In this document: piece after piece, positions 1 through 56,361 of the stretch | Layout of the letters: each line of letters opens with the position of its first letter | How positions within the stretch are numbered: the stretch's first letter is position 1 | Assembly: GCA_029553365.1 (NCBI GenBank) | Contig: JAKPCG010000083.1 | Span: 1-56,361 of the forward strand | Reading direction: 5' to 3' | DNA: 56,361 nt | Source of the DNA: Acidobacteriota bacterium | GTDB taxonomy: Bacteria > Acidobacteriota > Aminicenantia > Aminicenantales > Saccharicenantaceae | Translations under genes and position numbers: made by a program | The notes under the pieces: generated by a model | Databases searched by the model: none | Told to the model about the DNA's origin: nothing | The model's input: the letters and a program-made list of their open reading frames with translations, nothing else

Positions 1-608
1 CTGGAAATAATCAGCGATTGAAATCGCCGGTCAATAGGTTCCATGGCTTCAGTCAAGACGCCATCAATCCTGAATTTTATACGGACAACATTTTCTTTCG
101 ACTCAATATGGATATCACTGGCTCTTTTTTGAACAGCGGTAAAAATGATGGTATTGACCAGCTTGATAATCGAGCCATCCTGTTCAGTGAGTTTTTCAAT
201 GGTAATAACGTCCTCTTCTTCGCCACTCTCCTTTTCCACTACCTGGTGAATAAAACCCTCAGTTGCTTCTTTGAGGACCTGAGAAGCGGTTTCACTGCGC
301 CTGAGGGCTTCCTGCACAGCCCTCAGGCTGGCCGCATAGACTTCCACTTTTCGGCTGAAAAAAGTCTCTATGCTGTCAATAGCAGCCAGGTCGGAAGGAT
401 CCGCCATGGCTATTTTCAAGATCCGCCCATTATCCTCGAGAGGCACAAAATTATAATGATACAAAAAATCAACAGGAAAAGATTGAATAAGCTCCCTGTT
501 CAGTTCAAAACTTCCCAGGTTAAGATAATTTACATGATATTTTTCGGCCAGTCGCCGGGCTTCATTTTCTTCCGCCTGCAGCAACCCGTCAATGTCACCT
601 TTGGTCAC
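1..608 (-). CDS. GspE/PilB-family secretion/pilus ATPase, N-terminal part (cut by window edge)
   Basis: About 202 codons are visible; the gene runs off the left edge before the Walker motifs. Read from the GTG at 608, the protein begins VTKGDIDGLLQAEENEARRL. An N-terminal MshEN/GspE_N-like domain follows (roughly residues 10-100, with PVDFLYHYNFVPLEDNG and IAMADPSDLAAIDSI), then the start of the ATPase region with the characteristic ASDIHIES near residue 170. The start is supported by AAGGAG eight bases upstream. It lies 16 bp behind the GspF-like gene on the same strand, so the two form an operon. The family powers pseudopilus or type IV pilus assembly on the cytoplasmic side of the inner membrane. 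Whether this is a type II secretion or a pilus ATPase cannot be decided from this fragment. Confidence 0.88.
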   Translation of the reverse strand, partial: MTKGDIDGLLQAEENEARRLAEKYHVNYLNLGSFELNRELIQSFPVDFLYHYNFVPLEDNGRILKIAMADPSDLAAIDSIETFFSRKVEVYAASLRAVQEALRRSETASQVLKEATEGFIHQVVEKESGEEEDVITIEKLTEQDGSIIKLVNTIIFTAVQKRASDIHIESKENVVRIKFRIDGVLTEAMEPIDRRFQSLIIS

Positions 609-624
609 AGCTGTCTCCTTTTTG

Positions 625-1827
625 TTACCTGGTTATTCTCACTATGTTAAAGATTGGCAGATAAATAGAAAGAATCATCACTGCCGCCACCAATCCAATA
701 AAGATAATGATTACCGGCTCTATCAGAGAAACCAGGGTTTGTATTCTGTCGCGTAAGGCCTCGTCATAAAAGTCGGCTACCTCACTCAGCATGCCCGGCA
801 AATTAGCCGAACTTTCACCTATCCGGATCATATCCGTGGCCAGAGAAGGAAAGACGCCAGTCTCGGTCAGGGAATCATAAAGGCTCTGTCCACTGGTCAA
901 TTTTTCAGCGACTGTTTCCAGTTGGGAAGCCAGAAAACGGTTAGCTACAGCCTGCCTGGCCACATTTACAGCCGGGATGAGAGAAATTCCAGCTTCCAGC
1001 AGTAAGCCAAGCGTACGGCTGTAAAGTGATACAGCTGTTTCCTCGATTAAATAACGAGAAAAAGGAAGATGTAGTTTCAGCCGGTCATTAAAAAGCCGAA
1101 ATTCTGGGCGGCGTCGCCAGCTGACCAGAGATCCAACTATTATTGCCACCAGCAGTACCAACCAGAGCAAGTTTCTTTGTAAAAAGGTAGCCAGAGAAAT
1201 CAAGGCTCTGGTCATGGCTGGAAGTTGAGCACCAAAATCAGCATAAAAAGAAGCAAATCTTGGAAGCACTAAAATGACCAGAATGCCGATCAGAATTAGC
1301 GAAAATATAATCAAAAGGGTTGGATATAGAAGAGCCGATCTGACCCTGGTACGAGTTTGATTTATAACCTGAGCATAGTCGATATAACGTTCGATAGAAC
1401 CAGGGAGATTGCCGCTTCTTTCTCCGGCCAGAAGAGAAGCCGTATAGACTTTGGAAAAAAGGTGTTCATAAGGCAAAAAAGCTTCGGACAGCGTCCTGCC
1501 TTTTCTAATCTCCTCCTCTACCTGGGTGACAATTTCCCTCAGATAAGGATTCTCTATTCTTTTTTCCATTAGCTCGAGACTTTTAAGCACAGGATAGCCG
1601 GCCCGCAACATGGCCACCAGCTCACGGTTGAATAGAATAAACTCCTGTGGCTTGATTTTCCGGCGAGAGGACCTCAGATGCCCCAGGCTTATTTCTTTGC
1701 GGATAGATAATACATACAGCCCTTCGGCCTCAAGATTCTTACGGCATTCTTCGGGTGAGGCAGCCCTGACTGTTTCCCTGATAATTCGCCCCTCAGGAGT
1801 TATAAGACGGCAATAATATCCAGGCAT
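625..1827 (-). CDS. Type II secretion/type IV pilus inner-membrane platform protein (GspF/PilC family)
   Basis: The 400-residue protein has the family's usual length and two repeated GspF domains (about residues 68-190 and 270-392). The sequence shows three strongly hydrophobic segments: near 165-190, near 213-235, and a C-terminal one ending IYLPIFNIVRITR. The conserved cytoplasmic pattern LVAMLRAGYPVLKSLELM is present at about 70-87, and its counterpart LGLLLEAGISLIPAVNVA appears in the second repeat. GspF/PilC is the polytopic platform that couples the ATPase to pilin or pseudopilin assembly. It is the first visible gene of the operon, upstream of the GspE/PilB gene, and has its own promoter. 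Major pseudopilin and secretin genes are not in the window. Confidence 0.92.
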   Translation of the reverse strand: MPGYYCRLITPEGRIIRETVRAASPEECRKNLEAEGLYVLSIRKEISLGHLRSSRRKIKPQEFILFNRELVAMLRAGYPVLKSLELMEKRIENPYLREIVTQVEEEIRKGRTLSEAFLPYEHLFSKVYTASLLAGERSGNLPGSIERYIDYAQVINQTRTRVRSALLYPTLLIIFSLILIGILVILVLPRFASFYADFGAQLPAMTRALISLATFLQRNLLWLVLLVAIIVGSLVSWRRRPEFRLFNDRLKLHLPFSRYLIEETAVSLYSRTLGLLLEAGISLIPAVNVARQAVANRFLASQLETVAEKLTSGQSLYDSLTETGVFPSLATDMIRIGESSANLPGMLSEVADFYDEALRDRIQTLVSLIEPVIIIFIGLVAAVMILSIYLPIFNIVRITR

Positions 1828-1858
1828 TTATTTTCTCAAGCTTTGCCTTTCAGTCGTT

Positions 1859-1887
1859 ATCTTAAAATAGCCTGTAATCAATGTCAA
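1859..1887 (-). promoter_or_regulatory. Sigma-70 promoter for the gspF-gspE operon
   Basis: On the minus strand a perfect TTGACA (1887-1882) is followed after 17 bases by TAAGAT (1864-1859). This predicts a start near 1852, about 25 bases before the ATG at 1827. The assignment rests on motif match and position only. Confidence 0.6.
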
Positions 1888-2042
1888 TTGATACACCCAC
1901 AGTCACTTTTTTGCTTTGTTCGAATCACCCGTCACTCTTTCTCAGCTGTTTTATTACGAACCTCTTAGAAGATTTATCCGAAAGCGGCAACTTATCATGA
2001 TAAAAAGCGCGGCTCACCCTCTAATCTCAAGCCTTAAAAAGA

Positions 2043-2071
2043 TTGACAAAAATAGTTTTTAGTCATATCTA
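2043..2071 (+). promoter_or_regulatory. Sigma-70 promoter with near-zero leader upstream of the small secreted protein
   Basis: TTGACA at 2043-2048 is followed after 17 bases by TATCTA (2066-2071), a poor -10. The predicted start falls at about 2078-2081, on or beside the ATG at 2081, and no Shine-Dalgarno sequence precedes that ATG. A leaderless transcript is therefore possible. The weak -10 keeps confidence low. Confidence 0.4.
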
Positions 2072-2080
2072 GATAACATA

Positions 2081-2428
2081 ATGAAGGGAAGAAGGCCAAG
2101 AGTTCTTACCATTTTAGCTATTTCTGCTTTATATTCTATGCTATTAGCTCCTCTGATCTGTGCTCAGGAAACAAAACAGCCGATAAAAAAGGAAGGCCAA
2201 AAACAGGAAACGCCAGCTACGCAACCTCAATCCCCACCTGCCCAGTCTGCACCAGCCCAAACCCCACCGCAGGAAGTTCAAAAACCCAGGCTCGACTATA
2301 TGAGCACATTTCTTTCTCGGGATACAACTCCCCTTGGACTAAAAGAAGATCAGGAAATAAGACAGCTTTTAAAGGAATCGCGAGCCAAATGGATGGTGAG
2401 AGCCGGCCTTAAATCTATTTTGAACTAA
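2081..2428 (+). CDS. Small secreted Pro/Gln-rich protein of unknown function
   Basis: I do not recognise this 115-residue protein. It has a signal peptide (basic RRPR start, hydrophobic core to about residue 26, likely cleavage after ICA). Next comes a low-complexity linker rich in Gln, Pro, Ala and Lys (about 30-68) that may cross a periplasmic or surface layer. A short ordered-looking C-terminus (70-115) has a charged helix around EDQEIRQLLKESRAKW. It lies 58 bp before the sensor kinase gene but seems to have its own promoter, and so does the kinase. The composition resembles envelope-spanning or periplasmic adaptor proteins. No enzymatic motif is visible. Confidence 0.65.
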   Translation: MKGRRPRVLTILAISALYSMLLAPLICAQETKQPIKKEGQKQETPATQPQSPPAQSAPAQTPPQEVQKPRLDYMSTFLSRDTTPLGLKEDQEIRQLLKESRAKWMVRAGLKSILN

Positions 2429-2442
2429 TTTTTTTTGGATTA

Positions 2443-2471
2443 TTGATTCATTTTTTTGGATTTACTATAAT
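2443..2471 (+). promoter_or_regulatory. Sigma-70 promoter for the sensor kinase gene
   Basis: TTGATT (2443-2448), a 17-base spacer and a perfect TATAAT (2466-2471) predict a transcription start near 2478. That is only about nine bases before the ATG at 2487, with no clear ribosome binding site in between. The mRNA would be nearly leaderless. Confidence 0.65.
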
Positions 2472-2486
2472 TAAATCAGCGGGTTT

Positions 2487-5336
2487 ATGAAAAGACCACT
2501 TGGTTTTTATCTCGTTCTGTTCAGCGTTATATTCCTGACCATTCTCGGTTTTATCAATATTTCCCGTAAGCTAGCCTGGAAAGAACCGTATGACGGGGTT
2601 GTCTGGGTCGAGGGGCCTGGTGGTCTGATTGCTCGAAAAGTAGCTGAAAACAGCCCAGCTTATCTCTCAGGTATCAAGCCTGGCGATATATTATTTTCTA
2701 TAAACAATACTCCGATCAAAAACAAGATTGAGTATGTCAAAATGCTCTGGGTTCTGGACCGCCTGGAGCAAAAGGCCCTCTATCAGGTAGGAAGAGAAGG
2801 AACTATACTGGCACCTTCTTTTTATTTAGAAAAAAAGGGAGTCAGTTCAACTTACGTTTACCTGATGCTTCTGGGCTTAACCACCCTGGCCATCTCCCTG
2901 ATTGTTTTTATTAATTCGAGAAGGCGATTTTCCAGTCCCTATCTATTTTTTTATCTGGTTTTGTTGTCTCTTTATTCAGTTTACGTTTTTTCACCAACCG
3001 GTCAAATGGACTGGCTTGATCAAATATTTTTCTGGTTGGACAAAGTAGCTATTATAGCCTTTCCCCCTCTGCTCTTAAATTTCTTTTTTATCTTCCCTCA
3101 GAAAAAAAGAATACTGGACCATCCCAGGCTATTAGCACTGCTTTATCTGCCAGGCCTTTTTTTACTTCTATCCAATATTGGCTTGATGACCATTTTCCAG
3201 GCGAAATTAGGCGATGCTGAGATCCTGAAATACCAGGGAATCCTGGAAAAGGGTGAATTAGTCCAGCTGGCTGTTTACAGTCTGCTCGCTTTTTTCATTA
3301 TAATCTATGATGTAGTCGTCACCAGAAATCTTTATATCAAAAACCAGCTCAAGTGGATTGCTGGTGGCCTGGGCTTGGGAGTATTGCCTTTTTCTATCTT
3401 TTATATCATCCCTTTTTTCCGAAATTCGCTGCCCTCAACCAGCGGTCAACTGAGTGTTCTTTTCCAGATCTTTCTCCCGGTCACTCTGGCCTATTCGATT
3501 TCGCGCTATCGGTTAATGGACTTTGAGGTCCTGGTTAAAAAAGGTCTGACTCTCATAATTTCATTTACTCTGATTGCCCTGGTTTATTTCCTGGTCAGCT
3601 CTCAAACCCAGCTATTCTCAGAAAACAGACTTAATGCTATTTTGCTTGGTTTGCTGGCCATCATCCTGGGGGCAACGCTGTTTACGCCATTGTTAGAGAT
3701 GGTGCAGACCCTGGTTGACCGGGTCATCTACCGGCGGAGTTATGAATACCGGCGAACCCTGCTGCTTATTTCCAGCCAGCTCAACCGGGAAAGAGATCTC
3801 CATCGTCTGGCCAGTTACCTGGTGGAAACTATCTCGAAAGCCCTCTCTCTCAAAAGTCTGGGGCTCTTCCTGGCCCGTGAAGAACAACCTGACGAGTTTT
3901 ATCTTCTTCGTTCTGCCGGCGAATTTCATCTGACCACACCGGTGGTCAAGCTCAGTTCAACCGAGAAGCAGGAGCTGCAAAAAGCAGAGTTTATATCATT
4001 TTTGCCCGGGAGTGAATCTTCTTCGTCCTCGAGAATTTTTATTTCCCTTCAGGAAGAAGGATTTAATAGTATCTTGCCGCTTAAACTGGAAAACAGAATA
4101 CTGGGTTTTCTGGCTCTCGGGGACAAGATCGATGGCTCCTACCTTTCGGGCGAAGACCGTGAACTTTTGCGAACCATTTCTCCTTCGGTCACTTTAGCTC
4201 TGGAAAATGCCTATCTTTATAACCAGGAGATTATTCGCTCACAGGAATTACAACGCCTTAAAGATTACAGTGATAATATTATCGAGAGCCTGACCGTCGG
4301 GGTGGCAGTCATTGATGAGAGCGGACTTGTCACCGGCTGGAACCGGGTCCTGGAACAGCAATTTGGCCTTAGTCGAGCCCAGGCTTTAAACCGACACCTC
4401 TCCGAGGTCATCGGCTTCGAAAACTTCCGGGCTATATTTCCACCGGATACGCAGTCTGAATATCAGTTGCTAAGCGAAATTTCCCTGACCACCAGCCAGG
4501 GAGAAAAAAGAATTTTTGACGTGGCCAGAACTCCTCTGCTGGACAACCATCTTCAACCTTACGGAACAATTATTGTTTTTGAAGATATAACAGAGAGAAT
4601 AAGACTCCAGCAGCAAATGGTAACTTCGGAAAAGCTGGCTTCGATCGGGTTGCTGTCAGCCGGAGTAGCTCATGAGATAAATACGCCCCTGACTGGAATT
4701 TCCAGCTATGTTCAAATGTTGCAGAAAAAGCTGACCGAGGCTAATTATCTCCAGGTTCTTAAAAAAATAGAAGACCAAACCGAGCGGGTAAGTAAAATAG
4801 TTAAAAATCTGTTGAGTTTTGCCCGCAATCCAGCCGATCCTGCTTTTCACCGGGTTGACCTCAAAGAGAGCCTGGAAGAGATTATTTCTCTGATTGACTA
4901 CCGGCTGAAAAGCTTGAATATTAATCTTGTTCTGGACCTCAAGCCCGTGACCATTTATGCTCAGAAGGAAAGGCTACAGCAAGTTTTTATTAATATTATC
5001 CTCAATGCCCTGGATGCTATGCCTGGCGGAGGTCAGCTATCCATTCAGACCAGGCAGCAGGACAATCAGGCCATTGTCAAAATATCCGATACCGGTCTGG
5101 GAATTAAGCCTGAACACCTGCCCAGGATTTTCGACCCATTTTTTACCACTAAGGGAATCGGTAAAGGCACCGGTCTGGGGCTTTCGATTAGCTTTGCTAT
5201 TATTAAGGAGCATGAGGGACAGATCCTGGTCGACAGTCAGGTCGGCCAGGGGACGACCTTCACTATTATTTTACCGGTCAATCTGGCTGAAAAAGATTTA
5301 AAGCAGTCACGCCGGGGAGGAATTGATCATGAATGA
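2487..5336 (+). CDS. Membrane sensor histidine kinase with PDZ, multi-TM, GAF and PAS domains
   Basis: The 949-residue protein begins with a signal-anchor helix. A periplasmic PDZ-like domain follows (about 30-110, with ENSPAYLSGIKPGDILFSIN), then a cluster of about seven hydrophobic helices (115-410), a GAF-type domain (about 430-580) and a PAS domain (about 595-710, ending GTIIVFEDITERIRL). The kinase core comes last: HisKA with phosphoacceptor His729 in GVAHEINTPL, and an HATPase with N (NIILNALDAM), G1 (SDTGLGI) and G2 (GKGTGLGLSI) boxes. This is the domain order of NtrB/AtoS-like kinases, with an unusual PDZ sensor. The gene overlaps the downstream activator gene by eight bases, so the two form a two-component pair. 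A PDZ suggests sensing of exposed C-termini or misfolded envelope proteins, which is inference. Confidence 0.92.
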   Translation: MKRPLGFYLVLFSVIFLTILGFINISRKLAWKEPYDGVVWVEGPGGLIARKVAENSPAYLSGIKPGDILFSINNTPIKNKIEYVKMLWVLDRLEQKALYQVGREGTILAPSFYLEKKGVSSTYVYLMLLGLTTLAISLIVFINSRRRFSSPYLFFYLVLLSLYSVYVFSPTGQMDWLDQIFFWLDKVAIIAFPPLLLNFFFIFPQKKRILDHPRLLALLYLPGLFLLLSNIGLMTIFQAKLGDAEILKYQGILEKGELVQLAVYSLLAFFIIIYDVVVTRNLYIKNQLKWIAGGLGLGVLPFSIFYIIPFFRNSLPSTSGQLSVLFQIFLPVTLAYSISRYRLMDFEVLVKKGLTLIISFTLIALVYFLVSSQTQLFSENRLNAILLGLLAIILGATLFTPLLEMVQTLVDRVIYRRSYEYRRTLLLISSQLNRERDLHRLASYLVETISKALSLKSLGLFLAREEQPDEFYLLRSAGEFHLTTPVVKLSSTEKQELQKAEFISFLPGSESSSSSRIFISLQEEGFNSILPLKLENRILGFLALGDKIDGSYLSGEDRELLRTISPSVTLALENAYLYNQEIIRSQELQRLKDYSDNIIESLTVGVAVIDESGLVTGWNRVLEQQFGLSRAQALNRHLSEVIGFENFRAIFPPDTQSEYQLLSEISLTTSQGEKRIFDVARTPLLDNHLQPYGTIIVFEDITERIRLQQQMVTSEKLASIGLLSAGVAHEINTPLTGISSYVQMLQKKLTEANYLQVLKKIEDQTERVSKIVKNLLSFARNPADPAFHRVDLKESLEEIISLIDYRLKSLNINLVLDLKPVTIYAQKERLQQVFINIILNALDAMPGGGQLSIQTRQQDNQAIVKISDTGLGIKPEHLPRIFDPFFTTKGIGKGTGLGLSISFAIIKEHEGQILVDSQVGQGTTFTIILPVNLAEKDLKQSRRGGIDHE

Positions 5337-6714
5337 AAACAACAAGATTATGATTCATCTGATTGATGATGAACCAATAATCCATGATGTTCTAGGGCAG
5401 CTTTTGCAATCTGAAGGTTATCAAGTTGAAGTCTCTACTTCCGGAGAAGAAGCCCTGTCCAAGCTGCCTCACCAGAAATTTGATTTAACCCTGCTTGACC
5501 TGTTGATGCCCGGGATGGATGGGTTGGAAGTCTTAAGGGAGATAAAAAGACTTGAGCCCGAAGCAGTGGTGATTATTATTACCGCCTATGCTTCAGTTGA
5601 GTCCGCTCTGACCGCTATGAAGATGGGTGCTTATGACTATATTCAAAAGCCATTTAAAAATGATGAACTACTGATGACCATTTCCCGGGCACTCGAGCAC
5701 CGCCGCCTGCAGCTCGAAAATATCAGACTGCAAGACGAACTTAAAAGAAAATTCAGCTTTGATAATATTATCGGCAAAAGTCAACCGATGCAGAATGTTT
5801 TTGAACTGATCAAAGCGGCTGCTCCCACCCGCTCAACCTTGCTGGTCCAGGGCGAAAGTGGCACAGGCAAAGAACTGGTGGCCAGAGCCATCCATAGTAA
5901 TTCCGATCGGGCCAACCATCCTTTTGTGGTAGTCAATAGCGGTTCACTACCACCTGATCTGCTGGAAAGCCATCTTTTCGGTCATGTGAAAGGAGCTTTC
6001 ACCGGTGCTGTGGCTGACAAAAAGGGCCTGTTTGAAGCTGCCGATAAGGGTACCATCTTCTTTGATGAAATTTCTTCGATCAGCCTGGAAACTCAAGTCA
6101 AGCTGCTACGGGTTATGCAGGACAGAGAATTTATGCGGCTCGGTGGGACCAAGACTATTAAAGTTGATGTCAGAATCATTGCCGCCACCAATACTGATCT
6201 GGAAGAATTAATCGAACAAAAAGCCTTTCGCAAGGATCTTTATTACCGGCTGAACGTCATCAAGATCGAACTGCCACCACTTAGAGCCAGAAAAGAAGAT
6301 ATTCCCCTTCTGGTCAGACATTTCATTGATCTTTACAACAAAGAAAACAAAAAAGAAATTGAAGGCGTGAGTGAGGAGGTAATGGAAATTCTGATGGATT
6401 ATGATTGGCCGGGCAATGTCCGTGAGCTGGAAAATGTGCTGGAAAGGGCAGTGGTTCTAAGCCGGTCAAAGATCATTACCCGGGAAGCTCTGCCCGCCTT
6501 CCTAACTGAGAGTCGTCCCCGGGCCTACCTGGAAATTGGTGAGGATAATCTGAATTTAAAACAAAAGACACTCGACTTTCAGAAAAGGCTTATTTTAACT
6601 GCTTTGAAAAAATCGAGCGGCGTCCAGAAGCAGGCGGCGGCCATGCTGGGTTTAAAACCAACCACTTTGAATGAAATGATCAAACGCCTCAAAATTGATG
6701 TAGACTCAATTTAA
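5329..6714 (+). CDS. NtrC-family sigma-54-dependent response regulator
   Basis: This 461-residue protein has a receiver domain (1-120, phosphoacceptor Asp57, Thr85, Lys107). A sigma-54 activator AAA+ domain follows, with Walker A GESGTGKE at about 175-182 and an intact GAFTGA loop at 222-227, then a Fis-type HTH near 415-461 (QAAAMLGLKPTTLNEMIKRL). The ATG at 5329 is chosen over an in-frame TTG at 5323 because GGGGAGG lies eight bases before the ATG. The start overlaps the kinase stop, so translation is probably coupled. Phosphorylated regulators of this class bind enhancers and open sigma-54 promoters. Three such promoters are seen at 23.6, 29.1 and 33.7 kb, but whether they are its targets is unknown. 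Confidence 0.95.
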   Translation: MNENNKIMIHLIDDEPIIHDVLGQLLQSEGYQVEVSTSGEEALSKLPHQKFDLTLLDLLMPGMDGLEVLREIKRLEPEAVVIIITAYASVESALTAMKMGAYDYIQKPFKNDELLMTISRALEHRRLQLENIRLQDELKRKFSFDNIIGKSQPMQNVFELIKAAAPTRSTLLVQGESGTGKELVARAIHSNSDRANHPFVVVNSGSLPPDLLESHLFGHVKGAFTGAVADKKGLFEAADKGTIFFDEISSISLETQVKLLRVMQDREFMRLGGTKTIKVDVRIIAATNTDLEELIEQKAFRKDLYYRLNVIKIELPPLRARKEDIPLLVRHFIDLYNKENKKEIEGVSEEVMEILMDYDWPGNVRELENVLERAVVLSRSKIITREALPAFLTESRPRAYLEIGEDNLNLKQKTLDFQKRLILTALKKSSGVQKQAAAMLGLKPTTLNEMIKRLKIDVDSI

Positions 6715-6732
6715 GAGCTAGCGCTGGATAAG

Positions 6733-9324
6733 TTAGTTTATTTCGATTTTGCCTGGAACCTGATGGCCAGGATTAATATCCAGCCTCTTTAGCTTCCCTG
6801 GAAACTCGAGATGAAAGACCTGCTCCGGATTTTGCACAATTAGATTTTCAACAAAGCTACCACGGTCTGTTTCAACCACTATTTTTAGAGGGAAAAAGAG
6901 CGGTTTTTTAATCTGCCGAACCTCTAGCTCCAGCTCGATTTGATCCGGCTTGACGGTGATTTTTTTCTTGATTTTGACTTCCGGCAAAACTTCCGAGTAG
7001 AACCAGTCTTGAAAAAATTGCTTCAGATCAAGACCGGAAATCTTTTCTAAAGAACGTTGAAAGCCGACCGTCCTGGCCGGTCTGAAGAGATTACTCTGGT
7101 AAAAACTTTTCAAGCCCTTAAAAAAGACATCCTCTCCCAGCAAATCTTTAAGCATAAATAGAGCCAGAGCTGCTTTATCATAAACAACTGCCTGATAACC
7201 TTCGAAATCAAGGTGGCTTAATCTCAGGCCAAGAATAACCGGACCGAGGTCTGATTTTTTTCTAACCCATCTTGATATTCTGTTCTGAATCTCTTCCAGT
7301 TCTTTTTGCCCATACTTTTTCTGGAGATAAAGAACGGCTGAAAACTGTGATAGCCCTTCCGTCAGCCAGTTATCGCGGTAAGTAGCATAACTAAGGCCAT
7401 GACCCCACCATTGATGAGCAATTTCGTGAGCCAGAAAGTAACCAGACCAGAAAGACAGATCAACCGGATTATCGGGCTTTATCCTTAAAGGAGGAATGCC
7501 ATCCGCGCTCGGACGTTCATTAAGGACGATATAACCTGGTGGGGAGACTCCACCTTCTGTCGGCCAGAATCTTTGCACAATGGCCAGCTGATCATAGGGA
7601 TAGTCTCCAAAGAGACTCTCATAATATTCGATAATTTTTCCAGCCTCGGCCAGTTGGCTAGTATCATCAATTAGCCTACCCCTGGAAACAAATAATTCAA
7701 GCTTTACCTTTCCGGATATTTTAGGCCCGGGTCTGAGTTGTCCAACCAAAAAGCTAACATATTTTACCGGTTTTTTGCTCTCATATTTATATAAATACTT
7801 CCCGGGTCTATTCTGCTCTGGAATCCTGACCTCGTTACTGATTGGCTCCTTAGCTACCAGCTGACCACTGGCCAGTCCATAATAATTGTCCGGAACAAAT
7901 AATTTCAGGCTGAAGGTAAAATATTTTTCAGAAGTTGGGGCCGGATACCATTCCGAGGATTGGGTGAACAGATAACTATCATAAAGCAAGCTATCCCTGG
8001 CATAAAAGTCAGGCCGAAGTTGAAAATCAAGAACATCAGTCAGAGGCGGTGGCGGCACAATCCTGCCTTCATACAAAATTTTGATACTGACAGCCTGCCC
8101 CTGGTGGGCTTCTTCCGCCAGGTAAATATAGAGAAGCTTCCTCAGACGGTCACGACTGTAGAAAAGCTGCCTGTTTCGATCGTCGAGGATCTGCCTGACT
8201 TGAAGGTCTGGATTGAGCCTGAACTGGACTCCATCCAGCTCCTCCATGAGCGGTAAACAGTCTATTTCTGCCCAGCCTGCCATCCAGTTATTATCAGGAT
8301 TATAGCTGACTTCGAGCTGGTAATTTTCAATTTCATATTTTTCCTCAAACCTGACATACATCATTTTGAGGTCAGGAGCCTGGCTTGAGGGAGAATAGCT
8401 GCTCAAAAGCAGGCCCCTCTTTCGATCCAGAAAAACAACTTCCTCCTGGGCAAAAGGAGAGTAGATATAGGTAAATTCGTCTTTCCGTCCGGCCTGCATC
8501 TCTATTACTGTTTCACCTGACTGTGGTAAGAAAGTCAGCAATTCTCCCGTTATGGAGTTTTCGACAGTAAAGGACCTGGGATAATTTCGGGCAAAGATGG
8601 AAGCTACCAGTCGTTCATCATTTTGCCGGGCCGCTGCCGGCTGCTTCCCGGCGTAAATCTCATATTTTAAATTATCATTAAAAAAACCGGGTGTACCTCG
8701 AACATAAATCGCAGAAAGCTTTTTTTCCCAGTAGGGCTTTTTAAATCTTCTACGGAGCTGGTTTCTTTCAATCTCATCAGATGGACGAAAGACAGCTCGG
8801 CCTTCACCGATAATGATCAGGGCGGTATTGGTTTCCGGTAGGTTATCCATAAAAACATGAGCCTGGCTGAAGGTAATAATTAGATCCTGTTTGGTCAAAC
8901 TGAGGTTTCTGGCTAAAAAGTCACTCTTGCCCGGAAAGCGAAGGCGATACAGTTGTGAAATGCTGCCGCTGACAGTCTTATCAATAATAACCAGGCCGGA
9001 GGGCCTGAGCTCATAGGTAATCTGCCAGATTTCAATACTGGCAGAGTACTGGTTTTGAAAAAGAACCTGGAAAAAAGCTCTATTTCGGCCCGAGCTATCC
9101 TGACTTTGCCCGGCAGGGCGGACATGGACAGAATCGAAACCAGAGGCCCCGAAATATTCAGCTAAATTCTCCCTCTCTTTAACTCGCAGTTCTGGACTGT
9201 ATAAATTTAAGTAGTCTTCAAATTGCTGATTTTCAAGGTAGGTTTTTAAAGCTAAAAGGTAGGAGGGAAACTCCGCCTGGACCGGCCAGGAACTCAGTTG
9301 AAGGAGTAAAATCAGACCGGACAA
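6733..9324 (-). CDS. Secreted M1-family zinc aminopeptidase, start uncertain
   Basis: The 863-residue reading frame contains the gluzincin motif HEIAHQWWGH (His633, Glu634, His637) and the third zinc ligand Glu656 in WLTEGLSQF, spaced HEXXH-x18-E as in family M1. The usual GxMEN exopeptidase loop is replaced by TEGGVSPPGY about 50 residues upstream, so substrate specificity may differ from classical aminopeptidase N. The first 15-20 residues are hydrophobic and end VQA, like the end of a signal peptide without a basic n-region. Annotated from the TTG at 9324; the true start is probably the GTG at 9359, out of frame by one base (see the separate entry). The end converges on the response regulator gene 18 bp away. 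Its likely role is trimming peptides outside the cytoplasmic membrane. Confidence 0.87.
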   Translation of the reverse strand: MSGLILLLQLSSWPVQAEFPSYLLALKTYLENQQFEDYLNLYSPELRVKERENLAEYFGASGFDSVHVRPAGQSQDSSGRNRAFFQVLFQNQYSASIEIWQITYELRPSGLVIIDKTVSGSISQLYRLRFPGKSDFLARNLSLTKQDLIITFSQAHVFMDNLPETNTALIIIGEGRAVFRPSDEIERNQLRRRFKKPYWEKKLSAIYVRGTPGFFNDNLKYEIYAGKQPAAARQNDERLVASIFARNYPRSFTVENSITGELLTFLPQSGETVIEMQAGRKDEFTYIYSPFAQEEVVFLDRKRGLLLSSYSPSSQAPDLKMMYVRFEEKYEIENYQLEVSYNPDNNWMAGWAEIDCLPLMEELDGVQFRLNPDLQVRQILDDRNRQLFYSRDRLRKLLYIYLAEEAHQGQAVSIKILYEGRIVPPPPLTDVLDFQLRPDFYARDSLLYDSYLFTQSSEWYPAPTSEKYFTFSLKLFVPDNYYGLASGQLVAKEPISNEVRIPEQNRPGKYLYKYESKKPVKYVSFLVGQLRPGPKISGKVKLELFVSRGRLIDDTSQLAEAGKIIEYYESLFGDYPYDQLAIVQRFWPTEGGVSPPGYIVLNERPSADGIPPLRIKPDNPVDLSFWSGYFLAHEIAHQWWGHGLSYATYRDNWLTEGLSQFSAVLYLQKKYGQKELEEIQNRISRWVRKKSDLGPVILGLRLSHLDFEGYQAVVYDKAALALFMLKDLLGEDVFFKGLKSFYQSNLFRPARTVGFQRSLEKISGLDLKQFFQDWFYSEVLPEVKIKKKITVKPDQIELELEVRQIKKPLFFPLKIVVETDRGSFVENLIVQNPEQVFHLEFPGKLKRLDINPGHQVPGKIEIN

Positions 9325-9371
9325 CCAGCTCAGCCGGCCAATAATCTTGCCTACCCCACAATTACCTCCTC
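9322..9371 (-). other. Out-of-frame start region of the M1 aminopeptidase (probable indel in a G-run)
   Basis: On the minus strand a strong GAGGAGG (about 9371-9365) is followed five bases later by GTG (9359-9357), but that frame reads GTG GGG TAG and stops. If the G-run at 9357-9354 had five instead of four Gs, the frame would read MGVGKIIGRLSWLSGLILLL and join the aminopeptidase with a complete signal peptide. No other start with a ribosome binding site exists. This is either an assembly homopolymer error, a real inactivating or phase-variable indel, or initiation at the weak TTG at 9324. Confidence 0.6.
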
Positions 9372-9386
9372 TTTTGTCTATTATAT

Positions 9387-9392
9387 ATTATA
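9387..9392 (-). promoter_or_regulatory. -10 element of the M1 aminopeptidase promoter
   Basis: A perfect TATAAT on the minus strand (9392-9387) lies about 16 bases upstream of the GAGGAGG ribosome binding site. It would place the transcript start near 9380. No good -35 is seen at the usual distance. Its position supports translation starting right after GAGGAGG. Confidence 0.45.
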
Positions 9393-9581
9393 GGCGAAGA
9401 GTTTCCTGTTGCTCACCTGGACTGGAGCAATTTTTGTGCCAGCCAGCCGGGGGGCTGGCCAATCATCGAAAATAAGTAAAAGCAGGTCAGGAAAGGAGAT
9501 ATTTTTATCAAGAAGGTAAGCAAGCTTATTCAAATAAATGGCAATAGTTTCCAGAATCTTTACAAACAGCAAAAAATTTAT

Positions 9582-10043
9582 TTACACTCCGGGCTGCGGC
9601 TTTGACCCTTCTTTATCTTTTTTTTCCTTTTTCAGGTACTCTTCCCAGGTAACAAAGCTGTGATAGAAAATAGCATCCCCTTCATCAATACCTCTGGTGA
9701 TTTCAGTAATATGTGAAGTCGTTGCCCCGAAGGCCTCGACCGCATAGATAACTGCTTTTTCTGGATCGCCGCTATTACCGCAGGTATAGATATCTAGTGC
9801 TCCATATCTCATCTCAGGCCAGGTATGGGTCGAGATGTGAGATTCAGATATCACCACCACGCCACTGACACCGTTGGGCGGAAACTTGCTGAAAGAAATC
9901 GCCCAGACATGGGAACCAGCTATTTCTGCCGCCTTAACCAGGATTTGCTGGACCTTTTCCACGCTACCAATAATCTTTGGATCGCAACCTGAAGCCTCAA
10001 CGATATAATGATGGCCAATGGTGGAATGTAACTCTTTGGTCAT
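9582..10043 (-). CDS. speD: S-adenosylmethionine decarboxylase proenzyme (bacterial/archaeal class 1b)
   Basis: This 153-residue protein matches the short pyruvoyl-dependent SpeD family. The self-processing site is VISESHISTHTWPE, where Ser68 becomes the pyruvoyl group after cleavage between Glu67 and Ser68. His73 and Cys88 sit at +5 and +20 from it, the same spacing as the catalytic residues I recall for Thermotoga SpeD (Ser63, His68, Cys83). The C-terminus carries a Lys/Glu-rich tail of about 20 residues beyond the usual family length. It makes decarboxylated SAM, the aminopropyl donor for spermidine. No speE-type aminopropyltransferase is in the window, and some SpeD homologues have been shown to decarboxylate other substrates, so the activity is likely but not certain. 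Confidence 0.93.
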   Translation of the reverse strand: MTKELHSTIGHHYIVEASGCDPKIIGSVEKVQQILVKAAEIAGSHVWAISFSKFPPNGVSGVVVISESHISTHTWPEMRYGALDIYTCGNSGDPEKAVIYAVEAFGATTSHITEITRGIDEGDAIFYHSFVTWEEYLKKEKKDKEGSKPQPGV

Positions 10044-10073
10044 TCAATTCCTCCACTTTAAATTGACACCCTG

Positions 10074-10101
10074 ATTATGGCACAAATGATTTTCCTGTCA
10101 A
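10074..10101 (-). promoter_or_regulatory. Sigma-70 promoter for speD
   Basis: On the minus strand TTGACA (10101-10096) is followed after 16 bases by CATAAT (10079-10074). The predicted start is about 25 bases upstream of the ATG at 10043, which also has a GGAGG. Confidence 0.65.
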
Positions 10102-10174
10102 CAAATTTTACCGGTTGGATTCAGGTCGTTTTAAGACCTGTTTGCCTCCCTCCTTTTATTCAGGCCTGGCTTTA

Positions 10175-10202
10175 TTGACAAATACTATCTTTTCTCTAAA
10201 AT
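10175..10202 (+). promoter_or_regulatory. Sigma-70 promoter for glnA
   Basis: TTGACA (10175-10180), a 16-base spacer and TAAAAT (10197-10202) predict a start near 10209 and an untranslated leader of about 68 bases before glnA. It is divergent from the speD promoter some 75 bp away. Confidence 0.65.
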
Positions 10203-10276
10203 AACCACCAATGTCCGATATATCTCGTTAGCCTTATTAAGGTTTTTACTGGATTTTTTACAGGAAAGGAAAAAAG

Positions 10277-11674
10277 ATGCCAGCAAGTTTAGATAGTCTT
10301 TATGGATTGACCTCAGAAAAAGAAGTGCTGGAGGTAATCAATAATCCCAACCTGAAGATTGAGTTTGTCCGGATTATGTTTCCGGATATTCTCGGCCGGC
10401 CGATGGACTTTTCCATTCCCAGTTCGGAGCTGGAGCGGGCCTTTTCAGATGGCAAGGGGTTTGATGGGTCATCAGTCGAAGGTTTTGTCAGGATCGAAGA
10501 AAGTGATCTGGTTATTGTGCCTGAAGCCAGAACCTTCAGAGTTTTTCCCTGGATCTACACCGGTTTTGACGGCCAGACCGTCTGGCGAGAAGCAATTATG
10601 TTCGGTGATATTTACACGCCTGAGCATGCGCATTACGCTGGAGACAGCCGCTTTGTCCTTAAAAAGATGCTATCTAAGGCCAGAGAGGAATTCGGCTTTG
10701 ATGATTTTAAATGTGGGCCAGAATTAGAATTTTTTATCTTCCCTGACGACCAGCAGCCTGTTCCCACTGATGCCGGCGAGTATTTTTTTGCCGGCCGATA
10801 TGGGGAAATAAGAAAGGAAATCCAGCTTTTACTCAGGAAAATGGGCATTGAGTCAGAATTTGATCATCATGAAGCGGCTCACGGTCAGCACGAAATTGAT
10901 CTTCGTTATGGAAGCGCGGTCGAGATAGCCGATAAGGTTATGATTTTCCGCTATATGGCCAAAAAAGTGGCCAGAATGCACAATCTCTACGCCACTTTTA
11001 TGCCTAAACCGATCAATGGCCAGAACGGAAGCGGTATGCATGTCCATCAATCACTGTGGAGGGGCAACCATAATGCTTTCTTTGACCCAGGCTCAACCTA
11101 TCATCTTTCACCTGAAGCCCAGCATTATACCGCTGGGATCATGTACCATGCCCGGGCTATCTGCCCCGTTCTCAGTCAATGGGTCAATTCCTACAAGAGG
11201 CTGATCGAGGGCTATGAGGCCCCCGTCTATATAGCCTGGGGTCAGAAGAACAGGTCGGCCTATATCAGGGTACCTGAATATCAACCTGGTAAAGAAAAAG
11301 CAACCAGAATTGAACTTCGTTCACCTGATCCGGGCTGCAATGTTTATCTGGCTATGGCTCTTATGCTAGCTGCTGGCCTGGATGGTATTAAAAATCAAAT
11401 TCCATTGCCTTCCCCGGTTGAAGAAAATATCTATGAGCTGAGCATCAGGAAACAGAAAAAAGCAGGTATTCAGCTTCTACCCAGAAATTTGCAGGAAGGG
11501 ATCAAAATGATGGAAAAGAGCCAGCTGGTCAGAGAAACGCTGGGTGAGCACATCTTCCAAAAATTCCTGGCCAACAAGCAAAAGGAGATCGAAGACTATT
11601 TAAAAAGCGTGCCAGAAGAGTATGACGAACAGGTCAGCCCTTATGAGATTAAAAGATATCTGCCGATGCTTTAA
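10277..11674 (+). CDS. glnA: Glutamine synthetase, type I
   Basis: The 465-residue protein has the two-domain architecture of type I glutamine synthetase: beta-grasp N-domain (about 20-110, with GKGFDGSSVEGF) and catalytic domain (115-465). Catalytic motifs include CGPELEFFIF, HHEAAHGQHEIDLRYG, NGSGMHVHQSL and RIELRSPDPGCNVYLA. The length and the apparent lack of the C-terminal adenylylation loop with its conserved Tyr point to the GSI-alpha class, which is not controlled by GlnE. It condenses ammonia and glutamate in the cytoplasm and is a fitting partner to peptide catabolism. The gene stands alone behind its own promoter, divergent from speD. A glutamylpolyamine synthetase role is less likely, since the motifs and length are those of true GlnA. 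Confidence 0.93.
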   Translation: MPASLDSLYGLTSEKEVLEVINNPNLKIEFVRIMFPDILGRPMDFSIPSSELERAFSDGKGFDGSSVEGFVRIEESDLVIVPEARTFRVFPWIYTGFDGQTVWREAIMFGDIYTPEHAHYAGDSRFVLKKMLSKAREEFGFDDFKCGPELEFFIFPDDQQPVPTDAGEYFFAGRYGEIRKEIQLLLRKMGIESEFDHHEAAHGQHEIDLRYGSAVEIADKVMIFRYMAKKVARMHNLYATFMPKPINGQNGSGMHVHQSLWRGNHNAFFDPGSTYHLSPEAQHYTAGIMYHARAICPVLSQWVNSYKRLIEGYEAPVYIAWGQKNRSAYIRVPEYQPGKEKATRIELRSPDPGCNVYLAMALMLAAGLDGIKNQIPLPSPVEENIYELSIRKQKKAGIQLLPRNLQEGIKMMEKSQLVRETLGEHIFQKFLANKQKEIEDYLKSVPEEYDEQVSPYEIKRYLPML

Positions 11675-11733
11675 AGCTCACAGTCTTTTCCTGGAGACTA
11701 TAAAGGACCGATAAATTAGAATCTGCCTGACCT

Positions 11734-11757
11734 CTCCCATAGACTTTAGACTGGGAG
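11734..11757 (+). repeat. Hairpin between glnA and the M50 protease gene
   Basis: CTCCCA (11734-11739) and TGGGAG (11752-11757) form a six-base stem with a 12-base loop. No T-run follows. It may be a weak terminator or processing site after glnA. A possible promoter for the next gene lies just downstream but is unclear. Confidence 0.35.
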
Positions 11758-11801
11758 TTATGATATAAGAAAAGAAATAAACAAAGTTAATTAAAAGTAA
11801 A

Positions 11802-12476
11802 ATGATTTTAAGTATTGTAAGTTTTGTCATCTTGCTTTTTTGCATCACGATACATGAGGCTTCGCATGGCTGGGCCGCCTACAAACTGGGAGATCCAACC
11901 GCCATGGCTGCAGGCCGGGTAACCTTAAATCCTGTAGCTCATATCGACCTGTTTGGCACAATTATCCTTCCCCTGCTACTGGCCCTCTTCCGAGCTCCGG
12001 TTTTTGGCTGGGCTAAACCGGTGCCGGTTAATCCACAATTCCTGAAAAATCCCAGGCGTGATGGCTTCTGGATCTCGCTGGCCGGGCCGGCAGCTAACAT
12101 TCTAGCCGCAGTTATTGCCCTTCTCTTAATTCTGCTCCTTAAAGCTATTAGCCCGGTTACGACCGCCGCTCTTTATGATTTTTTAACATCAAGTGGTCAC
12201 CTGCCTCATGGCCTGCAGCCCTTGCAGGGTCTACTGATTGTTTTGTTTTATCTGGTTTTAATTAACACCTATCTGTCTGTTTTTAACCTTATTCCTATTT
12301 ATCCTCTCGATGGCAGCGGGGTGCTGGAAGGCTTGCTGCCAGATCGCCTGGCTGAACAATATTCGCGCCTTCGTCCTTTCGGCTTTTTTATTGTTCTAAT
12401 TTTGATTTCAGTTGGCTTTCTTGATCTCATAATCCGACCTATACAACTCTTTATTCTCGGTCTAATCTTTTTTTAG
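11802..12476 (+). CDS. Site-2 protease family (M50) membrane metalloprotease
   Basis: The 224-residue polytopic protein has the zinc motif HEASH (about residues 18-22, in TIHEASHGWAAYKLGDPTA) inside the first transmembrane helix. The second motif, NLIPIYPLDGSGVLE, sits near residue 163. This is the compact M50 group without a PDZ domain. Such proteins cleave substrates within the inner membrane, and the natural substrate is usually unknown. It heads a same-strand run with trpS, scpA and scpB (gaps of 15, 14 and -8 bp), a grouping common in bacteria. No ribosome binding site precedes the ATG, which sits in an A/T-rich leader. Confidence 0.9.
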   Translation: MILSIVSFVILLFCITIHEASHGWAAYKLGDPTAMAAGRVTLNPVAHIDLFGTIILPLLLALFRAPVFGWAKPVPVNPQFLKNPRRDGFWISLAGPAANILAAVIALLLILLLKAISPVTTAALYDFLTSSGHLPHGLQPLQGLLIVLFYLVLINTYLSVFNLIPIYPLDGSGVLEGLLPDRLAEQYSRLRPFGFFIVLILISVGFLDLIIRPIQLFILGLIFF

Positions 12477-12491
12477 AAACAGGAAAATGTA

Positions 12492-13505
12492 ATGGCTCAG
12501 ACGAAGAAAAAGATAGTTTTTAGCGGAATGAGGCCAACTGGAGCGCTTCATCTGGGGAACTACGTTGGCGCCTTGAGAAACTGGGTAAAACTGCAGGAGA
12601 CTCACCATTGCTTTTTCGGCATTGTTCCCTGGCACGCTTTGAGCTCTGAATATCTAAATCCAAAAGTGATAAAGGACTTTACTTTTGAGGTTGCTCTCGA
12701 CTGGCTGGCCGCTGGACTCGATCCGCAAAAAGCTGTGCTCCTCATTCAATCAGAAGTCAAAGAGCACGCCGAGCTTCACCTTCTTCTATCGATGATTACA
12801 CCTTTGCCCTGGCTGGAAAGGGTTCCAACTTTTAAAGAACAGCAACAGGAAATCCAGGATAAAGATTTAAATACCTACGGTTTTCTGGGTTATCCTATGC
12901 TGCAGACGGCTGATATTATCCTCTACAAAGCCGAGGTGGTACCAGTTGGCGAAGATCAGGCCTTCCATATCGAGCTGGCCAGGGAAGTGGCCAGACGCTT
13001 CAACCGTTTTTATGGCGAAGTTTTCCCCGAGCCACAGATTCTGTTGACTGAAGTCCCCAAGCTAGCCGGGACTGACGGGCGGAAGATGAGCAAATCCTAT
13101 GGGAATGCCATTTATCTTAAAGACTCGCCCGAAGCCATCAGAAAAAAGATTTCGCCTATGGTGACTGATACCAGGAGAAAACGACGGACAGATCCTGGAG
13201 AACCTGATGATTGTCCGGTTTTTACCCTTCATAAGGCTTTTGTGCCAGAAGCTAAACGTCAGGAATTAGCGGCTGGCTGCCGGACAGCTTCTATTGGCTG
13301 CCTGGAATGCAAAAAGGTGGTCATCGAAGCTCTGATCACAGAATTCGAAACCTTCAGACAAAAAAGAACCTATTATGAACAACATCCAGATGAGGTCTGG
13401 ACAATATTTAACGAAGGAAGTGCGCGGGCCAGAGAAGTCGCCCGGAAGACAATGGAAGAAGTCCGGCAGGTTCTGGGCCTGGATTTTCCAACCGGCCGCC
13501 GCTAA
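12492..13505 (+). CDS. trpS: Tryptophanyl-tRNA synthetase
   Basis: The 337-residue protein has the class I signatures: the HIGH-type GALHLGNYVG near residues 17-26 and DGRKMSKSYGN near 195-205. The family motif GYPMLQTADIILYKAEVVPVGEDQ is also evident. Length is typical for bacterial TrpRS. A stretch with Cys residues (around SIGCLECKKVV, about 265) is found in many bacterial forms. It charges tRNA-Trp in the cytoplasm. The gene sits in the M50-trpS-scpAB cluster, 15 bp downstream of the protease gene, and is probably co-transcribed with it. Confidence 0.96.
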   Translation: MAQTKKKIVFSGMRPTGALHLGNYVGALRNWVKLQETHHCFFGIVPWHALSSEYLNPKVIKDFTFEVALDWLAAGLDPQKAVLLIQSEVKEHAELHLLLSMITPLPWLERVPTFKEQQQEIQDKDLNTYGFLGYPMLQTADIILYKAEVVPVGEDQAFHIELAREVARRFNRFYGEVFPEPQILLTEVPKLAGTDGRKMSKSYGNAIYLKDSPEAIRKKISPMVTDTRRKRRTDPGEPDDCPVFTLHKAFVPEAKRQELAAGCRTASIGCLECKKVVIEALITEFETFRQKRTYYEQHPDEVWTIFNEGSARAREVARKTMEEVRQVLGLDFPTGRR

Positions 13506-13519
13506 CCAGGAAAATAAGG

Positions 13520-14329
13520 ATGGAACAAGAAAACCAGGGATGGCCATTACCGACCGCAGAAACTGAAGTCAACCAGCAGACGGCAGGTGACGGCTACCAG
13601 GTTAAACTTGAGTTTTTCGAAGGACCGCTGGATCTTTTGTTGTTTCTGATCCGCAAGAAAAAAATTGACATAAACGATATCCCGATGGCTGTTATTACCA
13701 GAGATTATCTGGAATATCTGGAGAAAAAAGAACAGATCAATCTGGATCGAGAGGCCGAGTTTTTGTTTATTGCTTCTCTCCTGATTTATATTAAATCCCA
13801 GATGCTTTTGCCCCGAGAGCAAGAAGCTTTGGCTGAGGATGATCCCAGGCAGCAGCTGGTCGACCGGCTGCTCGAATTTCAAAAAATCAAAGTTGCCTCT
13901 TCCCTTTTAAGGGAAAAAGAGGAAGTCGAACTCCAGCGCTGGAGGAGAACTTTCCGCCCGCCTCTGGAAAAACCAGACGAGCTGGAACTGCTGGAAGTCA
14001 GTCTGTTCGATCTGGCCGAGACTTTCTTTTTGATCATGAAGAGAAAAGAAAGAGAAAGTCTTAGAATAATTAAAGGAAAGGACGTCTCAGTCGAAGACAA
14101 GCTAAAAGAGATAATAGATTACCTGGGAAAAAATGGCTCGATGGATTTTCTTGAGTATTTTTCTTCTCAGGATAGCCTGGAAGAAGCCCTGGTTTCCTTT
14201 TTCTGCCTGCTGGAGCTTGTTAAAAACCATCTGGTCGTCGCCATTCAGGAAGAATTGTTCCAGACAATCAGGGTCTGGCTAAGAAAAGATAAAGCAACTC
14301 ATCAAATTCACGGACCCGGTCATGAATGA
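13520..14329 (+). CDS. scpA: Segregation and condensation protein A (kleisin of the Smc complex)
   Basis: The 269-residue protein carries the ScpA N-terminal signature FEGPLDLLLFLIRKKKIDINDIP, here about residues 33-55, with LEFLFIASLLIYIKSQMLLP-like helices after it and a winged-helix C-terminus. ScpA bridges the two Smc heads and binds ScpB during chromosome condensation. The first 28 residues before the domain are longer than in many homologues. The start at 13520 has AGGAAAATAAGG upstream. The 3' end overlaps scpB by eight bases, which fits translational coupling of the two subunits. Confidence 0.93.
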   Translation: MEQENQGWPLPTAETEVNQQTAGDGYQVKLEFFEGPLDLLLFLIRKKKIDINDIPMAVITRDYLEYLEKKEQINLDREAEFLFIASLLIYIKSQMLLPREQEALAEDDPRQQLVDRLLEFQKIKVASSLLREKEEVELQRWRRTFRPPLEKPDELELLEVSLFDLAETFFLIMKRKERESLRIIKGKDVSVEDKLKEIIDYLGKNGSMDFLEYFSSQDSLEEALVSFFCLLELVKNHLVVAIQEELFQTIRVWLRKDKATHQIHGPGHE

Positions 14330-14870
14330 TCAGCTGAAAGCAATCCTTGAAGTTCTCATCTTCCTGTCCCAGGAACCACTGACCCTGGACAGAATTAAAG
14401 AAGTCCTGGGAGAAGTGCCAGAAGAAGAATTACAGGCGACTCTGGCCGCTTTGCGGGCTGATTTTAATCAGGAAAGCCACGGAATAGAGATTATTCAAAG
14501 CGCTGGTGGTTATCTCTTTACCACAAAGCCAGATCACGACCAATGGGTTAGAAGATTATTACAAATAGAAAAGAAAAGCAGGTTGTCCTCAGCTGCCCTG
14601 GAAACTCTCAGTGTGATTGCCTATCATCAGCCCATAACCCAGGCCGAGGTTTCGGCTATTCGCGGTGTTGACTCCACTTATTCGATTAAAAATCTGCTCC
14701 AGAAAAAATTAATTAAAATTGTGGGCAGGAAAAAGGCGCCGGGCAATCCACTGGTCTACAGAACAAGTGAAAAGTTCCTGGAGTATTTTGGCCTGAACAG
14801 CCTGGATGATTTGCCCAAAGAAGAAGAAATCGCTAAAATTTTAGAGGAAGAAAAACAAACTATTTCTTAG
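14322..14870 (+). CDS. scpB: Segregation and condensation protein B
   Basis: The 182-residue protein has the two winged-helix domains of ScpB. The diagnostic patterns are LSSAALETLSVIAYHQPITQAEVSAIRGV at about 88-116 and the C-terminal FLEYFGLNSLDDLP. It dimerises and clamps ScpA in the Smc complex. The start overlaps the scpA stop. A spacer of about 90 bp with a new promoter separates it from ispH, so the transcription unit probably ends here. Confidence 0.94.
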   Translation: MNDQLKAILEVLIFLSQEPLTLDRIKEVLGEVPEEELQATLAALRADFNQESHGIEIIQSAGGYLFTTKPDHDQWVRRLLQIEKKSRLSSAALETLSVIAYHQPITQAEVSAIRGVDSTYSIKNLLQKKLIKIVGRKKAPGNPLVYRTSEKFLEYFGLNSLDDLPKEEEIAKILEEEKQTIS

Positions 14871-14901
14871 CTCTAAATAAAGATATAGTGGCTATTTAGA
14901 G

Positions 14902-14930
14902 TTGACAAAGGGTTCTTACTTTTATAGTAT
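14902..14930 (+). promoter_or_regulatory. Sigma-70 promoter for the ispH-rpsA run
   Basis: TTGACA (14902-14907) is followed by TATAGT (14923-14928, 15-base spacer) or TAGTAT (14925-14930, 17-base spacer). The leader to the ispH ATG at 14960 would be about 23-25 bases and holds no Shine-Dalgarno sequence. Confidence 0.6.
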
Positions 14931-14959
14931 TAGAGGCTATTCTTCGATATTAATATTCA

Positions 14960-15808
14960 ATGGAAATCATTATCGCCAGAAACAGCGGTTTTTGTTACGG
15001 AGTAAAAAGAGCCTTGCACCTGACCAGGGAAACGGCTAATAAAAAAAAATCAAGGATTTTTACCTGGGGAGAGTTAATTCATAATCCTCAGGTCATTTCG
15101 GATCTCGATAAAAAAGGGATTAAAGTTACAACTTCCATTTCCCAGCTCAGGCCAGGCGATACAGTGATTATCAGGAGTCATGGTATCTCTCCGGCCATTT
15201 ACCGAGCCCTTCAGAAAAAGAAGATAGACATCGTGGATGCCACCTGCCCCAAGGTAAAGGAGATTCAGCAAAAGGTTGAAAAGCTCGGGCAAGCCAGAAT
15301 AGAAATTATAATAGTTGGTAATCGGCATCATCCAGAAGTCCAGGGGCTTTTGGGCTACAGTCACGGTCAGGCTCTGGTCATAGAAAATGAACAGCAGGCC
15401 AGGGAGTTGCCTGTCAAGAAAAAAAGGGCAGTCCTGGCTCAATCCACTCAGGAGGCAGAGCTTTTCGGAAAGATAGTGGCCTGCCTGGCTGAAAAAACAG
15501 AAGAACTGTCCGTTTATAATACCATCTGTCAGTCAACAAGAGTCAGGCAGAAAGCGACCGCCAGGCTGGCCAGCCAGGTTGATGCCCTTATTATCATCGG
15601 CGGTAAAAATAGCTCAAATACCAATAAGCTCTATGAAATTTCACGCCGTCACCAATCAAGAACTTATCTTATTGAATCACCAGCGGAATTAACTCCCGAC
15701 ATGATCCGGGAAGCTAAAATAATAGGCATCTCAGGTGGTGCTTCTACCCCGCCTGAGGTAATTAAAAAAACTGTTCTGGCTATCAATAATAGCTGCCAGC
15801 AGAATTAA
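14960..15808 (+). CDS. ispH: 4-hydroxy-3-methylbut-2-enyl diphosphate reductase
   Basis: The 282-residue protein has the three cysteines that hold the [4Fe-4S] cluster: Cys12 in GFCYGVKRA, Cys96 in DATCPKVKE and Cys190 in NTICQST. The substrate-binding histidines are at 41, 74 and 124. It catalyses the last step of the methylerythritol phosphate isoprenoid pathway, giving IPP and DMAPP, so the organism uses MEP rather than mevalonate. The gene lies 19 bp upstream of rpsA. In many Clostridia IspH and S1 are fused in one protein, and here they are separate but adjacent. Confidence 0.95.
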   Translation: MEIIIARNSGFCYGVKRALHLTRETANKKKSRIFTWGELIHNPQVISDLDKKGIKVTTSISQLRPGDTVIIRSHGISPAIYRALQKKKIDIVDATCPKVKEIQQKVEKLGQARIEIIIVGNRHHPEVQGLLGYSHGQALVIENEQQARELPVKKKRAVLAQSTQEAELFGKIVACLAEKTEELSVYNTICQSTRVRQKATARLASQVDALIIIGGKNSSNTNKLYEISRRHQSRTYLIESPAELTPDMIREAKIIGISGGASTPPEVIKKTVLAINNSCQQN

Positions 15809-15827
15809 AATCAGGAGAATGTAACCC

Positions 15828-17567
15828 ATGATCGAGACCAAAAAGAACACCAAACCCGATGACCAGATGACCGCTGAAGACTATGAAAGACTGCTTGATC
15901 AATATCATCTTTCTGACCAGGAGCTAAGTGCCGGAACGGTCGTAAGAGGCCGGGTGGTCAAAAAAATTCCTGGCTTCATACTGCTAGATATAGGGCATAA
16001 AACGGAAGGAGCTATTCCCCTTGAGGATTTCCGTGACCCGAAAGAATTTGAAGAGATTAAAATTGGCGATGAAATTGAAGCCGTTCTGGAAAAATCCAGG
16101 CCGCAGGATGGCTATTTTCTTCTGTCAAAAAGGAAGGCAGACATTGAGCGAGCCCTCGAACGCCTGGAAGCTGCCTATCATTCAGGCAACTGGGTCACAG
16201 GCAAGGTTCTCGCCAAGACCAGAAATGGCTATACGGTTGATGTTGGTCTGCCAGCCTTTCTGCCTCAGGCTCATGTCGACCTGAAGCCACTGAAAGATCC
16301 TGATTCTATTCTTGGCCAGACTCTCAAGTTTAAAATATTGAAATTTAACCGGGCAGAGGAAGATGTCGTTTTATCCAGAAAACTCCTCTTACAAGATGAA
16401 AGGGAAAGAAAAAAACGTCGTGTCTTCAGCCACCTGGTCAAAGGTGAAAAGGTTAAGGGAGTAGTGAGATCTTTAACCAGTTTTGGTGCTTTTATTGACC
16501 TGGGAGGAGTCGAAGGCCTTCTTCATATTTCAGATATGAGCTGGGGAAAAATTAACCGGCCTTCTGAGCTATTCGAAGTTGGCCAGGAAGTGGAAGTCGT
16601 TGTCCTTGATTTCAACGAGACCGAAGAAAAAATATCACTTGGTTATAAGCAGCTGACTCCCGATCCCTGGCTAAGCGTTGAGGAAAAATACCGACCGGGG
16701 ACAAAAGTAACCGGAAGGGTGGTCAGCCTGACCGATTTTGGGGCTTTTGTTGAACTCGAAAAAGGAGTGGAAGGCCTGGTTCATATATCAGACTTAACCT
16801 GGTCGAAGAAGATGATTCATCCCAAAAAAGTCCTGACCGTAGGCCAACAGGTCACCGTCCAGGTGCTGGAAGTTAACCCTCAAACTCACCGGATTTCACT
16901 TGGTCTGAAACAGGCAACGCCTCACCCCCTGGAACTTTTTGCCCAAAAATATAATCCAGGATCCAGGCTTAAAGGAAAAGTAACCAGCCTGACTGACTTC
17001 GGGGCCTTTGTCCAGGTTGATAAGGACGTGGAAGGACTGGTCCATATTTCTGATATCAGCTGGGAAAAAATAAAGCATCCTTCCGAAAAACTAAAACCTG
17101 GCGAAGAAATTGAAGTTGTCCTGCTGAATGTTGATCTCGAAAAACAAAAAGTTTCCCTGGGCATAAAACAACTGGAGGGGGATATCTGGGAGGACTTTTT
17201 CTCCAGGCAAAAGGTTGGAGATATGGTAAAGGTGAAAATCGTCAGGATCACCGATTTCGGTCTTTTTGCTGAAATAGTGCCTGGTATTGAAGGGGTAGTT
17301 TTCAATTCTGAGCTGGGCGATAACCTTCCCGACAACCCGGCTGAGGCTTTTCAGATCGGCGAAGAAAGAATGGCCAAAATCATCAAGCTCAATCCTCAGG
17401 CCAGAAAAATCAGCCTGAGTTTTCGCCAGGCTCAGATAGAACAACAAAAAAAGGAATTTCAAAAATACCTGGAAGGTCAGAGTGATAGATTAACTCTGGG
17501 CGATCTGTTAAAAGAGCAGCTGAAAAACCTGACCCCGAAAAGTAACCACAAAAAGGAGGGCGAATAA
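15828..17567 (+). CDS. rpsA: 30S ribosomal protein S1 (six S1 domains)
   Basis: The 579-residue protein contains six S1-type OB folds of about 70-75 residues. The first two are divergent (around 35-105 and 118-185). Repeats 3 to 5 carry the canonical pattern: SLTSFGAFIDLGGVEGLLHISD, SLTDFGAFVELEKGVEGLVH and a near copy with QVDKDVEGLVHISD. The sixth (about 465-540) is more divergent, with DFGLFAEIVPGIEGVVFNSE. This matches the proteobacterial-type ribosomal S1 that captures mRNA on the 30S subunit. That role would be relevant in an organism with many weak or absent ribosome binding sites. The stop codon overlaps the ATG of the HU gene by one base. Confidence 0.94.
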   Translation: MIETKKNTKPDDQMTAEDYERLLDQYHLSDQELSAGTVVRGRVVKKIPGFILLDIGHKTEGAIPLEDFRDPKEFEEIKIGDEIEAVLEKSRPQDGYFLLSKRKADIERALERLEAAYHSGNWVTGKVLAKTRNGYTVDVGLPAFLPQAHVDLKPLKDPDSILGQTLKFKILKFNRAEEDVVLSRKLLLQDERERKKRRVFSHLVKGEKVKGVVRSLTSFGAFIDLGGVEGLLHISDMSWGKINRPSELFEVGQEVEVVVLDFNETEEKISLGYKQLTPDPWLSVEEKYRPGTKVTGRVVSLTDFGAFVELEKGVEGLVHISDLTWSKKMIHPKKVLTVGQQVTVQVLEVNPQTHRISLGLKQATPHPLELFAQKYNPGSRLKGKVTSLTDFGAFVQVDKDVEGLVHISDISWEKIKHPSEKLKPGEEIEVVLLNVDLEKQKVSLGIKQLEGDIWEDFFSRQKVGDMVKVKIVRITDFGLFAEIVPGIEGVVFNSELGDNLPDNPAEAFQIGEERMAKIIKLNPQARKISLSFRQAQIEQQKKEFQKYLEGQSDRLTLGDLLKEQLKNLTPKSNHKKEGE

Positions 17568-17851
17568 TGATCAAAGCTGACCTGGTAGATGCAGTTGCCC
17601 GCAAGCTTAATATTTCCAGGCAGGAAGCTGAGGCGGGAGTCAATCTCTTTTTCGAGGTCATCAAGGAAGCTTTACTTCAGGGCGAAGAAATTGAAATTCG
17701 TGGTTTTGGCAGCTTCCGTTTCAGACAGCGTGCACCGCGGGCTGGAAGGAATCCCAGAACAGGCGAACTGGTCAAGGTTCCACCTAAAAAAGTCCTGTAC
17801 TTCAAGCCCTCCAAGCTGCTGAGAGAAGCACTGGCCACCAAGAAAAAATAA
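17567..17851 (+). CDS. HU/IHF-family DNA-binding protein
   Basis: The 94-residue protein shows the complete HU/IHF fold: N-terminal helices (LVDAVARKLNISRQEAE), the central GFGSFRFRQRAPRAGRNPRTG beta-arm with the tip Arg-Asn-Pro (about residues 63-66), and a C-terminal helix ending in Lys residues. The spacing resembles IHF-like members more than the compact HU, but the two cannot be separated by eye. It bends DNA and shapes the nucleoid. IHF-like proteins also help loop sigma-54 promoters. Start ATG overlaps the rpsA stop (TAATG), so it is translationally coupled. Confidence 0.93.
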   Translation: MIKADLVDAVARKLNISRQEAEAGVNLFFEVIKEALLQGEEIEIRGFGSFRFRQRAPRAGRNPRTGELVKVPPKKVLYFKPSKLLREALATKKK

Positions 17852-17857
17852 ATTATT

Positions 17858-18361
17858 ATGAAATACTGCACAGCACCCTGGAGACAGGCCTATGTCCAAA
17901 AGGCAGGCAAGATGAAGGGTTGTGTTTTCTGCGAAGCGCTCCGACAAAAAGACGACGAGAAGGCTTTGATCCTTTACCATGGCCAGCATAATTTTGTGCT
18001 GATCAATCGCTATCCTTATACCACCGGGCATCTAATGATTGCACCTTACCGCCATCTGGCTGAAGTGGACAGAGCGCCGCTGGACATTCTGGAGGAAGCT
18101 GCTCTGCTGGTACCGGCGACTATTCGTATTTTGAAAAAGGTTTACCGGCCTCACGGCTTTAATCTGGGGATGAATCTCGGCCAGAGTGCGGGAGCAGGCG
18201 TGGTTGATCATTTTCATCTACATCTTGTCCCGCGCTGGACAGGTGACTCTAATTTTATGCCGATTATCGGCGAAACCAGAGTCTTTTGTGAGGATCTGCA
18301 GACTACTTACCAGCGCCTCAAACCTTATTTTGCCCGTGAAGAAAAGAAACAGGAGAAATAA
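17858..18361 (+). CDS. HIT-domain nucleotide hydrolase/phosphorylase
   Basis: The 167-residue protein carries the histidine triad HFHLHLVPRW (His118, His120, His122). An N-terminal CVFC pair (Cys22, Cys25) with downstream His resembles the zinc site seen in several HIT proteins. The opening APWRQAYV motif is typical of the bacterial Ap4A-phosphorylase-like group. These enzymes cleave dinucleoside polyphosphates or nucleotide adducts. The exact substrate cannot be told from sequence. It is six bp downstream of the HU gene and four bp upstream of the PpiD-like gene, so it is part of this operon. Confidence 0.9.
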   Translation: MKYCTAPWRQAYVQKAGKMKGCVFCEALRQKDDEKALILYHGQHNFVLINRYPYTTGHLMIAPYRHLAEVDRAPLDILEEAALLVPATIRILKKVYRPHGFNLGMNLGQSAGAGVVDHFHLHLVPRWTGDSNFMPIIGETRVFCEDLQTTYQRLKPYFAREEKKQEK

Positions 18362-18364
18362 ACC

Positions 18365-20287
18365 ATGCTCAAAACTATGCGTAAGAACCTAAAATCGCTG
18401 AGCCCGATACTGTGGATCGTCATAGCGACCTTTATCATAGCTATTTTTGCGGTCTGGGGAGGTGCTGGGCGTTTGGGTGAATCGCGCCAGGCCAATTCCA
18501 TCATTCAGGTCGGAAGTCATGAACTGACTGCTCAGGAGTTTGCCCAGATTCTTTATCAAAGAATTTCAGCCATGAGGAATCAGTACCCTGACCTAAAAGC
18601 TGATCTTATTCGCCAGTTAAATCTGCCACAGCAGATACTTCAGCAACTGGTCCAGCAATATTTGCTTCTCGATATTGCCCGGGAACTGGGACTTAAAGCA
18701 ACTGCTGAAGAAATTCAGCAGAGAATTATCTCCTATCCAGTCTTTCAGAGAGAAGGTAAATTCGTTGGTTTTAAGGAATATCAGCAAATTCTGGACTGGA
18801 ACCATATTCCCATACAAAAATTTGAACAGAGTCTGGCCGAAGAAATTCTTCTGGAAAAAGTTACCAGATTACTGACCGCCGGATGTACGGTAAGTGAAAA
18901 TGAGGTCTGGGAAAATTATAAGAATCAGAATGAGACAGCCAAGATTGAATATCTGGTGGCAACCATTGACAAAATTCAATTAGACTCCAGCCCTTCTGAA
19001 ACTGAGATTCAGAGCTACTTTGAGAAGAATAAAGAGCGATACCGGGTGCCTGAAAGACGCCAGGGCAAATATGTTTTTCTAAAAATTGACGATTTGAAAA
19101 AGGAAATCACCATTTCAGACGCCGAGATTGAAAAATATTATAAAGACAATATCAATCAGTTCAAAGAACCAGCCAAAATTAAAGTTAGCCGCATCTATCT
19201 ACCCTACACTGAGGCTGATAAACAACAGGTTCTGAGCCAGGGTGAACAATTAAAAACCAGGCTGAACGCCGGTGAGGACTTTGGCTCGCTGGCCAGAACT
19301 TATTCCAAAGATGAAAAGGCCAGTAACGGCGGAGATTGGGGCTATTATGACTGGCAAAACCTTTCGCCAGCTGAACTGGAAGCCATCAATCAGCTGGAAG
19401 CAGGCCAGATATCAGGTGTAATTGACCTCGGACAGGGCGTGGCCATTTTGAAGGTTACTGAAAAAATGCCGGAAATTACCAGATCCCTGGCAGAAGTCAA
19501 GGCTATGATTTTGAATCATCTGCAGGAAGAAAAGGCCCGCGATAAGGCCTCTCAGCGGATGGAAAACCTGGCTAAGGTTGCCAGGAAAGCCAGGAAGCTG
19601 GAGGAAGCAGCCAGAAGAGAAGGGTTAAGTGTTGAGGACACTGGCTGGCTTAAAAACGGTGATCCGTTGCCGGTAGTGGATTCATCCGGGGCTCTCAGCC
19701 AGGCGCTTTTTGAACTTAAAGAAGGGGAAATTTCATCTCCTATTTTCACCTATGAAGGTGTGGCGGTAGTGCAATTTACACAGAAGGATCCAGAACATCA
19801 AGCCAGCCTGGAGGAAGTTAAAGCTCAGGTACAGGAAGATTTAATCAAGGAGAAAAAGATAGAATTAGCCCGAACCAGGCTTAACTCTATTCGCCTGTCT
19901 CCGCAGGCTAACTGGGAAGAAGTGGCTAAAGATAATAACCTCGAATATAAGAGAGTCGAAACCTATAAACACGGACAATACCTGAGCCTGATTGACGAAC
20001 CGTCTGAAGTAGAAAGACTGGTCTTCTCCCTACCTCTTAACCAGGCCAGCGAACCAATAAATGTCGGCAACGGTTATGCAGTGGTCAGGGTCCTGGAAAG
20101 GAAAGAAGTTTCCAGAGAAGAATTTGAACAGGTTAAGGGAGAAGAAATGGCTAAGGCACTGAGCGAGGCCCAGGAAATGTTTCTTTATAGCTATCTCCAG
20201 AAAGCTATTCAGGAAAGGAAAATCAAAGTAAACTATGATCTGTTCAGTAAAACCGCTGATGAGGTCTTAAACCGCTTTAGCGAGTGA
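18365..20287 (+). CDS. Membrane-anchored SurA/PpiD-like periplasmic chaperone and peptidyl-prolyl isomerase
   Basis: The 640-residue protein has a short cytoplasmic N-terminus, one transmembrane helix (about 14-34, WIVIATFIIAIFAVWGGAG) and a SurA_N-type domain (40-200). A parvulin-like domain follows around 265-375 (KVSRIYLPYTEADKQQ, GEDFGSLARTYSKDEKASNG, GDWGYYDW). A second, more divergent rotamase-like segment lies around 420-500 (GWLKNGDPLP, FELKEGEISSPIF). That is the layout of PpiD, which assists folding of proteins leaving the Sec translocon. It is the last gene of the ispH-rpsA run. It probably serves the many exported proteins and receptors encoded nearby. Confidence 0.9.
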   Translation: MLKTMRKNLKSLSPILWIVIATFIIAIFAVWGGAGRLGESRQANSIIQVGSHELTAQEFAQILYQRISAMRNQYPDLKADLIRQLNLPQQILQQLVQQYLLLDIARELGLKATAEEIQQRIISYPVFQREGKFVGFKEYQQILDWNHIPIQKFEQSLAEEILLEKVTRLLTAGCTVSENEVWENYKNQNETAKIEYLVATIDKIQLDSSPSETEIQSYFEKNKERYRVPERRQGKYVFLKIDDLKKEITISDAEIEKYYKDNINQFKEPAKIKVSRIYLPYTEADKQQVLSQGEQLKTRLNAGEDFGSLARTYSKDEKASNGGDWGYYDWQNLSPAELEAINQLEAGQISGVIDLGQGVAILKVTEKMPEITRSLAEVKAMILNHLQEEKARDKASQRMENLAKVARKARKLEEAARREGLSVEDTGWLKNGDPLPVVDSSGALSQALFELKEGEISSPIFTYEGVAVVQFTQKDPEHQASLEEVKAQVQEDLIKEKKIELARTRLNSIRLSPQANWEEVAKDNNLEYKRVETYKHGQYLSLIDEPSEVERLVFSLPLNQASEPINVGNGYAVVRVLERKEVSREEFEQVKGEEMAKALSEAQEMFLYSYLQKAIQERKIKVNYDLFSKTADEVLNRFSE

Positions 20288-20348
20288 GCAAGCAGAGACC
20301 AAATTCCATCTGACCATAAACTGAAAATTCAGTAATAAAGGAGGGCAA

Positions 20349-22355
20349 ATGGAAAGCAGGAAGGAAACTCTGCCGCCTGAAGCTTATCGTCCGCTGGCCC
20401 CTGGAGAAAAATATCGGCCTCTTGTTCCTCCCGAAAAAATAATTCCCGAAGTTACCACCCGCTCCGTTCTGTGGGGCCTGGTCATGGCTTTGCTCTTTAC
20501 TTTTTCCATGGCCTATCTGGGTCTTAAAGTTGGCACGGTTCCAGAAGCGGCTATACCGATTGCTATTCTGGCTGTCGGCATCGGCTACACTTACTCCAGA
20601 AAAAACACCATTCTGGAAAACGTTATTATCCAGTCAATAGGAGCGGCTTCTGGCGCCCTGGTAGCCGGGGCTATTTTTACCATTCCAGCTCTCTTCATCA
20701 TCGGCTTGCCGATCGATATTTTTAAGATATTTCTGTCTACTTTTCTTGGCGGCTGTCTGGGAATTTTATTCCTGATTCCACTCCGCCGCTACTTTTGCGT
20801 TGAGCAACATGGGAAACTCCCTTTTCCTGAGGCCACCGCTACCACCGAGATTCTGGTCTCAAGTGAAGGTGGAAAAGACCAGGCTAAACCATTGATACTG
20901 GGAGTAGTGGTCGCCAGCATTTATGAATTTCTGGCCATCGGCGTCAGGTTATGGAATGAAGTTATAACTTTCAGGTTCATACCTTTTATGGACGGGCTGG
21001 CTGAAAAAACCAGAATGGTTTTGAAGATAGATGCCCTCTCTGCTTTTCTTGGCCTCGGCTATGTTATCGGCTTCCGCTATAATGCGATTATTGTCGCCGG
21101 CGGTTTACTGTCTCACTTTGCTTTTATCCCGGTTATCTGGTTTTTAGGCCAGCATTTTCCTCAGGCTGTTTATCCTGGCACGATTCCCATCGGTCAGATG
21201 TCCGAAGTACAAATTTTTAATACTTATGTCCGTAATATCGGCATTGGTGCGATTTTTATGGCCGGTGTGATCAGCATCATTAAATCAATGCCAATTATGG
21301 TTAGGTCTTTCTCACTGGGTTTTAAAGAAATTCTCAAAGGTAAAAAAGGCGTAGAGGTAACTGAAATTCCTCGAACAGACCGTGATCTCAAAATGTCGAC
21401 TATTATTATCGGCATCGGGGCGACGGCAGTTGCTCTCTTCTTTTATTTTCTCTGGATATCCAATCTGAAGTTTGCTCTGATTGGCGTGGTTATCTGTCTG
21501 TTACTGTCCTTTCTTTTTACCACTGTCGCTGCCAATGCTATTGCTATTGTCGGAACCAATCCGGTCTCGGGCATGACTCTAATCACCATTATTCTTTCCA
21601 GCGTGATTTTAATCGGGGCCGGATTGTCAGGACAGGAAGGAATGGCCGTTGCTTTACTCATCGGAGCAGTGGTTTGCACAGCCCTGTCTGTTTCTGGCAG
21701 TTTTATTACTGACCTGAAGATAGGTTACTGGATTGGGGCTACCCCTCGTAATCAGGAAAGATTTAAATTTGCCGGCATTTTTGTTTCAGCTCTCACCGTC
21801 GGTGTGGCTATCTTTATTCTTGATCGGGCTTTTTCTTTCCAGAGCGGGGCTCTGGCTGCTCCTCAGGCTAATCTGATGGCCGCCGTCATTAAATCCATGA
21901 TGTCCAGAGAGCCAGTCACCTGGCTGCTATATGGTGTCGGAGCAGCGGTAGCTATAGTGGCTGAATTATCTGCCCTTCCTCCCCTGCCTTTGGCTCTTGG
22001 TATGTATCTTCCGCTCCATCTGACGACACCTTTACTGGTTGGTGGTTTTCTCTCCCATCTGGTCAAGAAATCGACCAGGGATAAAGAACTCGCTGAAAGA
22101 CGGCATAACAGAGGCACTTTAATTTCTTCAGGCTTTATTGCCGGTGGGGCCCTGATGGGTATTGTCCTGGCCGTTCTGAAGCTGGCCAAAGTTGATCATT
22201 ACATCAGCCTGGGCATTCCGATGGTACTGGAAAATGGTAAATGGGTTGATGGCCAGCCTGCCGGCTGGTTTGCTCAGTACGGGGAGATTATCAGTCTGGC
22301 CGTTTTTATTTTGCTAATAGCTTTTGTTTACCGAGAAGCAAAAAAGGAAAAATAA
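20349..22355 (+). CDS. OPT-family oligopeptide/metal-chelate transporter
   Basis: The 668-residue polytopic protein has about 15-16 hydrophobic helices and OPT family sequence, including SVLWGLVMALLFTFSMAYLGLKVGTVPEAAIP near the start and VAANAIAIVGTNPVSGMTLI mid-protein. It begins with a Pro-rich cytoplasmic tail (PPEAYRPLAPGEKYRPL), as in other bacterial OPTs. Family members import oligopeptides or metal-peptide conjugates by proton symport. A good AAAGGAGGG site precedes the ATG. A putative M29-like aminopeptidase follows 37 bp downstream, so uptake followed by hydrolysis is a reasonable model for the pair. Confidence 0.92.
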   Translation: MESRKETLPPEAYRPLAPGEKYRPLVPPEKIIPEVTTRSVLWGLVMALLFTFSMAYLGLKVGTVPEAAIPIAILAVGIGYTYSRKNTILENVIIQSIGAASGALVAGAIFTIPALFIIGLPIDIFKIFLSTFLGGCLGILFLIPLRRYFCVEQHGKLPFPEATATTEILVSSEGGKDQAKPLILGVVVASIYEFLAIGVRLWNEVITFRFIPFMDGLAEKTRMVLKIDALSAFLGLGYVIGFRYNAIIVAGGLLSHFAFIPVIWFLGQHFPQAVYPGTIPIGQMSEVQIFNTYVRNIGIGAIFMAGVISIIKSMPIMVRSFSLGFKEILKGKKGVEVTEIPRTDRDLKMSTIIIGIGATAVALFFYFLWISNLKFALIGVVICLLLSFLFTTVAANAIAIVGTNPVSGMTLITIILSSVILIGAGLSGQEGMAVALLIGAVVCTALSVSGSFITDLKIGYWIGATPRNQERFKFAGIFVSALTVGVAIFILDRAFSFQSGALAAPQANLMAAVIKSMMSREPVTWLLYGVGAAVAIVAELSALPPLPLALGMYLPLHLTTPLLVGGFLSHLVKKSTRDKELAERRHNRGTLISSGFIAGGALMGIVLAVLKLAKVDHYISLGIPMVLENGKWVDGQPAGWFAQYGEIISLAVFILLIAFVYREAKKEK

Positions 22356-22392
22356 AAAAATAAAAGACTAATTAAAAGAAAGGAAGGTTAAA

Positions 22393-23340
22393 ATGAAAGC
22401 TAATAAACTTTATCAGGCAGCCGAGAAGGCTATTACCCAATCATTAAAATTAAAACCAGGTGAAAGCTTTCTGCTGGTGACTGATCAACAAAAACTGGAA
22501 ATAGCAGAAGCTCTGGCCTTTTACGCCAAAAAGGCTGGAGCAGAAACAACTACCTATTTGATGACAGAGACTCTACGGCCCATTACCGGCCCAACCAGGC
22601 TATTCAAACTTCTGACCGAAAAAGCTCAGGCTATAGCTTATTTACTTGAGAGCAGGATAGAGGAGAAGCCGTTTCGCAGTTTTATGGTCAGTCAGGGAAG
22701 AAAATACAGCCGAATCTGCATGATGCCTGGTATTACCAGAGACATGATGGAAAGGCTGGTCAATATTGACTTTGCTAAAATGAATGAATTCACCAATAAA
22801 GTCATCCGGACCATGAAAGATGCCGAACGGGTGATAATAGAAAATGAGGCCGGGACTCAGATTAGCTTCAGTGTTAAGGGGCGAAAATGGGAAAATGATA
22901 ATGGCGATATCAGTAAAAAGGGCAAGCATGGAAATTTACCGGCCGGTGAGGCCTACACCTGCCCGGTGGAAGAAACTTTTAATGGGAAGCTGGTCATCAG
23001 TCTGATTGACGATAAGGTTGGGCACGGGGAAATGGAATTTAAAGAAGGCAGACTTGTCCGATATAAAGGCAAAGGGATTGAGGCTATTGTCAAAAATATC
23101 GGTTCTGACCAGACAGGTATGATGATCGGCGAGTTTGGCATCGGGACTAATCCTGGTGCGCAGATCTGCCCCAACATGTTAGAAGCTGAAAAGGCCTTCG
23201 GAACGGTCCATTTTGCTATTGGCGACTCTTATGGTATTGGTAAAAATAAAAGTCAACATCACTATGATGCTTTAATAGACAAAGCAACGATTATCGCCAA
23301 AGGCAAATACATTGCTAAAAACGGGAAGTACCTGATCTAA
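22393..23340 (+). CDS. M29-like (AmpS/thermophilic) metallo-aminopeptidase, short form
   Basis: The 315-residue protein resembles the AmpS/aminopeptidase T group (COG2309). Likely metal ligands are visible in GEFGIGTNPGA (Glu), AEKAFGTVHFAIGDSYG (Glu and His) and SQHHYDALID (His and Asp). M29 enzymes are usually about 370-410 residues, so this is shorter, mainly at the N-terminus, and sits in a subgroup of uncertain activity. It lacks a signal peptide and should act in the cytoplasm. It is most likely co-transcribed with the OPT transporter and may hydrolyse the imported peptides. Confidence 0.83.
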   Translation: MKANKLYQAAEKAITQSLKLKPGESFLLVTDQQKLEIAEALAFYAKKAGAETTTYLMTETLRPITGPTRLFKLLTEKAQAIAYLLESRIEEKPFRSFMVSQGRKYSRICMMPGITRDMMERLVNIDFAKMNEFTNKVIRTMKDAERVIIENEAGTQISFSVKGRKWENDNGDISKKGKHGNLPAGEAYTCPVEETFNGKLVISLIDDKVGHGEMEFKEGRLVRYKGKGIEAIVKNIGSDQTGMMIGEFGIGTNPGAQICPNMLEAEKAFGTVHFAIGDSYGIGKNKSQHHYDALIDKATIIAKGKYIAKNGKYLI

Positions 23341-23350
23341 CCTGATCTAA
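23331..23350 (+). repeat. Perfect tandem duplication of CCTGATCTAA across a stop codon
   Basis: CCTGATCTAA occurs twice back to back, 23331-23340 and 23341-23350. The first copy holds the last codons and TAA stop of the aminopeptidase gene. It looks like a small slippage duplication with no evident function. Confidence 0.6.
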
Positions 23351-23591
23351 AAGTAAACGGTTCTTGCCAGCTGGGTTGTCTGACGTCAATAAAAGTTAAC
23401 TTTTAGTACAGTGGATAATCGCCAGGGGGGTGAAGTGAGACATTTTTTTATAAACTACGTCTTTAGATATTGATGATTTACTATTGTCTATTTCGTCTAT
23501 TATTTATTTTTCTGTTATTTGTTTCAGGAATTAATTCATTATGTGGATTGTTTCTTTCGATTATGCAATTACTTAGAACCCAGGCAGTAGC

Positions 23592-23607
23592 TGGCATAGT
23601 TCTTGCT
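23592..23607 (+). promoter_or_regulatory. Sigma-54 (-24/-12) promoter of the four-Cys secreted protein
   Basis: TGGCAT-AGTTC-TTGCT has the invariant GG (23593-23594) and GC (23605-23606) exactly 12 bases apart. It fits the consensus TGGCAYRNNNNTTGCW at every defined position. The predicted start is near 23618, directly before GAAAGGAG and the ATG at 23634. No sigma-70 promoter of similar quality is seen in the 290-bp A/T-rich gap upstream (23341-23633), which otherwise holds a 10-bp palindrome GAATTAATTC near 23528 and no gene. Confidence 0.78.
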
Positions 23608-23633
23608 CATTATTGGAATGAAAGGAGATGGCC

Positions 23634-23858
23634 ATGAAAAAACTCACTTCTCTGACACTGTCACTAATTTTTATCCTGTCTATTTTCTTGTTTTTGCCTC
23701 AAGCTTCACACGCTAGAATTCCAGCTGACCAATGCTGGGATAACTGGGAAAGATGCCGGGCCAGGGCCTTCCAGTCTGACCTGGAAACTGCCAGGACGAC
23801 AATGGCTCTGACCTCCTGTGATCTTGGTCTGGGTAGATGCTTAATCTTGGGTAAGTAA
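23634..23858 (+). CDS. Small secreted four-cysteine protein, paralogue of the one at 33705
   Basis: This 74-residue protein is of a family I do not recognise. A signal peptide (KK start, hydrophobic core 7-22, cleavage after SHA at 27) leaves a mature chain of 47 residues. Cysteines 34, 41, 62 and 69 form a symmetric CX6C-X20-CX6C pattern, which could staple a helical hairpin by two disulfides. The core C-x-A-R-x4-D-L-x4-T-x2-A-x3-C is shared with the protein at 33705-33950. The ATG at 23634 is preferred over 23628 because AAAGGAG sits six bases upstream. It is driven by a sigma-54 promoter and followed by a strong hairpin before the propeller-like gene. Function unknown; a secreted peptide, signal or structural factor are all possible. 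Confidence 0.78.
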   Translation: MKKLTSLTLSLIFILSIFLFLPQASHARIPADQCWDNWERCRARAFQSDLETARTTMALTSCDLGLGRCLILGK

Positions 23859-23868
23859 GGCAAGGCGG

Positions 23869-23894
23869 AGCCCCGGTTCCCTGGAGCCGGGGCT
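23869..23894 (+). terminator. Hairpin between the small secreted protein and the propeller gene (attenuator or mRNA stabiliser)
   Basis: AGCCCCGG (23869-23876) pairs with CCGGGGCT (23887-23894) around a 10-base loop. The following tract TTCCCC is too poor in T for a strong intrinsic terminator. It lies 10 bp after the small gene's stop and 40 bp before the next start. It may cut back or protect the short mRNA so that the small protein is made in excess. Confidence 0.55.
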
Positions 23895-23933
23895 TTCCCC
23901 TATTAACTCAGATAAGATAAGGAGCTAAGCTTG

Positions 23934-24917
23934 ATGAAAAAATTAGCTACAAGACTTTTGCTGATGGCCAGCCTGACTTTTATTACCAGATGGGGCTGGC
24001 TGGGAGCTCAAAATACAACTCGTTACACAGCCACAGAATTAGAAATTAAGGGAATTAAAAATCGTCCATTTTTTTATCGCCCAGTGGCTATGGTTCTTAA
24101 CGAACAGGAGCTTTACCTACTGGAAAGCGGAGATAATAGAATTCGGGTTTTCAATCTGGACGGCATCCAATTAAGAGAGATTGGTCGGAAAGGCAATGGC
24201 CCGGGTGAATTTGACTCTCCTTCCTGTCTGGATGTTAACCAGGGGCAAATTTTTGTGGCTGATACCTTTAACAACCGGATTCAAATATTCAGCAAGGAAG
24301 GGAAAAATCTGGCAGCTTTTAAGGTTCCATCTTTCCCGGAAAATATTGTCTGTCTCAGTGGTAGGGTTCTGGTCGTCTCTTTTCCGGTCAGAAATTTAGA
24401 TGGACCTGAAAAATTGCTCCATGGTTATAAAACTGATGGCACCAGGCTGTGGGCCATCCTGGATTCACAGGCCTCCGGTGACCGGGTATATGATTCATTT
24501 TGTAACCAGATATTCTTAAGGAAAGGGGAAGCGGATACTTTTTATGTTATCTGGAGATATAACAATAGATATATTTTCAAAATTGATAGCCGCGGCGAGA
24601 TCATAAAGAAGATAAAAATCGGCGCAGATTATCCGGTCAAAACTATTAATTTGCCAGGAAAGGAAAAAAGAGTCCTGGAAGGTATCTGCTGGAACGTCGA
24701 TGTTGCCAATCATAACTTTTATCTGATTTCCATGGAAGAGATGGCCGATAAAGATGTTGGGCCGGGCAAAAAAGTTGTAATACTTAACGAAGAAGGAAAC
24801 ATTACCGGTATAATTGATTTCCCTCTGGCTATCAAAAAGCTGGCTGTTAATGGAGATCAAATCTATGCTCTTGATACCGAAGACGAACTTCGTCTTTTTA
24901 AGCTGAATATAAAATGA
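23934..24917 (+). CDS. Secreted six-bladed beta-propeller-like (NHL-type) protein
   Basis: The 327-residue protein (ATG at 23934, AAGGAG nine bases upstream) has an N-terminal signal (MKKLATRLLLMASLTFI, cleavage near LGA or AQN). NHL/YWTD-like blades follow, shown by repeats such as LYLLESGDNRIRVFNLDG, GNGPGEFDSPSCLDVNQGQI, FVADTFNNRIQIFSKEGK and LDTEDELRLFKLN. This is the pattern of the 6-bladed beta-propeller family common in Bacteroidetes and Acidobacteria. There, as I recall, such genes often follow short secreted peptides. The ATG of the next gene overlaps its stop (ATGA). Role unknown; propellers usually bind peptides, glycans or proteins. Confidence 0.82.
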   Translation: MKKLATRLLLMASLTFITRWGWLGAQNTTRYTATELEIKGIKNRPFFYRPVAMVLNEQELYLLESGDNRIRVFNLDGIQLREIGRKGNGPGEFDSPSCLDVNQGQIFVADTFNNRIQIFSKEGKNLAAFKVPSFPENIVCLSGRVLVVSFPVRNLDGPEKLLHGYKTDGTRLWAILDSQASGDRVYDSFCNQIFLRKGEADTFYVIWRYNNRYIFKIDSRGEIIKKIKIGADYPVKTINLPGKEKRVLEGICWNVDVANHNFYLISMEEMADKDVGPGKKVVILNEEGNITGIIDFPLAIKKLAVNGDQIYALDTEDELRLFKLNIK

Positions 24918-25435
24918 ATAATATAATAGGCTGTTTAATTTTAAGTCTTATTATGTGCCGGCCTGGAGGTTTACTGCTATCTTCAGACTTCTTTTATGGA
25001 CAGCAAACAGCGGATCAACATCTTTCTCGCCCAGCCGTCAGAATTTACTCTTCCCTGGAAGAAGTCAGCAGGAATTCATCACAGCCGGTACTGCTGGTTT
25101 TCTTTTCAGTTGTCTGTCATGTTTGCTGGGACGAGTTGTTTGAAATGAAGGATTTTTTAGAAGAATTTTCTTTGCCGGTTCAGCTGGTAGGTGTTTCCAC
25201 CGATGAGAAAGAAGAGCTGGAAAAGTTCGCTGTCCGTTATTCTTTCCCATATCCGATTATTCACGATCTGGAGAAAAAATTGTACAGGCGATACAAAGTC
25301 CGGCTTGAACCGTTCCTGGTAATCCTGGTTGGGAACGAAGCGGTCTATTATGATAATACCCTTCTCGATTATTCTTTAAGAAGAGAAAAAGCCAAGCAGT
25401 TTCTTTTTAGTTTGTCTTCGCCTGATAAAAATTGA
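24914..25435 (+). CDS. Exported thioredoxin-fold (TlpA/redoxin-like) protein with CHVC motif
   Basis: The 173-residue protein has a hydrophobic N-terminus that could be a signal or anchor (residues 1-25, including a Cys at 15). A thioredoxin-like fold follows with active-site VVCHVCWDEL (C-x-x-C at about 67-70), LVGVSTDEKEELEKFAVRY and a cis-Pro-like LEPFLVILV. Redoxins of this kind reduce or oxidise disulfides in the periplasm. It overlaps the propeller gene by four bases. It sits in the same cluster as the four-cysteine protein, so a role in that protein's disulfide state is attractive but unproven. Confidence 0.82.
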   Translation: MNNIIGCLILSLIMCRPGGLLLSSDFFYGQQTADQHLSRPAVRIYSSLEEVSRNSSQPVLLVFFSVVCHVCWDELFEMKDFLEEFSLPVQLVGVSTDEKEELEKFAVRYSFPYPIIHDLEKKLYRRYKVRLEPFLVILVGNEAVYYDNTLLDYSLRREKAKQFLFSLSSPDKN

Positions 25436-25600
25436 AGGTCTGGAGCTGAGGCTCTGCTGCAATTAAGCTTAACGTAACATACGAGCCTGGTCCGACCATC
25501 GAAACCGTTAGGCTTTAAATTTTTAAATTAAAATTTGAAAGCAGGTTTCTGACTACCGGTTGGTTAAGATCTCAAAAAGTTTTTCTTTGGCGGTCAACGG

Positions 25601-25629
25601 TTGATTTTTTGCTTAAAGTGTATTATAAG
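25601..25629 (+). promoter_or_regulatory. Sigma-70 promoter ahead of the structured TonB-receptor leader
   Basis: TTGATT (25601-25606), a 17-base spacer and TATAAG (25624-25629) predict a start near 25637. Upstream, 25436-25600 holds no gene and no motif that I can name. Confidence 0.5.
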
Positions 25630-25636
25630 AACTTCT

Positions 25637-25734
25637 GCTCCGAGCCCACCAGGCTAAAGCCAAAGGCCAGGCCGGCGGGCCGTTAGGGTAAAGCCGGAAA
25701 CGGCTTTGCCTCCCATTAGGAAAGGAGAAGTAAG
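25637..25734 (+). promoter_or_regulatory. Structured 5' leader of the TonB receptor, candidate riboswitch or other cis element
   Basis: The G/C-rich leader of about 98 bases contrasts with its A/T-rich surroundings. It contains GGC-TAAA-GCC near 25653, a GGCC/GGCC arm near 25665-25682, and a seven-base hairpin AAAGCCG-GAAA-CGGCTTT (about 25690-25707). GGG before and CCC after the last hairpin could extend its stem. The element TAAAGCC occurs twice. AGGAAAGGAGAAG, the ribosome binding site, follows directly. I compared it by memory with the common TPP, cobalamin, FMN, glycine and cyclic-di-GMP classes and saw no convincing match. The downstream genes suggest control by a transported nutrient or metal. 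Confidence 0.45.
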
Positions 25735-27675
25735 ATGCTTGCCTCTAAAAAGTTTCCTAAATTTTTATTGACCTGTCTCATTTTCGTCCTATCAATTTCG
25801 CTGGTGACTGCTATCTCTTTTGCTCAGGAAAATACAGACCAGGAAAAGAAGAAGGAAAAAGAAGAGAAGCCGGTCAGAGTAAAAACAGAAGAAATTATGG
25901 TCACGGCCAGCGCTCCTCAGGAAAAACCTCTGGCCACTGTGTCTACCATCGAACCGCAGACCATTCAGCTGCTTAAAACCAAAAATATCTCTGAGGTTCT
26001 GTCTTTTGTCCCCGGGACCCATGTCACCGTTGGGGCTAAGTCAGAATCCCACATCAAGATAAGAGGGCTCGATAATGACAAATCAACGCTCTTACTTGAT
26101 GGTATACCAGTCTATGAACCCTATTATAATATGTATGATCTAAAGACCATTCCCAGTGAGGATATCGATACCATCCAGGTCACCAAGGGTTCCTCTTCTA
26201 TTCTTTACGGGGCAAATACTATGGGCGGAATAGTGGAAGTTTTAACTCGCCGGCCGGAAAAGACCAGTCTGGAGCTTAACTCCCGTTTCAGCCAGAATTC
26301 TACCTTCGATTTCTCCGGCACAGGCACTTTTTATAGTCCAAAATTTGCCTTTAAGTTATCAGCTCTTCATAACGAATCGCAGGGTTATAAATACCGCCAA
26401 TCTGATACGGATATTCTTCTTCCCAATTCCGACTATAAAAACGACTTTTTTAACGGCAAATTTTATTTTTACCCAACCCAGAAAAGTGAAATACTATTAC
26501 AGGCTTCTTATTATGATTCTTCCTATGGTATTCCGCCTGCGACCGCATATTATTCTCCTCGCTACTGGCGCTTTAAAGACTGGGAAAGAACTGTGCTGGG
26601 TCTGGGCGGAACTTTTCCTCTGTTTAAGACCGGAACAATCAAGATAAGAACCTATTATGTAAAATTTTATAATGTTCTTGATGCTTATACTAATTCCTCT
26701 ATGACTACTCTCGACTGGGAATCTATCTATGATAACTATGAGACTGGAGCCTTCATCTTAGGGGCGATACCTCTGGCCAAAAACAACGATTTGCGCTTCA
26801 GTTTGAATGGTCGCTATGAACATGTTGAACAGCAAGGTTCAGCCACTTCCCCCTGGGAATTATACAAGCATCATGTTTATTCAGCAGGAATTGAGGATGA
26901 GTGGCGGCTCACTCCCAGATGGAGTCTAATTGGCGGACTGAGCTTTGATTATTTAAAAAAGCAGGGAGGTAAAGAAAGTAGTTCCGTTAACCCCATCGCC
27001 GGTTTAAAATTTAAAGTCACTAATGAGGCCAATCTCCATTTCTCTTTCTCCCGCAAATCACGTTTCCCCTCAATGCGTTCACTATACAGTACAACCAGCG
27101 GCAACCCCGATCTTAAAGACGAAGTGGGTACGTCTTTCGAGCTCGGAGCTGATTATTCTGGCTGGTTAAACGGCAGTTTGACCGGTTTTACTTCAGATTA
27201 TAAAGACCTGATTTATGTTATTCGCCAGCCCAATGGAACAAAATTATATATTAATGTCGGCGAGGCCCGGATTAGAGGTCTGGAAGCCTATGTCTCCAAA
27301 AGCCTGAAGAATTTTAATTTCCAGGTTAATTATACTTACCTGGATGCTAAAAACCTGACTGATGATCGACCTCTTGATCTTGTTCCTGAGTCTGAAGCCA
27401 GTTTTCTGGCCAGTTACCTCCTGCCAGAAAACTTTAGTCTAACCCTCTGGGTATTAATGACTTCCAGGTCAGAAATTTTGATCAGCTCAAATTCAGTTTC
27501 CGTTCCCGGCTATACAGTAGCCAACCTGTCCTTTGAGAAATATTTAAGAGGCGGATCACTGTTTTTTAGAGTAGAAAACCTGTTTAATAAAGCTTATTAC
27601 ACAGAGCCCGGTTATCCCTGCGCTTGTCGCCGGCTGGAAGCAGGATTTACATTCAGGGTTGGCCCAGCAGACTGA
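25735..27675 (+). CDS. TonB-dependent outer-membrane receptor (siderophore/cofactor/metal type)
   Basis: The 646-residue protein has a signal peptide (cleavage near ISFAQ at about 30) and a charged linker. A TonB box-like EEIMVTASAP follows (about 53), then a plug domain (about 65-170, including SHIKIRGLDNDKSTLLLDGIPVYE cut short here, and QVTKGSSSILYGANTMGGIVEV) and a 22-strand barrel region. The late motif SRKSRFPSMRSLYS with NPDLKDEVGTSFELG is typical of FepA/BtuB-like receptors. The C-terminus does not end in the usual aromatic residue. It sits behind a structured leader and 26 bp ahead of a sulfite-oxidase-fold protein, so its substrate may be a metal or cofactor. The substrate is not shown by sequence. 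Confidence 0.93.
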   Translation: MLASKKFPKFLLTCLIFVLSISLVTAISFAQENTDQEKKKEKEEKPVRVKTEEIMVTASAPQEKPLATVSTIEPQTIQLLKTKNISEVLSFVPGTHVTVGAKSESHIKIRGLDNDKSTLLLDGIPVYEPYYNMYDLKTIPSEDIDTIQVTKGSSSILYGANTMGGIVEVLTRRPEKTSLELNSRFSQNSTFDFSGTGTFYSPKFAFKLSALHNESQGYKYRQSDTDILLPNSDYKNDFFNGKFYFYPTQKSEILLQASYYDSSYGIPPATAYYSPRYWRFKDWERTVLGLGGTFPLFKTGTIKIRTYYVKFYNVLDAYTNSSMTTLDWESIYDNYETGAFILGAIPLAKNNDLRFSLNGRYEHVEQQGSATSPWELYKHHVYSAGIEDEWRLTPRWSLIGGLSFDYLKKQGGKESSSVNPIAGLKFKVTNEANLHFSFSRKSRFPSMRSLYSTTSGNPDLKDEVGTSFELGADYSGWLNGSLTGFTSDYKDLIYVIRQPNGTKLYINVGEARIRGLEAYVSKSLKNFNFQVNYTYLDAKNLTDDRPLDLVPESEASFLASYLLPENFSLTLWVLMTSRSEILISSNSVSVPGYTVANLSFEKYLRGGSLFFRVENLFNKAYYTEPGYPCACRRLEAGFTFRVGPAD

Positions 27676-27701
27676 ATAAACCAGAAATTAGGAGGAGCTA
27701 A

Positions 27702-28742
27702 ATGAAAAAACATCACATTAAGATATCTGTCCTGATTGTTCTGACCCTTATAGGGCTTGGCCTGTCCTGGCCAGCAGCTGCTCAAAATATAAAACCGGCC
27801 GAGAATAACGATTTCTATGATAATGTACCATTCAAAGAACTACCGTTCGATAGTATTGAAATCGCGGGTGAAGTAACTTCTCCTGGCAGATTGAGCTTGA
27901 AAGGCCTGCCTCTGCACCAGGTTATGGTTCGCGAAGCCGTTTTAAATGGTACTGAGACAAAGTTTATTGGTGCCTATGTGTACCAGGGTTATTCCCTGTT
28001 TGATATCCTCAAGGATCAAATCCTGGCCAAAAAAAATAAAGACCAGTTCAGCTCGCCCATTGATTTGATGGTCATAGTGGAAAATAAAAAGGGTGAGCAG
28101 GTAATTTTTAGCTGGGGTGAAATATTTTATCCGACGGTTCTTCATCGCCAGATAATTGGAGTGAAAGTAGCTCCGATTATACCCTCATCCACTGGCGAGA
28201 CCTGGCCACTCCCGACCAACCCCAAAATTGTGGCGGCTAACGACCTTTTTTCTGAGCGCAACCTGGATAGCCCGGTTAAAATCACCGTCAAATCTTTTCC
28301 TCTGGCGATGGCCACAGAAAAAGGCAAAAAACCTTTGTTTTCTCCTCAGATAAAGATTTACATCAAAGGCGAAGAAAAAGGCAGCCTGGACAAATTGCCT
28401 CAGGATACTCTGATTTTAAATCTACCGGCCGTCTTTTTTGGGCGCGGTCAGGGCTTTCACGGAGTCAATTATTTTCAAGGGGTACCCCTGCGATTAGTGC
28501 TTGAAAAATACCTTGGCTCTCAGCCTATAAATTATAGAACCGCTCATCTGGTTATAATCGGAGATGACGGCTATCGGGCAGTCTATACAGCTTCGGAAAT
28601 ATTTAACAGAAATGATAACCAGGAAACTATTATTTGCGATCGAGGCCAGCAGAATGGAGGACGTTTTTCTCTTTTCTCGATAGGTGATTTTTTCTCTGAC
28701 CGGGCCGTTAAAGCTATTAAAGAAATCAGATTCATCGAGTAA
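27702..28742 (+). CDS. Exported protein with two sulfite-oxidase-like (molybdopterin-binding fold) repeats
   Basis: The 346-residue protein has a signal peptide ending near AAAQ (28). Two similar units follow: one around 50-150 (IAGEVTSPGRLSLKGLP, then GYSLFDILKDQI, then VIVENKKGEQVIFSWGEIF) and one around 220-320 (IYIKGEEKGSLDKLP, then GVPLRLVLEKYL, then VIIGDDGYRAVYTASEIF). This is the pattern of the Mo-binding domain of sulfite-oxidase-like proteins, here duplicated and with no evident cofactor-ligating Cys; the only Cys is at about 315 (IICDRGQ). It is co-oriented with the TonB receptor, with AGGAGG at the start. It may bind the receptor's substrate in the periplasm rather than act as an enzyme, which is inference. 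Confidence 0.72.
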   Translation: MKKHHIKISVLIVLTLIGLGLSWPAAAQNIKPAENNDFYDNVPFKELPFDSIEIAGEVTSPGRLSLKGLPLHQVMVREAVLNGTETKFIGAYVYQGYSLFDILKDQILAKKNKDQFSSPIDLMVIVENKKGEQVIFSWGEIFYPTVLHRQIIGVKVAPIIPSSTGETWPLPTNPKIVAANDLFSERNLDSPVKITVKSFPLAMATEKGKKPLFSPQIKIYIKGEEKGSLDKLPQDTLILNLPAVFFGRGQGFHGVNYFQGVPLRLVLEKYLGSQPINYRTAHLVIIGDDGYRAVYTASEIFNRNDNQETIICDRGQQNGGRFSLFSIGDFFSDRAVKAIKEIRFIE

Positions 28743-29080
28743 ACCTGATCTGGACGAAATGGGCTCCTGAGATTAATACTCATTAATACTTTGATACTTT
28801 ATGCTAATTCCTGATTTCTATCTTTCCGAGTCTATTAAGGGCTGGCCCAGACAGGACCGGCAGAGCTGGAATGCTCGAGAGCCAAAATCAAAGGATGGGC
28901 AGTTTTGGGCATAATTGTTCAATCTGTTGGATTGTAAATTGCCATATTTTGTAATTTATTGATATTACATAATTTATATAATCCAAATTTCTGCATCATT
29001 ATCCAAATAATAAACAAAAAATTTAAGACTATTTGCTTATAAGCTATTGATATATAAGAAGATAGGTTTTTGGGCTAAGA
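28743..29080 (+). other. A/T-rich regulatory gap with a candidate enhancer site
   Basis: No gene is seen in this stretch, and 28920-29070 is strongly A/T-rich. It contains an inverted repeat TGTAAT-N8-ATTACA at 28950-28969. That repeat lies about 112-131 bp upstream of a perfect sigma-54 promoter, the usual distance for an activator binding site. The rest shows no further structure that I can support. Confidence 0.5.
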
Positions 29081-29096
29081 TGGCACATAATTTGCA
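29081..29096 (+). promoter_or_regulatory. Sigma-54 (-24/-12) promoter of the Oar-like receptor
   Basis: TGGCAC-ATAAT-TTGCA is a perfect match to the -24/-12 consensus, with the GG (29082-29083) and GC (29094-29095) elements 12 bases apart. The start should lie near 29107. The leader to the receptor TTG at 29272 is about 165 bases, holds a hairpin GCCCC-TAGATAA-GGGGC (29111-29127) and a short reading frame with a near-perfect ribosome binding site. Confidence 0.82.
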
Positions 29097-29181
29097 TGTA
29101 GCACCTGCGAGCCCCTAGATAAGGGGCAAATTACCGGATGCGCTTTATTAAAAACCATTTTATTTTGGAAAAAAGGAGGTG

Positions 29182-29238
29182 ATGGATCAAAGGGGGTTAA
29201 TAATATATCCAATAACTGTAATGGGCTTTAGGGTTTAG
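29182..29238 (+). CDS. Possible 18-codon leader peptide upstream of the Oar-like receptor
   Basis: The ATG at 29182 follows AAAAGGAGGTG, an almost perfect complement to the 16S 3' end. It opens a frame encoding MDQRGLIIYPITVMGFRV with a TAG stop at 29236-29238, about 33 bases before the receptor start. The strength of the ribosome binding site is unusual for a chance ORF. It could be a regulatory upstream frame or simply a spurious site in the leader. Confidence 0.4.
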   Translation: MDQRGLIIYPITVMGFRV

Positions 29239-29271
29239 GGCTTAATAAGAATTAACCAAAAGGAGGAAAAA

Positions 29272-32178
29272 TTGGCAAAAAGAGTTTTAGTGGGGGTAAT
29301 CAGCCTAGTTTTCCTTTTCTGCGGCTTGCTGGTCGCCCAAGTTGTGCAGACCGGGAACCTGGAAGGAACGGTCCGGACAGCTGACGGCGAGCCTTTACCA
29401 GGGGTAACAGTTACGATTACCTCTCCAGCTTTGATCATCGGCAAACAGGCTACTGTGACGAATCAACGGGGTGCTTTCCGGTTTATGGCCTTGCCACCTG
29501 GCACTTACGAGGTGAGGTTCGAACTGGAAGGTTTTCAGCCGGTTATTCAGAAAGATGTGGTTATCAGGGTAGCTCAGACTATAACCGTTGATATCACCAT
29601 GAAGCCAAAAACCATGGAAGAACAGGTAACTGTAGTAGCTGCAGCTCCAAACATTGATAAGCAGAAAACAACTCGTCCAACTAACCTGGATGTGATATAT
29701 CTGAGCAGTTTGCCTGCCACACGTAACCTCGGTACATTCTTTAACATGACTCCAGGTGTCACCGGCGATACAGCACATGGGAGTTCAACCATGGACAATA
29801 CTTATAACCTGGACGGTATTAACATGGTCGATCCAGCTACTGGTGTTCCTAATGTCAACTTCGGTATGGACATTATGGAAGAAATCTCTGTACAGGCCGG
29901 TGGTTTACCAGCCGAATATGGCAGCGTCCGTGGAGCCGTGGTCAACGTGGTCAGCAAGTCCGGTGGAAATAAATTTAGCGGCACGGCCGAATTTTTCCTG
30001 GATCATGAGAAACTAAAGTCTGATAACACCAAGGGGACTCCATTTGAAGGAAGCAAGAGTGGTGCTAAGTATCAAATAGAGCCTGTGGTGACACTGGGTG
30101 GACCCATTGTCAAGGAAAAAGCCTGGTTTTTCACGAACCTTAGCTTTCAGCAAAATGAAAACTTCGTGGCTGGTTATCCTTATGGGGTCGAACCGGGAAA
30201 GGAAAAGCCAGTTAAGACAACGTTACCTTATCCTTTCATTAAATTGAGCTTCCAGCCCAACCAGGAAAATAAATTTTCTTTAACCTATAACTATTCTGAC
30301 CGAAGAACCAACGATAGAGGAGCCAGTCTCTACTATACTGAAGAAGCAACGATTAAACAGACAACACCAACTCATGTCTTAAGTGTTCAGTGGACGAGAG
30401 CTTTTGGTTCAAATCTCTTTACCAACGTCAGATTTGGCATGGTTCTTTTTACCATGAATCTACATGCCAAAAACGATCAGCCAACCTTTGATGATTACGG
30501 ATTACCTCTTGAAAAAATCTGGGGCGGTTACTGGCGAAATAAAGACGACTATACCAGAAATCGGTATCAATTTAATGCTGACGCGACCTATTTCCTTGAT
30601 GATTTTCTGGGAAGCCACGAAATAAAAGGCGGCTTTGAAACTCAGATTGCAAAAACTACCTGGTACGTTTATGGCGTCGGTGATTGGACAAGCGATAACG
30701 GGCTGGAGATCGGCTGCTATTATGACATTAACAATGGAGCCTACGAGGACTGCCTGGTTCTGGTGAATAATGGTTTCAATCGTAAAGACAATATGATTGA
30801 CATCCATGGGTTTCTCCAGGATACCTGGTCAGTCAACAGGCATTTGAATATCAGCCTTGGCGCGAGGTTGGAGTATAACAGTATTGTCTATCCCAAGCAG
30901 AATACAGAAGAAGGTCCCATTACTTTTCAGGGCAAAACTTATGACCGAAGTATTCCCGAGAACACCAAAATGTATAGCTGGCTTAATCTGGCTCCACGCC
31001 TGGGCATCATCTATGATATTCTTGGTGACGGCAAGAATGTTTTCAAAGCCAGTTGGGGCCGCTATATTCTTCCCAACCAAATTGGCTGGATTAACTTAGC
31101 TCATCCTAATGGCTGGTTCGGTTACATCCAGCTTCTCAACCCTGATGGCAGCATTATGTATGATGAAAACGGCAACCCCATGACTATTCCCTGGGCTATG
31201 CCCGGCGGATTCAAGAATGGCGGTGCAGTCATCGGCTATACTGATGCTCAGGGCAAGGAATACAAGCTTAAAGCCGGTTATACTGACGAATTGACAGTTG
31301 CTTTTGAGCGAGAGCTGGCTAAGGACTGGACATTAGCCCTTAGATACATTAAAAAGTGGGACAGAAGACAACCATATATTGTTGATGCCGCTCAACTTGA
31401 CCTGGATAAACTGATGACCAAGGGCGAGCTTGATTGGTCAAAGAACTGGACACCAGTTACCTGTATTGACCCCTATAACAAGAAGCCAATAGTTTTCTAT
31501 GAAAAACAGAACCTTATGGCTCAAGACCTTCACATTATTAATCCTCCAGGGGCTAACAGAGATTATGATGGCTTTGAAGTTTCTGTTGATAAGAGATTTT
31601 CTAAGAATTATTCGATGAATATTTCTTACGTCTGGGCTAAGTCGAGGGGTCTAATCACCACGGCCAGAAATAGTGAATCGCTGGGTGGAGGCGCAGGTTA
31701 CTTTTATTCTGATCCTAACGCCCATACTAATGCCTATGGGAGATTCCCCCTGGAAAGAAGGAATCAGCTGAAGGTTACGGGCGTGGTACGGCTGCCTTTC
31801 GACATAACCCTGAGTGGCTATTTCCGAGCTCTATCTGGAACCAGAACAACCAGAACAATCAATACTACTTATAGAAATATCTATATTCAGGGCACGACGA
31901 CTGCCTTTAGACCCAGACAGGGCAATGTTGGCGTTTACGCTGACCAGAGAGGTTCATGGGGTCTTCCCGACCAATGGCTGCTTGACCTCCATCTGGAAAA
32001 AACAGTTAGAATTAAAGGGACCTACTTCAGCGTCTTTGCTGACTGCTTCAATGTTTTTAATGAAATGATTATCACCGGCATGTATATGGTTTCCAACAAT
32101 CCCAATACTCCTTTCATGCGGCAGACCGGAATCAATGATCCGAGAATTTTCCGTTTAGGCGCCAGGTTCGGGTTCTAA
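29272..32178 (+). CDS. Oar-like TonB-dependent receptor with N-terminal carboxypeptidase-regulatory domain
   Basis: The 968-residue protein starts at a TTG with AAAAGGAGG seven bases upstream. It has a signal peptide (1-23), a CarboxypepD_reg-like domain (about 26-110, GNLEGTVRTADGEPLPGVTVTI cut short here), a TonB box-like EEQVTVVAAAP (about 117), a plug domain (125-235, STMDNTYNLDGINMVDP, EEISVQAGGLPAEYGSVRGA) and a large barrel. It ends in Phe (ARFGF), as expected of outer-membrane barrels. Oar-type receptors import or export large substrates such as proteins or peptides in Myxococcus and relatives. The gene has its own sigma-54 promoter and a strong terminator, so it is a single-gene unit lying between the two small secreted proteins that also have sigma-54 promoters. 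Confidence 0.93.
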   Translation: MAKRVLVGVISLVFLFCGLLVAQVVQTGNLEGTVRTADGEPLPGVTVTITSPALIIGKQATVTNQRGAFRFMALPPGTYEVRFELEGFQPVIQKDVVIRVAQTITVDITMKPKTMEEQVTVVAAAPNIDKQKTTRPTNLDVIYLSSLPATRNLGTFFNMTPGVTGDTAHGSSTMDNTYNLDGINMVDPATGVPNVNFGMDIMEEISVQAGGLPAEYGSVRGAVVNVVSKSGGNKFSGTAEFFLDHEKLKSDNTKGTPFEGSKSGAKYQIEPVVTLGGPIVKEKAWFFTNLSFQQNENFVAGYPYGVEPGKEKPVKTTLPYPFIKLSFQPNQENKFSLTYNYSDRRTNDRGASLYYTEEATIKQTTPTHVLSVQWTRAFGSNLFTNVRFGMVLFTMNLHAKNDQPTFDDYGLPLEKIWGGYWRNKDDYTRNRYQFNADATYFLDDFLGSHEIKGGFETQIAKTTWYVYGVGDWTSDNGLEIGCYYDINNGAYEDCLVLVNNGFNRKDNMIDIHGFLQDTWSVNRHLNISLGARLEYNSIVYPKQNTEEGPITFQGKTYDRSIPENTKMYSWLNLAPRLGIIYDILGDGKNVFKASWGRYILPNQIGWINLAHPNGWFGYIQLLNPDGSIMYDENGNPMTIPWAMPGGFKNGGAVIGYTDAQGKEYKLKAGYTDELTVAFERELAKDWTLALRYIKKWDRRQPYIVDAAQLDLDKLMTKGELDWSKNWTPVTCIDPYNKKPIVFYEKQNLMAQDLHIINPPGANRDYDGFEVSVDKRFSKNYSMNISYVWAKSRGLITTARNSESLGGGAGYFYSDPNAHTNAYGRFPLERRNQLKVTGVVRLPFDITLSGYFRALSGTRTTRTINTTYRNIYIQGTTTAFRPRQGNVGVYADQRGSWGLPDQWLLDLHLEKTVRIKGTYFSVFADCFNVFNEMIITGMYMVSNNPNTPFMRQTGINDPRIFRLGARFGF

Positions 32179-32193
32179 TCTAGAGTAAGCAGT

Positions 32194-32228
32194 AAAGGGA
32201 GCCATGGTGATCATGGCTCCCTTTTTTT
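32194..32228 (+). terminator. Strong intrinsic terminator of the Oar-like receptor gene
   Basis: AAAGGGAGCCATG (32194-32206), loop GTGAT, and CATGGCTCCCTTT form a 13-base stem followed by a T-tract. It lies about 16 bp after the stop codon. Confidence 0.9.
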
Positions 32229-32389
32229 ATGTCAGCTGATTGTCCTCCTGATAATTTCCTGCGGCTGGCCGCTACCTGTCGGCTGTTATAAAAAGGAAAA
32301 TTTTTTGAAAATAGGCTATAATAGTTATGTCAATAGCAAATTATAAGGCTATGATTTTAGGTAAATCTGGATAGACAGTGAGGGAATCA

Positions 32390-33370
32390 ATGAAAAGGGT
32401 TTTAGCCGTTTTTTTAACACTGATCATGGTAGCCTTGTTTCTGCCTATTGAGGTCAGGAGCCAGGAAGGCCGTGGACAGGGACGCCTTTCGGGAATAGTC
32501 GTCGATGAGGCAGATCAGCCAATTAGCGAGGCTAAGATCAAGATTCAGTATATCGAATACACTTATCAGCTGGAAGCTGTTTCCAACAATAAGGGGCAAT
32601 GGTCTGTTTTTGGATTAGGCAAAGGGAATGTCAATATCACCGTCGAAAAGGAAGGGTTTGCCCCCGCCAGCCTGCAAATTCCGGTCAGCGGTCTCAATAA
32701 GAATCCAGTTTTAAAGATTGTCTTAAAGAAGGGCTCAGCGGACCTATCAGGAACGGGCGAGTCTATTGATAGTCTTAAGCCAATTTTAGCCCAGGCCAAT
32801 GAACTTTTTGATCAGGGCCAGTATCAATCGGCACTGGCTCTTTATCAAGAGTTGATGAAAAAAGATCCCAGATTATATATGCTGAAGCTAAATACCGGCA
32901 ATTGCTACATAGAGCTAAAAGAATATGACCAGGCTGTTACTGAGTATCTAAAGTTGCTGGATGAGATTAATGCCCAACCACCGGAAAAGAGAGACAACAA
33001 GTTAATTGCCCAGGTCTATGCGGCTATAGGCGATTGCTATTTGAGGCAGGATAAACTTGATGAAGCGGAAAGTTATTTTTTAAAATCCGTGGAGATAGAT
33101 CAATCAGACCCAGCTATTCCTTTTAATATTGCCGAAATAATGATGAATGCCGGAAAAACAGATGAAGCCATCAAATACTATGAACTCTCTATCAAGGCCG
33201 ACCCCAGCCGGCCGAAAACCTATATGAAATTAGGTTACGCCTGGATTAACAAGGGTGATACTAAGAAGGCAATAGAATGCTTTAATAAAGTGGTCGAGCT
33301 GGCTCCAGCTGATGATCCTGATGCCACCCTGGCCAGGGAACTGATCAAACACCTCTCCGAAATTAAGTGA
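32390..33370 (+). CDS. Exported protein with carboxypeptidase-regulatory domain and TPR repeats
   Basis: The 326-residue protein starts at the ATG at 32390 (GAGGG upstream), not the GTG at 32378. It has a signal peptide (cleavage near VRSQ at about 24) and a beta-sandwich CarboxypepD_reg-like domain (about 30-105, RLSGIVVDEADQPISEAKI, VSVEKEGFAPASLQI-like). About five TPR units follow between 125 and 326: for example LFDQGQYQSALALYQELMKKDP, AIGDCYLRQDKLDEAESYFLK, LGYAWINKGDTKKAIECFNK. The fold is a protein-protein adaptor in the periplasm. The same beta-sandwich type occurs at the N-terminus of the adjacent Oar-like receptor, so the two may work on the same substrate. No enzyme motif is seen. 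Confidence 0.85.
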   Translation: MKRVLAVFLTLIMVALFLPIEVRSQEGRGQGRLSGIVVDEADQPISEAKIKIQYIEYTYQLEAVSNNKGQWSVFGLGKGNVNITVEKEGFAPASLQIPVSGLNKNPVLKIVLKKGSADLSGTGESIDSLKPILAQANELFDQGQYQSALALYQELMKKDPRLYMLKLNTGNCYIELKEYDQAVTEYLKLLDEINAQPPEKRDNKLIAQVYAAIGDCYLRQDKLDEAESYFLKSVEIDQSDPAIPFNIAEIMMNAGKTDEAIKYYELSIKADPSRPKTYMKLGYAWINKGDTKKAIECFNKVVELAPADDPDATLARELIKHLSEIK

Positions 33371-33661
33371 ATTAGTGAGCCTGGTTCAGCAAACAACGTG
33401 AAACTCATCTGCCATGGATAAAACTTTTGGCTGGCTTTTGTTGGTTGGATAGTTTTATTCGCAGCTAGTAAAAAGCTGTTAGCCAATTACTAAACAGTCA
33501 AAATCTGTTGTCAGTATCCAAGCCGGGGTAAAATTAGGTTTACATTTATTTCGCCCCTCTATGAACCTCAGGTAAGTCATCCTCAGGCCACAAACTTCTG
33601 CTTCAGATAGAAAGATAGCCTTCTTTCTGACAGCTACCAAATATTGATCGTAATTTGTCCC
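33371..33661 (+). other. Gap upstream of the second small secreted protein
   Basis: I see no gene here and no terminator of good quality. The only supported element is the sigma-54 promoter at its end, starting at 33662. A search by eye for the inverted repeat seen upstream of the Oar-like gene found none. Confidence 0.5.
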
Positions 33662-33677
33662 AGGCATGAAAATTGCA
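33662..33677 (+). promoter_or_regulatory. Sigma-54 (-24/-12) promoter of the second small secreted protein
   Basis: AGGCAT-GAAAA-TTGCA has GG (33663-33664) and GC (33675-33676) exactly 12 bases apart. It matches the consensus except A for T at the first base. The predicted start is near 33688, directly before AAAGGAG (33691-33697) and the ATG at 33705, the same arrangement as at 23592. Confidence 0.68.
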
Positions 33678-33704
33678 CTGAATGAGATCGAAAGGAGATA
33701 AAAA

Positions 33705-33950
33705 ATGTCTGCGAGAAAAGGTGTGGTCACTTTACTTTTATTAATCCTGACTGTTTATATTTTCTTATTTGATCCAGCGCCAGGAGAAGCCAGTGCTCCC
33801 CTTGAACCCTATCGCCGTATTCTCGAGATATGTATTGCTCGAACTCTTACCGCTGACCTGAACATAATCGCAACGGCCGTAGCCATCGAGGCCTGTTCAG
33901 CTCTTTATGAAGCTCTGTATCTCCTGAATTCTGCCTACCCGTGGACCTAA
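33705..33950 (+). CDS. Small secreted two-cysteine protein, paralogue of the one at 23634
   Basis: The 81-residue protein has a signal peptide (K5, hydrophobic core 7-22, likely cleavage after GEA at 29) and a mature helical chain. Cys43 and Cys64 are 20 residues apart. From Cys43 the pattern C-x-A-R-x4-D-L-x4-T-x2-A-x3-C is the same as in the protein at 23634. The outer cysteines of that protein correspond here to Tyr36 and Leu71, so the two are lost together, as expected if they form one disulfide. It has its own sigma-54 promoter and AAAGGAG, and ends 13 bp before a convergent gene. I do not know the family or function. Confidence 0.72.
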   Translation: MSARKGVVTLLLLILTVYIFLFDPAPGEASAPLEPYRRILEICIARTLTADLNIIATAVAIEACSALYEALYLLNSAYPWT

Positions 33951-33963
33951 AGCTAAAAACGTC

Positions 33964-36420
33964 TTAAAGCTTTTTCAGGAGGTAAACTGAATATGGTTCA
34001 GTGGAAAAGGTAACAGCTTGATTTTTTAAGGTAAATTCAACAGCACCCGGAACAGCATTTTTATCGCCGGTAAAATAACTGTTTATCTGGCCGAGCCTGA
34101 CTATTTCCAGTTTTTGCCAGTCAGCCGGTAAGTGAACAACGGCGGGCCAGGATGCACCTGTCGGGTTGATGATCCTTATCAGGCTGCTGCTGTCTGATAT
34201 TTCCTGAAGATCAAAATGTTCAACCCTTATTCCCTGCTCAAAGACCTTTAGATAAGGCATTTCATACAGGTTAGAGACGATAACCAGGCCGTCATCATCT
34301 TCATAAAATTGCCTCTTGTAAGTATTGAAATGGCCGCAAAATTCAAACTTGCCGCCGGTGGCTGCCTTCATTTTCTTATTTGCTTCAACCGTATGCCATA
34401 AGAGCTGATGGATGTAATCAAGATACATCTGCTTCCCGGTGTGTTTGAAACCAGCAACCAGAGCTTCCATGATCCAGGGAATATAAGTCGGGGCGGTGGC
34501 CACCGAAGAATCGGTGCCCGTGGTCGGTTCACCGAACTGACCTGTCCAATCGCCGTCTTTTCTGGCTACTCCCCCTTTAAGCCAGCTATTTTCTCCCTCA
34601 TATTTATCCATGTGAATAAAGGACATTAGCATAGCATCAAGAATTTTTGTGGCGTTTTCTTGCCATTTCTCCTGGCCGGTATAATCAAAAAGGCGATAGA
34701 GCTCTTTAGCAGCAAAAGCATAGACATTAACTGACGGTTCGCCAGCATGATCTTCCAGCAACAAGCCATAATTGTCCAGAACCTGAAGCTGATTATTCAT
34801 GGCTTCAACCGCCCTTTCTAAATATTTTTTCTCACCGGTAAAAGCATAAGCATTGAGCATAACATCAATGCCAAACTCACAAGAATCGAAAGTATTGAGA
34901 TCATCTTTCCAGATTAACCTGGGCGGCTTAACCGCAGGATCAACCACACCCCTCCAGTACCAGCGGCCAGCCCGATCATTCCACATCAAGCCAGAATATA
35001 CTTTTTCGAAGTTCAGCAGCAAAGCCTCTTTAATTACCTGATCGCCGGTTAATGGGTATTCAGCCAGCAGCGATTCAACGTTATAGGGTTGAGACCAGAG
35101 AAAACACTGGCGTTGTTTTCCTTCAACTGTTTGGTCCATAAAATAGCCATAAAAAGGATGCTCCGGCGAATTCCAGCGCATTTTCTCCAGATAAAAACGA
35201 TTGGCCCTGATGGTGTAATCCAGCCAGGTTTTATCACCGGTCGCATAAAACATGGTCATGAAAGCTTTGCCGGTCATTTCATTGTGCCAGTCATAGGTTG
35301 GCCATTCATAAGCATGATAAACCCAGCCCTCTCTGGTAATAGTTCTGGGTACATTTTTGACCAGATAGTCTTCAACTTCTTGAGGCTTTATTTTTTCAAA
35401 ATTAATTCCATTCTTTTTTAAATAGCTCTGGTAGCGGGAGTAAATATCTTCATCGGAAAAAGTAGCAGTCAGGTCAAACCTGGCCTCTTCCCGGGGCTTC
35501 AGCCTGGCGGCTTTCCAGACAAAAAGGCCATGCTGATGAAGCAGCCACCAGCCCCCGGTAAAATAATTACTCTTTGTATCGCGTTTGATTTTCCACGGCA
35601 ACATGCCGGAGCCAGCCAGACCATCTCCACTGACAGTAAAAGTAAAATGGTCAGAAAATCCCAGCGGCTCAATCTTTCGGCAGGACAGGAGATCTCTCGG
35701 TCCAAAATTCGTATCGATTATTCTACTGGCTGGCAAAGTTAGTAAATTTATGTACTCAATTTCCTGCTGGCTCTTATTTGTCACTCTGTGATCAAAAAAT
35801 ATCTGTTTCCCTCTTAAACTGATATGCAGCTCATGACTCAAAGCTCCACCCTTATCAGCCCTGAGAACCAGCATCTGCCCCTGGCCTTTTTTTTCCTGTA
35901 ACTCATGCCGTTCAAAATAGACATACCATTTATAAGATGGGTTGGTTTCCGATTCTTTAGCATTCCACATGGAGAGAAAGGGATTATCGGGATAACTTTC
36001 TGGCTGACCAACCAGTCCAATAACATCATTTGAACTGAGAGTTGGATAGATTTCTCTGGCTTTTTCCCAGCCCAGGTAACGGTAGCAGATTTCATTTCGA
36101 TAGCGCAGCTCTTGCAGGTAGTAACCGTTCCACCGTGGGTCAAGGTCGCGTTTTTCGGGCGGCGTCTCAAAAGGATTTAAGGCTTCGTGTCCCTGCCAGA
36201 CATCAACATAATCAAGCCGGAGATAAACCAGGCTATTAGAAATTTCCAGGGTGTCACCAGGCGAATCCTGTCCATCATGATCATGGTCATTCCAGACAAT
36301 CGTGGCCGTGTCGGCTTTACTTAGAGGAGATAAGAGTAAGTAAAGCAGTAGAGAAATAAAAATCAAGACCAGAATAAAAATTAGACTGAACCACAGTCCT
36401 CTTTCCTGCCTGATGTTCAT
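33964..36420 (-). CDS. Membrane-anchored six-hairpin (alpha/alpha) glycosidase-like protein
   Basis: The 818-residue protein has one N-terminal hydrophobic helix (about 12-32) that may act as an anchor. An extended beta-rich domain (about 40-370) follows. A helical region with repeated patterns of six-hairpin glycosidases lies at about 370-715: GWVYHAYEWPTYDWHNEMTGKA, YATGDKTWLDYTIRANRF, AYAFTGEKKYLERAVEAMNNQL, DYTGQEKWQENATKILDAM, GFKHTGKQMYLDYIHQLLW. A C-terminal beta domain (about 740-818) ends the protein. This resembles heparinase/glucuronidase or GH-superfamily six-hairpin folds, but no family-specific catalytic pair could be identified. It lies convergent with the small secreted gene and has a GGAGG ribosome binding site. 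It could act on polysaccharides outside the cell. Function not known. Confidence 0.7.
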   Translation of the reverse strand: MNIRQERGLWFSLIFILVLIFISLLLYLLLSPLSKADTATIVWNDHDHDGQDSPGDTLEISNSLVYLRLDYVDVWQGHEALNPFETPPEKRDLDPRWNGYYLQELRYRNEICYRYLGWEKAREIYPTLSSNDVIGLVGQPESYPDNPFLSMWNAKESETNPSYKWYVYFERHELQEKKGQGQMLVLRADKGGALSHELHISLRGKQIFFDHRVTNKSQQEIEYINLLTLPASRIIDTNFGPRDLLSCRKIEPLGFSDHFTFTVSGDGLAGSGMLPWKIKRDTKSNYFTGGWWLLHQHGLFVWKAARLKPREEARFDLTATFSDEDIYSRYQSYLKKNGINFEKIKPQEVEDYLVKNVPRTITREGWVYHAYEWPTYDWHNEMTGKAFMTMFYATGDKTWLDYTIRANRFYLEKMRWNSPEHPFYGYFMDQTVEGKQRQCFLWSQPYNVESLLAEYPLTGDQVIKEALLLNFEKVYSGLMWNDRAGRWYWRGVVDPAVKPPRLIWKDDLNTFDSCEFGIDVMLNAYAFTGEKKYLERAVEAMNNQLQVLDNYGLLLEDHAGEPSVNVYAFAAKELYRLFDYTGQEKWQENATKILDAMLMSFIHMDKYEGENSWLKGGVARKDGDWTGQFGEPTTGTDSSVATAPTYIPWIMEALVAGFKHTGKQMYLDYIHQLLWHTVEANKKMKAATGGKFEFCGHFNTYKRQFYEDDDGLVIVSNLYEMPYLKVFEQGIRVEHFDLQEISDSSSLIRIINPTGASWPAVVHLPADWQKLEIVRLGQINSYFTGDKNAVPGAVEFTLKNQAVTFSTEPYSVYLLKKL

Positions 36421-36721
36421 TTAAACCTCCTCCTGAAAGGCTAAAGATTTATCAGCTTTTTTGACCTTGAAATGCCTGGTCCCATTTTTTTCAGGCCACT
36501 CTCCTTTTTAGCTGACAGGCCGCCAGTCATAGCCTTGGTTTTTAGGGAAATATTTAACTCAGGACATCTTCAGTCTAATTAACTGCCCCAGTCAAAGTCA
36601 AGGAATATCGCTGGCCTTTTGCCTTCCAGCTCGGGAACCGGATGTTTACCGCCTTGAGAAAAGCAAAACTAATTAAAAAGACTGTTTTTTCTCTATATTT
36701 ATTTTTCTATCAATCTTTCTT
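36421..36721. other. 301-bp gap between the glycosidase-like gene and etfA
   Basis: This gap lies between the start of the minus-strand glycosidase-like gene and the end of etfA. I see no gene, no strong terminator after etfA, and no sigma-54 or good sigma-70 promoter. The ribosome binding site of the 36420 gene is at its left end. Confidence 0.5.
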
Positions 36722-37924
36722 TCAAGCCTTATTCAAGCGCCGCTTGAGGGCTCTGGTTAAAGCCGGAACGACAGTAAATAAATCACCGACAATCCCATAA
36801 TCAGCAATCTGGAAAATAGGAGCTTCGGGGTCCTTGTTGATGGCGACGATAACCTTGCTGGTCCTCATCCCAGCCTGATGCTGAATAGCACCGCTGATAC
36901 CGCAGGCGATATAAAGATCTGGTCTGACCGTTCGTCCTGTTTGTCCGACCTGATGAGCATAAGAAATCCAGCCGGCATCAACTGCCGCTCTGGACGCGCC
37001 AACTGCGCCTCCCAGGACATCGGCCAGCTCATGTAAAATAGTAAATCCCTCCGGTCCCTTTAAGCCCCGCCCGCCGGAAACGATAATCTTGGCATCAGCC
37101 AGGTTTACCTCGTTCTTTTCAACTATCAGGTCAAGAACCTTGCTGGCTATTCTGTCTTCGGGCAAAACAGGCGTTTCCCGGATAATCTGCCCTTCTCGCG
37201 ACTCGTCCGGTACTGGCATTTCGAAAACATGATGTCTGACTGTGGCCATTTGTGGTCGGTGATCAGGGCATTTAATAGTCGCCATTATGTTGCCACCAAA
37301 GGCAGGACGGATCTGCAGTAAAAGGTTGGTCCCCTCTTCAATCTCCAACCCGGTACAATCAGCTGTCAGTCCGGTGTAGATATATGTAGCCACCGCTCCG
37401 GCCAGGTCCCTTCCCCTCGTACTCGCACCCAGGAGAAAGATCTCGGGTTTGTATTTCCTGACGAGCTCAACCAGAATACGGGCATAGGGGTCGGTCCGGT
37501 AAACCTCGAGAGTCGGATCATCCACCAGGAAAACTCTGTCTGCTCCATAAGCGATAGCCTGTCTGGCAATTGGCTCGGCTTGATACCCAAGGACACAGGC
37601 CGACAGTGTTGTCCCTCTTCTGTCAGCCAGTTTTCTTCCTTCACCCATCATTTCCCAGGAAATAGACCCCGCCTGATGATTATACTGTTCAACCCATACC
37701 CAGACTCCGCTGTATTCATCGGTTGGGACCTGTTCCTTTTTCTCTACTTCCGGTATGCTCAAAGCCTCAACCGGGCACTCGGGTAAACAGGCACCGCAGC
37801 CTGTGCAGGCCTCACTAACGACAGCCAGGTTTTCACTGTCCAGGCTCAGGGCTCCGAAAGGACAAACCTGAACGCAAGCTCCACAACCTGTGCAAATTTC
37901 TCTATTTATCTCCAGTAATGCCAT
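36722..37924 (-). CDS. etfA: Electron transfer flavoprotein alpha subunit with N-terminal 2x[4Fe-4S] ferredoxin domain
   Basis: The 400-residue protein starts with two [4Fe-4S] motifs (CTGCGACVQVCP about 11-22 and CTGCGACLPECP about 40-51). The usual EtfA parts follow (domain I about 75-200, with LGASTRGRDLAGAVAT) and the FAD-binding domain II (about 265-395, with SGGRGLKGPEGF, GASRAAVDAGW, ACGISGAIQHQAG). A ferredoxin domain fused to EtfA is known in some electron-bifurcating complexes, for example caffeyl-CoA reductase and the lactate dehydrogenase/Etf of Acetobacterium. It is 12 bp downstream of etfB. No acyl-CoA or lactate dehydrogenase partner gene is adjacent, so its partner is unknown. 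Confidence 0.94.
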   Translation of the reverse strand: MALLEINREICTGCGACVQVCPFGALSLDSENLAVVSEACTGCGACLPECPVEALSIPEVEKKEQVPTDEYSGVWVWVEQYNHQAGSISWEMMGEGRKLADRRGTTLSACVLGYQAEPIARQAIAYGADRVFLVDDPTLEVYRTDPYARILVELVRKYKPEIFLLGASTRGRDLAGAVATYIYTGLTADCTGLEIEEGTNLLLQIRPAFGGNIMATIKCPDHRPQMATVRHHVFEMPVPDESREGQIIRETPVLPEDRIASKVLDLIVEKNEVNLADAKIIVSGGRGLKGPEGFTILHELADVLGGAVGASRAAVDAGWISYAHQVGQTGRTVRPDLYIACGISGAIQHQAGMRTSKVIVAINKDPEAPIFQIADYGIVGDLFTVVPALTRALKRRLNKA

Positions 37925-37936
37925 TATTCTTTCTCC

Positions 37937-38737
37937 TCAGATGATGATTTTTTCCGCCAGGAGTTTTTCAGCCAGCTGTTCTGCCTGTTGTTCAGCCGAT
38001 TCACCTTCAATTATCTGACACTTACCGGCCCGCGGTGGCGGTGTCGAAATTTTTACCACCCTGGTCGGTGAACCTTTCAATCCAATTAAATCTGGATTAA
38101 CATCCAGATCTTTTGAGGTCCAGACCGGGATCTGGGCCTTTTGAGAGCGTCTGATGCCGAGAATCGTCGGGTATCTGGGCTGATTGATATCTTTGACGAC
38201 AGTAATTAAACAGGGCAGGGTAGATTTAACCAACTCGCGTCCCTCTTCCACCAGTCTTTCTACTTCGATTGTCTTATTATCAAAATCAAGGCTGGCCACG
38301 CGGCAAACATAAGTTAGCTGGCTTATCTGGAGCTGGGTAGCTATCCCCGGCCCGGTTTGACCTGTATCACCGTCAATCGCCTGTCGTCCACAGAAAATCA
38401 AATCAAACTCGCCGATCTTTTTTATCGCTCTCGATAGCGTATAAGCCGTGGCCCAGGTATCAGCACCGGCAAATTCCCTGTCATTTAAAAGAATAGCTTC
38501 ATCAGCCCCCATGGCAATGGCTTCTTTTAGAGCACTCAGGGCCTGGGAAGGACCCATGGTAATTACTGTTACCCTGCCGCCTACTTTTTCTCTAATTCGT
38601 AAAGCTTCTTCAATAGCATAAGTGTCAAAAGGATTGATAATGCTGGGCACTCCTTCTCTGATAAGAGTTCCTCTTTCCGGGTCAATTTTAACCTCGGTGG
38701 TATCCGGGACCTGCTTGATACAGACAATAGCGTGCAC
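37937..38737 (-). CDS. etfB: Electron transfer flavoprotein beta subunit
   Basis: The 266-residue protein begins with the canonical CIKQVPDTTEVKIDP and NPFDTYAIEEALRIRE motifs. It has the later signature CGRQAIDGDTGQTGPGIAT and a C-terminal arm. The GTG start at 38737 has GGAGGG upstream. EtfB pairs with EtfA to carry electrons between dehydrogenases and quinones or, in bifurcating forms, to ferredoxin. It is the first gene of the etfBA operon, behind a strong 10-bp inverted repeat at 38796-38820. Some features of this subunit are found in bifurcating Etfs, but sequence reading alone cannot settle that. Confidence 0.94.
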   Translation of the reverse strand: MHAIVCIKQVPDTTEVKIDPERGTLIREGVPSIINPFDTYAIEEALRIREKVGGRVTVITMGPSQALSALKEAIAMGADEAILLNDREFAGADTWATAYTLSRAIKKIGEFDLIFCGRQAIDGDTGQTGPGIATQLQISQLTYVCRVASLDFDNKTIEVERLVEEGRELVKSTLPCLITVVKDINQPRYPTILGIRRSQKAQIPVWTSKDLDVNPDLIGLKGSPTRVVKISTPPPRAGKCQIIEGESAEQQAEQLAEKLLAEKIII

Positions 38738-38795
38738 TTTTCCCTCCGCTTTAAAATCTTAAAATTTGCCTGGCTGGCAAAATCATATTTTCAGC

Positions 38796-38820
38796 TATAT
38801 CATTATCAGCTAATGATATA
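38796..38820 (-). promoter_or_regulatory. Candidate operator: 10-bp inverted repeat upstream of etfB
   Basis: TATATCATTA (38796-38805), spacer TCAGC and TAATGATATA (38811-38820) form a perfect 10-bp inverted repeat, about 60-85 bp before the etfB start. An outer repeat TTTTCAG (38788-38794) and CTGAAAA (38830-38836) lies around it, and TTTGCC-TGGCT-GGCAAA occurs at about 38765-38781. This looks like a repressor or activator site for etfBA. The rest of the 435-bp gap (38738-39172) to patB holds no gene I can support. Confidence 0.55.
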
Positions 38821-39172
38821 TATATATTTCTGAAAACAGAAGCTTCCAGATAGTAACCAGACTAAGGTTTAAGTCAGACAAACTTGACTGACTACTGCTA
38901 ATTATCGGCAGCCTTCTCCCTGCCAGAGTCAAAAAAATATAATTCAGATTTGAAAATAAGTCAAGATGACCAACTGACCCGGAACTTCCAGTGGCAACTT
39001 GCTATTTATTTATGACTTGTCTAAAATTTAAATTCATTTTGGCCGAAGACAGCTGGTTTCCAGGTTAAGAATAAAGCCTTTCTTCCCGACCAGCCAACCG
39101 GCAAGCAGCTTGAAGAGAAAGATAATATAAGGCCGAGAAAAAAATCTGTAATAAGAAACAGGAGAAAAGCAA

Positions 39173-40363
39173 GTGAATGCCAGGAAATATGATTTTGACC
39201 AACCACTTGACAGACGGAATACCTGTTCTCTTAAATGGGACTTCTGTCAGAAGGTGCTGGGAGTACCTGATGTGATACCAATGTGGGTGGCCGATATGGA
39301 TTTCCCTGCTCCTCCAGAAGTGGTAGAAGCCATTAAAAAGAGGGCCGAGCACGGAGCCTATGGTTATCCACTTGTTCCCGATTCGTTCTGGACCTCCATT
39401 ATTAACTGGATGAAAAATCGTCACAACTGGGAAATAAAGCGAGACTGGTTAACCAGAGCACCTGGCGTAGTGCCTTCGCTCAATATCTGTGTTCAGACCT
39501 ACACCTCTCCTGGAGATAAAATTATTGTTCAAAGTCCGGTTTATTATCCATTTTTTTCTGCCGTCGAAAATAATGGCCGCCGGATTGTTAAGAATCCTCT
39601 TATTTATAAGGACAATCGCTGGCAGATGGATCTGGCCGATCTGAGAAGAAAAATCGACGGGCGAACCAGAATGTTGATTCTATGCAGTCCACATAATCCG
39701 GTTGGTCGGGTCTGGAGCCGGGAAGAACTGGAAGACCTGGCTGAAATAATCATAGAACATGATCTGTTGCTTGTCTCTGATGAGATCCATGAAGAACACG
39801 TTTATCGAGGCTTCAAACATCTTCCTATCTCTTCCCTTTCCCCAGAGATAGCTGACAGGACAATTACCCTGACCGCGGCCAGTAAAGCTTTCAACATCGC
39901 CGGACTGACCACTTCCATCGCTATTATCCCCAACGAGAAGCTGCTGAACCTTTATAATATCCAGACTGAAAACCTGGGTTTAACGACCGGCAATATATTC
40001 GGGCTGGTTGCTCTGGAAGCAGCTTATACCCATGGTCAGGCCTGGATTGAACAACTGGTCGAATATCTTGAGGGTAATATGGAATTTGCCCGACGCTTTT
40101 TTGAGGAACGGCTGCCAGAAATAAAATTCCTTAAACCGGAAGGTACTTATCTGGCCCTGCTTGATTGCCGTTCGCTCGGCCTCCCTCAACCAGAACTCAA
40201 CGACTTTTTCCTGAAAAAGGCCCGAGTCTATTTCGATCAAGGGCCGATTTTTGGTGAGGAACTGGAGGGTTTCGAACGGATGAATTTAGCCTGCCCGCGC
40301 CAGTTATTAACAGAGGCTCTGCAGCGGATAGAAAAGGCAGTAACCGAACTCCGAACCAGCTAA
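39173..40363 (+). CDS. PLP-dependent C-S lyase/aminotransferase of the PatB/MalY family
   Basis: The 396-residue fold-type I PLP enzyme starts at a GTG with AGGAG upstream. The family pattern MWVADMDFPAPPEVVEAI is near 41-60, LCSPHNPVGRVWSREEL is near 180, and Lys238 in TAASKAFNIAGL is the likely PLP lysine. The length and N-terminal motif KYDFDQPLDRRNT place it with cystathionine beta-lyase-like PatB/MalY. Such enzymes release pyruvate, ammonia and thiol from cystathionine, cysteine or related substrates. Upstream is the etfBA divergent region. The tRNA methyltransferase gene follows 17 bp after the stop. Confidence 0.9.
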   Translation: MNARKYDFDQPLDRRNTCSLKWDFCQKVLGVPDVIPMWVADMDFPAPPEVVEAIKKRAEHGAYGYPLVPDSFWTSIINWMKNRHNWEIKRDWLTRAPGVVPSLNICVQTYTSPGDKIIVQSPVYYPFFSAVENNGRRIVKNPLIYKDNRWQMDLADLRRKIDGRTRMLILCSPHNPVGRVWSREELEDLAEIIIEHDLLLVSDEIHEEHVYRGFKHLPISSLSPEIADRTITLTAASKAFNIAGLTTSIAIIPNEKLLNLYNIQTENLGLTTGNIFGLVALEAAYTHGQAWIEQLVEYLEGNMEFARRFFEERLPEIKFLKPEGTYLALLDCRSLGLPQPELNDFFLKKARVYFDQGPIFGEELEGFERMNLACPRQLLTEALQRIEKAVTELRTS

Positions 40364-40368
40364 TCAGC

Positions 40369-40374
40369 TATAAT
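40369..40374 (+). promoter_or_regulatory. -10 element immediately upstream of trmJ (possible leaderless transcript)
   Basis: A perfect TATAAT ends six bases before the ATG at 40381, which would put the transcription start at the ATG itself. No good -35 and no Shine-Dalgarno sequence are present. Read-through from patB is also possible. Confidence 0.4.
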
Positions 40375-40380
40375 TTAATT

Positions 40381-41115
40381 ATGAAATTGCCTTATAAAAC
40401 TACCTCTGATTCACTTAACCGCTCTCGCTTTTCGATCATCCTGGTTAATCCCCAGAATCAGGAAAATATCGGGCTGGTCGCCAGAGCCATGAAAAATACA
40501 GGTTTTTCTGAGTTAAGACTGGTTGGCCTCGAGAAGTTTGAACAGGAAGCCTTTCGCCCGGCAGTTCATGCCAAAGATATTTTGAAAAAAGCAATTTTCT
40601 ACCAGAGTCTGCCGGAGGCTGTAGCCGATCTCAATCTGGTACTGGCTTCAACTGCCCGGCAGAGAAAGGCTTTTCGGGTGATCACCATTGACGAAGCAGC
40701 CGAGAAAATAAGGCTTTTCCCCGACCATATCAAGATTGGTCTCGTTTTCGGAAATGAGCGAACCGGGTTGAGCGACCTTGAACTAAGGCAGGCTAATTTT
40801 GTCTATTTCATCCCTCAAGCCGGCCGTCAGCCTTCCTACAACCTGGCTGCTGCTGTTCTGATTACACTTTATACACTTTTCCGCCAGTCAGCTTCAGAAC
40901 TGGTAGCTGAATTACCGCCTCCAGTCTCCCACAAAGAACAGGCTGACTGCCTCCAGATCGTTTTAGCCAAGTTGGAAAAAAATGGCTTTGTCCACGACAC
41001 CAATCGTGAGCATGTTACCAATTTACTTTATGACCTTTTCGGCCGAATGACGCTGTCTGACCGTGACCAGCGGTTTCTCGCCGCCATCTTCAACAAAGGC
41101 CTCAATAAAAAGTAG
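40381..41115 (+). CDS. TrmJ/TrmH-family tRNA 2'-O-ribose methyltransferase
   Basis: The 244-residue protein has the SPOUT methyltransferase motifs: motif 1 NPQNQENIGLVARAMKNTG (about 23-41), motif 2 GLVFGNERTGLSD (about 119-131) and motif 3 PSYNLAAAVLITLY (about 150-163). Together these form the trefoil-knot SAM-binding core. A C-terminal extension of about 80 residues is typical of TrmJ, which methylates the ribose at position 32 of tRNAs. It is 17 bp downstream of the patB-like gene. The target position is inferred from family resemblance. Confidence 0.9.
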   Translation: MKLPYKTTSDSLNRSRFSIILVNPQNQENIGLVARAMKNTGFSELRLVGLEKFEQEAFRPAVHAKDILKKAIFYQSLPEAVADLNLVLASTARQRKAFRVITIDEAAEKIRLFPDHIKIGLVFGNERTGLSDLELRQANFVYFIPQAGRQPSYNLAAAVLITLYTLFRQSASELVAELPPPVSHKEQADCLQIVLAKLEKNGFVHDTNREHVTNLLYDLFGRMTLSDRDQRFLAAIFNKGLNKK

Positions 41116-41152
41116 TCCTGGCTCTGGCGGCAGATAAGAAGCTTACGAATTT

Positions 41153-41181
41153 TTTACACCTGTTCTGTTCTGATGTATTTT
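41153..41181 (+). promoter_or_regulatory. Possible sigma-70 promoter for the 41198 membrane protein
   Basis: TTTACA (41153-41158), a 17-base spacer and TATTTT (41176-41181) predict a start near 41188. That is only about ten bases before the ATG, with AGAGG in between. Confidence 0.4.
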
Positions 41182-41197
41182 ATAGGTAGAGGTTATT

Positions 41198-41596
41198 ATG
41201 AACAAAGAAAAAAGATTCGTACTGGGGCTGGTTATCATTGCCGTTATTGACCTGTTTGCGGGTTTGATGACCATTTCCTTCTGGATTGGGCATCTGGTTG
41301 GCAACCGTTTTCCTAAGACTCTGCCGGTGCCAGATAATCTCTATAATGCCTTTGCTCTACCAGACCTGGTTCTGGCTGCCTTTCTGTTAATCGCTTCTGT
41401 CGGTCTTCTTCGCTTCAAAAAAACAGGCTATATCTTTGCTCTGATGGCCAGCGGCATGTGGCTATTTGATTCACTGCTGGTTAGTGGCCTGACCGGTTTT
41501 TTTAAATTATCTCTGGTTCTGCCCAGTTTGTTATTCTGTCTCTGGTCAATTTACTACCTGTGGAAGAAGCGGGAAATTTTTCAGCTCTTTGCCTGA
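41198..41596 (+). CDS. Small four-helix membrane protein of unknown function
   Basis: The 132-residue protein has four predicted transmembrane helices (about 8-30, 45-68, 73-98 and 103-122) with basic residues on one side (NKEKR, RFKK, KKRE). It does not match a family I can name. It ends before the APC permease gene. The track of hydrophobic helices suggests an inner-membrane protein. Function unknown. Confidence 0.65.
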   Translation: MNKEKRFVLGLVIIAVIDLFAGLMTISFWIGHLVGNRFPKTLPVPDNLYNAFALPDLVLAAFLLIASVGLLRFKKTGYIFALMASGMWLFDSLLVSGLTGFFKLSLVLPSLLFCLWSIYYLWKKREIFQLFA

Positions 41597-41625
41597 AATC
41601 AATAGCCAGAAATCGAGACAGACTG

Positions 41626-42969
41626 ATGATTAAAGCCAGTCTTAATACCTTTGACGTCACTATGATCGTGGTCAGCCTGGTCATCGGCATTGGCATTTTC
41701 CGGACACCGGCGATGGTCGCTGCAGTTACCAGAACGCCGGTTTTGTTTTTCGCAGCCTGGGCAGCCGGGGGACTGATCACACTTCTGGGTGCACTAACTT
41801 TCGCTGAGATTGGCTCTCGGTTCCCTCATCCCGGCTCCTATTATCAGGTAGTAGCCAGTAGCTATGGCTCACTTTTGGCTTTTTTACTTAACTGGGCTAA
41901 CGTCTTTATCATTAATACCGCCAGTGGAGCCGGTGTAGCCTTGATAGGAGCTGAATATCTGGCACATCTCCTGCTTCCTGATAGATTACGCACAGCTCAA
42001 AATATTATTTTTATAGCTGCTGGCATGATAATCTTGCTGGTACTGTTAAATTACCTTGGTATAAAATCAGGAGCCTGGACCCAAAATGTTTTGAGCCTTT
42101 CCAAGGTTATTCTGATATTTATCCTGGCTGTCGCCGGACTCTTCAGCCAGCACAGCACTCCTGACATCAGGTCAGCGTCTCTGTCTCCGCCAGCCAGCTG
42201 GTGGTCGGCCCTGGGACTTGGTTTTATCTCTGTCTTTTTTAGCTATGGAGGCTATCAACAAACCATTAACCTTGGCGCCGACTTAAAAAATTCGTCCAAA
42301 AATTTACCTCGAGCAGTACTGGGCGGCATGATCATTGTTATCAGCTGTTATCTGCTTATTAACGTCGCTTACTGGAGAACTCTGGGAATGCCTCGCCTGG
42401 CCTCGGCCAAACTGGTCGCTGCAGAAACAGCTGGTGTAGTCTTTGGACAGCTAGGAGCAAATATTGTCTCGTTGGCTATTTTCCTTTCAGCCCTCGGATT
42501 TCTGAATGCCATTATGCTCCAGCTCCCTCGCACTTATCTGGCCATGGCTGAAGACGGAACTCTGCCCGCCATCTTCAAAAAGCTAAATCCCCGGACCCAG
42601 GTTCAAGAGTTCGGCTTGCTTTTTCTGGGTGTTTTTATCCTTTTGAGCCTGATTTTTCTCCGTACTTTCGAAAACATCGTCAACTATGTTATGTTTCTGG
42701 ACAGCCTGGGCATCGCCGTCGTGGCCTCTACTATCTTTGTTTTAAGAAGCAAGGCAAAAAGAAACAATCAGGATTATGTAGGTTTTAAACTACCCTTTTA
42801 CCCCCTGCTTCCTGCTATTTTTATCTTTTTTCTTCTAACCATCACCATCAGCGTCCTGGTCAGCCAACCACGTTCTGCCTTACTCGGTACAGTTTTTCTC
42901 TTGCTTGGCTTCCCTCTATACTGGGCTATGCGGCAGCTTTCTTTCAGGAATAAACCGGTCAGCAGATGA
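41626..42969 (+). CDS. APC-superfamily amino acid permease
   Basis: The roughly 447-residue protein has 12 hydrophobic helices. The APC signature near the start, VSLVIGIGIFRTPAMVAAVTR, contains the Gly-Ile-Gly-Ile-Phe substrate loop. Other patterns include GALTFAEIGSRFPHPGSYYQVV and FFSYGGYQQTINLGADLKN. I place the start at the ATG at 41626 rather than at the GTG at 41560, which would overlap the previous gene by 37 bases. The ribosome binding site is weak in both cases. APC transporters of this LAT-like group carry amino acids by antiport or proton symport. Substrate cannot be predicted. Confidence 0.9.
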   Translation: MIKASLNTFDVTMIVVSLVIGIGIFRTPAMVAAVTRTPVLFFAAWAAGGLITLLGALTFAEIGSRFPHPGSYYQVVASSYGSLLAFLLNWANVFIINTASGAGVALIGAEYLAHLLLPDRLRTAQNIIFIAAGMIILLVLLNYLGIKSGAWTQNVLSLSKVILIFILAVAGLFSQHSTPDIRSASLSPPASWWSALGLGFISVFFSYGGYQQTINLGADLKNSSKNLPRAVLGGMIIVISCYLLINVAYWRTLGMPRLASAKLVAAETAGVVFGQLGANIVSLAIFLSALGFLNAIMLQLPRTYLAMAEDGTLPAIFKKLNPRTQVQEFGLLFLGVFILLSLIFLRTFENIVNYVMFLDSLGIAVVASTIFVLRSKAKRNNQDYVGFKLPFYPLLPAIFIFFLLTITISVLVSQPRSALLGTVFLLLGFPLYWAMRQLSFRNKPVSR

Positions 42970-42987
42970 TCTTGCTAGAATTATAAA

Positions 42988-44070
42988 TTATAAAGCCAGG
43001 CTGAAACTCAATCCGCAATAGGGGTCAAAATATTTCTGGCCTTTAAATTCTTTGGTTCTGATGGCAGCATAAAAACTTAAGACTGCCTGCTGGCTTTCGT
43101 AAGCCAGCCCCGAAGTCAACTGGCCGTAGAAATGACGGAGCGACTGACCGTGACCGGAGACGAAAGTATTTCCTTCAATTAAGAGGTTTCTGGCCAGAGC
43201 CCGGCCGGTTACCCGGCAAAAGGCATAGATAGAGGTTCTTTTTACTCCGGTTAAGGATATCTGATTGCAAAGTGGTGTGGGAAGCCAAACCTCTTGCCCC
43301 GGTTGAACATTTAGGCCAAATCGAAAATCCAGAGTGGCTTCAAGACCCGTCATCAGGTTACCCAGCTGCCCACCCAGGCCGGCTTTAAAAACACTATTCC
43401 AGCCTGCTTCTTTTTTATCAGGACTCCAAATTGTCCAGAAACGGCTCAACCAGATATCAACCACCGGCTCGTTTTTAAGCTGGTTGGTCCAGCCTCGAGG
43501 TTCGGTCCAGCCATAAGTCCGGTGCAGCCATTTCTGAGTTGCTTCAGCTAAAGAAAGCGGTCCGACTACTCCCAGACCGCCTCCCCAGCTGGTCTGTGTT
43601 CGTCCAGAATTGCGGACAAAAGTCAGGCTGGCCAGAAGCAGCCCGGCATAAGGACGATCGTCACTGATTATCTCTTCTCTGGTCAGATCAGCCGGCGTAA
43701 ACATGCCCTGAGCAATCGACAGAGCTGCCCAGCGCTGGCCTGAAGTTTCTGGATCAAGGCAATTTTCCGGGCTCTCCATTCTGGCATCATTTCCCAGAAG
43801 TCTTGTATTTAGTCGATACAAAAACCTCAGCCAGGATGATTTAGACTTCTCTTCAAGTGGAGGAGAAACCCAGCCAAGGAACAGTCCATTGGTATAGCCA
43901 TCATCCTGGTCGAGCCAGACATCGTTTTCCAGCTTGAAGATCAAATTGCCTTTTCCGGTCGGTCCGGCTGGAAATTCAGGCGGTTGCCCGGCAAGAAGTG
44001 GCCAGTTCAGATTCAGTCCGAGAGATAAAATCAAGAGTACCAACCTAAGGTGAGAGCTGCCCTTTATCAT
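42988..44070 (-). CDS. LpxR-like lipid A deacylase (DUF2219) outer-membrane enzyme
   Basis: The 360-residue protein has a signal peptide (cleavage near LLAGQ at about 28). The LpxR/DUF2219 hallmarks follow: IFKLENDVWLDQDDGYTNGLFLGW near residues 45-68 and DDRPYAGLLLASLTFVRN near 137-154. LpxR is a calcium-dependent outer-membrane barrel that removes 3'-acyloxyacyl chains from lipid A in Salmonella. A homologue here implies an LPS outer membrane. The barrel ends with alternating aromatic residues and LAL. Read convergent with the APC permease, 18 bp away. The specific activity is inferred. Confidence 0.84.
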   Translation of the reverse strand: MIKGSSHLRLVLLILSLGLNLNWPLLAGQPPEFPAGPTGKGNLIFKLENDVWLDQDDGYTNGLFLGWVSPPLEEKSKSSWLRFLYRLNTRLLGNDARMESPENCLDPETSGQRWAALSIAQGMFTPADLTREEIISDDRPYAGLLLASLTFVRNSGRTQTSWGGGLGVVGPLSLAEATQKWLHRTYGWTEPRGWTNQLKNEPVVDIWLSRFWTIWSPDKKEAGWNSVFKAGLGGQLGNLMTGLEATLDFRFGLNVQPGQEVWLPTPLCNQISLTGVKRTSIYAFCRVTGRALARNLLIEGNTFVSGHGQSLRHFYGQLTSGLAYESQQAVLSFYAAIRTKEFKGQKYFDPYCGLSFSLAL

Positions 44071-44106
44071 CTGCGAACCAGAAACTTCCTGAAATTTTAA
44101 CCAGCT

Positions 44107-45789
44107 TTAGTCAGTTGCAACCTTTTCTAATTTTTTCATGATGCTGAACATAAAAGTCGCAGACAGCAAGCAGGCGACGACGAGAATTGACCATAGAGCC
44201 CACAGAGGAAGTTTCATCCATAGCCAGCCAACTACCCCGACCAGATAATTACCAATGGCCGTAGCCGCGAACCAGCCGCCCTGCATTAGACCCTTGTATT
44301 TGGGCGGAGCAACGCGGGAGACAAAAGAAATACCCATCGGACTCAGGAAAAGCTCGGCTATGGTTAACAGAAAATAAGTGCTGATTAACCAGTAAACTGA
44401 AACCTGGTGCTGAGGCGGAGCCACCTGGCCGCCAAGCTGAGCCGGGCTGGGCAATCCAATTGAACCAATGACCAGAATAGTAAAGGCAGCTGCCGTCAGT
44501 ATCATGCCGTAGCCAATCTTTTTGGGTGCTGATGGCTCCTTTCCCTTCTTATTCAGATAGGCAAAATAGGCAATAACCAGTGGTGTTAATGAAACAATAA
44601 AGAACGGATTAAAATGCTGAAAGCGCTGCGGCTGGAAAGGATTAATTTCCGGATAAGTCCGATAACGCAGATAGGTCAGCACTGCAAAAACAACAAAAGC
44701 TAACCCACCGGCCAGCCTGGTTCGGCTGGATGTTCCTTTCCTGAGAAGATAATATAGTCCGACCAGGCTCAGATATAAAGGAATTAAGGCTGTCAGGTCA
44801 AACCAGATATTGGTCAGTTTATCAACGTGAGAAACAGTATAATCCCGGGCAAAAAAGGTCATGCTAACTGCCGACTGTTGAAAAGCCATCCAGAAGAAAA
44901 TAACCACGAAAAAGACCAGGCCCAGAGCAACCAGCCTCTCTTTGGTTTGCTCGGGAGTCAATTCAACCACCTGCGACTTTAGCTCAGCTGAAGCCGCTTT
45001 TTGCTTTTCAGTCACATCAGCCTGACGGTAGTATTTCCTGAAGCCCCAGAAGATCAACATAGAAACTATCAGGCTCAGGCAAGCCACACCAAAACCAAAG
45101 TGATAGGATTTACTCAATGTTCCCAGATAACTTTCTGCAAATTGCCGGAGCGAATCAATAGTAATAGCCGGGTTTTGAGCTCTAGCTACATCGAGAAACT
45201 GATTAACATCACTCAGCTTACCTTTCAGAAAATCGTTAGCCAGTTGCGGTATGCGGGCATCATAGACAAAATTACCCTTGGCCAGAATCCAGCTGCAAAC
45301 CTTTTCTGAGGCGGAAGGAGCAAACATCGCCCCGATATTAATTCCCATATAAAAGATATTAAAAGCCCGGTCACGAAGCGCACTGTATTTAGGATCATCA
45401 TAGAGATTGCCAACCAGAGCTTGAAGATTACCTTTAAATAGGCCTGTTCCCAGAGCAATCACTCCCAAAGCTGTCAGCACCAGGCCAAAGCCAGTCTCAA
45501 AGCGAGTGGGAATGGCCAGCAGCAGATACCCCAAAAACATGACGATGAGACCGAGACTGATGGTTTTGCCATAGCCGAAGACCCGGTCAGCCAGATAACC
45601 GCCAAGAAGAGGGAAAAAATAGACACAGAACATAAAAATTCCATAAATAGTACCAGCCGTGGCTGAGCTGAGACCATATTTTGCCTGCATGAAGAGGACG
45701 AAAATACTGACCATAGTATAAAACCCAAAACGCTCGCCCATATTAGCAAAGAAAGCAACTATCAAGCCTTTGGGGTGGCCTTTGAACAT
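44107..45789 (-). CDS. POT/PTR-family proton-coupled peptide transporter with a variant ExxER motif
   Basis: The 560-residue protein has 14 or so hydrophobic helices and POT motifs: FFANMGERFGFYTMVS at about 13-28, GLFKGNLQALVGNLYD near 119-134, and FFAR/GISFVSRVAPPKYKGLMQGGWFAATAIGNYL near the C-terminus. In most POT proteins the first motif is E-x-x-E-R-F. Here the first Glu is Asn16, while Glu19 and Arg20 are kept. That could change proton coupling, since this Glu is part of the proton-coupling motif in studied members. AAAGGAG precedes the ATG. It imports di- and tripeptides in related organisms. Confidence 0.92.
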   Translation of the reverse strand: MFKGHPKGLIVAFFANMGERFGFYTMVSIFVLFMQAKYGLSSATAGTIYGIFMFCVYFFPLLGGYLADRVFGYGKTISLGLIVMFLGYLLLAIPTRFETGFGLVLTALGVIALGTGLFKGNLQALVGNLYDDPKYSALRDRAFNIFYMGINIGAMFAPSASEKVCSWILAKGNFVYDARIPQLANDFLKGKLSDVNQFLDVARAQNPAITIDSLRQFAESYLGTLSKSYHFGFGVACLSLIVSMLIFWGFRKYYRQADVTEKQKAASAELKSQVVELTPEQTKERLVALGLVFFVVIFFWMAFQQSAVSMTFFARDYTVSHVDKLTNIWFDLTALIPLYLSLVGLYYLLRKGTSSRTRLAGGLAFVVFAVLTYLRYRTYPEINPFQPQRFQHFNPFFIVSLTPLVIAYFAYLNKKGKEPSAPKKIGYGMILTAAAFTILVIGSIGLPSPAQLGGQVAPPQHQVSVYWLISTYFLLTIAELFLSPMGISFVSRVAPPKYKGLMQGGWFAATAIGNYLVGVVGWLWMKLPLWALWSILVVACLLSATFMFSIMKKLEKVATD

Positions 45790-45826
45790 GTTATTTTTCT
45801 CCTTTAGTTAAAGTTTGTGTTTGATT

Positions 45827-46600
45827 TTACTTCATATGCCTTTCTCTCAGGATTTCAAAAAAAAGTTCATTTACTCTTTTTTCCATGGCCTGACGAAATT
45901 TATCCACCGTTTCACTACCTTTATCTGAAATGTAGTGACTGATAAACATCGGCTGACCAACATTTACCCATATTTTGCCTGGAACCCCCAGCGGGATATG
46001 AGTTCCAAAGATGGCCATAGTCGTGACAGGGACATCCAGCCGTGATTCCTGGTAAAGGTTATAGGCCATAACGGCTGCTCCATGACGGAAGCGCGGGATG
46101 TAGGGATTACGATCGCTGTCATTAAAATGTCCCCGACCCTGCAGAGCAATAATGGCCCGGCCCTGCTTCAGATAATTCTGACATTTCTTGACTGCTTCTG
46201 CCCGGCCAGTATAAAGATCAACCGGGATAGTTCCAATTTTTGCTATATTGGTTGAAACATAACGGACAATACTTGAAAAAAATGGAGCCAGCAGAAAATG
46301 TAAGAACAGGCCCGCATCTTTCATGTTGCGGTAAAGGTGCTTTTTAACCAGGAAGCTAAACTCCTGACGGTTAAAAATCATTTTATTAGCTGTAAAGAAA
46401 ATTGGTCTGGGAATCACCTTAAAAAGGACAGCCACATCTTTATAACTGCCGACATGGTTGCCAACAATTATATTAGGCCCCTTGAGGACAAAATCTTCTG
46501 CCCCCTTAACTATTAGCTTCTTAGAGGTCAGAGCCAGACTGCTTAGCCTTTGGATAATACCTTGAAAACTCTGGAGTTCCTCTTCAAAGCTTTTTGGCAT
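45827..46600 (-). CDS. PlsC-like 1-acylglycerol-phosphate acyltransferase family protein
   Basis: The 257-residue protein has the HX4D acyltransferase motif in NHVGSYKDVAVLF (about 48-55) and a later glycine-rich ALQGRGHFND block (about 150-165) where PlsC members have EGTR. Its short hydrophobic segments are few, suggesting peripheral membrane attachment. Family members acylate lysophosphatidic acid or other acceptors in phospholipid or lipid A metabolism. The POT gene follows 37 bp away in the same orientation. The exact acceptor is not clear. Confidence 0.85.
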   Translation of the reverse strand: MPKSFEEELQSFQGIIQRLSSLALTSKKLIVKGAEDFVLKGPNIIVGNHVGSYKDVAVLFKVIPRPIFFTANKMIFNRQEFSFLVKKHLYRNMKDAGLFLHFLLAPFFSSIVRYVSTNIAKIGTIPVDLYTGRAEAVKKCQNYLKQGRAIIALQGRGHFNDSDRNPYIPRFRHGAAVMAYNLYQESRLDVPVTTMAIFGTHIPLGVPGKIWVNVGQPMFISHYISDKGSETVDKFRQAMEKRVNELFFEILRERHMK

Positions 46601-46744
46601 AAGAAAGTAATTTTAGCTTAGAAAAGGCCTAAATTCAAAAAAAAACTTCACTCATTTCTGGCAGCCCGGTAAAAAGAAACGGATCAATCATCTGATCTAC
46701 CGCTTAATAAAGAGGAAAAAGAAGTATAAACCAAAAAACAAAAT

Positions 46745-48331
46745 CTATTTTGGGTCCAAAAGCTCCTGACAATAGGCTATTTTAGCCTCAAGTTCCTTCT
46801 TTCTTCCGGCCAGTCGTTCAACCTTCTTCGTCCAGCCCCTGGCCAGGGCCTCCTCTATTTGCTGATCAATTTGCCTTGATTCAAAATTGAACAGTTCAAC
46901 GGCTCTTTTTAACTCTTCTGCCGCTTTTTTCACCATTTTTAGTTCGAGATAGGTCTGTCCCAGGTAATAATGACAGTCGGATAGGGTCTTATCGACCTTG
47001 AGTGACTCCAGAAAATAATCACTGGCTTTTTTAAAATCTTCTTTTTTAAAACAAATAAGCCCTAAAAGATAATGAGGCAGGTAATAGCCGGGACTGATGG
47101 TCAGAGCCTGGCGGCAATCGGCTTCAGCTTCAGTCAGCTTACCTAGCATTAAATAGGAGAGACCTCTTAGAGCATAGCCAAACATCTCATAACTGCCGGA
47201 TAGCTTAATGAGCGTAGTAAGACTGTCCACTGCCTCCGGCCAGCGGGCCAACTCAATTAAAATTAAAGCCTGCTGATAGGTTCCCTCTTCGTCATCCGAC
47301 CGCAGCGAGGTTATCGCCTTGAAATCAGCTAGAGCCTCTTCATAGTTGCCTTTTTCTCTGTTTATGAATCCGGAGAGAAGATGAGCCCGCGGCATCTCAT
47401 TATCAAGAGCCAGGGCCTGCCTTAAAAATTCTTCAGCTGATTCATATTTCCTGTCAAGAAAAGCCAGTTCACCCAGTTCAGTTAAAGCACGAGGGTGCCG
47501 GGGATTTTTTTCCAGCGTCAATTTAAACCATTTTTCTGCCTCAGGGATTTCACCGCGGAGTTTCTGGAAACGTCCCAGTAGAAAATAAGGCAGTGGCCAC
47601 TCCGGCTTTAAACTCATTACCTTTTTTAAATTATCATCATCAGCCGTCATCATCTCTACCAACGGCTTAAAAAGCAGGGCTTCCGGCTCTTCCGGATTAT
47701 CCTTCAAAACTCCATCCAGGTTCTTCAACGCCGGCTCAACAGTACCGTATTTAAAAGAACCGCTTTCAAAAAGATCTTTTAAGTAGGGAATTAGCCTTTC
47801 AGCTGGCTCTCCACGCAGATAACGATAGTAAGAACGGAAGATTTCCCTGTATTCAGAATCAGTCATGAAAGTTTTCGCGTTAAGTACCAAAGCTGCGGCT
47901 TTTAAATAATCCTGATGGAGTCCCAGTTCTTCCGCTCTGGAGGCATAAAAGCTGCCTTTTACCCATTGATCAAGGTTGCCCAGGCCGAGTTCTTTCCTTT
48001 CCCTGGCCCATAGTCCATAAGTAACCGCCAGGCGCCCATAGGCCTGGTAAAAATCTGGCTGCTGACGGAGAGCCTGTTCAAAATATTTTATAGCTTCCTG
48101 GTAGCCGGGAATAGCAAATTTTTCGAGCTCGGCCTGACCTCTTTGATAAAGATCTTCGGCTTTAATTTTTGCTTCTTTTTCAGGCGAGACTGGTCCTACA
48201 GGTACCATGACCTTGTCTGTCCGGCAATTGATGATCGTCATCGTGAGCGGCACAATAATCAGAGCTAAAAGCTTAAGCTTTCCGGTCAGAACTTTTTTAA
48301 CAGAAGCGTGAACCATAGCCACCATTTTCAT
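46745..48331 (-). CDS. TPR-repeat lipoprotein
   Basis: The 528-residue protein has a signal peptide with lipobox-like TMTIINC (lipidated Cys about 36). About ten TPR repeats follow, among them AIKYFEQALRQQPDFYQAYGRL, KWFKLTLEKNPRHPRALTELGELA, FLRQALALDNEMPRAHLLSG, LIELARWPEAVDSLTTLIKL and DYFLESLKVDKTLSDCHYYLGQ. The C-terminus is a coiled coil with a charged tail (about 490-528). It is an envelope scaffold or assembly protein in which TPRs bind partners. The minus-strand neighbours (TonB-domain protein, sigma/anti-sigma pair) suggest an envelope-related cluster. Specific role unknown. Confidence 0.85.
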   Translation of the reverse strand: MKMVAMVHASVKKVLTGKLKLLALIIVPLTMTIINCRTDKVMVPVGPVSPEKEAKIKAEDLYQRGQAELEKFAIPGYQEAIKYFEQALRQQPDFYQAYGRLAVTYGLWARERKELGLGNLDQWVKGSFYASRAEELGLHQDYLKAAALVLNAKTFMTDSEYREIFRSYYRYLRGEPAERLIPYLKDLFESGSFKYGTVEPALKNLDGVLKDNPEEPEALLFKPLVEMMTADDDNLKKVMSLKPEWPLPYFLLGRFQKLRGEIPEAEKWFKLTLEKNPRHPRALTELGELAFLDRKYESAEEFLRQALALDNEMPRAHLLSGFINREKGNYEEALADFKAITSLRSDDEEGTYQQALILIELARWPEAVDSLTTLIKLSGSYEMFGYALRGLSYLMLGKLTEAEADCRQALTISPGYYLPHYLLGLICFKKEDFKKASDYFLESLKVDKTLSDCHYYLGQTYLELKMVKKAAEELKRAVELFNFESRQIDQQIEEALARGWTKKVERLAGRKKELEAKIAYCQELLDPK

Positions 48332-48576
48332 GTCTTCAACCCCTCCTCAGGTATTATAAACATTAATAAATATTTATGTCGATTAGAAAAACTTCGTCTC
48401 CGCTCTCTTCTTGGGTCCCCATTGAAGTCTAAGAACCTTCCCCGGCATTATCTAACAGCATTTTTAACCAGCGCTCCGTCCAGTTCATCTTTTCTACTGC
48501 GGGGTAGATCTCTTCTCCAGGCTCTATAAGCCACCAAATTCATCTAATTCATCTAACAACAAAAAATAAGCGGGGC

Positions 48577-49602
48577 TCAGGTTACCTTCATCACCTCTAC
48601 CTTTTTCTTCTCTTCTTCCCGCAACTTGAAGTCGACCGTCACGGTAAAGATGACCCCTTTGGGCTGGCCATCAATGATTAGAGGTTCATAAACCCACTGT
48701 TTAACAGCATCAATCGCCGCCTGATCAAGTAATGGTACGGACCTCAAAACTCTGATGTTGGCTACCCGACCGTAAATATCAGTTGTAACTTCCAGGATAA
48801 CCGTGCCTTCCACGCCGGCCTGTCTGGCCGCCTCGGGATAAACCGGATCAACTCTTTTTATCAGCTGTGGTGGCTTGATTCCGCCGAGGGCTCTGACCGT
48901 ATCCAGAGGCAGGGCTTCTCCGCCGACGACTCCTCTGAGTTCGCCTCCCAGCACCCCTCCCACCTCACCCCGAACGGGAGGTTCAATTTTCCCCCCGAAT
49001 AATGTTTCCCCTGACATGGGGCGAACAGCAGTTATCTTCAGCGAAAGGAAGTATGGTTTCCCGGAGGCATCTTCAAAGCCAAAAGCGGTTATGGAATTCT
49101 TCTCCAGAGTCAGTTCGGTATCCAGAAGACTTGTTTTCTGGCTCTGATCCTGTTCGAAGACTTCCACCCGGCAAGTGACTCTTTCCCCGGACAGGGTTCT
49201 AAGCCAGGTAATCATAATGGCATATTCCTTGCTGTCCAGGCGGAAGATGTGGAAGTCCTTGGTCCCGGTTTTAACCCAGCTAAAATTGTCCTGAGTTAAA
49301 AGCCTCAATTCCTTGAGGTTAAAGACCCGGCGTATCTGGCTTTCTTCTTTATCAGCTGTATCCTCGCTTTTTATGCTGGCCGACAGCGTGTAGCGCCAGA
49401 AAGAAGAGGTGACCGTTTTAACCGGTTCAACTTTTCCTCCCCGCAATCCCTCAAAGACTTTAATTTGCATTTCAACCGCAGGTGATGGACTGGCTGGTAG
49501 CGAGGTAGTCCTTTTCGTCTGGGCTAAAGCTTCCCCCGCCAGAAATACACTGAGTACAAGGCACAAAGTTCCTGATAAAATTGCCATTATTTTTTGTCTC
49601 AT
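48577..49602 (-). CDS. Exported TonB C-terminal-domain protein
   Basis: The 341-residue protein has a hydrophobic N-terminal segment (about 5-25) that is probably a signal peptide or uncleaved anchor. A unique region with beta-rich character follows (about 40-200), then a Gly/Val-rich linker (GEVGGVLGGELRGVVGG). The TonB C-terminal domain ends the protein (about 258-335, with PVYPEAARQAGVEGTVILEV, SVPLLDQAAIDAVKQWVYEPL). It lacks the Pro-Lys/Glu spacer of classical TonB. If the N-terminus is uncleaved, it could power the TonB receptors at 25.7 and 29.3 kb; if cleaved, it may be a periplasmic binding variant. AAAAGGAG precedes the ATG. Confidence 0.86.
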   Translation of the reverse strand: MRQKIMAILSGTLCLVLSVFLAGEALAQTKRTTSLPASPSPAVEMQIKVFEGLRGGKVEPVKTVTSSFWRYTLSASIKSEDTADKEESQIRRVFNLKELRLLTQDNFSWVKTGTKDFHIFRLDSKEYAIMITWLRTLSGERVTCRVEVFEQDQSQKTSLLDTELTLEKNSITAFGFEDASGKPYFLSLKITAVRPMSGETLFGGKIEPPVRGEVGGVLGGELRGVVGGEALPLDTVRALGGIKPPQLIKRVDPVYPEAARQAGVEGTVILEVTTDIYGRVANIRVLRSVPLLDQAAIDAVKQWVYEPLIIDGQPKGVIFTVTVDFKLREEEKKKVEVMKVT

Positions 49603-49655
49603 GTAAATCTCCTTTTGTCTTTTCTGATTTTATTATTTAAAAATTCAATACTACC

Positions 49656-50195
49656 TCAGTTCTGACTCTGCACCCAGATAATGATCATCTCAGGCTCACT
49701 GGTTCTATAAATCATCAGGCTATCCGCCGGCTGCCCCTTGGCCCGGACATAGTTCAGGGACAGAGCGGAATAATTACTGGCCGAATAGCTACTAACTCTA
49801 TCGCTGGCCCCCGGAGAAAATGCCACTGATTCCGGCCCGGGCTGGCTGAAATACCAGCCAAAGCCAAGAAGCAGAACAAAGATGGCAACCGTCATGACGA
49901 CGGCATAAATTCTGGTCAGGATTATAGAAATTCGGCCAGAAGGAACAGGCGGTATTCTGTCTTCAGCCACGTCTGCCTGCCTGGAGGCTCTGGTGATGAG
50001 AGCCGTGGGTAGCTTCACATTGCTCAAGTCTTCCACTATTGCCTCTATATTCTCTCTGCTGGCTAGTTCCTGCTGGCAGTGAGGACAGGCCTCAAGATGA
50101 ATAGCCAGCAGCCAGCAGCGGAAGCTGGTGAGCGGGACCAGCTTCCAGAGCAGGCCAATCAAGAAGCAGTTAATTCTCCTATTTCTTTTATCCAT
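49656..50195 (-). CDS. Anti-sigma factor with zinc-finger-like motif and one transmembrane helix
   Basis: The 179-residue protein has HLEACPHCQQEL (His33, Cys37, Cys40), the H-x3-C-x2-C of zinc-binding anti-sigma domains. One transmembrane helix is near residues 88-110 (IYAVVMTVAIFVLLLGFGW) and a short periplasmic C-terminus follows. The ATG overlaps the sigma factor stop by eight bases, so it is translationally coupled. Such proteins hold their sigma factor inactive at the membrane until an envelope signal releases it. The N-terminal domain has hydrophobic residues unusual for the class, so part of the start may be mispredicted. Confidence 0.84.
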   Translation of the reverse strand: MDKRNRRINCFLIGLLWKLVPLTSFRCWLLAIHLEACPHCQQELASRENIEAIVEDLSNVKLPTALITRASRQADVAEDRIPPVPSGRISIILTRIYAVVMTVAIFVLLLGFGWYFSQPGPESVAFSPGASDRVSSYSASNYSALSLNYVRAKGQPADSLMIYRTSEPEMIIIWVQSQN

Positions 50196-50685
50196 TCCCC
50201 TTCTCCATCAATTTTTTTAATTTTTTCCTGGCCTGAAAAAGATGAACACGGACCGTCCCGGTAGCACAGCCAAGGATGCCGGCTATTTCTTCGGCCCGGT
50301 AACCTTCTTTCCCCCAGAGAAGAAGGCAGGCTCTCTCTTTTGGCTTCAGTTGATTAAAAACCGATTCCCGCCAGGACCGGTCGATATATTCCTCTGATGG
50401 TTCCTCTTTCGCCGGCCGGTAATTTTCAGCTGCCCGCTTAAAAAACCGCCCGAACCGCTGACGTTTTTTCAATTGGTCCAGACATTTATGATAAAGTATG
50501 GTTAAAGCCCAGCTTTTTAAATTCTTATTACGGTCAAAACCATCCCAGTGCCGCAAAAGCTGGACAATTGCTTCCTGACAGGCGTCCTCAGCATCAGGCC
50601 AGTTTTTGAGCAGACCCAGAGCAAAAGACATAAGACTTCCTCCCTCTTTTTCCAGAAATTCCAGCAGGTCTTTTTTATCTTCCAT
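50188..50685 (-). CDS. ECF-type RNA polymerase sigma factor
   Basis: The 165-residue protein has the sigma region 2 helix (about 13-70, FALGLLKNWPDAEDACQEAIVQLL, KNLKSWALTILYHKCLDQLKKR) and region 4 (about 110-160, QLKPKERACLLLWGKEGYRAEEIAGILGC ATGTVRVHLFQARKK). The 35-residue link between regions is normal for the ECF class. It is paired with a downstream membrane anti-sigma factor. Targets are not visible here. The upstream spacer has no clear promoter that I can assign to its own sigma factor, though autoregulation would be usual. Confidence 0.9.
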   Translation of the reverse strand: MEDKKDLLEFLEKEGGSLMSFALGLLKNWPDAEDACQEAIVQLLRHWDGFDRNKNLKSWALTILYHKCLDQLKKRQRFGRFFKRAAENYRPAKEEPSEEYIDRSWRESVFNQLKPKERACLLLWGKEGYRAEEIAGILGCATGTVRVHLFQARKKLKKLMEKGNG

Positions 50686-51095
50686 TCAAGCCTGAATAAC
50701 CTGAACTTGCTCTTTTTTCCTTAACTCACCTCTCTTCGGGCTTTCACTGATATTACGACTGTGCCCGGAATAACGTTTATTTCCTTCTGGCTCTGACCTC
50801 ATAATTTTAACTCAGCTTTATCTTTAAGACACATAATAGAACTCAACCACCGGTCAGCCAGGCTGAACAACAGTCGCCTTTACTATAAAGCCTCATCAGA
50901 TATCCTGCTGGTGACTGGTCAGGCTGACGACAACGAACAGCTGGCATCAGGGCAGCTCTTCAAATTATCTTGTCAGTCTGCCCAAACCGTGTTAAGTTAA
51001 TTTAAATCTGATGACAAAATGATGATAATATCTTTTTTATCAGGTTTTTGTTTAAATCTGTCATTTTTAATTAAAGGTCAAAAGAGGTGATAAAG
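50686..51095. other. 410-bp gap between the sigma factor gene and the isoaspartyl dipeptidase gene
   Basis: No gene is seen. Features are a short palindrome TCAGCC-A-GGCTGA near 50857, a second TTTAAATCTG copy (about 51001 and 51052), and TGGCAT-CAGGG-CAGCT at about 50942, a weak partial -24/-12 match whose -12 half is poor. The promoter for the iadA gene could not be located with confidence. Confidence 0.45.
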
Positions 51096-52268
51096 ATGCT
51101 TCAACTTATCAGTCAGGCCAGGGTTTTTTCACCGGAGGACATTGGAATTAAAGATATCTTAATAGCTGATGAAAAAATAACAGCTATCGAAGAACCGGGT
51201 AAGATTAAAATCGAAGGACTGGAGCTCAAAAGGATCGATGGCTCGGGACTTATAATTCTGCCAGGATTTATTGATCCCCACGTTCATATTCTGGGCGGCG
51301 GAGGTGAGGGTGGCCCGGCGACCAGAGCCCCGGAAATCAGGGTCGAGGATTGTGCCCTGGCTGGAGTTACAACAGTAATAGGCTGTTTGGGAACAGACAG
51401 CATTACCAGGCATTTATCTTCTCTTCTGGCCAAAGCCAGAGCCCTCGAAATAGAAGGCCTTAGCGCCTGGATTTATGCCGGGGCCTATAACCTGCCAACT
51501 CCAACTATAACAGGAAGTGTCCGTTCTGATCTTGTCCTGATTGATAAAGTCATCGGGGCTGGAGAAATCGCATTGTCTGACCACCGTTCTTCCCAGCCTA
51601 CTTATGAACAGTTCCTGGAACTGGTGGCCGAGTGCCGGGTTGGAGGGATGCTCGGCGGGAAAGCTGGCCTAGCACACTTCCATCTGGGTGATGGGAAGCG
51701 CGGGCTGGAATATCTATTTAGAATGGTCAAAGAGACTGAAATTCCAGTCACTCAGGTTATTCCTACCCATACCAGCCGCAATCAGCAGCTCTTTGAGCAG
51801 GCCCTGGAGTGGCTAAAACTCGGTGGGTTTATTGATCTTACCACGGGCCCCGAGCCGGTAGATAAAGGAGAAATAAGCGTCCGCGATGCTTTGAAGCGGA
51901 TAAAGGAAGCTCACCTACCGCTAAATCATGTGACAGTTAGCTCTGATTCGAATGGTAGCCTGCCAGTATTTAATGAGAAAGGCGAGTTGATGGGCCTGAC
52001 TGTCGCCAATCAAAGAGATTTTCTCCGGACTTTTCAACACATCTGGCGAGAAAATATTTTAACCAGGCAGGAAACAATCCAGGTTTTTTCAACCAACGCT
52101 GCCGGTTTTTACAAGCTGCCTGGAAAAGGCAAGGTGCAGCCAGGTTTTGAAGCTGATCTTCTGGCCATCAATGAATCGGCGGAACTTCAATACGTCTTCA
52201 GCCGGGGGAAAGCACTCCTAGAAAAAGGCCAGTTGAAAGTCAAAGGCACTTTTTCTTTAAACCAATGA
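51096..52268 (+). CDS. iadA: Isoaspartyl dipeptidase (beta-aspartyl peptidase)
   Basis: The 390-residue amidohydrolase starts at the ATG at 51096 (AGAGG upstream) rather than the GTG at 51087. Metal-site motifs are DPHVHILGGGGEGG (HxH near 64-66), SDHRSSQPT (near 166), AHFHLGDG, IPTHTSRN (His near 227) and the catalytic Asp in SSDSNGS (near 288). As I recall, the E. coli enzyme carries a carboxylated Lys just before the SDHRS block; at that place this protein has Glu (EIALSDHRS), so the metal site may differ. The enzyme frees Asp from isoaspartyl dipeptides, a repair and salvage reaction for aged protein. An antiporter gene follows on the same strand. Confidence 0.9.
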   Translation: MLQLISQARVFSPEDIGIKDILIADEKITAIEEPGKIKIEGLELKRIDGSGLIILPGFIDPHVHILGGGGEGGPATRAPEIRVEDCALAGVTTVIGCLGTDSITRHLSSLLAKARALEIEGLSAWIYAGAYNLPTPTITGSVRSDLVLIDKVIGAGEIALSDHRSSQPTYEQFLELVAECRVGGMLGGKAGLAHFHLGDGKRGLEYLFRMVKETEIPVTQVIPTHTSRNQQLFEQALEWLKLGGFIDLTTGPEPVDKGEISVRDALKRIKEAHLPLNHVTVSSDSNGSLPVFNEKGELMGLTVANQRDFLRTFQHIWRENILTRQETIQVFSTNAAGFYKLPGKGKVQPGFEADLLAINESAELQYVFSRGKALLEKGQLKVKGTFSLNQ

Positions 52269-52365
52269 TTCTGGCAAGACTGATATACAGAAATATACAG
52301 GCAAAACGGGAGAATCAGAAGTCAACAAAAAACAATGACTGACCCTTAACTGCCGGGAGGAAAGC

Positions 52366-53811
52366 ATGGAAGAGAAACATTCAGAAAACAAGAGCGGGCA
52401 AAATCTGCCTCAGGGAACAAAAAAACCGAGTTTCGGTTTGGCCCTCATCCCCATCATTGCTATGGCTATTCTCCTCGGAGTGGGCTATGGCGTTTACCAT
52501 CTTAAGGCTCAGGTATTGCTGGTAGCAGCCGCTTTCCTGACTGCCTGTCTGGGAGCACTGCTTAAGTTTTCCTGGAAAGAGATGGAGTCAGGTATTGTCG
52601 AGAGTATTAGAAAAGCCCTGCCGGCTATTCTGATTATGCTCACGGTTGGTGTCCTGGTAGCTACCTGGATGGCCAGCGGCACCATTCCTATGATTATTTA
52701 TTACGGGCTAAAGCTCATCTCTCCTAAATATTTTCTGGTCACAGCCTGCTTTGTTTGCTCAATAACCTCCCTGGCCTGCGGGACTTCCTGGGGGACTATT
52801 GGTTCGCTCGGCGTGGCCTTTATCGGCATTGCTTCCGGTCTGGGGATTCCACTTGGACCGGCAGCTGGAGCGATCGTCGCCGGCGCTTATTTTGGTGATA
52901 AACTATCACCGCTATCTGATATACCCAACCTGGCTTCGGTCACCGCTGGCTCCAACCTTTTTGATCATATCAAGCATACCCTCTGGTCAGGGGTACCAGC
53001 CTGGCTCATCGGTCTGGTTATATATTTTTTTATGGGACTCAAATATGCCGGCCGGGAATTTAACCGGGAAAACGTTCAGCTGATTGCTTCCACCCTGGAA
53101 AAAAATTTTCATTTTAATCTTTTACTGCTTTTACCTATACTCATCGTTTTTTATTATGCTTTCACGAAAAAGCCGACTATCCCGGGGATGATGGTTTCCT
53201 CGCTGGTAGCTACCATCCTGGCTGTTATCTTCCAGAAGACCTCACTGGTGAGTGTGGCCCAGGCTATGAATTCGGGCTATGCTGCCCAAACTGGTGTGGA
53301 GATGGTTGATGGGTTACTCTCGCGGGGCGGTTTAATGAGCATGATGGAAACTCAGCTGGTGGCTTTCACCGCCTTTAGTTTCGGCGGCATCATGCAGAAA
53401 ACTGGCATGCTGGCTGCAATTCTTGAGAAGATAATGAAGTTCGCCAGAGAAGTCTGGAGCCTGGTTCTGACCACCATTGGAACAGCAATTCTGTCAGCTC
53501 TTATTACGGGCAGCTCTTATCTCGCCATGATTATTCCAGCTGAGCTTCTGGGCGATGCCTTTAAGAAAAAAGGACTGGCTGCTAAAAACCTGTCCAGAAT
53601 AATCGATGAAGCAGGCGGGGTTATTGTGCCCTTAATTCCCTGGAGCATGGCCGGAGTTTACGTCACCGGAACCCTGGGCATTCCTGTTCTTTCCTATTTG
53701 CCCTGGGCTTTTTCCAATTATCTGGCAGTCATTATTCTGGCCATCTTTGGCCTGACCGGCGTGACCATGGCTAAAAGAAAACGAGAAGATGAAACTGAGG
53801 CTGGAAGTTGA
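52366..53811 (+). CDS. NhaC-family Na+/H+ antiporter (or amino acid/malate-lactate type exchanger)
   Basis: The 481-residue protein has 12 or so hydrophobic helices and the NhaC pattern SITSLACGTSWGTIGSLGVAFIGIA at about 128-152. GAYFGDKLSPLSDIPNLASVTAG follows near 180. GGGAGG precedes the ATG. NhaC members exchange Na+ with H+ or with carboxylates. The nearby isoaspartyl dipeptidase gives no strong hint to substrate. The two genes are separated by 97 bp and may still be co-transcribed. Substrate unknown. Confidence 0.88.
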   Translation: MEEKHSENKSGQNLPQGTKKPSFGLALIPIIAMAILLGVGYGVYHLKAQVLLVAAAFLTACLGALLKFSWKEMESGIVESIRKALPAILIMLTVGVLVATWMASGTIPMIIYYGLKLISPKYFLVTACFVCSITSLACGTSWGTIGSLGVAFIGIASGLGIPLGPAAGAIVAGAYFGDKLSPLSDIPNLASVTAGSNLFDHIKHTLWSGVPAWLIGLVIYFFMGLKYAGREFNRENVQLIASTLEKNFHFNLLLLLPILIVFYYAFTKKPTIPGMMVSSLVATILAVIFQKTSLVSVAQAMNSGYAAQTGVEMVDGLLSRGGLMSMMETQLVAFTAFSFGGIMQKTGMLAAILEKIMKFAREVWSLVLTTIGTAILSALITGSSYLAMIIPAELLGDAFKKKGLAAKNLSRIIDEAGGVIVPLIPWSMAGVYVTGTLGIPVLSYLPWAFSNYLAVIILAIFGLTGVTMAKRKREDETEAGS

Positions 53812-53881
53812 GTTTACGCTTGATAGCCTTGAGATAATGACAGTGTGATAATCTTCTTATAAGCTTTAGAAAACAAGGAGG

Positions 53882-54205
53882 CTAGCCTTTTTCTTCGTCT
53901 CCCTTGTCTTCCTTACTTTCTTCTTCCAGATCGTCCAGATGGCTTAAGGCCTTTTTAAATTCCTGCTCGGCCTGCTGAAGTTTCTTCTTGCGGAGTTCAA
54001 CCGTCGATTCAAATTTCTTTCCCAGTTCCTCGGTTTTTTTCTTTTCTTTAAGCAGCAGGTCGTCGAAAGAGGCTTTCTTCTTTTCACCCTTTTCCGATTG
54101 GATAACCGCCATTAAATCAGAATCAACCCACAGTTTGGATCCGCAATGAGGGCAGGTTACCTGGAAGACCTTTTCCTTTTTATCACCCTTTGTTTTTTCT
54201 TCCAT
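53882..54205 (-). CDS. Small zinc-ribbon protein with coiled-coil tail
   Basis: The roughly 107-residue protein (ATG at 54205 used; a TTG at 54223 is an alternative) begins with a CPHCGSKLWVDSD half zinc ribbon (CxxC), then charged coiled-coil helices to the end. Only one CxxC is visible, so zinc binding would need a dimer or partner. It is convergent with the NhaC gene, 70 bp away, and sits downstream of the sigma-54 activator gene on the same strand. I do not recognise a specific function. Its base composition is like that of its neighbours. Confidence 0.68.
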   Translation of the reverse strand: MEEKTKGDKKEKVFQVTCPHCGSKLWVDSDLMAVIQSEKGEKKKASFDDLLLKEKKKTEELGKKFESTVELRKKKLQQAEQEFKKALSHLDDLEEESKEDKGDEEKG

Positions 54206-54243
54206 GATTAAGAGTTTTAACAAAAAAGGCTGGTCGATTCAAC

Positions 54244-55605
54244 TCAATTTTTCGGCTGGTCCAGCCCGTGTTTTTTTAACAGGCGGAAAAGTCCCTGTCT
54301 GGTCAAGCCAATGGCGGCGGCAGTTCTGGCCCGGTGATAATTAAAATGGCGCAGAGCTTCACCCAGGAATTTCTTTTCAAATTCAGCTTTGGCCTGGGAG
54401 TAATCCCAGCGATCAGTTAGAACTTTGTCTCTGGCGTTTTTAATGGGCGTCGACAGATAGTCAGCCTGGATGATTTTTTCACCGCCAGAAAGAATCAGAT
54501 TGCGCTGAATTTCGTTTTGAAGCTCCCGGACATTGCCCGGCCAATCATATTTAAGCAAAAGCTCGAGCGCCTCCGGTGTATAAAAAGCACGAGGCCTGTT
54601 CATTTCCCTGGCATAAAAGTCGAGAAAATGATTGACCAGAACAAGAATGTCTTCTGGCCGGCGCCGTAAAGGTGGAATGTCAATGGCCATGATCTTCAAG
54701 CGATAGTAAAGATCCTGCCGGAAGCGGCCGGTGCTGACTTCTGCCTCCAACTGGCGATTGGTAGCACTGATAAAACGGACATCTATCCGTCGGGAACGAT
54801 TTTCGCCGAGACGCCTCAACTCTTTCTCCTGAAGAACTCTTAAAAGCTTAGCCTGAAGGGGCAAGCTCAGATCACCAACCTCATCCAGAAAAAAGGTTCC
54901 ACCGTTGGCTTCCTCAATCAACCCGGGTTTATCCCGAAGGGCGCCGGTAAAGGAGCCACGAGCGTAACCAAAAAGTTCTGATTCAAGAAGGCTGTCAGGG
55001 ATGGCGCTGCAGTTGATGGCTACAAACTCGCCTCGCTGGCGGTGGCCGGTCTGGTGGATTAATCTGGCGACGAGTTCTTTGCCGGTTCCACTTTCCCCGC
55101 TGATGAGAACCGGTGAGTCGATATCTTTGACCTTATTGATGAGCTCCCGGATAAGCCTCGCCGCCTGACTGATACCGAGAAATTCGAGCTGCCCTTCATC
55201 ATTTTCAACCGGAAGCTGGTGAGGTAGAGCGGCTTCCTGGCTGAGAAGCTTGACCGCCGGCAGGGCGGAAGAGAGAATTTCCATCTCTTCTTGAGGTGAG
55301 GAATTGCCTTTATTGGGTTTTTCAAAGTAGGCGTAACCATACACTTTTCCCTGGAAAAAATAGGGGTGGCAGGCAACAAGAATATCCTGCCCATGATCCA
55401 GGTGGCTGACGACCGGCTGGCCGGATTTTAAAGCCCGGTTGATAAGATCCGACCTGTCTTTTTCGGAAACTGCTGGCTCCCTACCTTTTGACTGACTGAA
55501 GAAGGGCTGCTGCCGATAATCAAAAGCCACCAGTTCAAAACAATCAGCCTGAATAGCCTCAATAATGACCTCGAAGATCTTTGACATGATTTCGGGCGGT
55601 GACAT
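54244..55605 (-). CDS. Sigma-54-dependent transcriptional activator with GAF-like sensor domain and GSFTGA loop
   Basis: The 453-residue protein has an N-terminal GAF-like sensory domain (about 1-125), a sigma-54 activator AAA+ domain (about 140-375) with Walker A GESGTGKE at 170-177, and a Fis-type HTH at the end (AAAIGLTRQGLFRLLKKHGL). It lacks a receiver domain, so it probably responds to a ligand. The GAFTGA loop reads GSFTGA (217-222); that Ser is a variant position, tolerated in some activators as I recall. It may activate some of the sigma-54 promoters at 23.6, 29.1 and 33.7 kb. That link is inference. Confidence 0.93.
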   Translation of the reverse strand: MSPPEIMSKIFEVIIEAIQADCFELVAFDYRQQPFFSQSKGREPAVSEKDRSDLINRALKSGQPVVSHLDHGQDILVACHPYFFQGKVYGYAYFEKPNKGNSSPQEEMEILSSALPAVKLLSQEAALPHQLPVENDEGQLEFLGISQAARLIRELINKVKDIDSPVLISGESGTGKELVARLIHQTGHRQRGEFVAINCSAIPDSLLESELFGYARGSFTGALRDKPGLIEEANGGTFFLDEVGDLSLPLQAKLLRVLQEKELRRLGENRSRRIDVRFISATNRQLEAEVSTGRFRQDLYYRLKIMAIDIPPLRRRPEDILVLVNHFLDFYAREMNRPRAFYTPEALELLLKYDWPGNVRELQNEIQRNLILSGGEKIIQADYLSTPIKNARDKVLTDRWDYSQAKAEFEKKFLGEALRHFNYHRARTAAAIGLTRQGLFRLLKKHGLDQPKN

Positions 55606-55887
55606 GTTTTATCCCTTCGCTGCTTAATAAAAATTTTGAAAACTAAACAGCCAGAAATTGTCAGCTTAATAAAAAAGTGTGAGGATAATAATAAATCCGG
55701 TGTCGACAGAGAGCCAATATATCCTGGTTTTTAACCCCTTGACACAATCATATCAGTTAGACGATCAACCAGGACAACTTTTTCTCACCTACGCCGAAAA
55801 TCTTTAAAAACGTGGACATAAAAATGCAGGCGCAGTCTATATTTCCCATTTTTGTGAAAAAATTAGCGCAGACAGGGCACGTGTTGT
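55606..55887. other. Gap upstream of the second sigma-54 activator gene
   Basis: The stretch holds no gene that I can support. On the plus strand at about 55813, GTGGACATAAAAATGCAGG has a GG/GC pair 12 bases apart but a poor -24 and -12, and no plus-strand gene follows, so I do not call it a promoter. No clear promoter for the activator was found. Confidence 0.45.
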
Positions 55888-55917
55888 AAAAAGGGACAGA
55901 GTATCACATCCCCTTTT
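55888..55917 (-). terminator. Intrinsic terminator after the GH28-like gene
   Basis: Read on the minus strand, AAAAGGGGA (55917-55909) pairs with TCCCTTTTT (55896-55888) with a loop of about 12 bases, and the T-tract follows. It begins right at the stop of the GH28-like gene (55917-55919). Confidence 0.7.
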
Positions 55918-56361
55918 CATTTCTCTGTTTTTATACCGGTTGATTTGTAAACAAAGATGGGGTCTTTTTTCGGCCCTGGCTCTTTGACCTCAAGCCCCTT
56001 AATTCTCGCTCCCTCGACATCATCCATCACGATGGCCCGTCTGTAATCTTTCTTTTCAGCCACCAGTTTGATATTCTCCATTGTCAGGTTTTTGACATGT
56101 CTGAGATAAAAGCCCCAGGCCGGCAGTTCCCTGAACATCGAGAATTCAGGGTAACTGTCCGGTAGCTCCGGCACTTTATCCAGTTCATCCAGTCCGATCC
56201 GGGCAAAATTTGGATCGCCTCCGCCCGGGTGATGAATTTCAATATTCTTCAGGGTAACGTCTTCTATCGGAGCTCCGGGCAGTCCGACAATCGATGAGGG
56301 CGAAATATTTCGCGGCTGATGTTCCCATGGTCCCTCATAATTATAGCCAGCATCAGCCTTC
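55917..56361 (-). CDS. GH28-like (polygalacturonase-family) parallel beta-helix protein, C-terminal part (cut by window edge)
   Basis: The visible 148 codons run to the right window edge and lack the N-terminus. The fragment includes IEDVTLKNIEIHHPGGGDPN, ELPAWGFYLRHVKNLTMENI and AIVMDDVEGARIKGLEV. This is the repeating N-[IV]-x-[IVL] coil pattern and end cap of right-handed beta-helix glycosidases of family GH28 (pectin or rhamnogalacturonan related). Catalytic Asp residues lie upstream, outside the window. It may be exported, but the signal peptide is not visible. With the six-hairpin protein at 34-36 kb it hints at polysaccharide use. Confidence 0.75.
   Translation of the reverse strand, partial: KADAGYNYEGPWEHQPRNISPSSIVGLPGAPIEDVTLKNIEIHHPGGGDPNFARIGLDELDKVPELPDSYPEFSMFRELPAWGFYLRHVKNLTMENIKLVAEKKDYRRAIVMDDVEGARIKGLEVKEPGPKKDPIFVYKSTGIKTEK

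Follow-up and report, generated by a model that had tools for sequence, protein, structure and literature searches.

Among the closest described counterparts of the RNA considered here is the leader of the Escherichia coli moaABCDE operon (Regulski 2008, PMC2408646), which combines helices P1, P2 and P4 with a GAAA loop on P4 and a ribosome-binding site lying within P1, and for which repression was inferred. In the main text of that work, a form of this molybdenum cofactor (Moco) riboswitch without P3 is tied to the tungsten form of the cofactor (Tuco) by correlation, with exceptions listed and no proof of binding, and the E. coli RNA is reported simply to lose function when P3 is deleted. The same main text contains no mention of "TonB", "outer membrane" or "Acidobacter". 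In Pelobacter carbinolicus, a published genome account places ligand-gated (TonB-type) channels near molybdopterin-cofactor riboswitches or molybdopterin-binding proteins, suggests that they transport metal, and puts three aor genes under such riboswitches (PMC3543383). The association of a TonB receptor with a Moco riboswitch is not new in principle; this precedent is one sentence about one genome of another phylum, and it resembles the receptor described below by its description only. Cobalamin and thiamine pyrophosphate (TPP) riboswitches ahead of TonB receptors, as described in Caldithrix abyssi (PMC5317091), likewise place a cofactor riboswitch over such a receptor but belong to other RNA classes with other ligands; in the same account a Moco riboswitch lies 1130 nt ahead of a molybdate transporter. 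A literature search for "Moco riboswitch" together with TonB returned nothing, and related papers on molybdenum, riboswitches or TonB did not contain the pair in the text available. Within the literature searched we also found no characterized TonB receptor for the outer-membrane passage of tungsten, and no account of the recurrence in this phylum, the link to tungsten enzymes or the tandem partner protein reported here.

The locus that we compare with these systems lies in a 56,361-nucleotide stretch of an Acidobacteriota genome (contig JAKPCG010000083.1; hereafter the window). An earlier note had singled out a structured, G/C-rich leader at positions 25637-25734, ahead of a TonB receptor gene, as a candidate riboswitch unlike the classes familiar to its author. 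When the whole window was scanned against all 4227 Rfam families, the sole match was RF01055, the Moco riboswitch, with 70.5 bits (gathering cut-off 36 bits; E 4.8e-15) across model positions 1-135 of 135. The leader is a member of the Moco riboswitch family; the comparison with Moco models that had been suggested in the same note identifies a riboswitch by family membership and places it in a familiar class. An unknown riboswitch class is rejected because this match stands above its cut-off, as are cobalamin and all other Rfam riboswitches, since no other family reaches its cut-off in the window; matches to M23 and mir-1282 fall far under their own. The composition and structure noted earlier also hold. 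The leader has a GC content of 60.2%, whereas its 500-base flanks have 39.0% on the upstream and 43.2% on the downstream side; only 0.7% of the window's 98-base stretches are as rich. The leader's strand folds better than shuffled versions (z -2.56; 2 of 200 shuffles equally good). TAAAGCC occurs at both 25655 and 25689, and the AAAGCCG-GAAA-CGGCTTT hairpin proves to be part of a longer stem of 11 base pairs (25686-25696/25701-25711), which is P4. The aptamer model extends a few bases beyond both ends of the proposed interval. A single copy of RF01055 was detected in the window's own genome, an assembly estimated to be 74.5% complete. Upstream, genes for an NHL-repeat protein and an AhpC/TSA thioredoxin-like protein (23931-25435) end 190 bases ahead of the aptamer.

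Table 1. Coordinates of the riboswitch, its putative promoter and the genes behind it, numbered from the first base of the window.
Feature	Position	Strand	Basis or remark
Promoter-like site, TTGATT (25601-25606), 17 bases, TATAAG (25624-25629)	25601-25629	+	Predicted start at about 25636
Moco riboswitch aptamer (RF01055), lacking P3	25626-25743	+	Covariance model score and alignment
P1, 5' strand, CUCC	25638-25641	+	Pairs with 25724-25727
P2 with inner P2b	25644-25680	+	P2 25644-25654/25671-25680; P2b 25659-25661/25665-25667; 11 of 13 pairs changed on both sides
Five-base linker CGUUA in place of P3	25681-25685	+	P3 of the model deleted in the alignment
P4, 11 pairs, GAAA tetraloop at 25697-25700	25686-25711	+	7 of 11 pairs changed on both sides
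P5, two pairs	25712-25713 with 25719-25720	+	Model alignment
GGAG, Shine-Dalgarno sequence and 3' strand of P1	25724-25727	+	7 bases ahead of the ATG at 25735
TonB-dependent receptor, 646 aa	25735-27675	+	Plug 4.4e-22, barrel 1.5e-42
Secreted PruR-like protein, 346 aa, two tandem sulfite-oxidase-fold domains	27702-28742	+	26 bases behind the receptor gene

The helices of the window's RNA follow the architecture of the E. coli leader, from which it differs in lacking P3 and in controlling a TonB receptor rather than a moa, mod or enzyme gene (Table 1). Canonical tetraloop receptors take an 11-base form; at the model's tetraloop receptor position in P2, the window has CUAAAG...CCAGG, which differs from it. 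The putative promoter matches the consensus at 9 of 12 positions, a level that shuffled upstream sequence equals in 9% of trials for a single site, and it was omitted by an automated promoter scan that required T at the last position. A promoter-like -10 element ends 8-10 bases ahead of P1 in 19 of the 26 TonB-linked sites, the other seven being without one. The predicted start falls at the 5' end of the element rather than downstream of it, so that the left boundary proposed earlier appears plausible. In an unconstrained fold the ribosome-binding region pairs with ACUUCU at 25631-25636, just outside a transcript beginning at the predicted start; thus P1 may comprise only about four pairs, and so short a helix would fit a stem that depends on its ligand for stability.

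To set this RNA in its phylum, we drew on a survey of 396 genomes that found RF01055 in 57 of them (55 above the cut-off), at 80 places; flanks were taken for 78, leaving out two sub-cut-off places (G084 and G023). An alignment of 50 of the 59 short homologues (≤127 bases) shows that the stems covary, as the earlier note had proposed to check in orthologous leaders. On the given structure 80.6% of alignment cells pair, against 66.2% after shuffling, and cells with changes on both sides number 229, against 71.8 (sd 8.4) in shuffles, none of 500 being as high and slid-partner controls reaching at most 78. Counted instead as pairs with two-sided change, the total of 19 is not above that of the shuffles (17.0; 79 of 500 reach 19). 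Within P2, P2b and P4, changes on both sides occur in 18 of 24 pairs. MAFFT misaligned P1 and P5, so these statistics are silent on P1, which was parsed separately: of the 76 places parsed, 56 have CTCC/GGAG and 6 have TTCC/GGAA, the other 14 being mismatched or misparsed. A script found the GAAA loop of P4 in 75 of 78 places, and one of the remaining three (G162) has GAAA too, a parsing slip. In 22 of the 27 TonB-linked places the GGAG lies 5-8 bases ahead of the start codon.

These observations bear on whether the leader switches at all. That it has decayed, or serves only as structure or as a terminator, seems to us very improbable: one relative in the genus does have a decayed 5' half (G387:C6, 46 bits), but the score in the window is far over the cut-off, the junction bases are conserved and the stems covary among relatives. 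A terminator within the leader was rejected, none of the predicted terminator-like sites lying there, and translational control is thus the simplest platform. Since the GGAG doubles as the 3' strand of P1, translation should be blocked once the ligand is bound. We therefore regard the RNA as very probably a P3-lacking (Tuco) Moco riboswitch that acts as a cofactor off-switch on translation of the TonB receptor. As an RNA it simply adds one more member to a known riboswitch class; what is little studied is the uptake module under its control.

The first gene of that module does encode a TonB receptor, as claimed at the outset. Its plug and beta-barrel domains score 79.0 bits (cut-off 23.9) and 147.5 bits (cut-off 27) against Pfam, and its named relatives, 88% and 87% identical, come from Candidatus Saccharicenans / Aminicenantes. 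A BtuB vitamin B12 receptor was considered and set aside, the scores falling below the NCBIfam equivalog cut-offs (BtuB 114 against 836 bits; TonB-B12 130.4 against 599.7). In the predicted structure (pLDDT 87.4) the nearest folds are BtuB, PirA, Cir and OprC, and they leave the substrate unfixed.

The second gene is more unusual. Its product has no sequence match in Pfam, NCBIfam or the PDB, although one distant member of its family gives a sub-threshold match to PF00174. A profile of the family found no match among PDB sequences either, and its relation to PruR therefore rests on folds. In the predicted model (pLDDT 81.0, pTM 0.79), residues from about 205 to 346 resemble sulfite oxidases (Z up to 10.0) and the PruR pterin-binding proteins. 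Against PDB 7kom the Foldseek probability is 1.00 and residues 215-345 give a VIA Z of 9.1 (2.6 Å over 117 of 134 residues), and against 7rkb, which contains neopterin, Z is 8.5. Values of about 9-10 exceed the background of 7-8 that the tool states by no more than a moderate margin, but sulfite-oxidase (SUOX) folds and PruR fill ranks 1-28. VIA also matched staphylococcal superantigen-like and other proteins at Z of about 5, which we judged to be resemblances of shape between unrelated proteins. The protein consists of two mutually related halves (hhalign 96.9%, 114 columns). PruR itself, according to a published review, lacks the molybdenum-binding cysteine, carries a tryptophan and has a pocket that is probably too tight for the complete cofactor (PMC13259868). 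As far as that account goes, the window's protein shares with PruR the sulfite-oxidase fold, a secretion signal and the absence of the molybdenum cysteine, whereas it has two tandem domains (346 aa rather than about 170), lacks a conserved tryptophan and is encoded beside a TonB receptor rather than DcpA. Across 13 PruR-like members there is no conserved cysteine; nor, judged by conservation over the family, is there an invariant or nearly invariant tryptophan.

Within the phylum a PruR-like gene follows the receptor in at least 13 of the 27 TonB-linked places (12 by tblastn, plus G374), several contigs ending early. It is itself the first gene behind the riboswitch, without a TonB gene, at loci L106 (G369:C62) and L073 (G034:C214). 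In genome G387 (L108), a second TonB/PruR-like pair has a riboswitch at 9996-10117 on the minus strand (46 bits) whose decayed 5' half has CCCCCGTTTT for CTCCGAG. Away from riboswitches, a TonB gene adjoins the PruR-like gene in 5 of 18 loci fetched, and RF01055 was found at none of the 17 scanned. At L082 (4502-5632, plus strand) the TonB and PruR-like genes are separated by the gene of a membrane protein that has four hydrophobic segments and a weak likeness to ResB, and L053 (G138) has a matching gene; the PruR-like protein of L082 carries a CXXCH heme motif.

Such features might indicate that the PruR-like protein, instead of being a binder, frees metal from an imported chelate, either as an oxidoreductase or as the heme-linked partner of a reductase system. 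The sulfite-oxidase fold, the heme motif and the intervening membrane protein at two loci are in keeping with catalysis of this kind, but the family has no conserved cysteine to hold molybdenum and 12 of its 13 members are without CXXCH. We consider this role rather unlikely.

The question of which metal the system serves can be approached through the tungsten enzymes of the phylum. Aldehyde:ferredoxin oxidoreductase (AOR, PF01314) is encoded in 129 of the 396 genomes, including one protein in the window's genome (G000), and it is enriched among genomes with the riboswitch (40 of 57, against 89 of 339 others; Fisher p 3e-10, which ignores kinship). All 26 genomes with the TonB arrangement have PF01314, and the arrangement is absent from all 15 riboswitch genomes without AOR that were examined (p 7e-6, again ignoring kinship). 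The correlation is partly that of one lineage, since 21 of the 26 belong to the window's own class and the other five come from three further families. As a control, E. coli also scores for PF01314, so the family alone is no proof of tungsten use. P3 is absent from 25 of the 27 TonB-linked riboswitches, the exceptions being G162 and G374. By script this group divided into 24 without P3, two with it and one unparsed (G387:C6, which has a short linker by reading); elsewhere the script misread several long or unusual sequences, which were corrected by reading their predicted folds, so that counts outside the TonB group are hand-made. With these corrections, 56 of the 61 riboswitches in AOR-bearing genomes and 7 of the 17 in other genomes are without P3. 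In the window's genome, the lack of the P3 stem coincides with a homologue of a tungsten enzyme, both features of the Tuco form, and on balance we favor the tungsten form of the cofactor as the main ligand.

The same RNA could instead respond to the molybdenum cofactor, or to both forms, with P3 loss a mere structural variant and the receptor taking up molybdenum. That P3-lacking riboswitches occur in AOR-less genomes too is consistent with this possibility, as are the exceptions in the main text of Regulski 2008, and molybdenum use is possible in the window's genome because it encodes two PF00384 proteins. Against it stand the contrast in P3 loss between genomes with and without AOR and the identity of the ABC importers under the same RNA, WtpA and TupA, which are named for tungstate. 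We hold molybdenum to be a credible ligand, if a doubtful one.

Those importers emerged when the first genes behind 78 riboswitches were classified by tblastn with family representatives. A TonB receptor comes first in 27 places (including that of G138:C350, which was hidden by a false reading frame), TupA in 12, MoaA in 12, WtpA in 6 and MoeA in 6. The rest comprise Δ1-pyrroline-5-carboxylate (P5C) dehydrogenase in 5, MoaC/Mog in 3, the PruR-like gene in 2, siderophore-type or unnamed ABC genes in 3 (two Peripla_BP_2 binding proteins and one unnamed gene ahead of ABC genes) and two others, namely an SBP_bac_11-type binding protein (L085) and a contig end. Thus tungstate-type or similar ABC importers come first in 19 places (TupA 12, WtpA 6, SBP_bac_11 type 1) and MoaA, MoeA or MoaC in 21. 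The WtpA of L071 scores above the NCBIfam tungstate equivalog cut-offs; the TupA of L086 matches no NCBIfam model but that for tungstate, and scores below its cut-off (199.8 against 400). We discarded gene clusters 8, 10, 11 and 23, which follow TonB genes in several relatives, because they have the look of spurious antisense frames.

Other contexts in the survey deserve mention in their own right. P5C (glutamate-semialdehyde) dehydrogenase, which is no tungsten enzyme, is first at L079, L080, L090, L109 and L110 (G030, G068, G043, G374 and G037). Control of metE by a B12 riboswitch follows an isozyme logic, and a similar logic may possibly apply here. At L149 two divergent Moco riboswitches (508-629, minus strand, and 792-935, plus strand) are separated by 162 bases, one facing a P5C dehydrogenase and the other a TonB and a PruR-like gene. 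Siderophore/B12-type ABC import genes (with Peripla_BP_2 in L096) lie under P3-containing riboswitches at L096, L099 and L113, whose genomes possess the TonB arrangement as well.

Whether the module imports metal or the cofactor itself can be weighed from the window's genus. Among 19 genomes, AOR is found in 19, PF00384 in 18, RF01055 in 16, MoeA in 16, MoaA over its cut-off in 16, TupA in 15 and the PruR-like protein in 10. MoaA and MoeA are both present in 8 of the 10 PruR-like genomes, the two without being the incomplete genomes G000 and G401. G000, G401 and G403 (completeness 74.5, 63 and 91%, respectively) gave no match to MoaA above its cut-off, to MoeA or to TupA. We dropped cofactor auxotrophy as proof of salvage: in relatives the three genes sit together in a single operon, so that their absence may come down to one missing contig, and G403 is without a PruR-like gene. 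The receptor module accompanies cofactor synthesis and is no substitute for it.

This distribution favors metal uptake over salvage, in which the receptor and the PruR-like protein would serve, like BtuB and BtuF for vitamin B12, to import or capture the whole cofactor, a molybdopterin precursor or a pterin. The pairing of a receptor whose nearest folds include BtuB with a protein that has the fold of a periplasmic pterin binder, and the recurrence of that protein under the riboswitch, make the analogy attractive. Yet salvage would be needless in the 8 genomes with MoaA and MoeA, the pocket of PruR is described as too small for the full cofactor, the fold is equally that of sulfite oxidases, the tryptophan is not conserved, and BtuB is the general shape of small TonB receptors as well. 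We judge such import unlikely. To a dedicated, cofactor-switched counterpart of BtuB/BtuF that takes up a tungsten- or molybdenum-pterin, or a pterin-assisted tungsten chelate, we give similarly little credence. That the receptor moves some tungsten or molybdenum species we consider likely.

Taken as an off-switch governed chiefly by the tungsten cofactor, the locus might work as follows. Transcription would probably begin with the opening bases of P1. Abundant cofactor would bind the multi-helix junction and stabilize the short P1, sequestering the ribosome-binding GGAG, so that translation of the TonB receptor would fall, as would probably that of the PruR-like protein behind it. When the cofactor is scarce, P1 would open and the receptor would be made. 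The receptor would most likely carry complexed tungsten (or molybdenum) over the outer membrane, and the onward step across the inner membrane could fall to tungstate ABC importers, which are under the same riboswitch in relatives. We infer the off direction from Regulski 2008 together with the anatomy of the leader, and with considerable confidence would expect control to act on translation.

Our findings suggest that, in this phylum, genes for cofactor synthesis, for tungstate-type ABC importers and for an outer-membrane receptor repeatedly come under the same cofactor switch. They add data from another phylum to the proposed rule linking P3 and tungsten. Moreover, the recurrent contexts of the receptor make it a testable candidate for the passage of tungsten across the outer membrane.

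Follow-up and report, generated by a model that had tools for sequence, protein, structure and literature searches.

Genomic context of the Oar-type receptor gene

The window, i.e., the whole stretch of DNA that was analyzed, comprised 56,361 nt of an Aminicenantia genome assembly of 1.79 Mb (236 contigs; 74.5% complete). It contained a gene for a 968 aa Oar-type TonB-dependent outer-membrane transporter (29272..32178, + strand) with a TTG start codon preceded by the ribosome-binding site AAGGAGG (29260..29266, +). Pfam matches identified a CarboxypepD_reg N-terminal extension (PF13620, 7e-20) and an OMP_b-brl_4 barrel (PF25183, 2.8e-46), and the best matches of the predicted fold were TonB-dependent transporters (E 2e-21), from a modest model (pLDDT 63). 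The Pfam Plug model (PF07715) had no match in the receptor, the plug region of the structure model being mostly below pLDDT 50, and a TonB-box-like EEQVTVVA was spotted by eye. A sequence search for a solved close relative returned none beyond a short domain. An intrinsic-terminator-like hairpin with a T run (32197..32228, +) suggested that the receptor is probably its own single-gene transcript. It was followed by a gene coding for a secreted TPR protein with a CarboxypepD_reg domain (32378..33370, +) that is a recurrent neighbor of sigma-54 receptors.

The first-pass annotation had placed the receptor between two peptide genes, and this arrangement was confirmed, both genes being small and signal-peptide-bearing. 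The first encodes a small exported four-cysteine peptide (23634..23858, +; cysteines in C-x6-C and CD-x5-C) and had its own sigma-54 site, TGGCATAGTTCTTGCT (23592-23607). The second, divergent peptide gene (33705..33950, +) was preceded by a weaker -24/-12 site, AGGCATGAAAATTGCA (33662-33677). Both peptides belonged to one family of small exported proteins for which no Pfam or NCBIfam match was found, and were predicted to form helical hairpins with no significant PDB match to the predicted fold. Upstream of the receptor, a Moco (molybdenum/tungsten) riboswitch (RF01055, 25626-25743, 70.5 bits) was situated directly before another TonB-dependent receptor gene (25735-27675) that is apparently under Mo/W-cofactor control. 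The product of the gene after it (27702-28742) appeared molybdopterin-binding-like by eye, with no Pfam match.

Sigma-54 promoter of the receptor gene

The -24 GG and -12 GC elements at standard spacing (TGGCAC-N5-TTGCW) were found with zero mismatches at 29081..29096 (+; TGGCAC-N5-TTGCA), confirming the perfect sigma-54 promoter reported in the first-pass annotation. The predicted transcription start was at ~29107 and the TTG start codon lay 175 nt downstream of the promoter. Two perfect -24/-12 sites were present in the window, where six sites with at most one mismatch were found vs. 1.9 expected. The genome contained six perfect TGGCAC-N5-TTGCA sites, two of them intragenic, vs. none with the reversed pattern, and TGGCAYN5TTGCW occurred at 170 sites in 10 genomes of the order vs. 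11 when reversed. The probability that a site such as 29081-29096 occurs by chance in the 450 nt upstream of a gene was ~1e-4. The genome also encoded rpoN (PF04552, 1.2e-59) with an intact RpoN box (ARRTVAKYR). As judged from its sequence, 29081-29096 is a real sigma-54 promoter of the receptor gene.

Other sigma-54 sites were associated with further exported proteins. The second perfect site of the window (9426-9441, -) preceded a gene for a secreted M1-peptidase-like protein (6733-9324, -), a pairing also identified in G017 (L159) and G018 (L164). Sigma-54 sites in relatives were located before type IV pilin and minor-pilin-like genes (L123, L143, L151, L195; L118, L150, L168, L169) and before an outer-membrane-protein-like gene (L122, L148, L156, L175, L202). 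The total per genome was ~13-21 sites, including those of pilins and other exported proteins.

Sigma-54 use in the receptor family across the Aminicenantia

Oar-type receptor matches were identified in all 60 genomes, most of which had several. Within the 450 nt upstream of 67 receptors picked by protein similarity alone, a site with at most one mismatch was found for 23 and with two mismatches for two, while the rest were chance-like; the mismatch distribution was two-peaked and the reversed control gave 0/67. On a FastTree tree of the receptors, the sigma-54 label changed 12 times vs. 29 times for shuffled labels, indicating that sigma-54 control is clustered on the tree yet was gained or lost several times. 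The closest receptors to that of the window were in G054, G058, and G049 (59-62% identity). The receptors of G058 and G054 (59-61%) had TGGCACATATATTGCA as their upstream site and that of G049 had no -24/-12 site upstream of the start chosen. The site was kept before orthologous receptors in G054, G058, G017, and G018 and before many paralogues, and this conservation supports the sigma-54 control of an Oar-type receptor that had been suggested from the window alone.

Palindromes upstream of the sigma-54 receptors

The first-pass annotation had also proposed TGTAAT-N8-ATTACA as an enhancer. The palindrome was indeed present at 28950..28969, but it was rejected as an enhancer for want of conservation: before all 44 other sigma-54 receptors the pattern had at least three mismatches, with no match within two. 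An FNR-type site was rejected as well since the half-sites point the opposite way. Dyad counting upstream of sigma-54 sites identified a different motif, ATTCAA/ATCCAA-N4-TTGAAT/TTGGAT (ATYCAA-N4-TTGRAT), which, when up to one mismatch was allowed, preceded 42/45 receptors with a sigma-54 site (0.3 expected after shuffling) and 0/46 receptors without one. Among the sigma-54 promoters of seven genomes, the operator was found at 24/24 receptors and 0/68 others (Fisher p ~1e-22), a count in which L160 and L163, binned by the script as "other," were counted as receptors and which is not fully independent, as the motif was derived from part of the same promoter set. The genome-wide palindrome test and the kinase-operon test described below were independent of the motif discovery set. 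In eight genomes, 36 exact palindromes were present vs. none in the reversed control, and by our count 27 were before Oar-type receptors, four before the kinase operon, and five without assignment. The operator mostly began 65-135 bp before the -24 element and was duplicated or triplicated at 18 sigma-54 receptors, at a spacing of 14-32 bp. Its distribution identifies ATYCAA-N4-TTGRAT, rather than TGTAAT-N8-ATTACA, as the predicted conserved upstream element of the sigma-54 receptors, and an estimated third to half of the Oar-type receptor genes carry both the sigma-54 promoter and the operator.

Two candidate upstream activating sites preceded the receptor in the window. The first, GTTCAATCTGTTGGAT (28917..28932), had one mismatch to ATYCAA-N4-TTGRAT and began 164 bp before the -24 element; a match of at most one mismatch is expected within 220 nt by chance at ~0.01. 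The second and weaker, ATCCAAATTTCTGCAT (28981..28996), had two mismatches and began 100 bp before the -24 element, near the commonest distance among relatives. Both copies were thus imperfect, with the better one at the outer limit of the distances usually seen.

Two further palindromes were observed at other sigma-54 promoters. In front of the gene for a conserved exported protein (..PQKKDQKKEQK..; L131, L137, L166, L192), TGTAAA-N5-TTTACA lay 65-68 bp upstream of the sigma-54 site and is probably the site of a second activator. TGTCCTG-N4-CAGGACA, found in an exported protein family (..YSYARLSYVQGDVRV..; L121, L139) at ~66 bp before the sigma-54 site, is probably that of a third.

A kinase-regulator operon as candidate controller

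A further operator, ATTCATTTTTTTGGAT (2446..2461; one mismatch to ATYCAA-N4-TTGRAT), was present before a gene coding for a membrane histidine kinase (2487..5336, +) with an N-terminal PDZ domain followed by PAS, HisKA (H729), and HATPase domains, the putative sensor. The adjoining gene (5323..6714, +) encodes an NtrC/AtoC-type response regulator with receiver (PF00072), sigma-54 activator (PF00158), and Fis-type HTH (PF02954) domains, the putative receptor activator. GAFTGA at residue 224 and a Walker A motif were present, such that no motif required for activating sigma-54 is missing from the predicted protein, and the recognition helix of its HTH (KPTTLNEMIKRL) was unchanged across the six orthologues compared. 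Another sigma-54 activator gene in the window (54244-55605, -) lacked both a receiver domain and an exact GAFTGA.

Kinase orthologues were identified in 59/60 genomes of the order, and similarity searches with the kinase returned almost only records of Candidatus Aminicenantes, Candidatus Saccharicenans, and Acidobacteriota, which places the window in the Aminicenantia near Ca. Saccharicenans. With at most one mismatch, the palindrome preceded the kinase gene in 27/30 orthologues (vs. 0.04 expected; the exceptions were G005, G019, and G048) and before 62 of 71 named Aminicenantes kinase loci (54 exact); the two sets partly overlap and their sites had not been used to find the motif. In every family examined, no regulator operon other than the kinase operon was found to have the palindrome. 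The operator at 2446-2461 filled the spacer between TTGATT (2443-2448) and TATAAT (2466-2471), 17 nt apart, and this placement inside a sigma-70 promoter, seen in the window and in close relatives, predicts negative autoregulation of the operon. No such sigma-70 promoter was evident around the operator in the kinase operons of more distant relatives. From the self-association of regulator and palindrome and their co-conservation, we infer that the regulator binds the palindrome and that the pair activates a family of Oar-type TonB-dependent receptors in the Aminicenantia and also regulates itself, probably by repression.

Receptor mRNA leader and orphan Shine-Dalgarno sequence

The mRNA leaders of the receptors were predicted to be ~100-200 nt. 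In the window, an orphan full-length Shine-Dalgarno sequence, AAGGAGGTGAT, was located at 29173..29183 (+), 99 nt before the true receptor start. Matches of at least 9 nt to the anti-Shine-Dalgarno were present in 31 of 45 sigma-54 receptor leaders and also in some other receptors, and these were 9-13 nt long and 74-126 nt before the true start. The anti-Shine-Dalgarno itself (GGATCACCTCCTT) was found in G000 and G009 only, probably because most assemblies are without rRNA genes. A leader peptide behind the upstream Shine-Dalgarno was considered because an 18-codon open reading frame begins at 29182 in the window (ATG at 2 nt), but it was rejected since only four of the 31 leaders, the window included, had a start codon there. 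The leader had no Rfam match or known RNA element and its fold was unremarkable (z = 0.73).

Orphan Shine-Dalgarno sequences termed STAB-SD act as 5' stabilizers in Bacillus mRNA leaders through RNase J. The receptor leaders are likewise long and carry a Shine-Dalgarno without a start codon. However, RNase J (TIGR00649) was not found above the cut-off in the 10 genomes searched and exceeded it in 9/14 control genomes, and a Bacillus-type STAB-SD was rejected on this basis. The orphan Shine-Dalgarno may instead be a standby site or protect the mRNA by another route.

Proposed regulon and alternative explanations

The promoter noted in the first-pass annotation is real and probably part of a different system from the one suggested there, namely a sigma-54 regulon of Oar-type receptors that spans the class and is probably under two-component control. 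In the proposed model, to which we assign a probability of roughly three in four, the PDZ-domain histidine kinase and NtrC/AtoC-type regulator (2487-6714) would act through ATYCAA-N4-TTGRAT palindromes. When phosphorylated, the regulator would bind mostly 65-135 bp upstream of the -24/-12 element and activate sigma-54 RNA polymerase at between about a third and a half of the Oar-type receptor genes, that of the window among them. At the palindrome of its own operon promoter the pair would be autoregulated, probably by repression, while the nearby peptide genes would use sigma-54 and not the kinase-regulator switch.

The palindrome might alternatively be bound by another sigma-54 activator or an unrelated factor, with the kinase-regulator pair as a target rather than the controller. 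Several other sigma-54 activators were present in each genome, and an operator lying between the -35 and -10 elements, as at the kinase gene of the window and close relatives, is where any repressor would act. Nevertheless, we consider this explanation unlikely as the palindromes are mostly in the typical position of enhancers before the -24/-12 sites and almost nowhere else, and as no regulator operon other than that of the kinase was found with one. Binding to their own promoters is also common among NtrC-type regulators.

Much less support remained for a regulon in which one sigma-54 activator co-expresses peptides and receptor through TGTAAT-N8-ATTACA and the receptor binds, imports, or exports the peptides, as the first-pass annotation had envisaged. 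Sigma-54 use is shared, the genes are close together in the window, and the peptide promoters are strongly conserved: 25/30 homologues had an exact TGGCAYN5TTGCW, and a site with at most one mismatch began 41-42 nt before the peptide ATG in 25/30. The family was identified in 38/142 genomes of the class, with NHL-repeat and AhpC/TSA genes adjoining the peptides in all ten regions compared. However, within two mismatches TGTAAT-N8-ATTACA was confined to the window receptor among the 45 with sigma-54 sites, and the receptor operator ATYCAA-N4-TTGRAT was absent from the peptide promoters, such that different activators for peptides and receptor are likely. The nearest receptors (G054, G058, and G049) were in genomes without a peptide homologue, many peptide-bearing genomes had no close receptor homologue, and G017 and G007 displayed the same neighborhood with no Oar or TPR genes between the peptides. 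The comparison indicates that the receptor is an insertion between the peptide genes in the lineage of the window only. Co-occurrence and synteny hence led to rejection of the peptide-receptor pairing, and together with the missing operator they left a single regulon, now very unlikely, unsupported; the peptides and receptor appear to share a sigma factor and, in this lineage, an address, but not a switch. The least probable explanation was a chance or idle -24/-12 match, with a sigma-70 promoter driving the receptor gene instead, as sigma-70-like sequences are easily found in the AT-rich upstream region, but the site is perfect, hardly expected by chance, kept in ~60%-identical orthologues of another family, and its -24/-12 element is coupled to the operator in all but three of the 45 cases.

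With regard to the signal of the kinase-regulator pair, a speculative extension that we regard as unlikely is that the predicted periplasmic PDZ domain of the kinase reads the state of the outer membrane, e.g., the free C-terminus of a barrel that has not been assembled, such as ...RLGARFGF of the receptor, and that the kinase sets transcription for much of the TonB-dependent receptor repertoire via sigma-54, with the orphan Shine-Dalgarno as a second, leader-encoded layer of control. If true, this would amount to a counterpart of the DegS/sigma-E feedback loop built on a two-component system and sigma-54.

A class-wide two-component/sigma-54 switch with a 16-bp operator would provide a first handle on the control of outer-membrane uptake proteins in an abundant uncultured class, and the regulon could be read from any metagenome-assembled genome. 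Once receptor and peptides are no longer paired, the strongly conserved sigma-54 peptide family stands apart and calls for its own explanation.

Comparison with known systems

As far as the open-access literature shows, neither the operator, nor the assignment of its regulator, nor the leader element has been described before. No match of ATYCAA-N4-TTGRAT to a described operator was found, and searches of the open-access literature returned no paper combining Aminicenantes and sigma-54 and nothing on a PDZ domain with histidine kinase, NtrC, and Acidobacteria. In other lineages, TonB-dependent receptors usually each answer to a regulator of their own, be it an ECF sigma factor, a Fur-like repressor, or a dedicated sugar sensor.

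Sigma-54 has been described as a controller of the bacterial exterior (Francke et al., 2011; PMC3162934), consistent with the sigma-54 sites found here before receptors, pilins, outer-membrane proteins, and peptides; the text of that study mentions neither TonB nor Acidobacteria, and a 2025 survey (PMC12316311) mentions TonB for Flavobacteriia only. The Oar protein of Myxococcus xanthus is a TonB-dependent transporter needed for PopC secretion (PMC6434023), and the receptors analyzed here share its CarboxypepD_reg N-terminal extension and TonB-dependent transporter barrel but differ in forming a large paralogous family and in the lack of a Pfam Plug match. Similar to NtrC/AtoC/ZraR-type systems, the predicted regulator has a receiver-AAA(GAFTGA)-Fis HTH architecture and adjoins its kinase, and palindromes are located ~100 bp upstream of the -24/-12 sites with one more at its own operon. 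The differences from these systems are that the putative targets are an outer-membrane receptor family and that the kinase carries an N-terminal PDZ domain.
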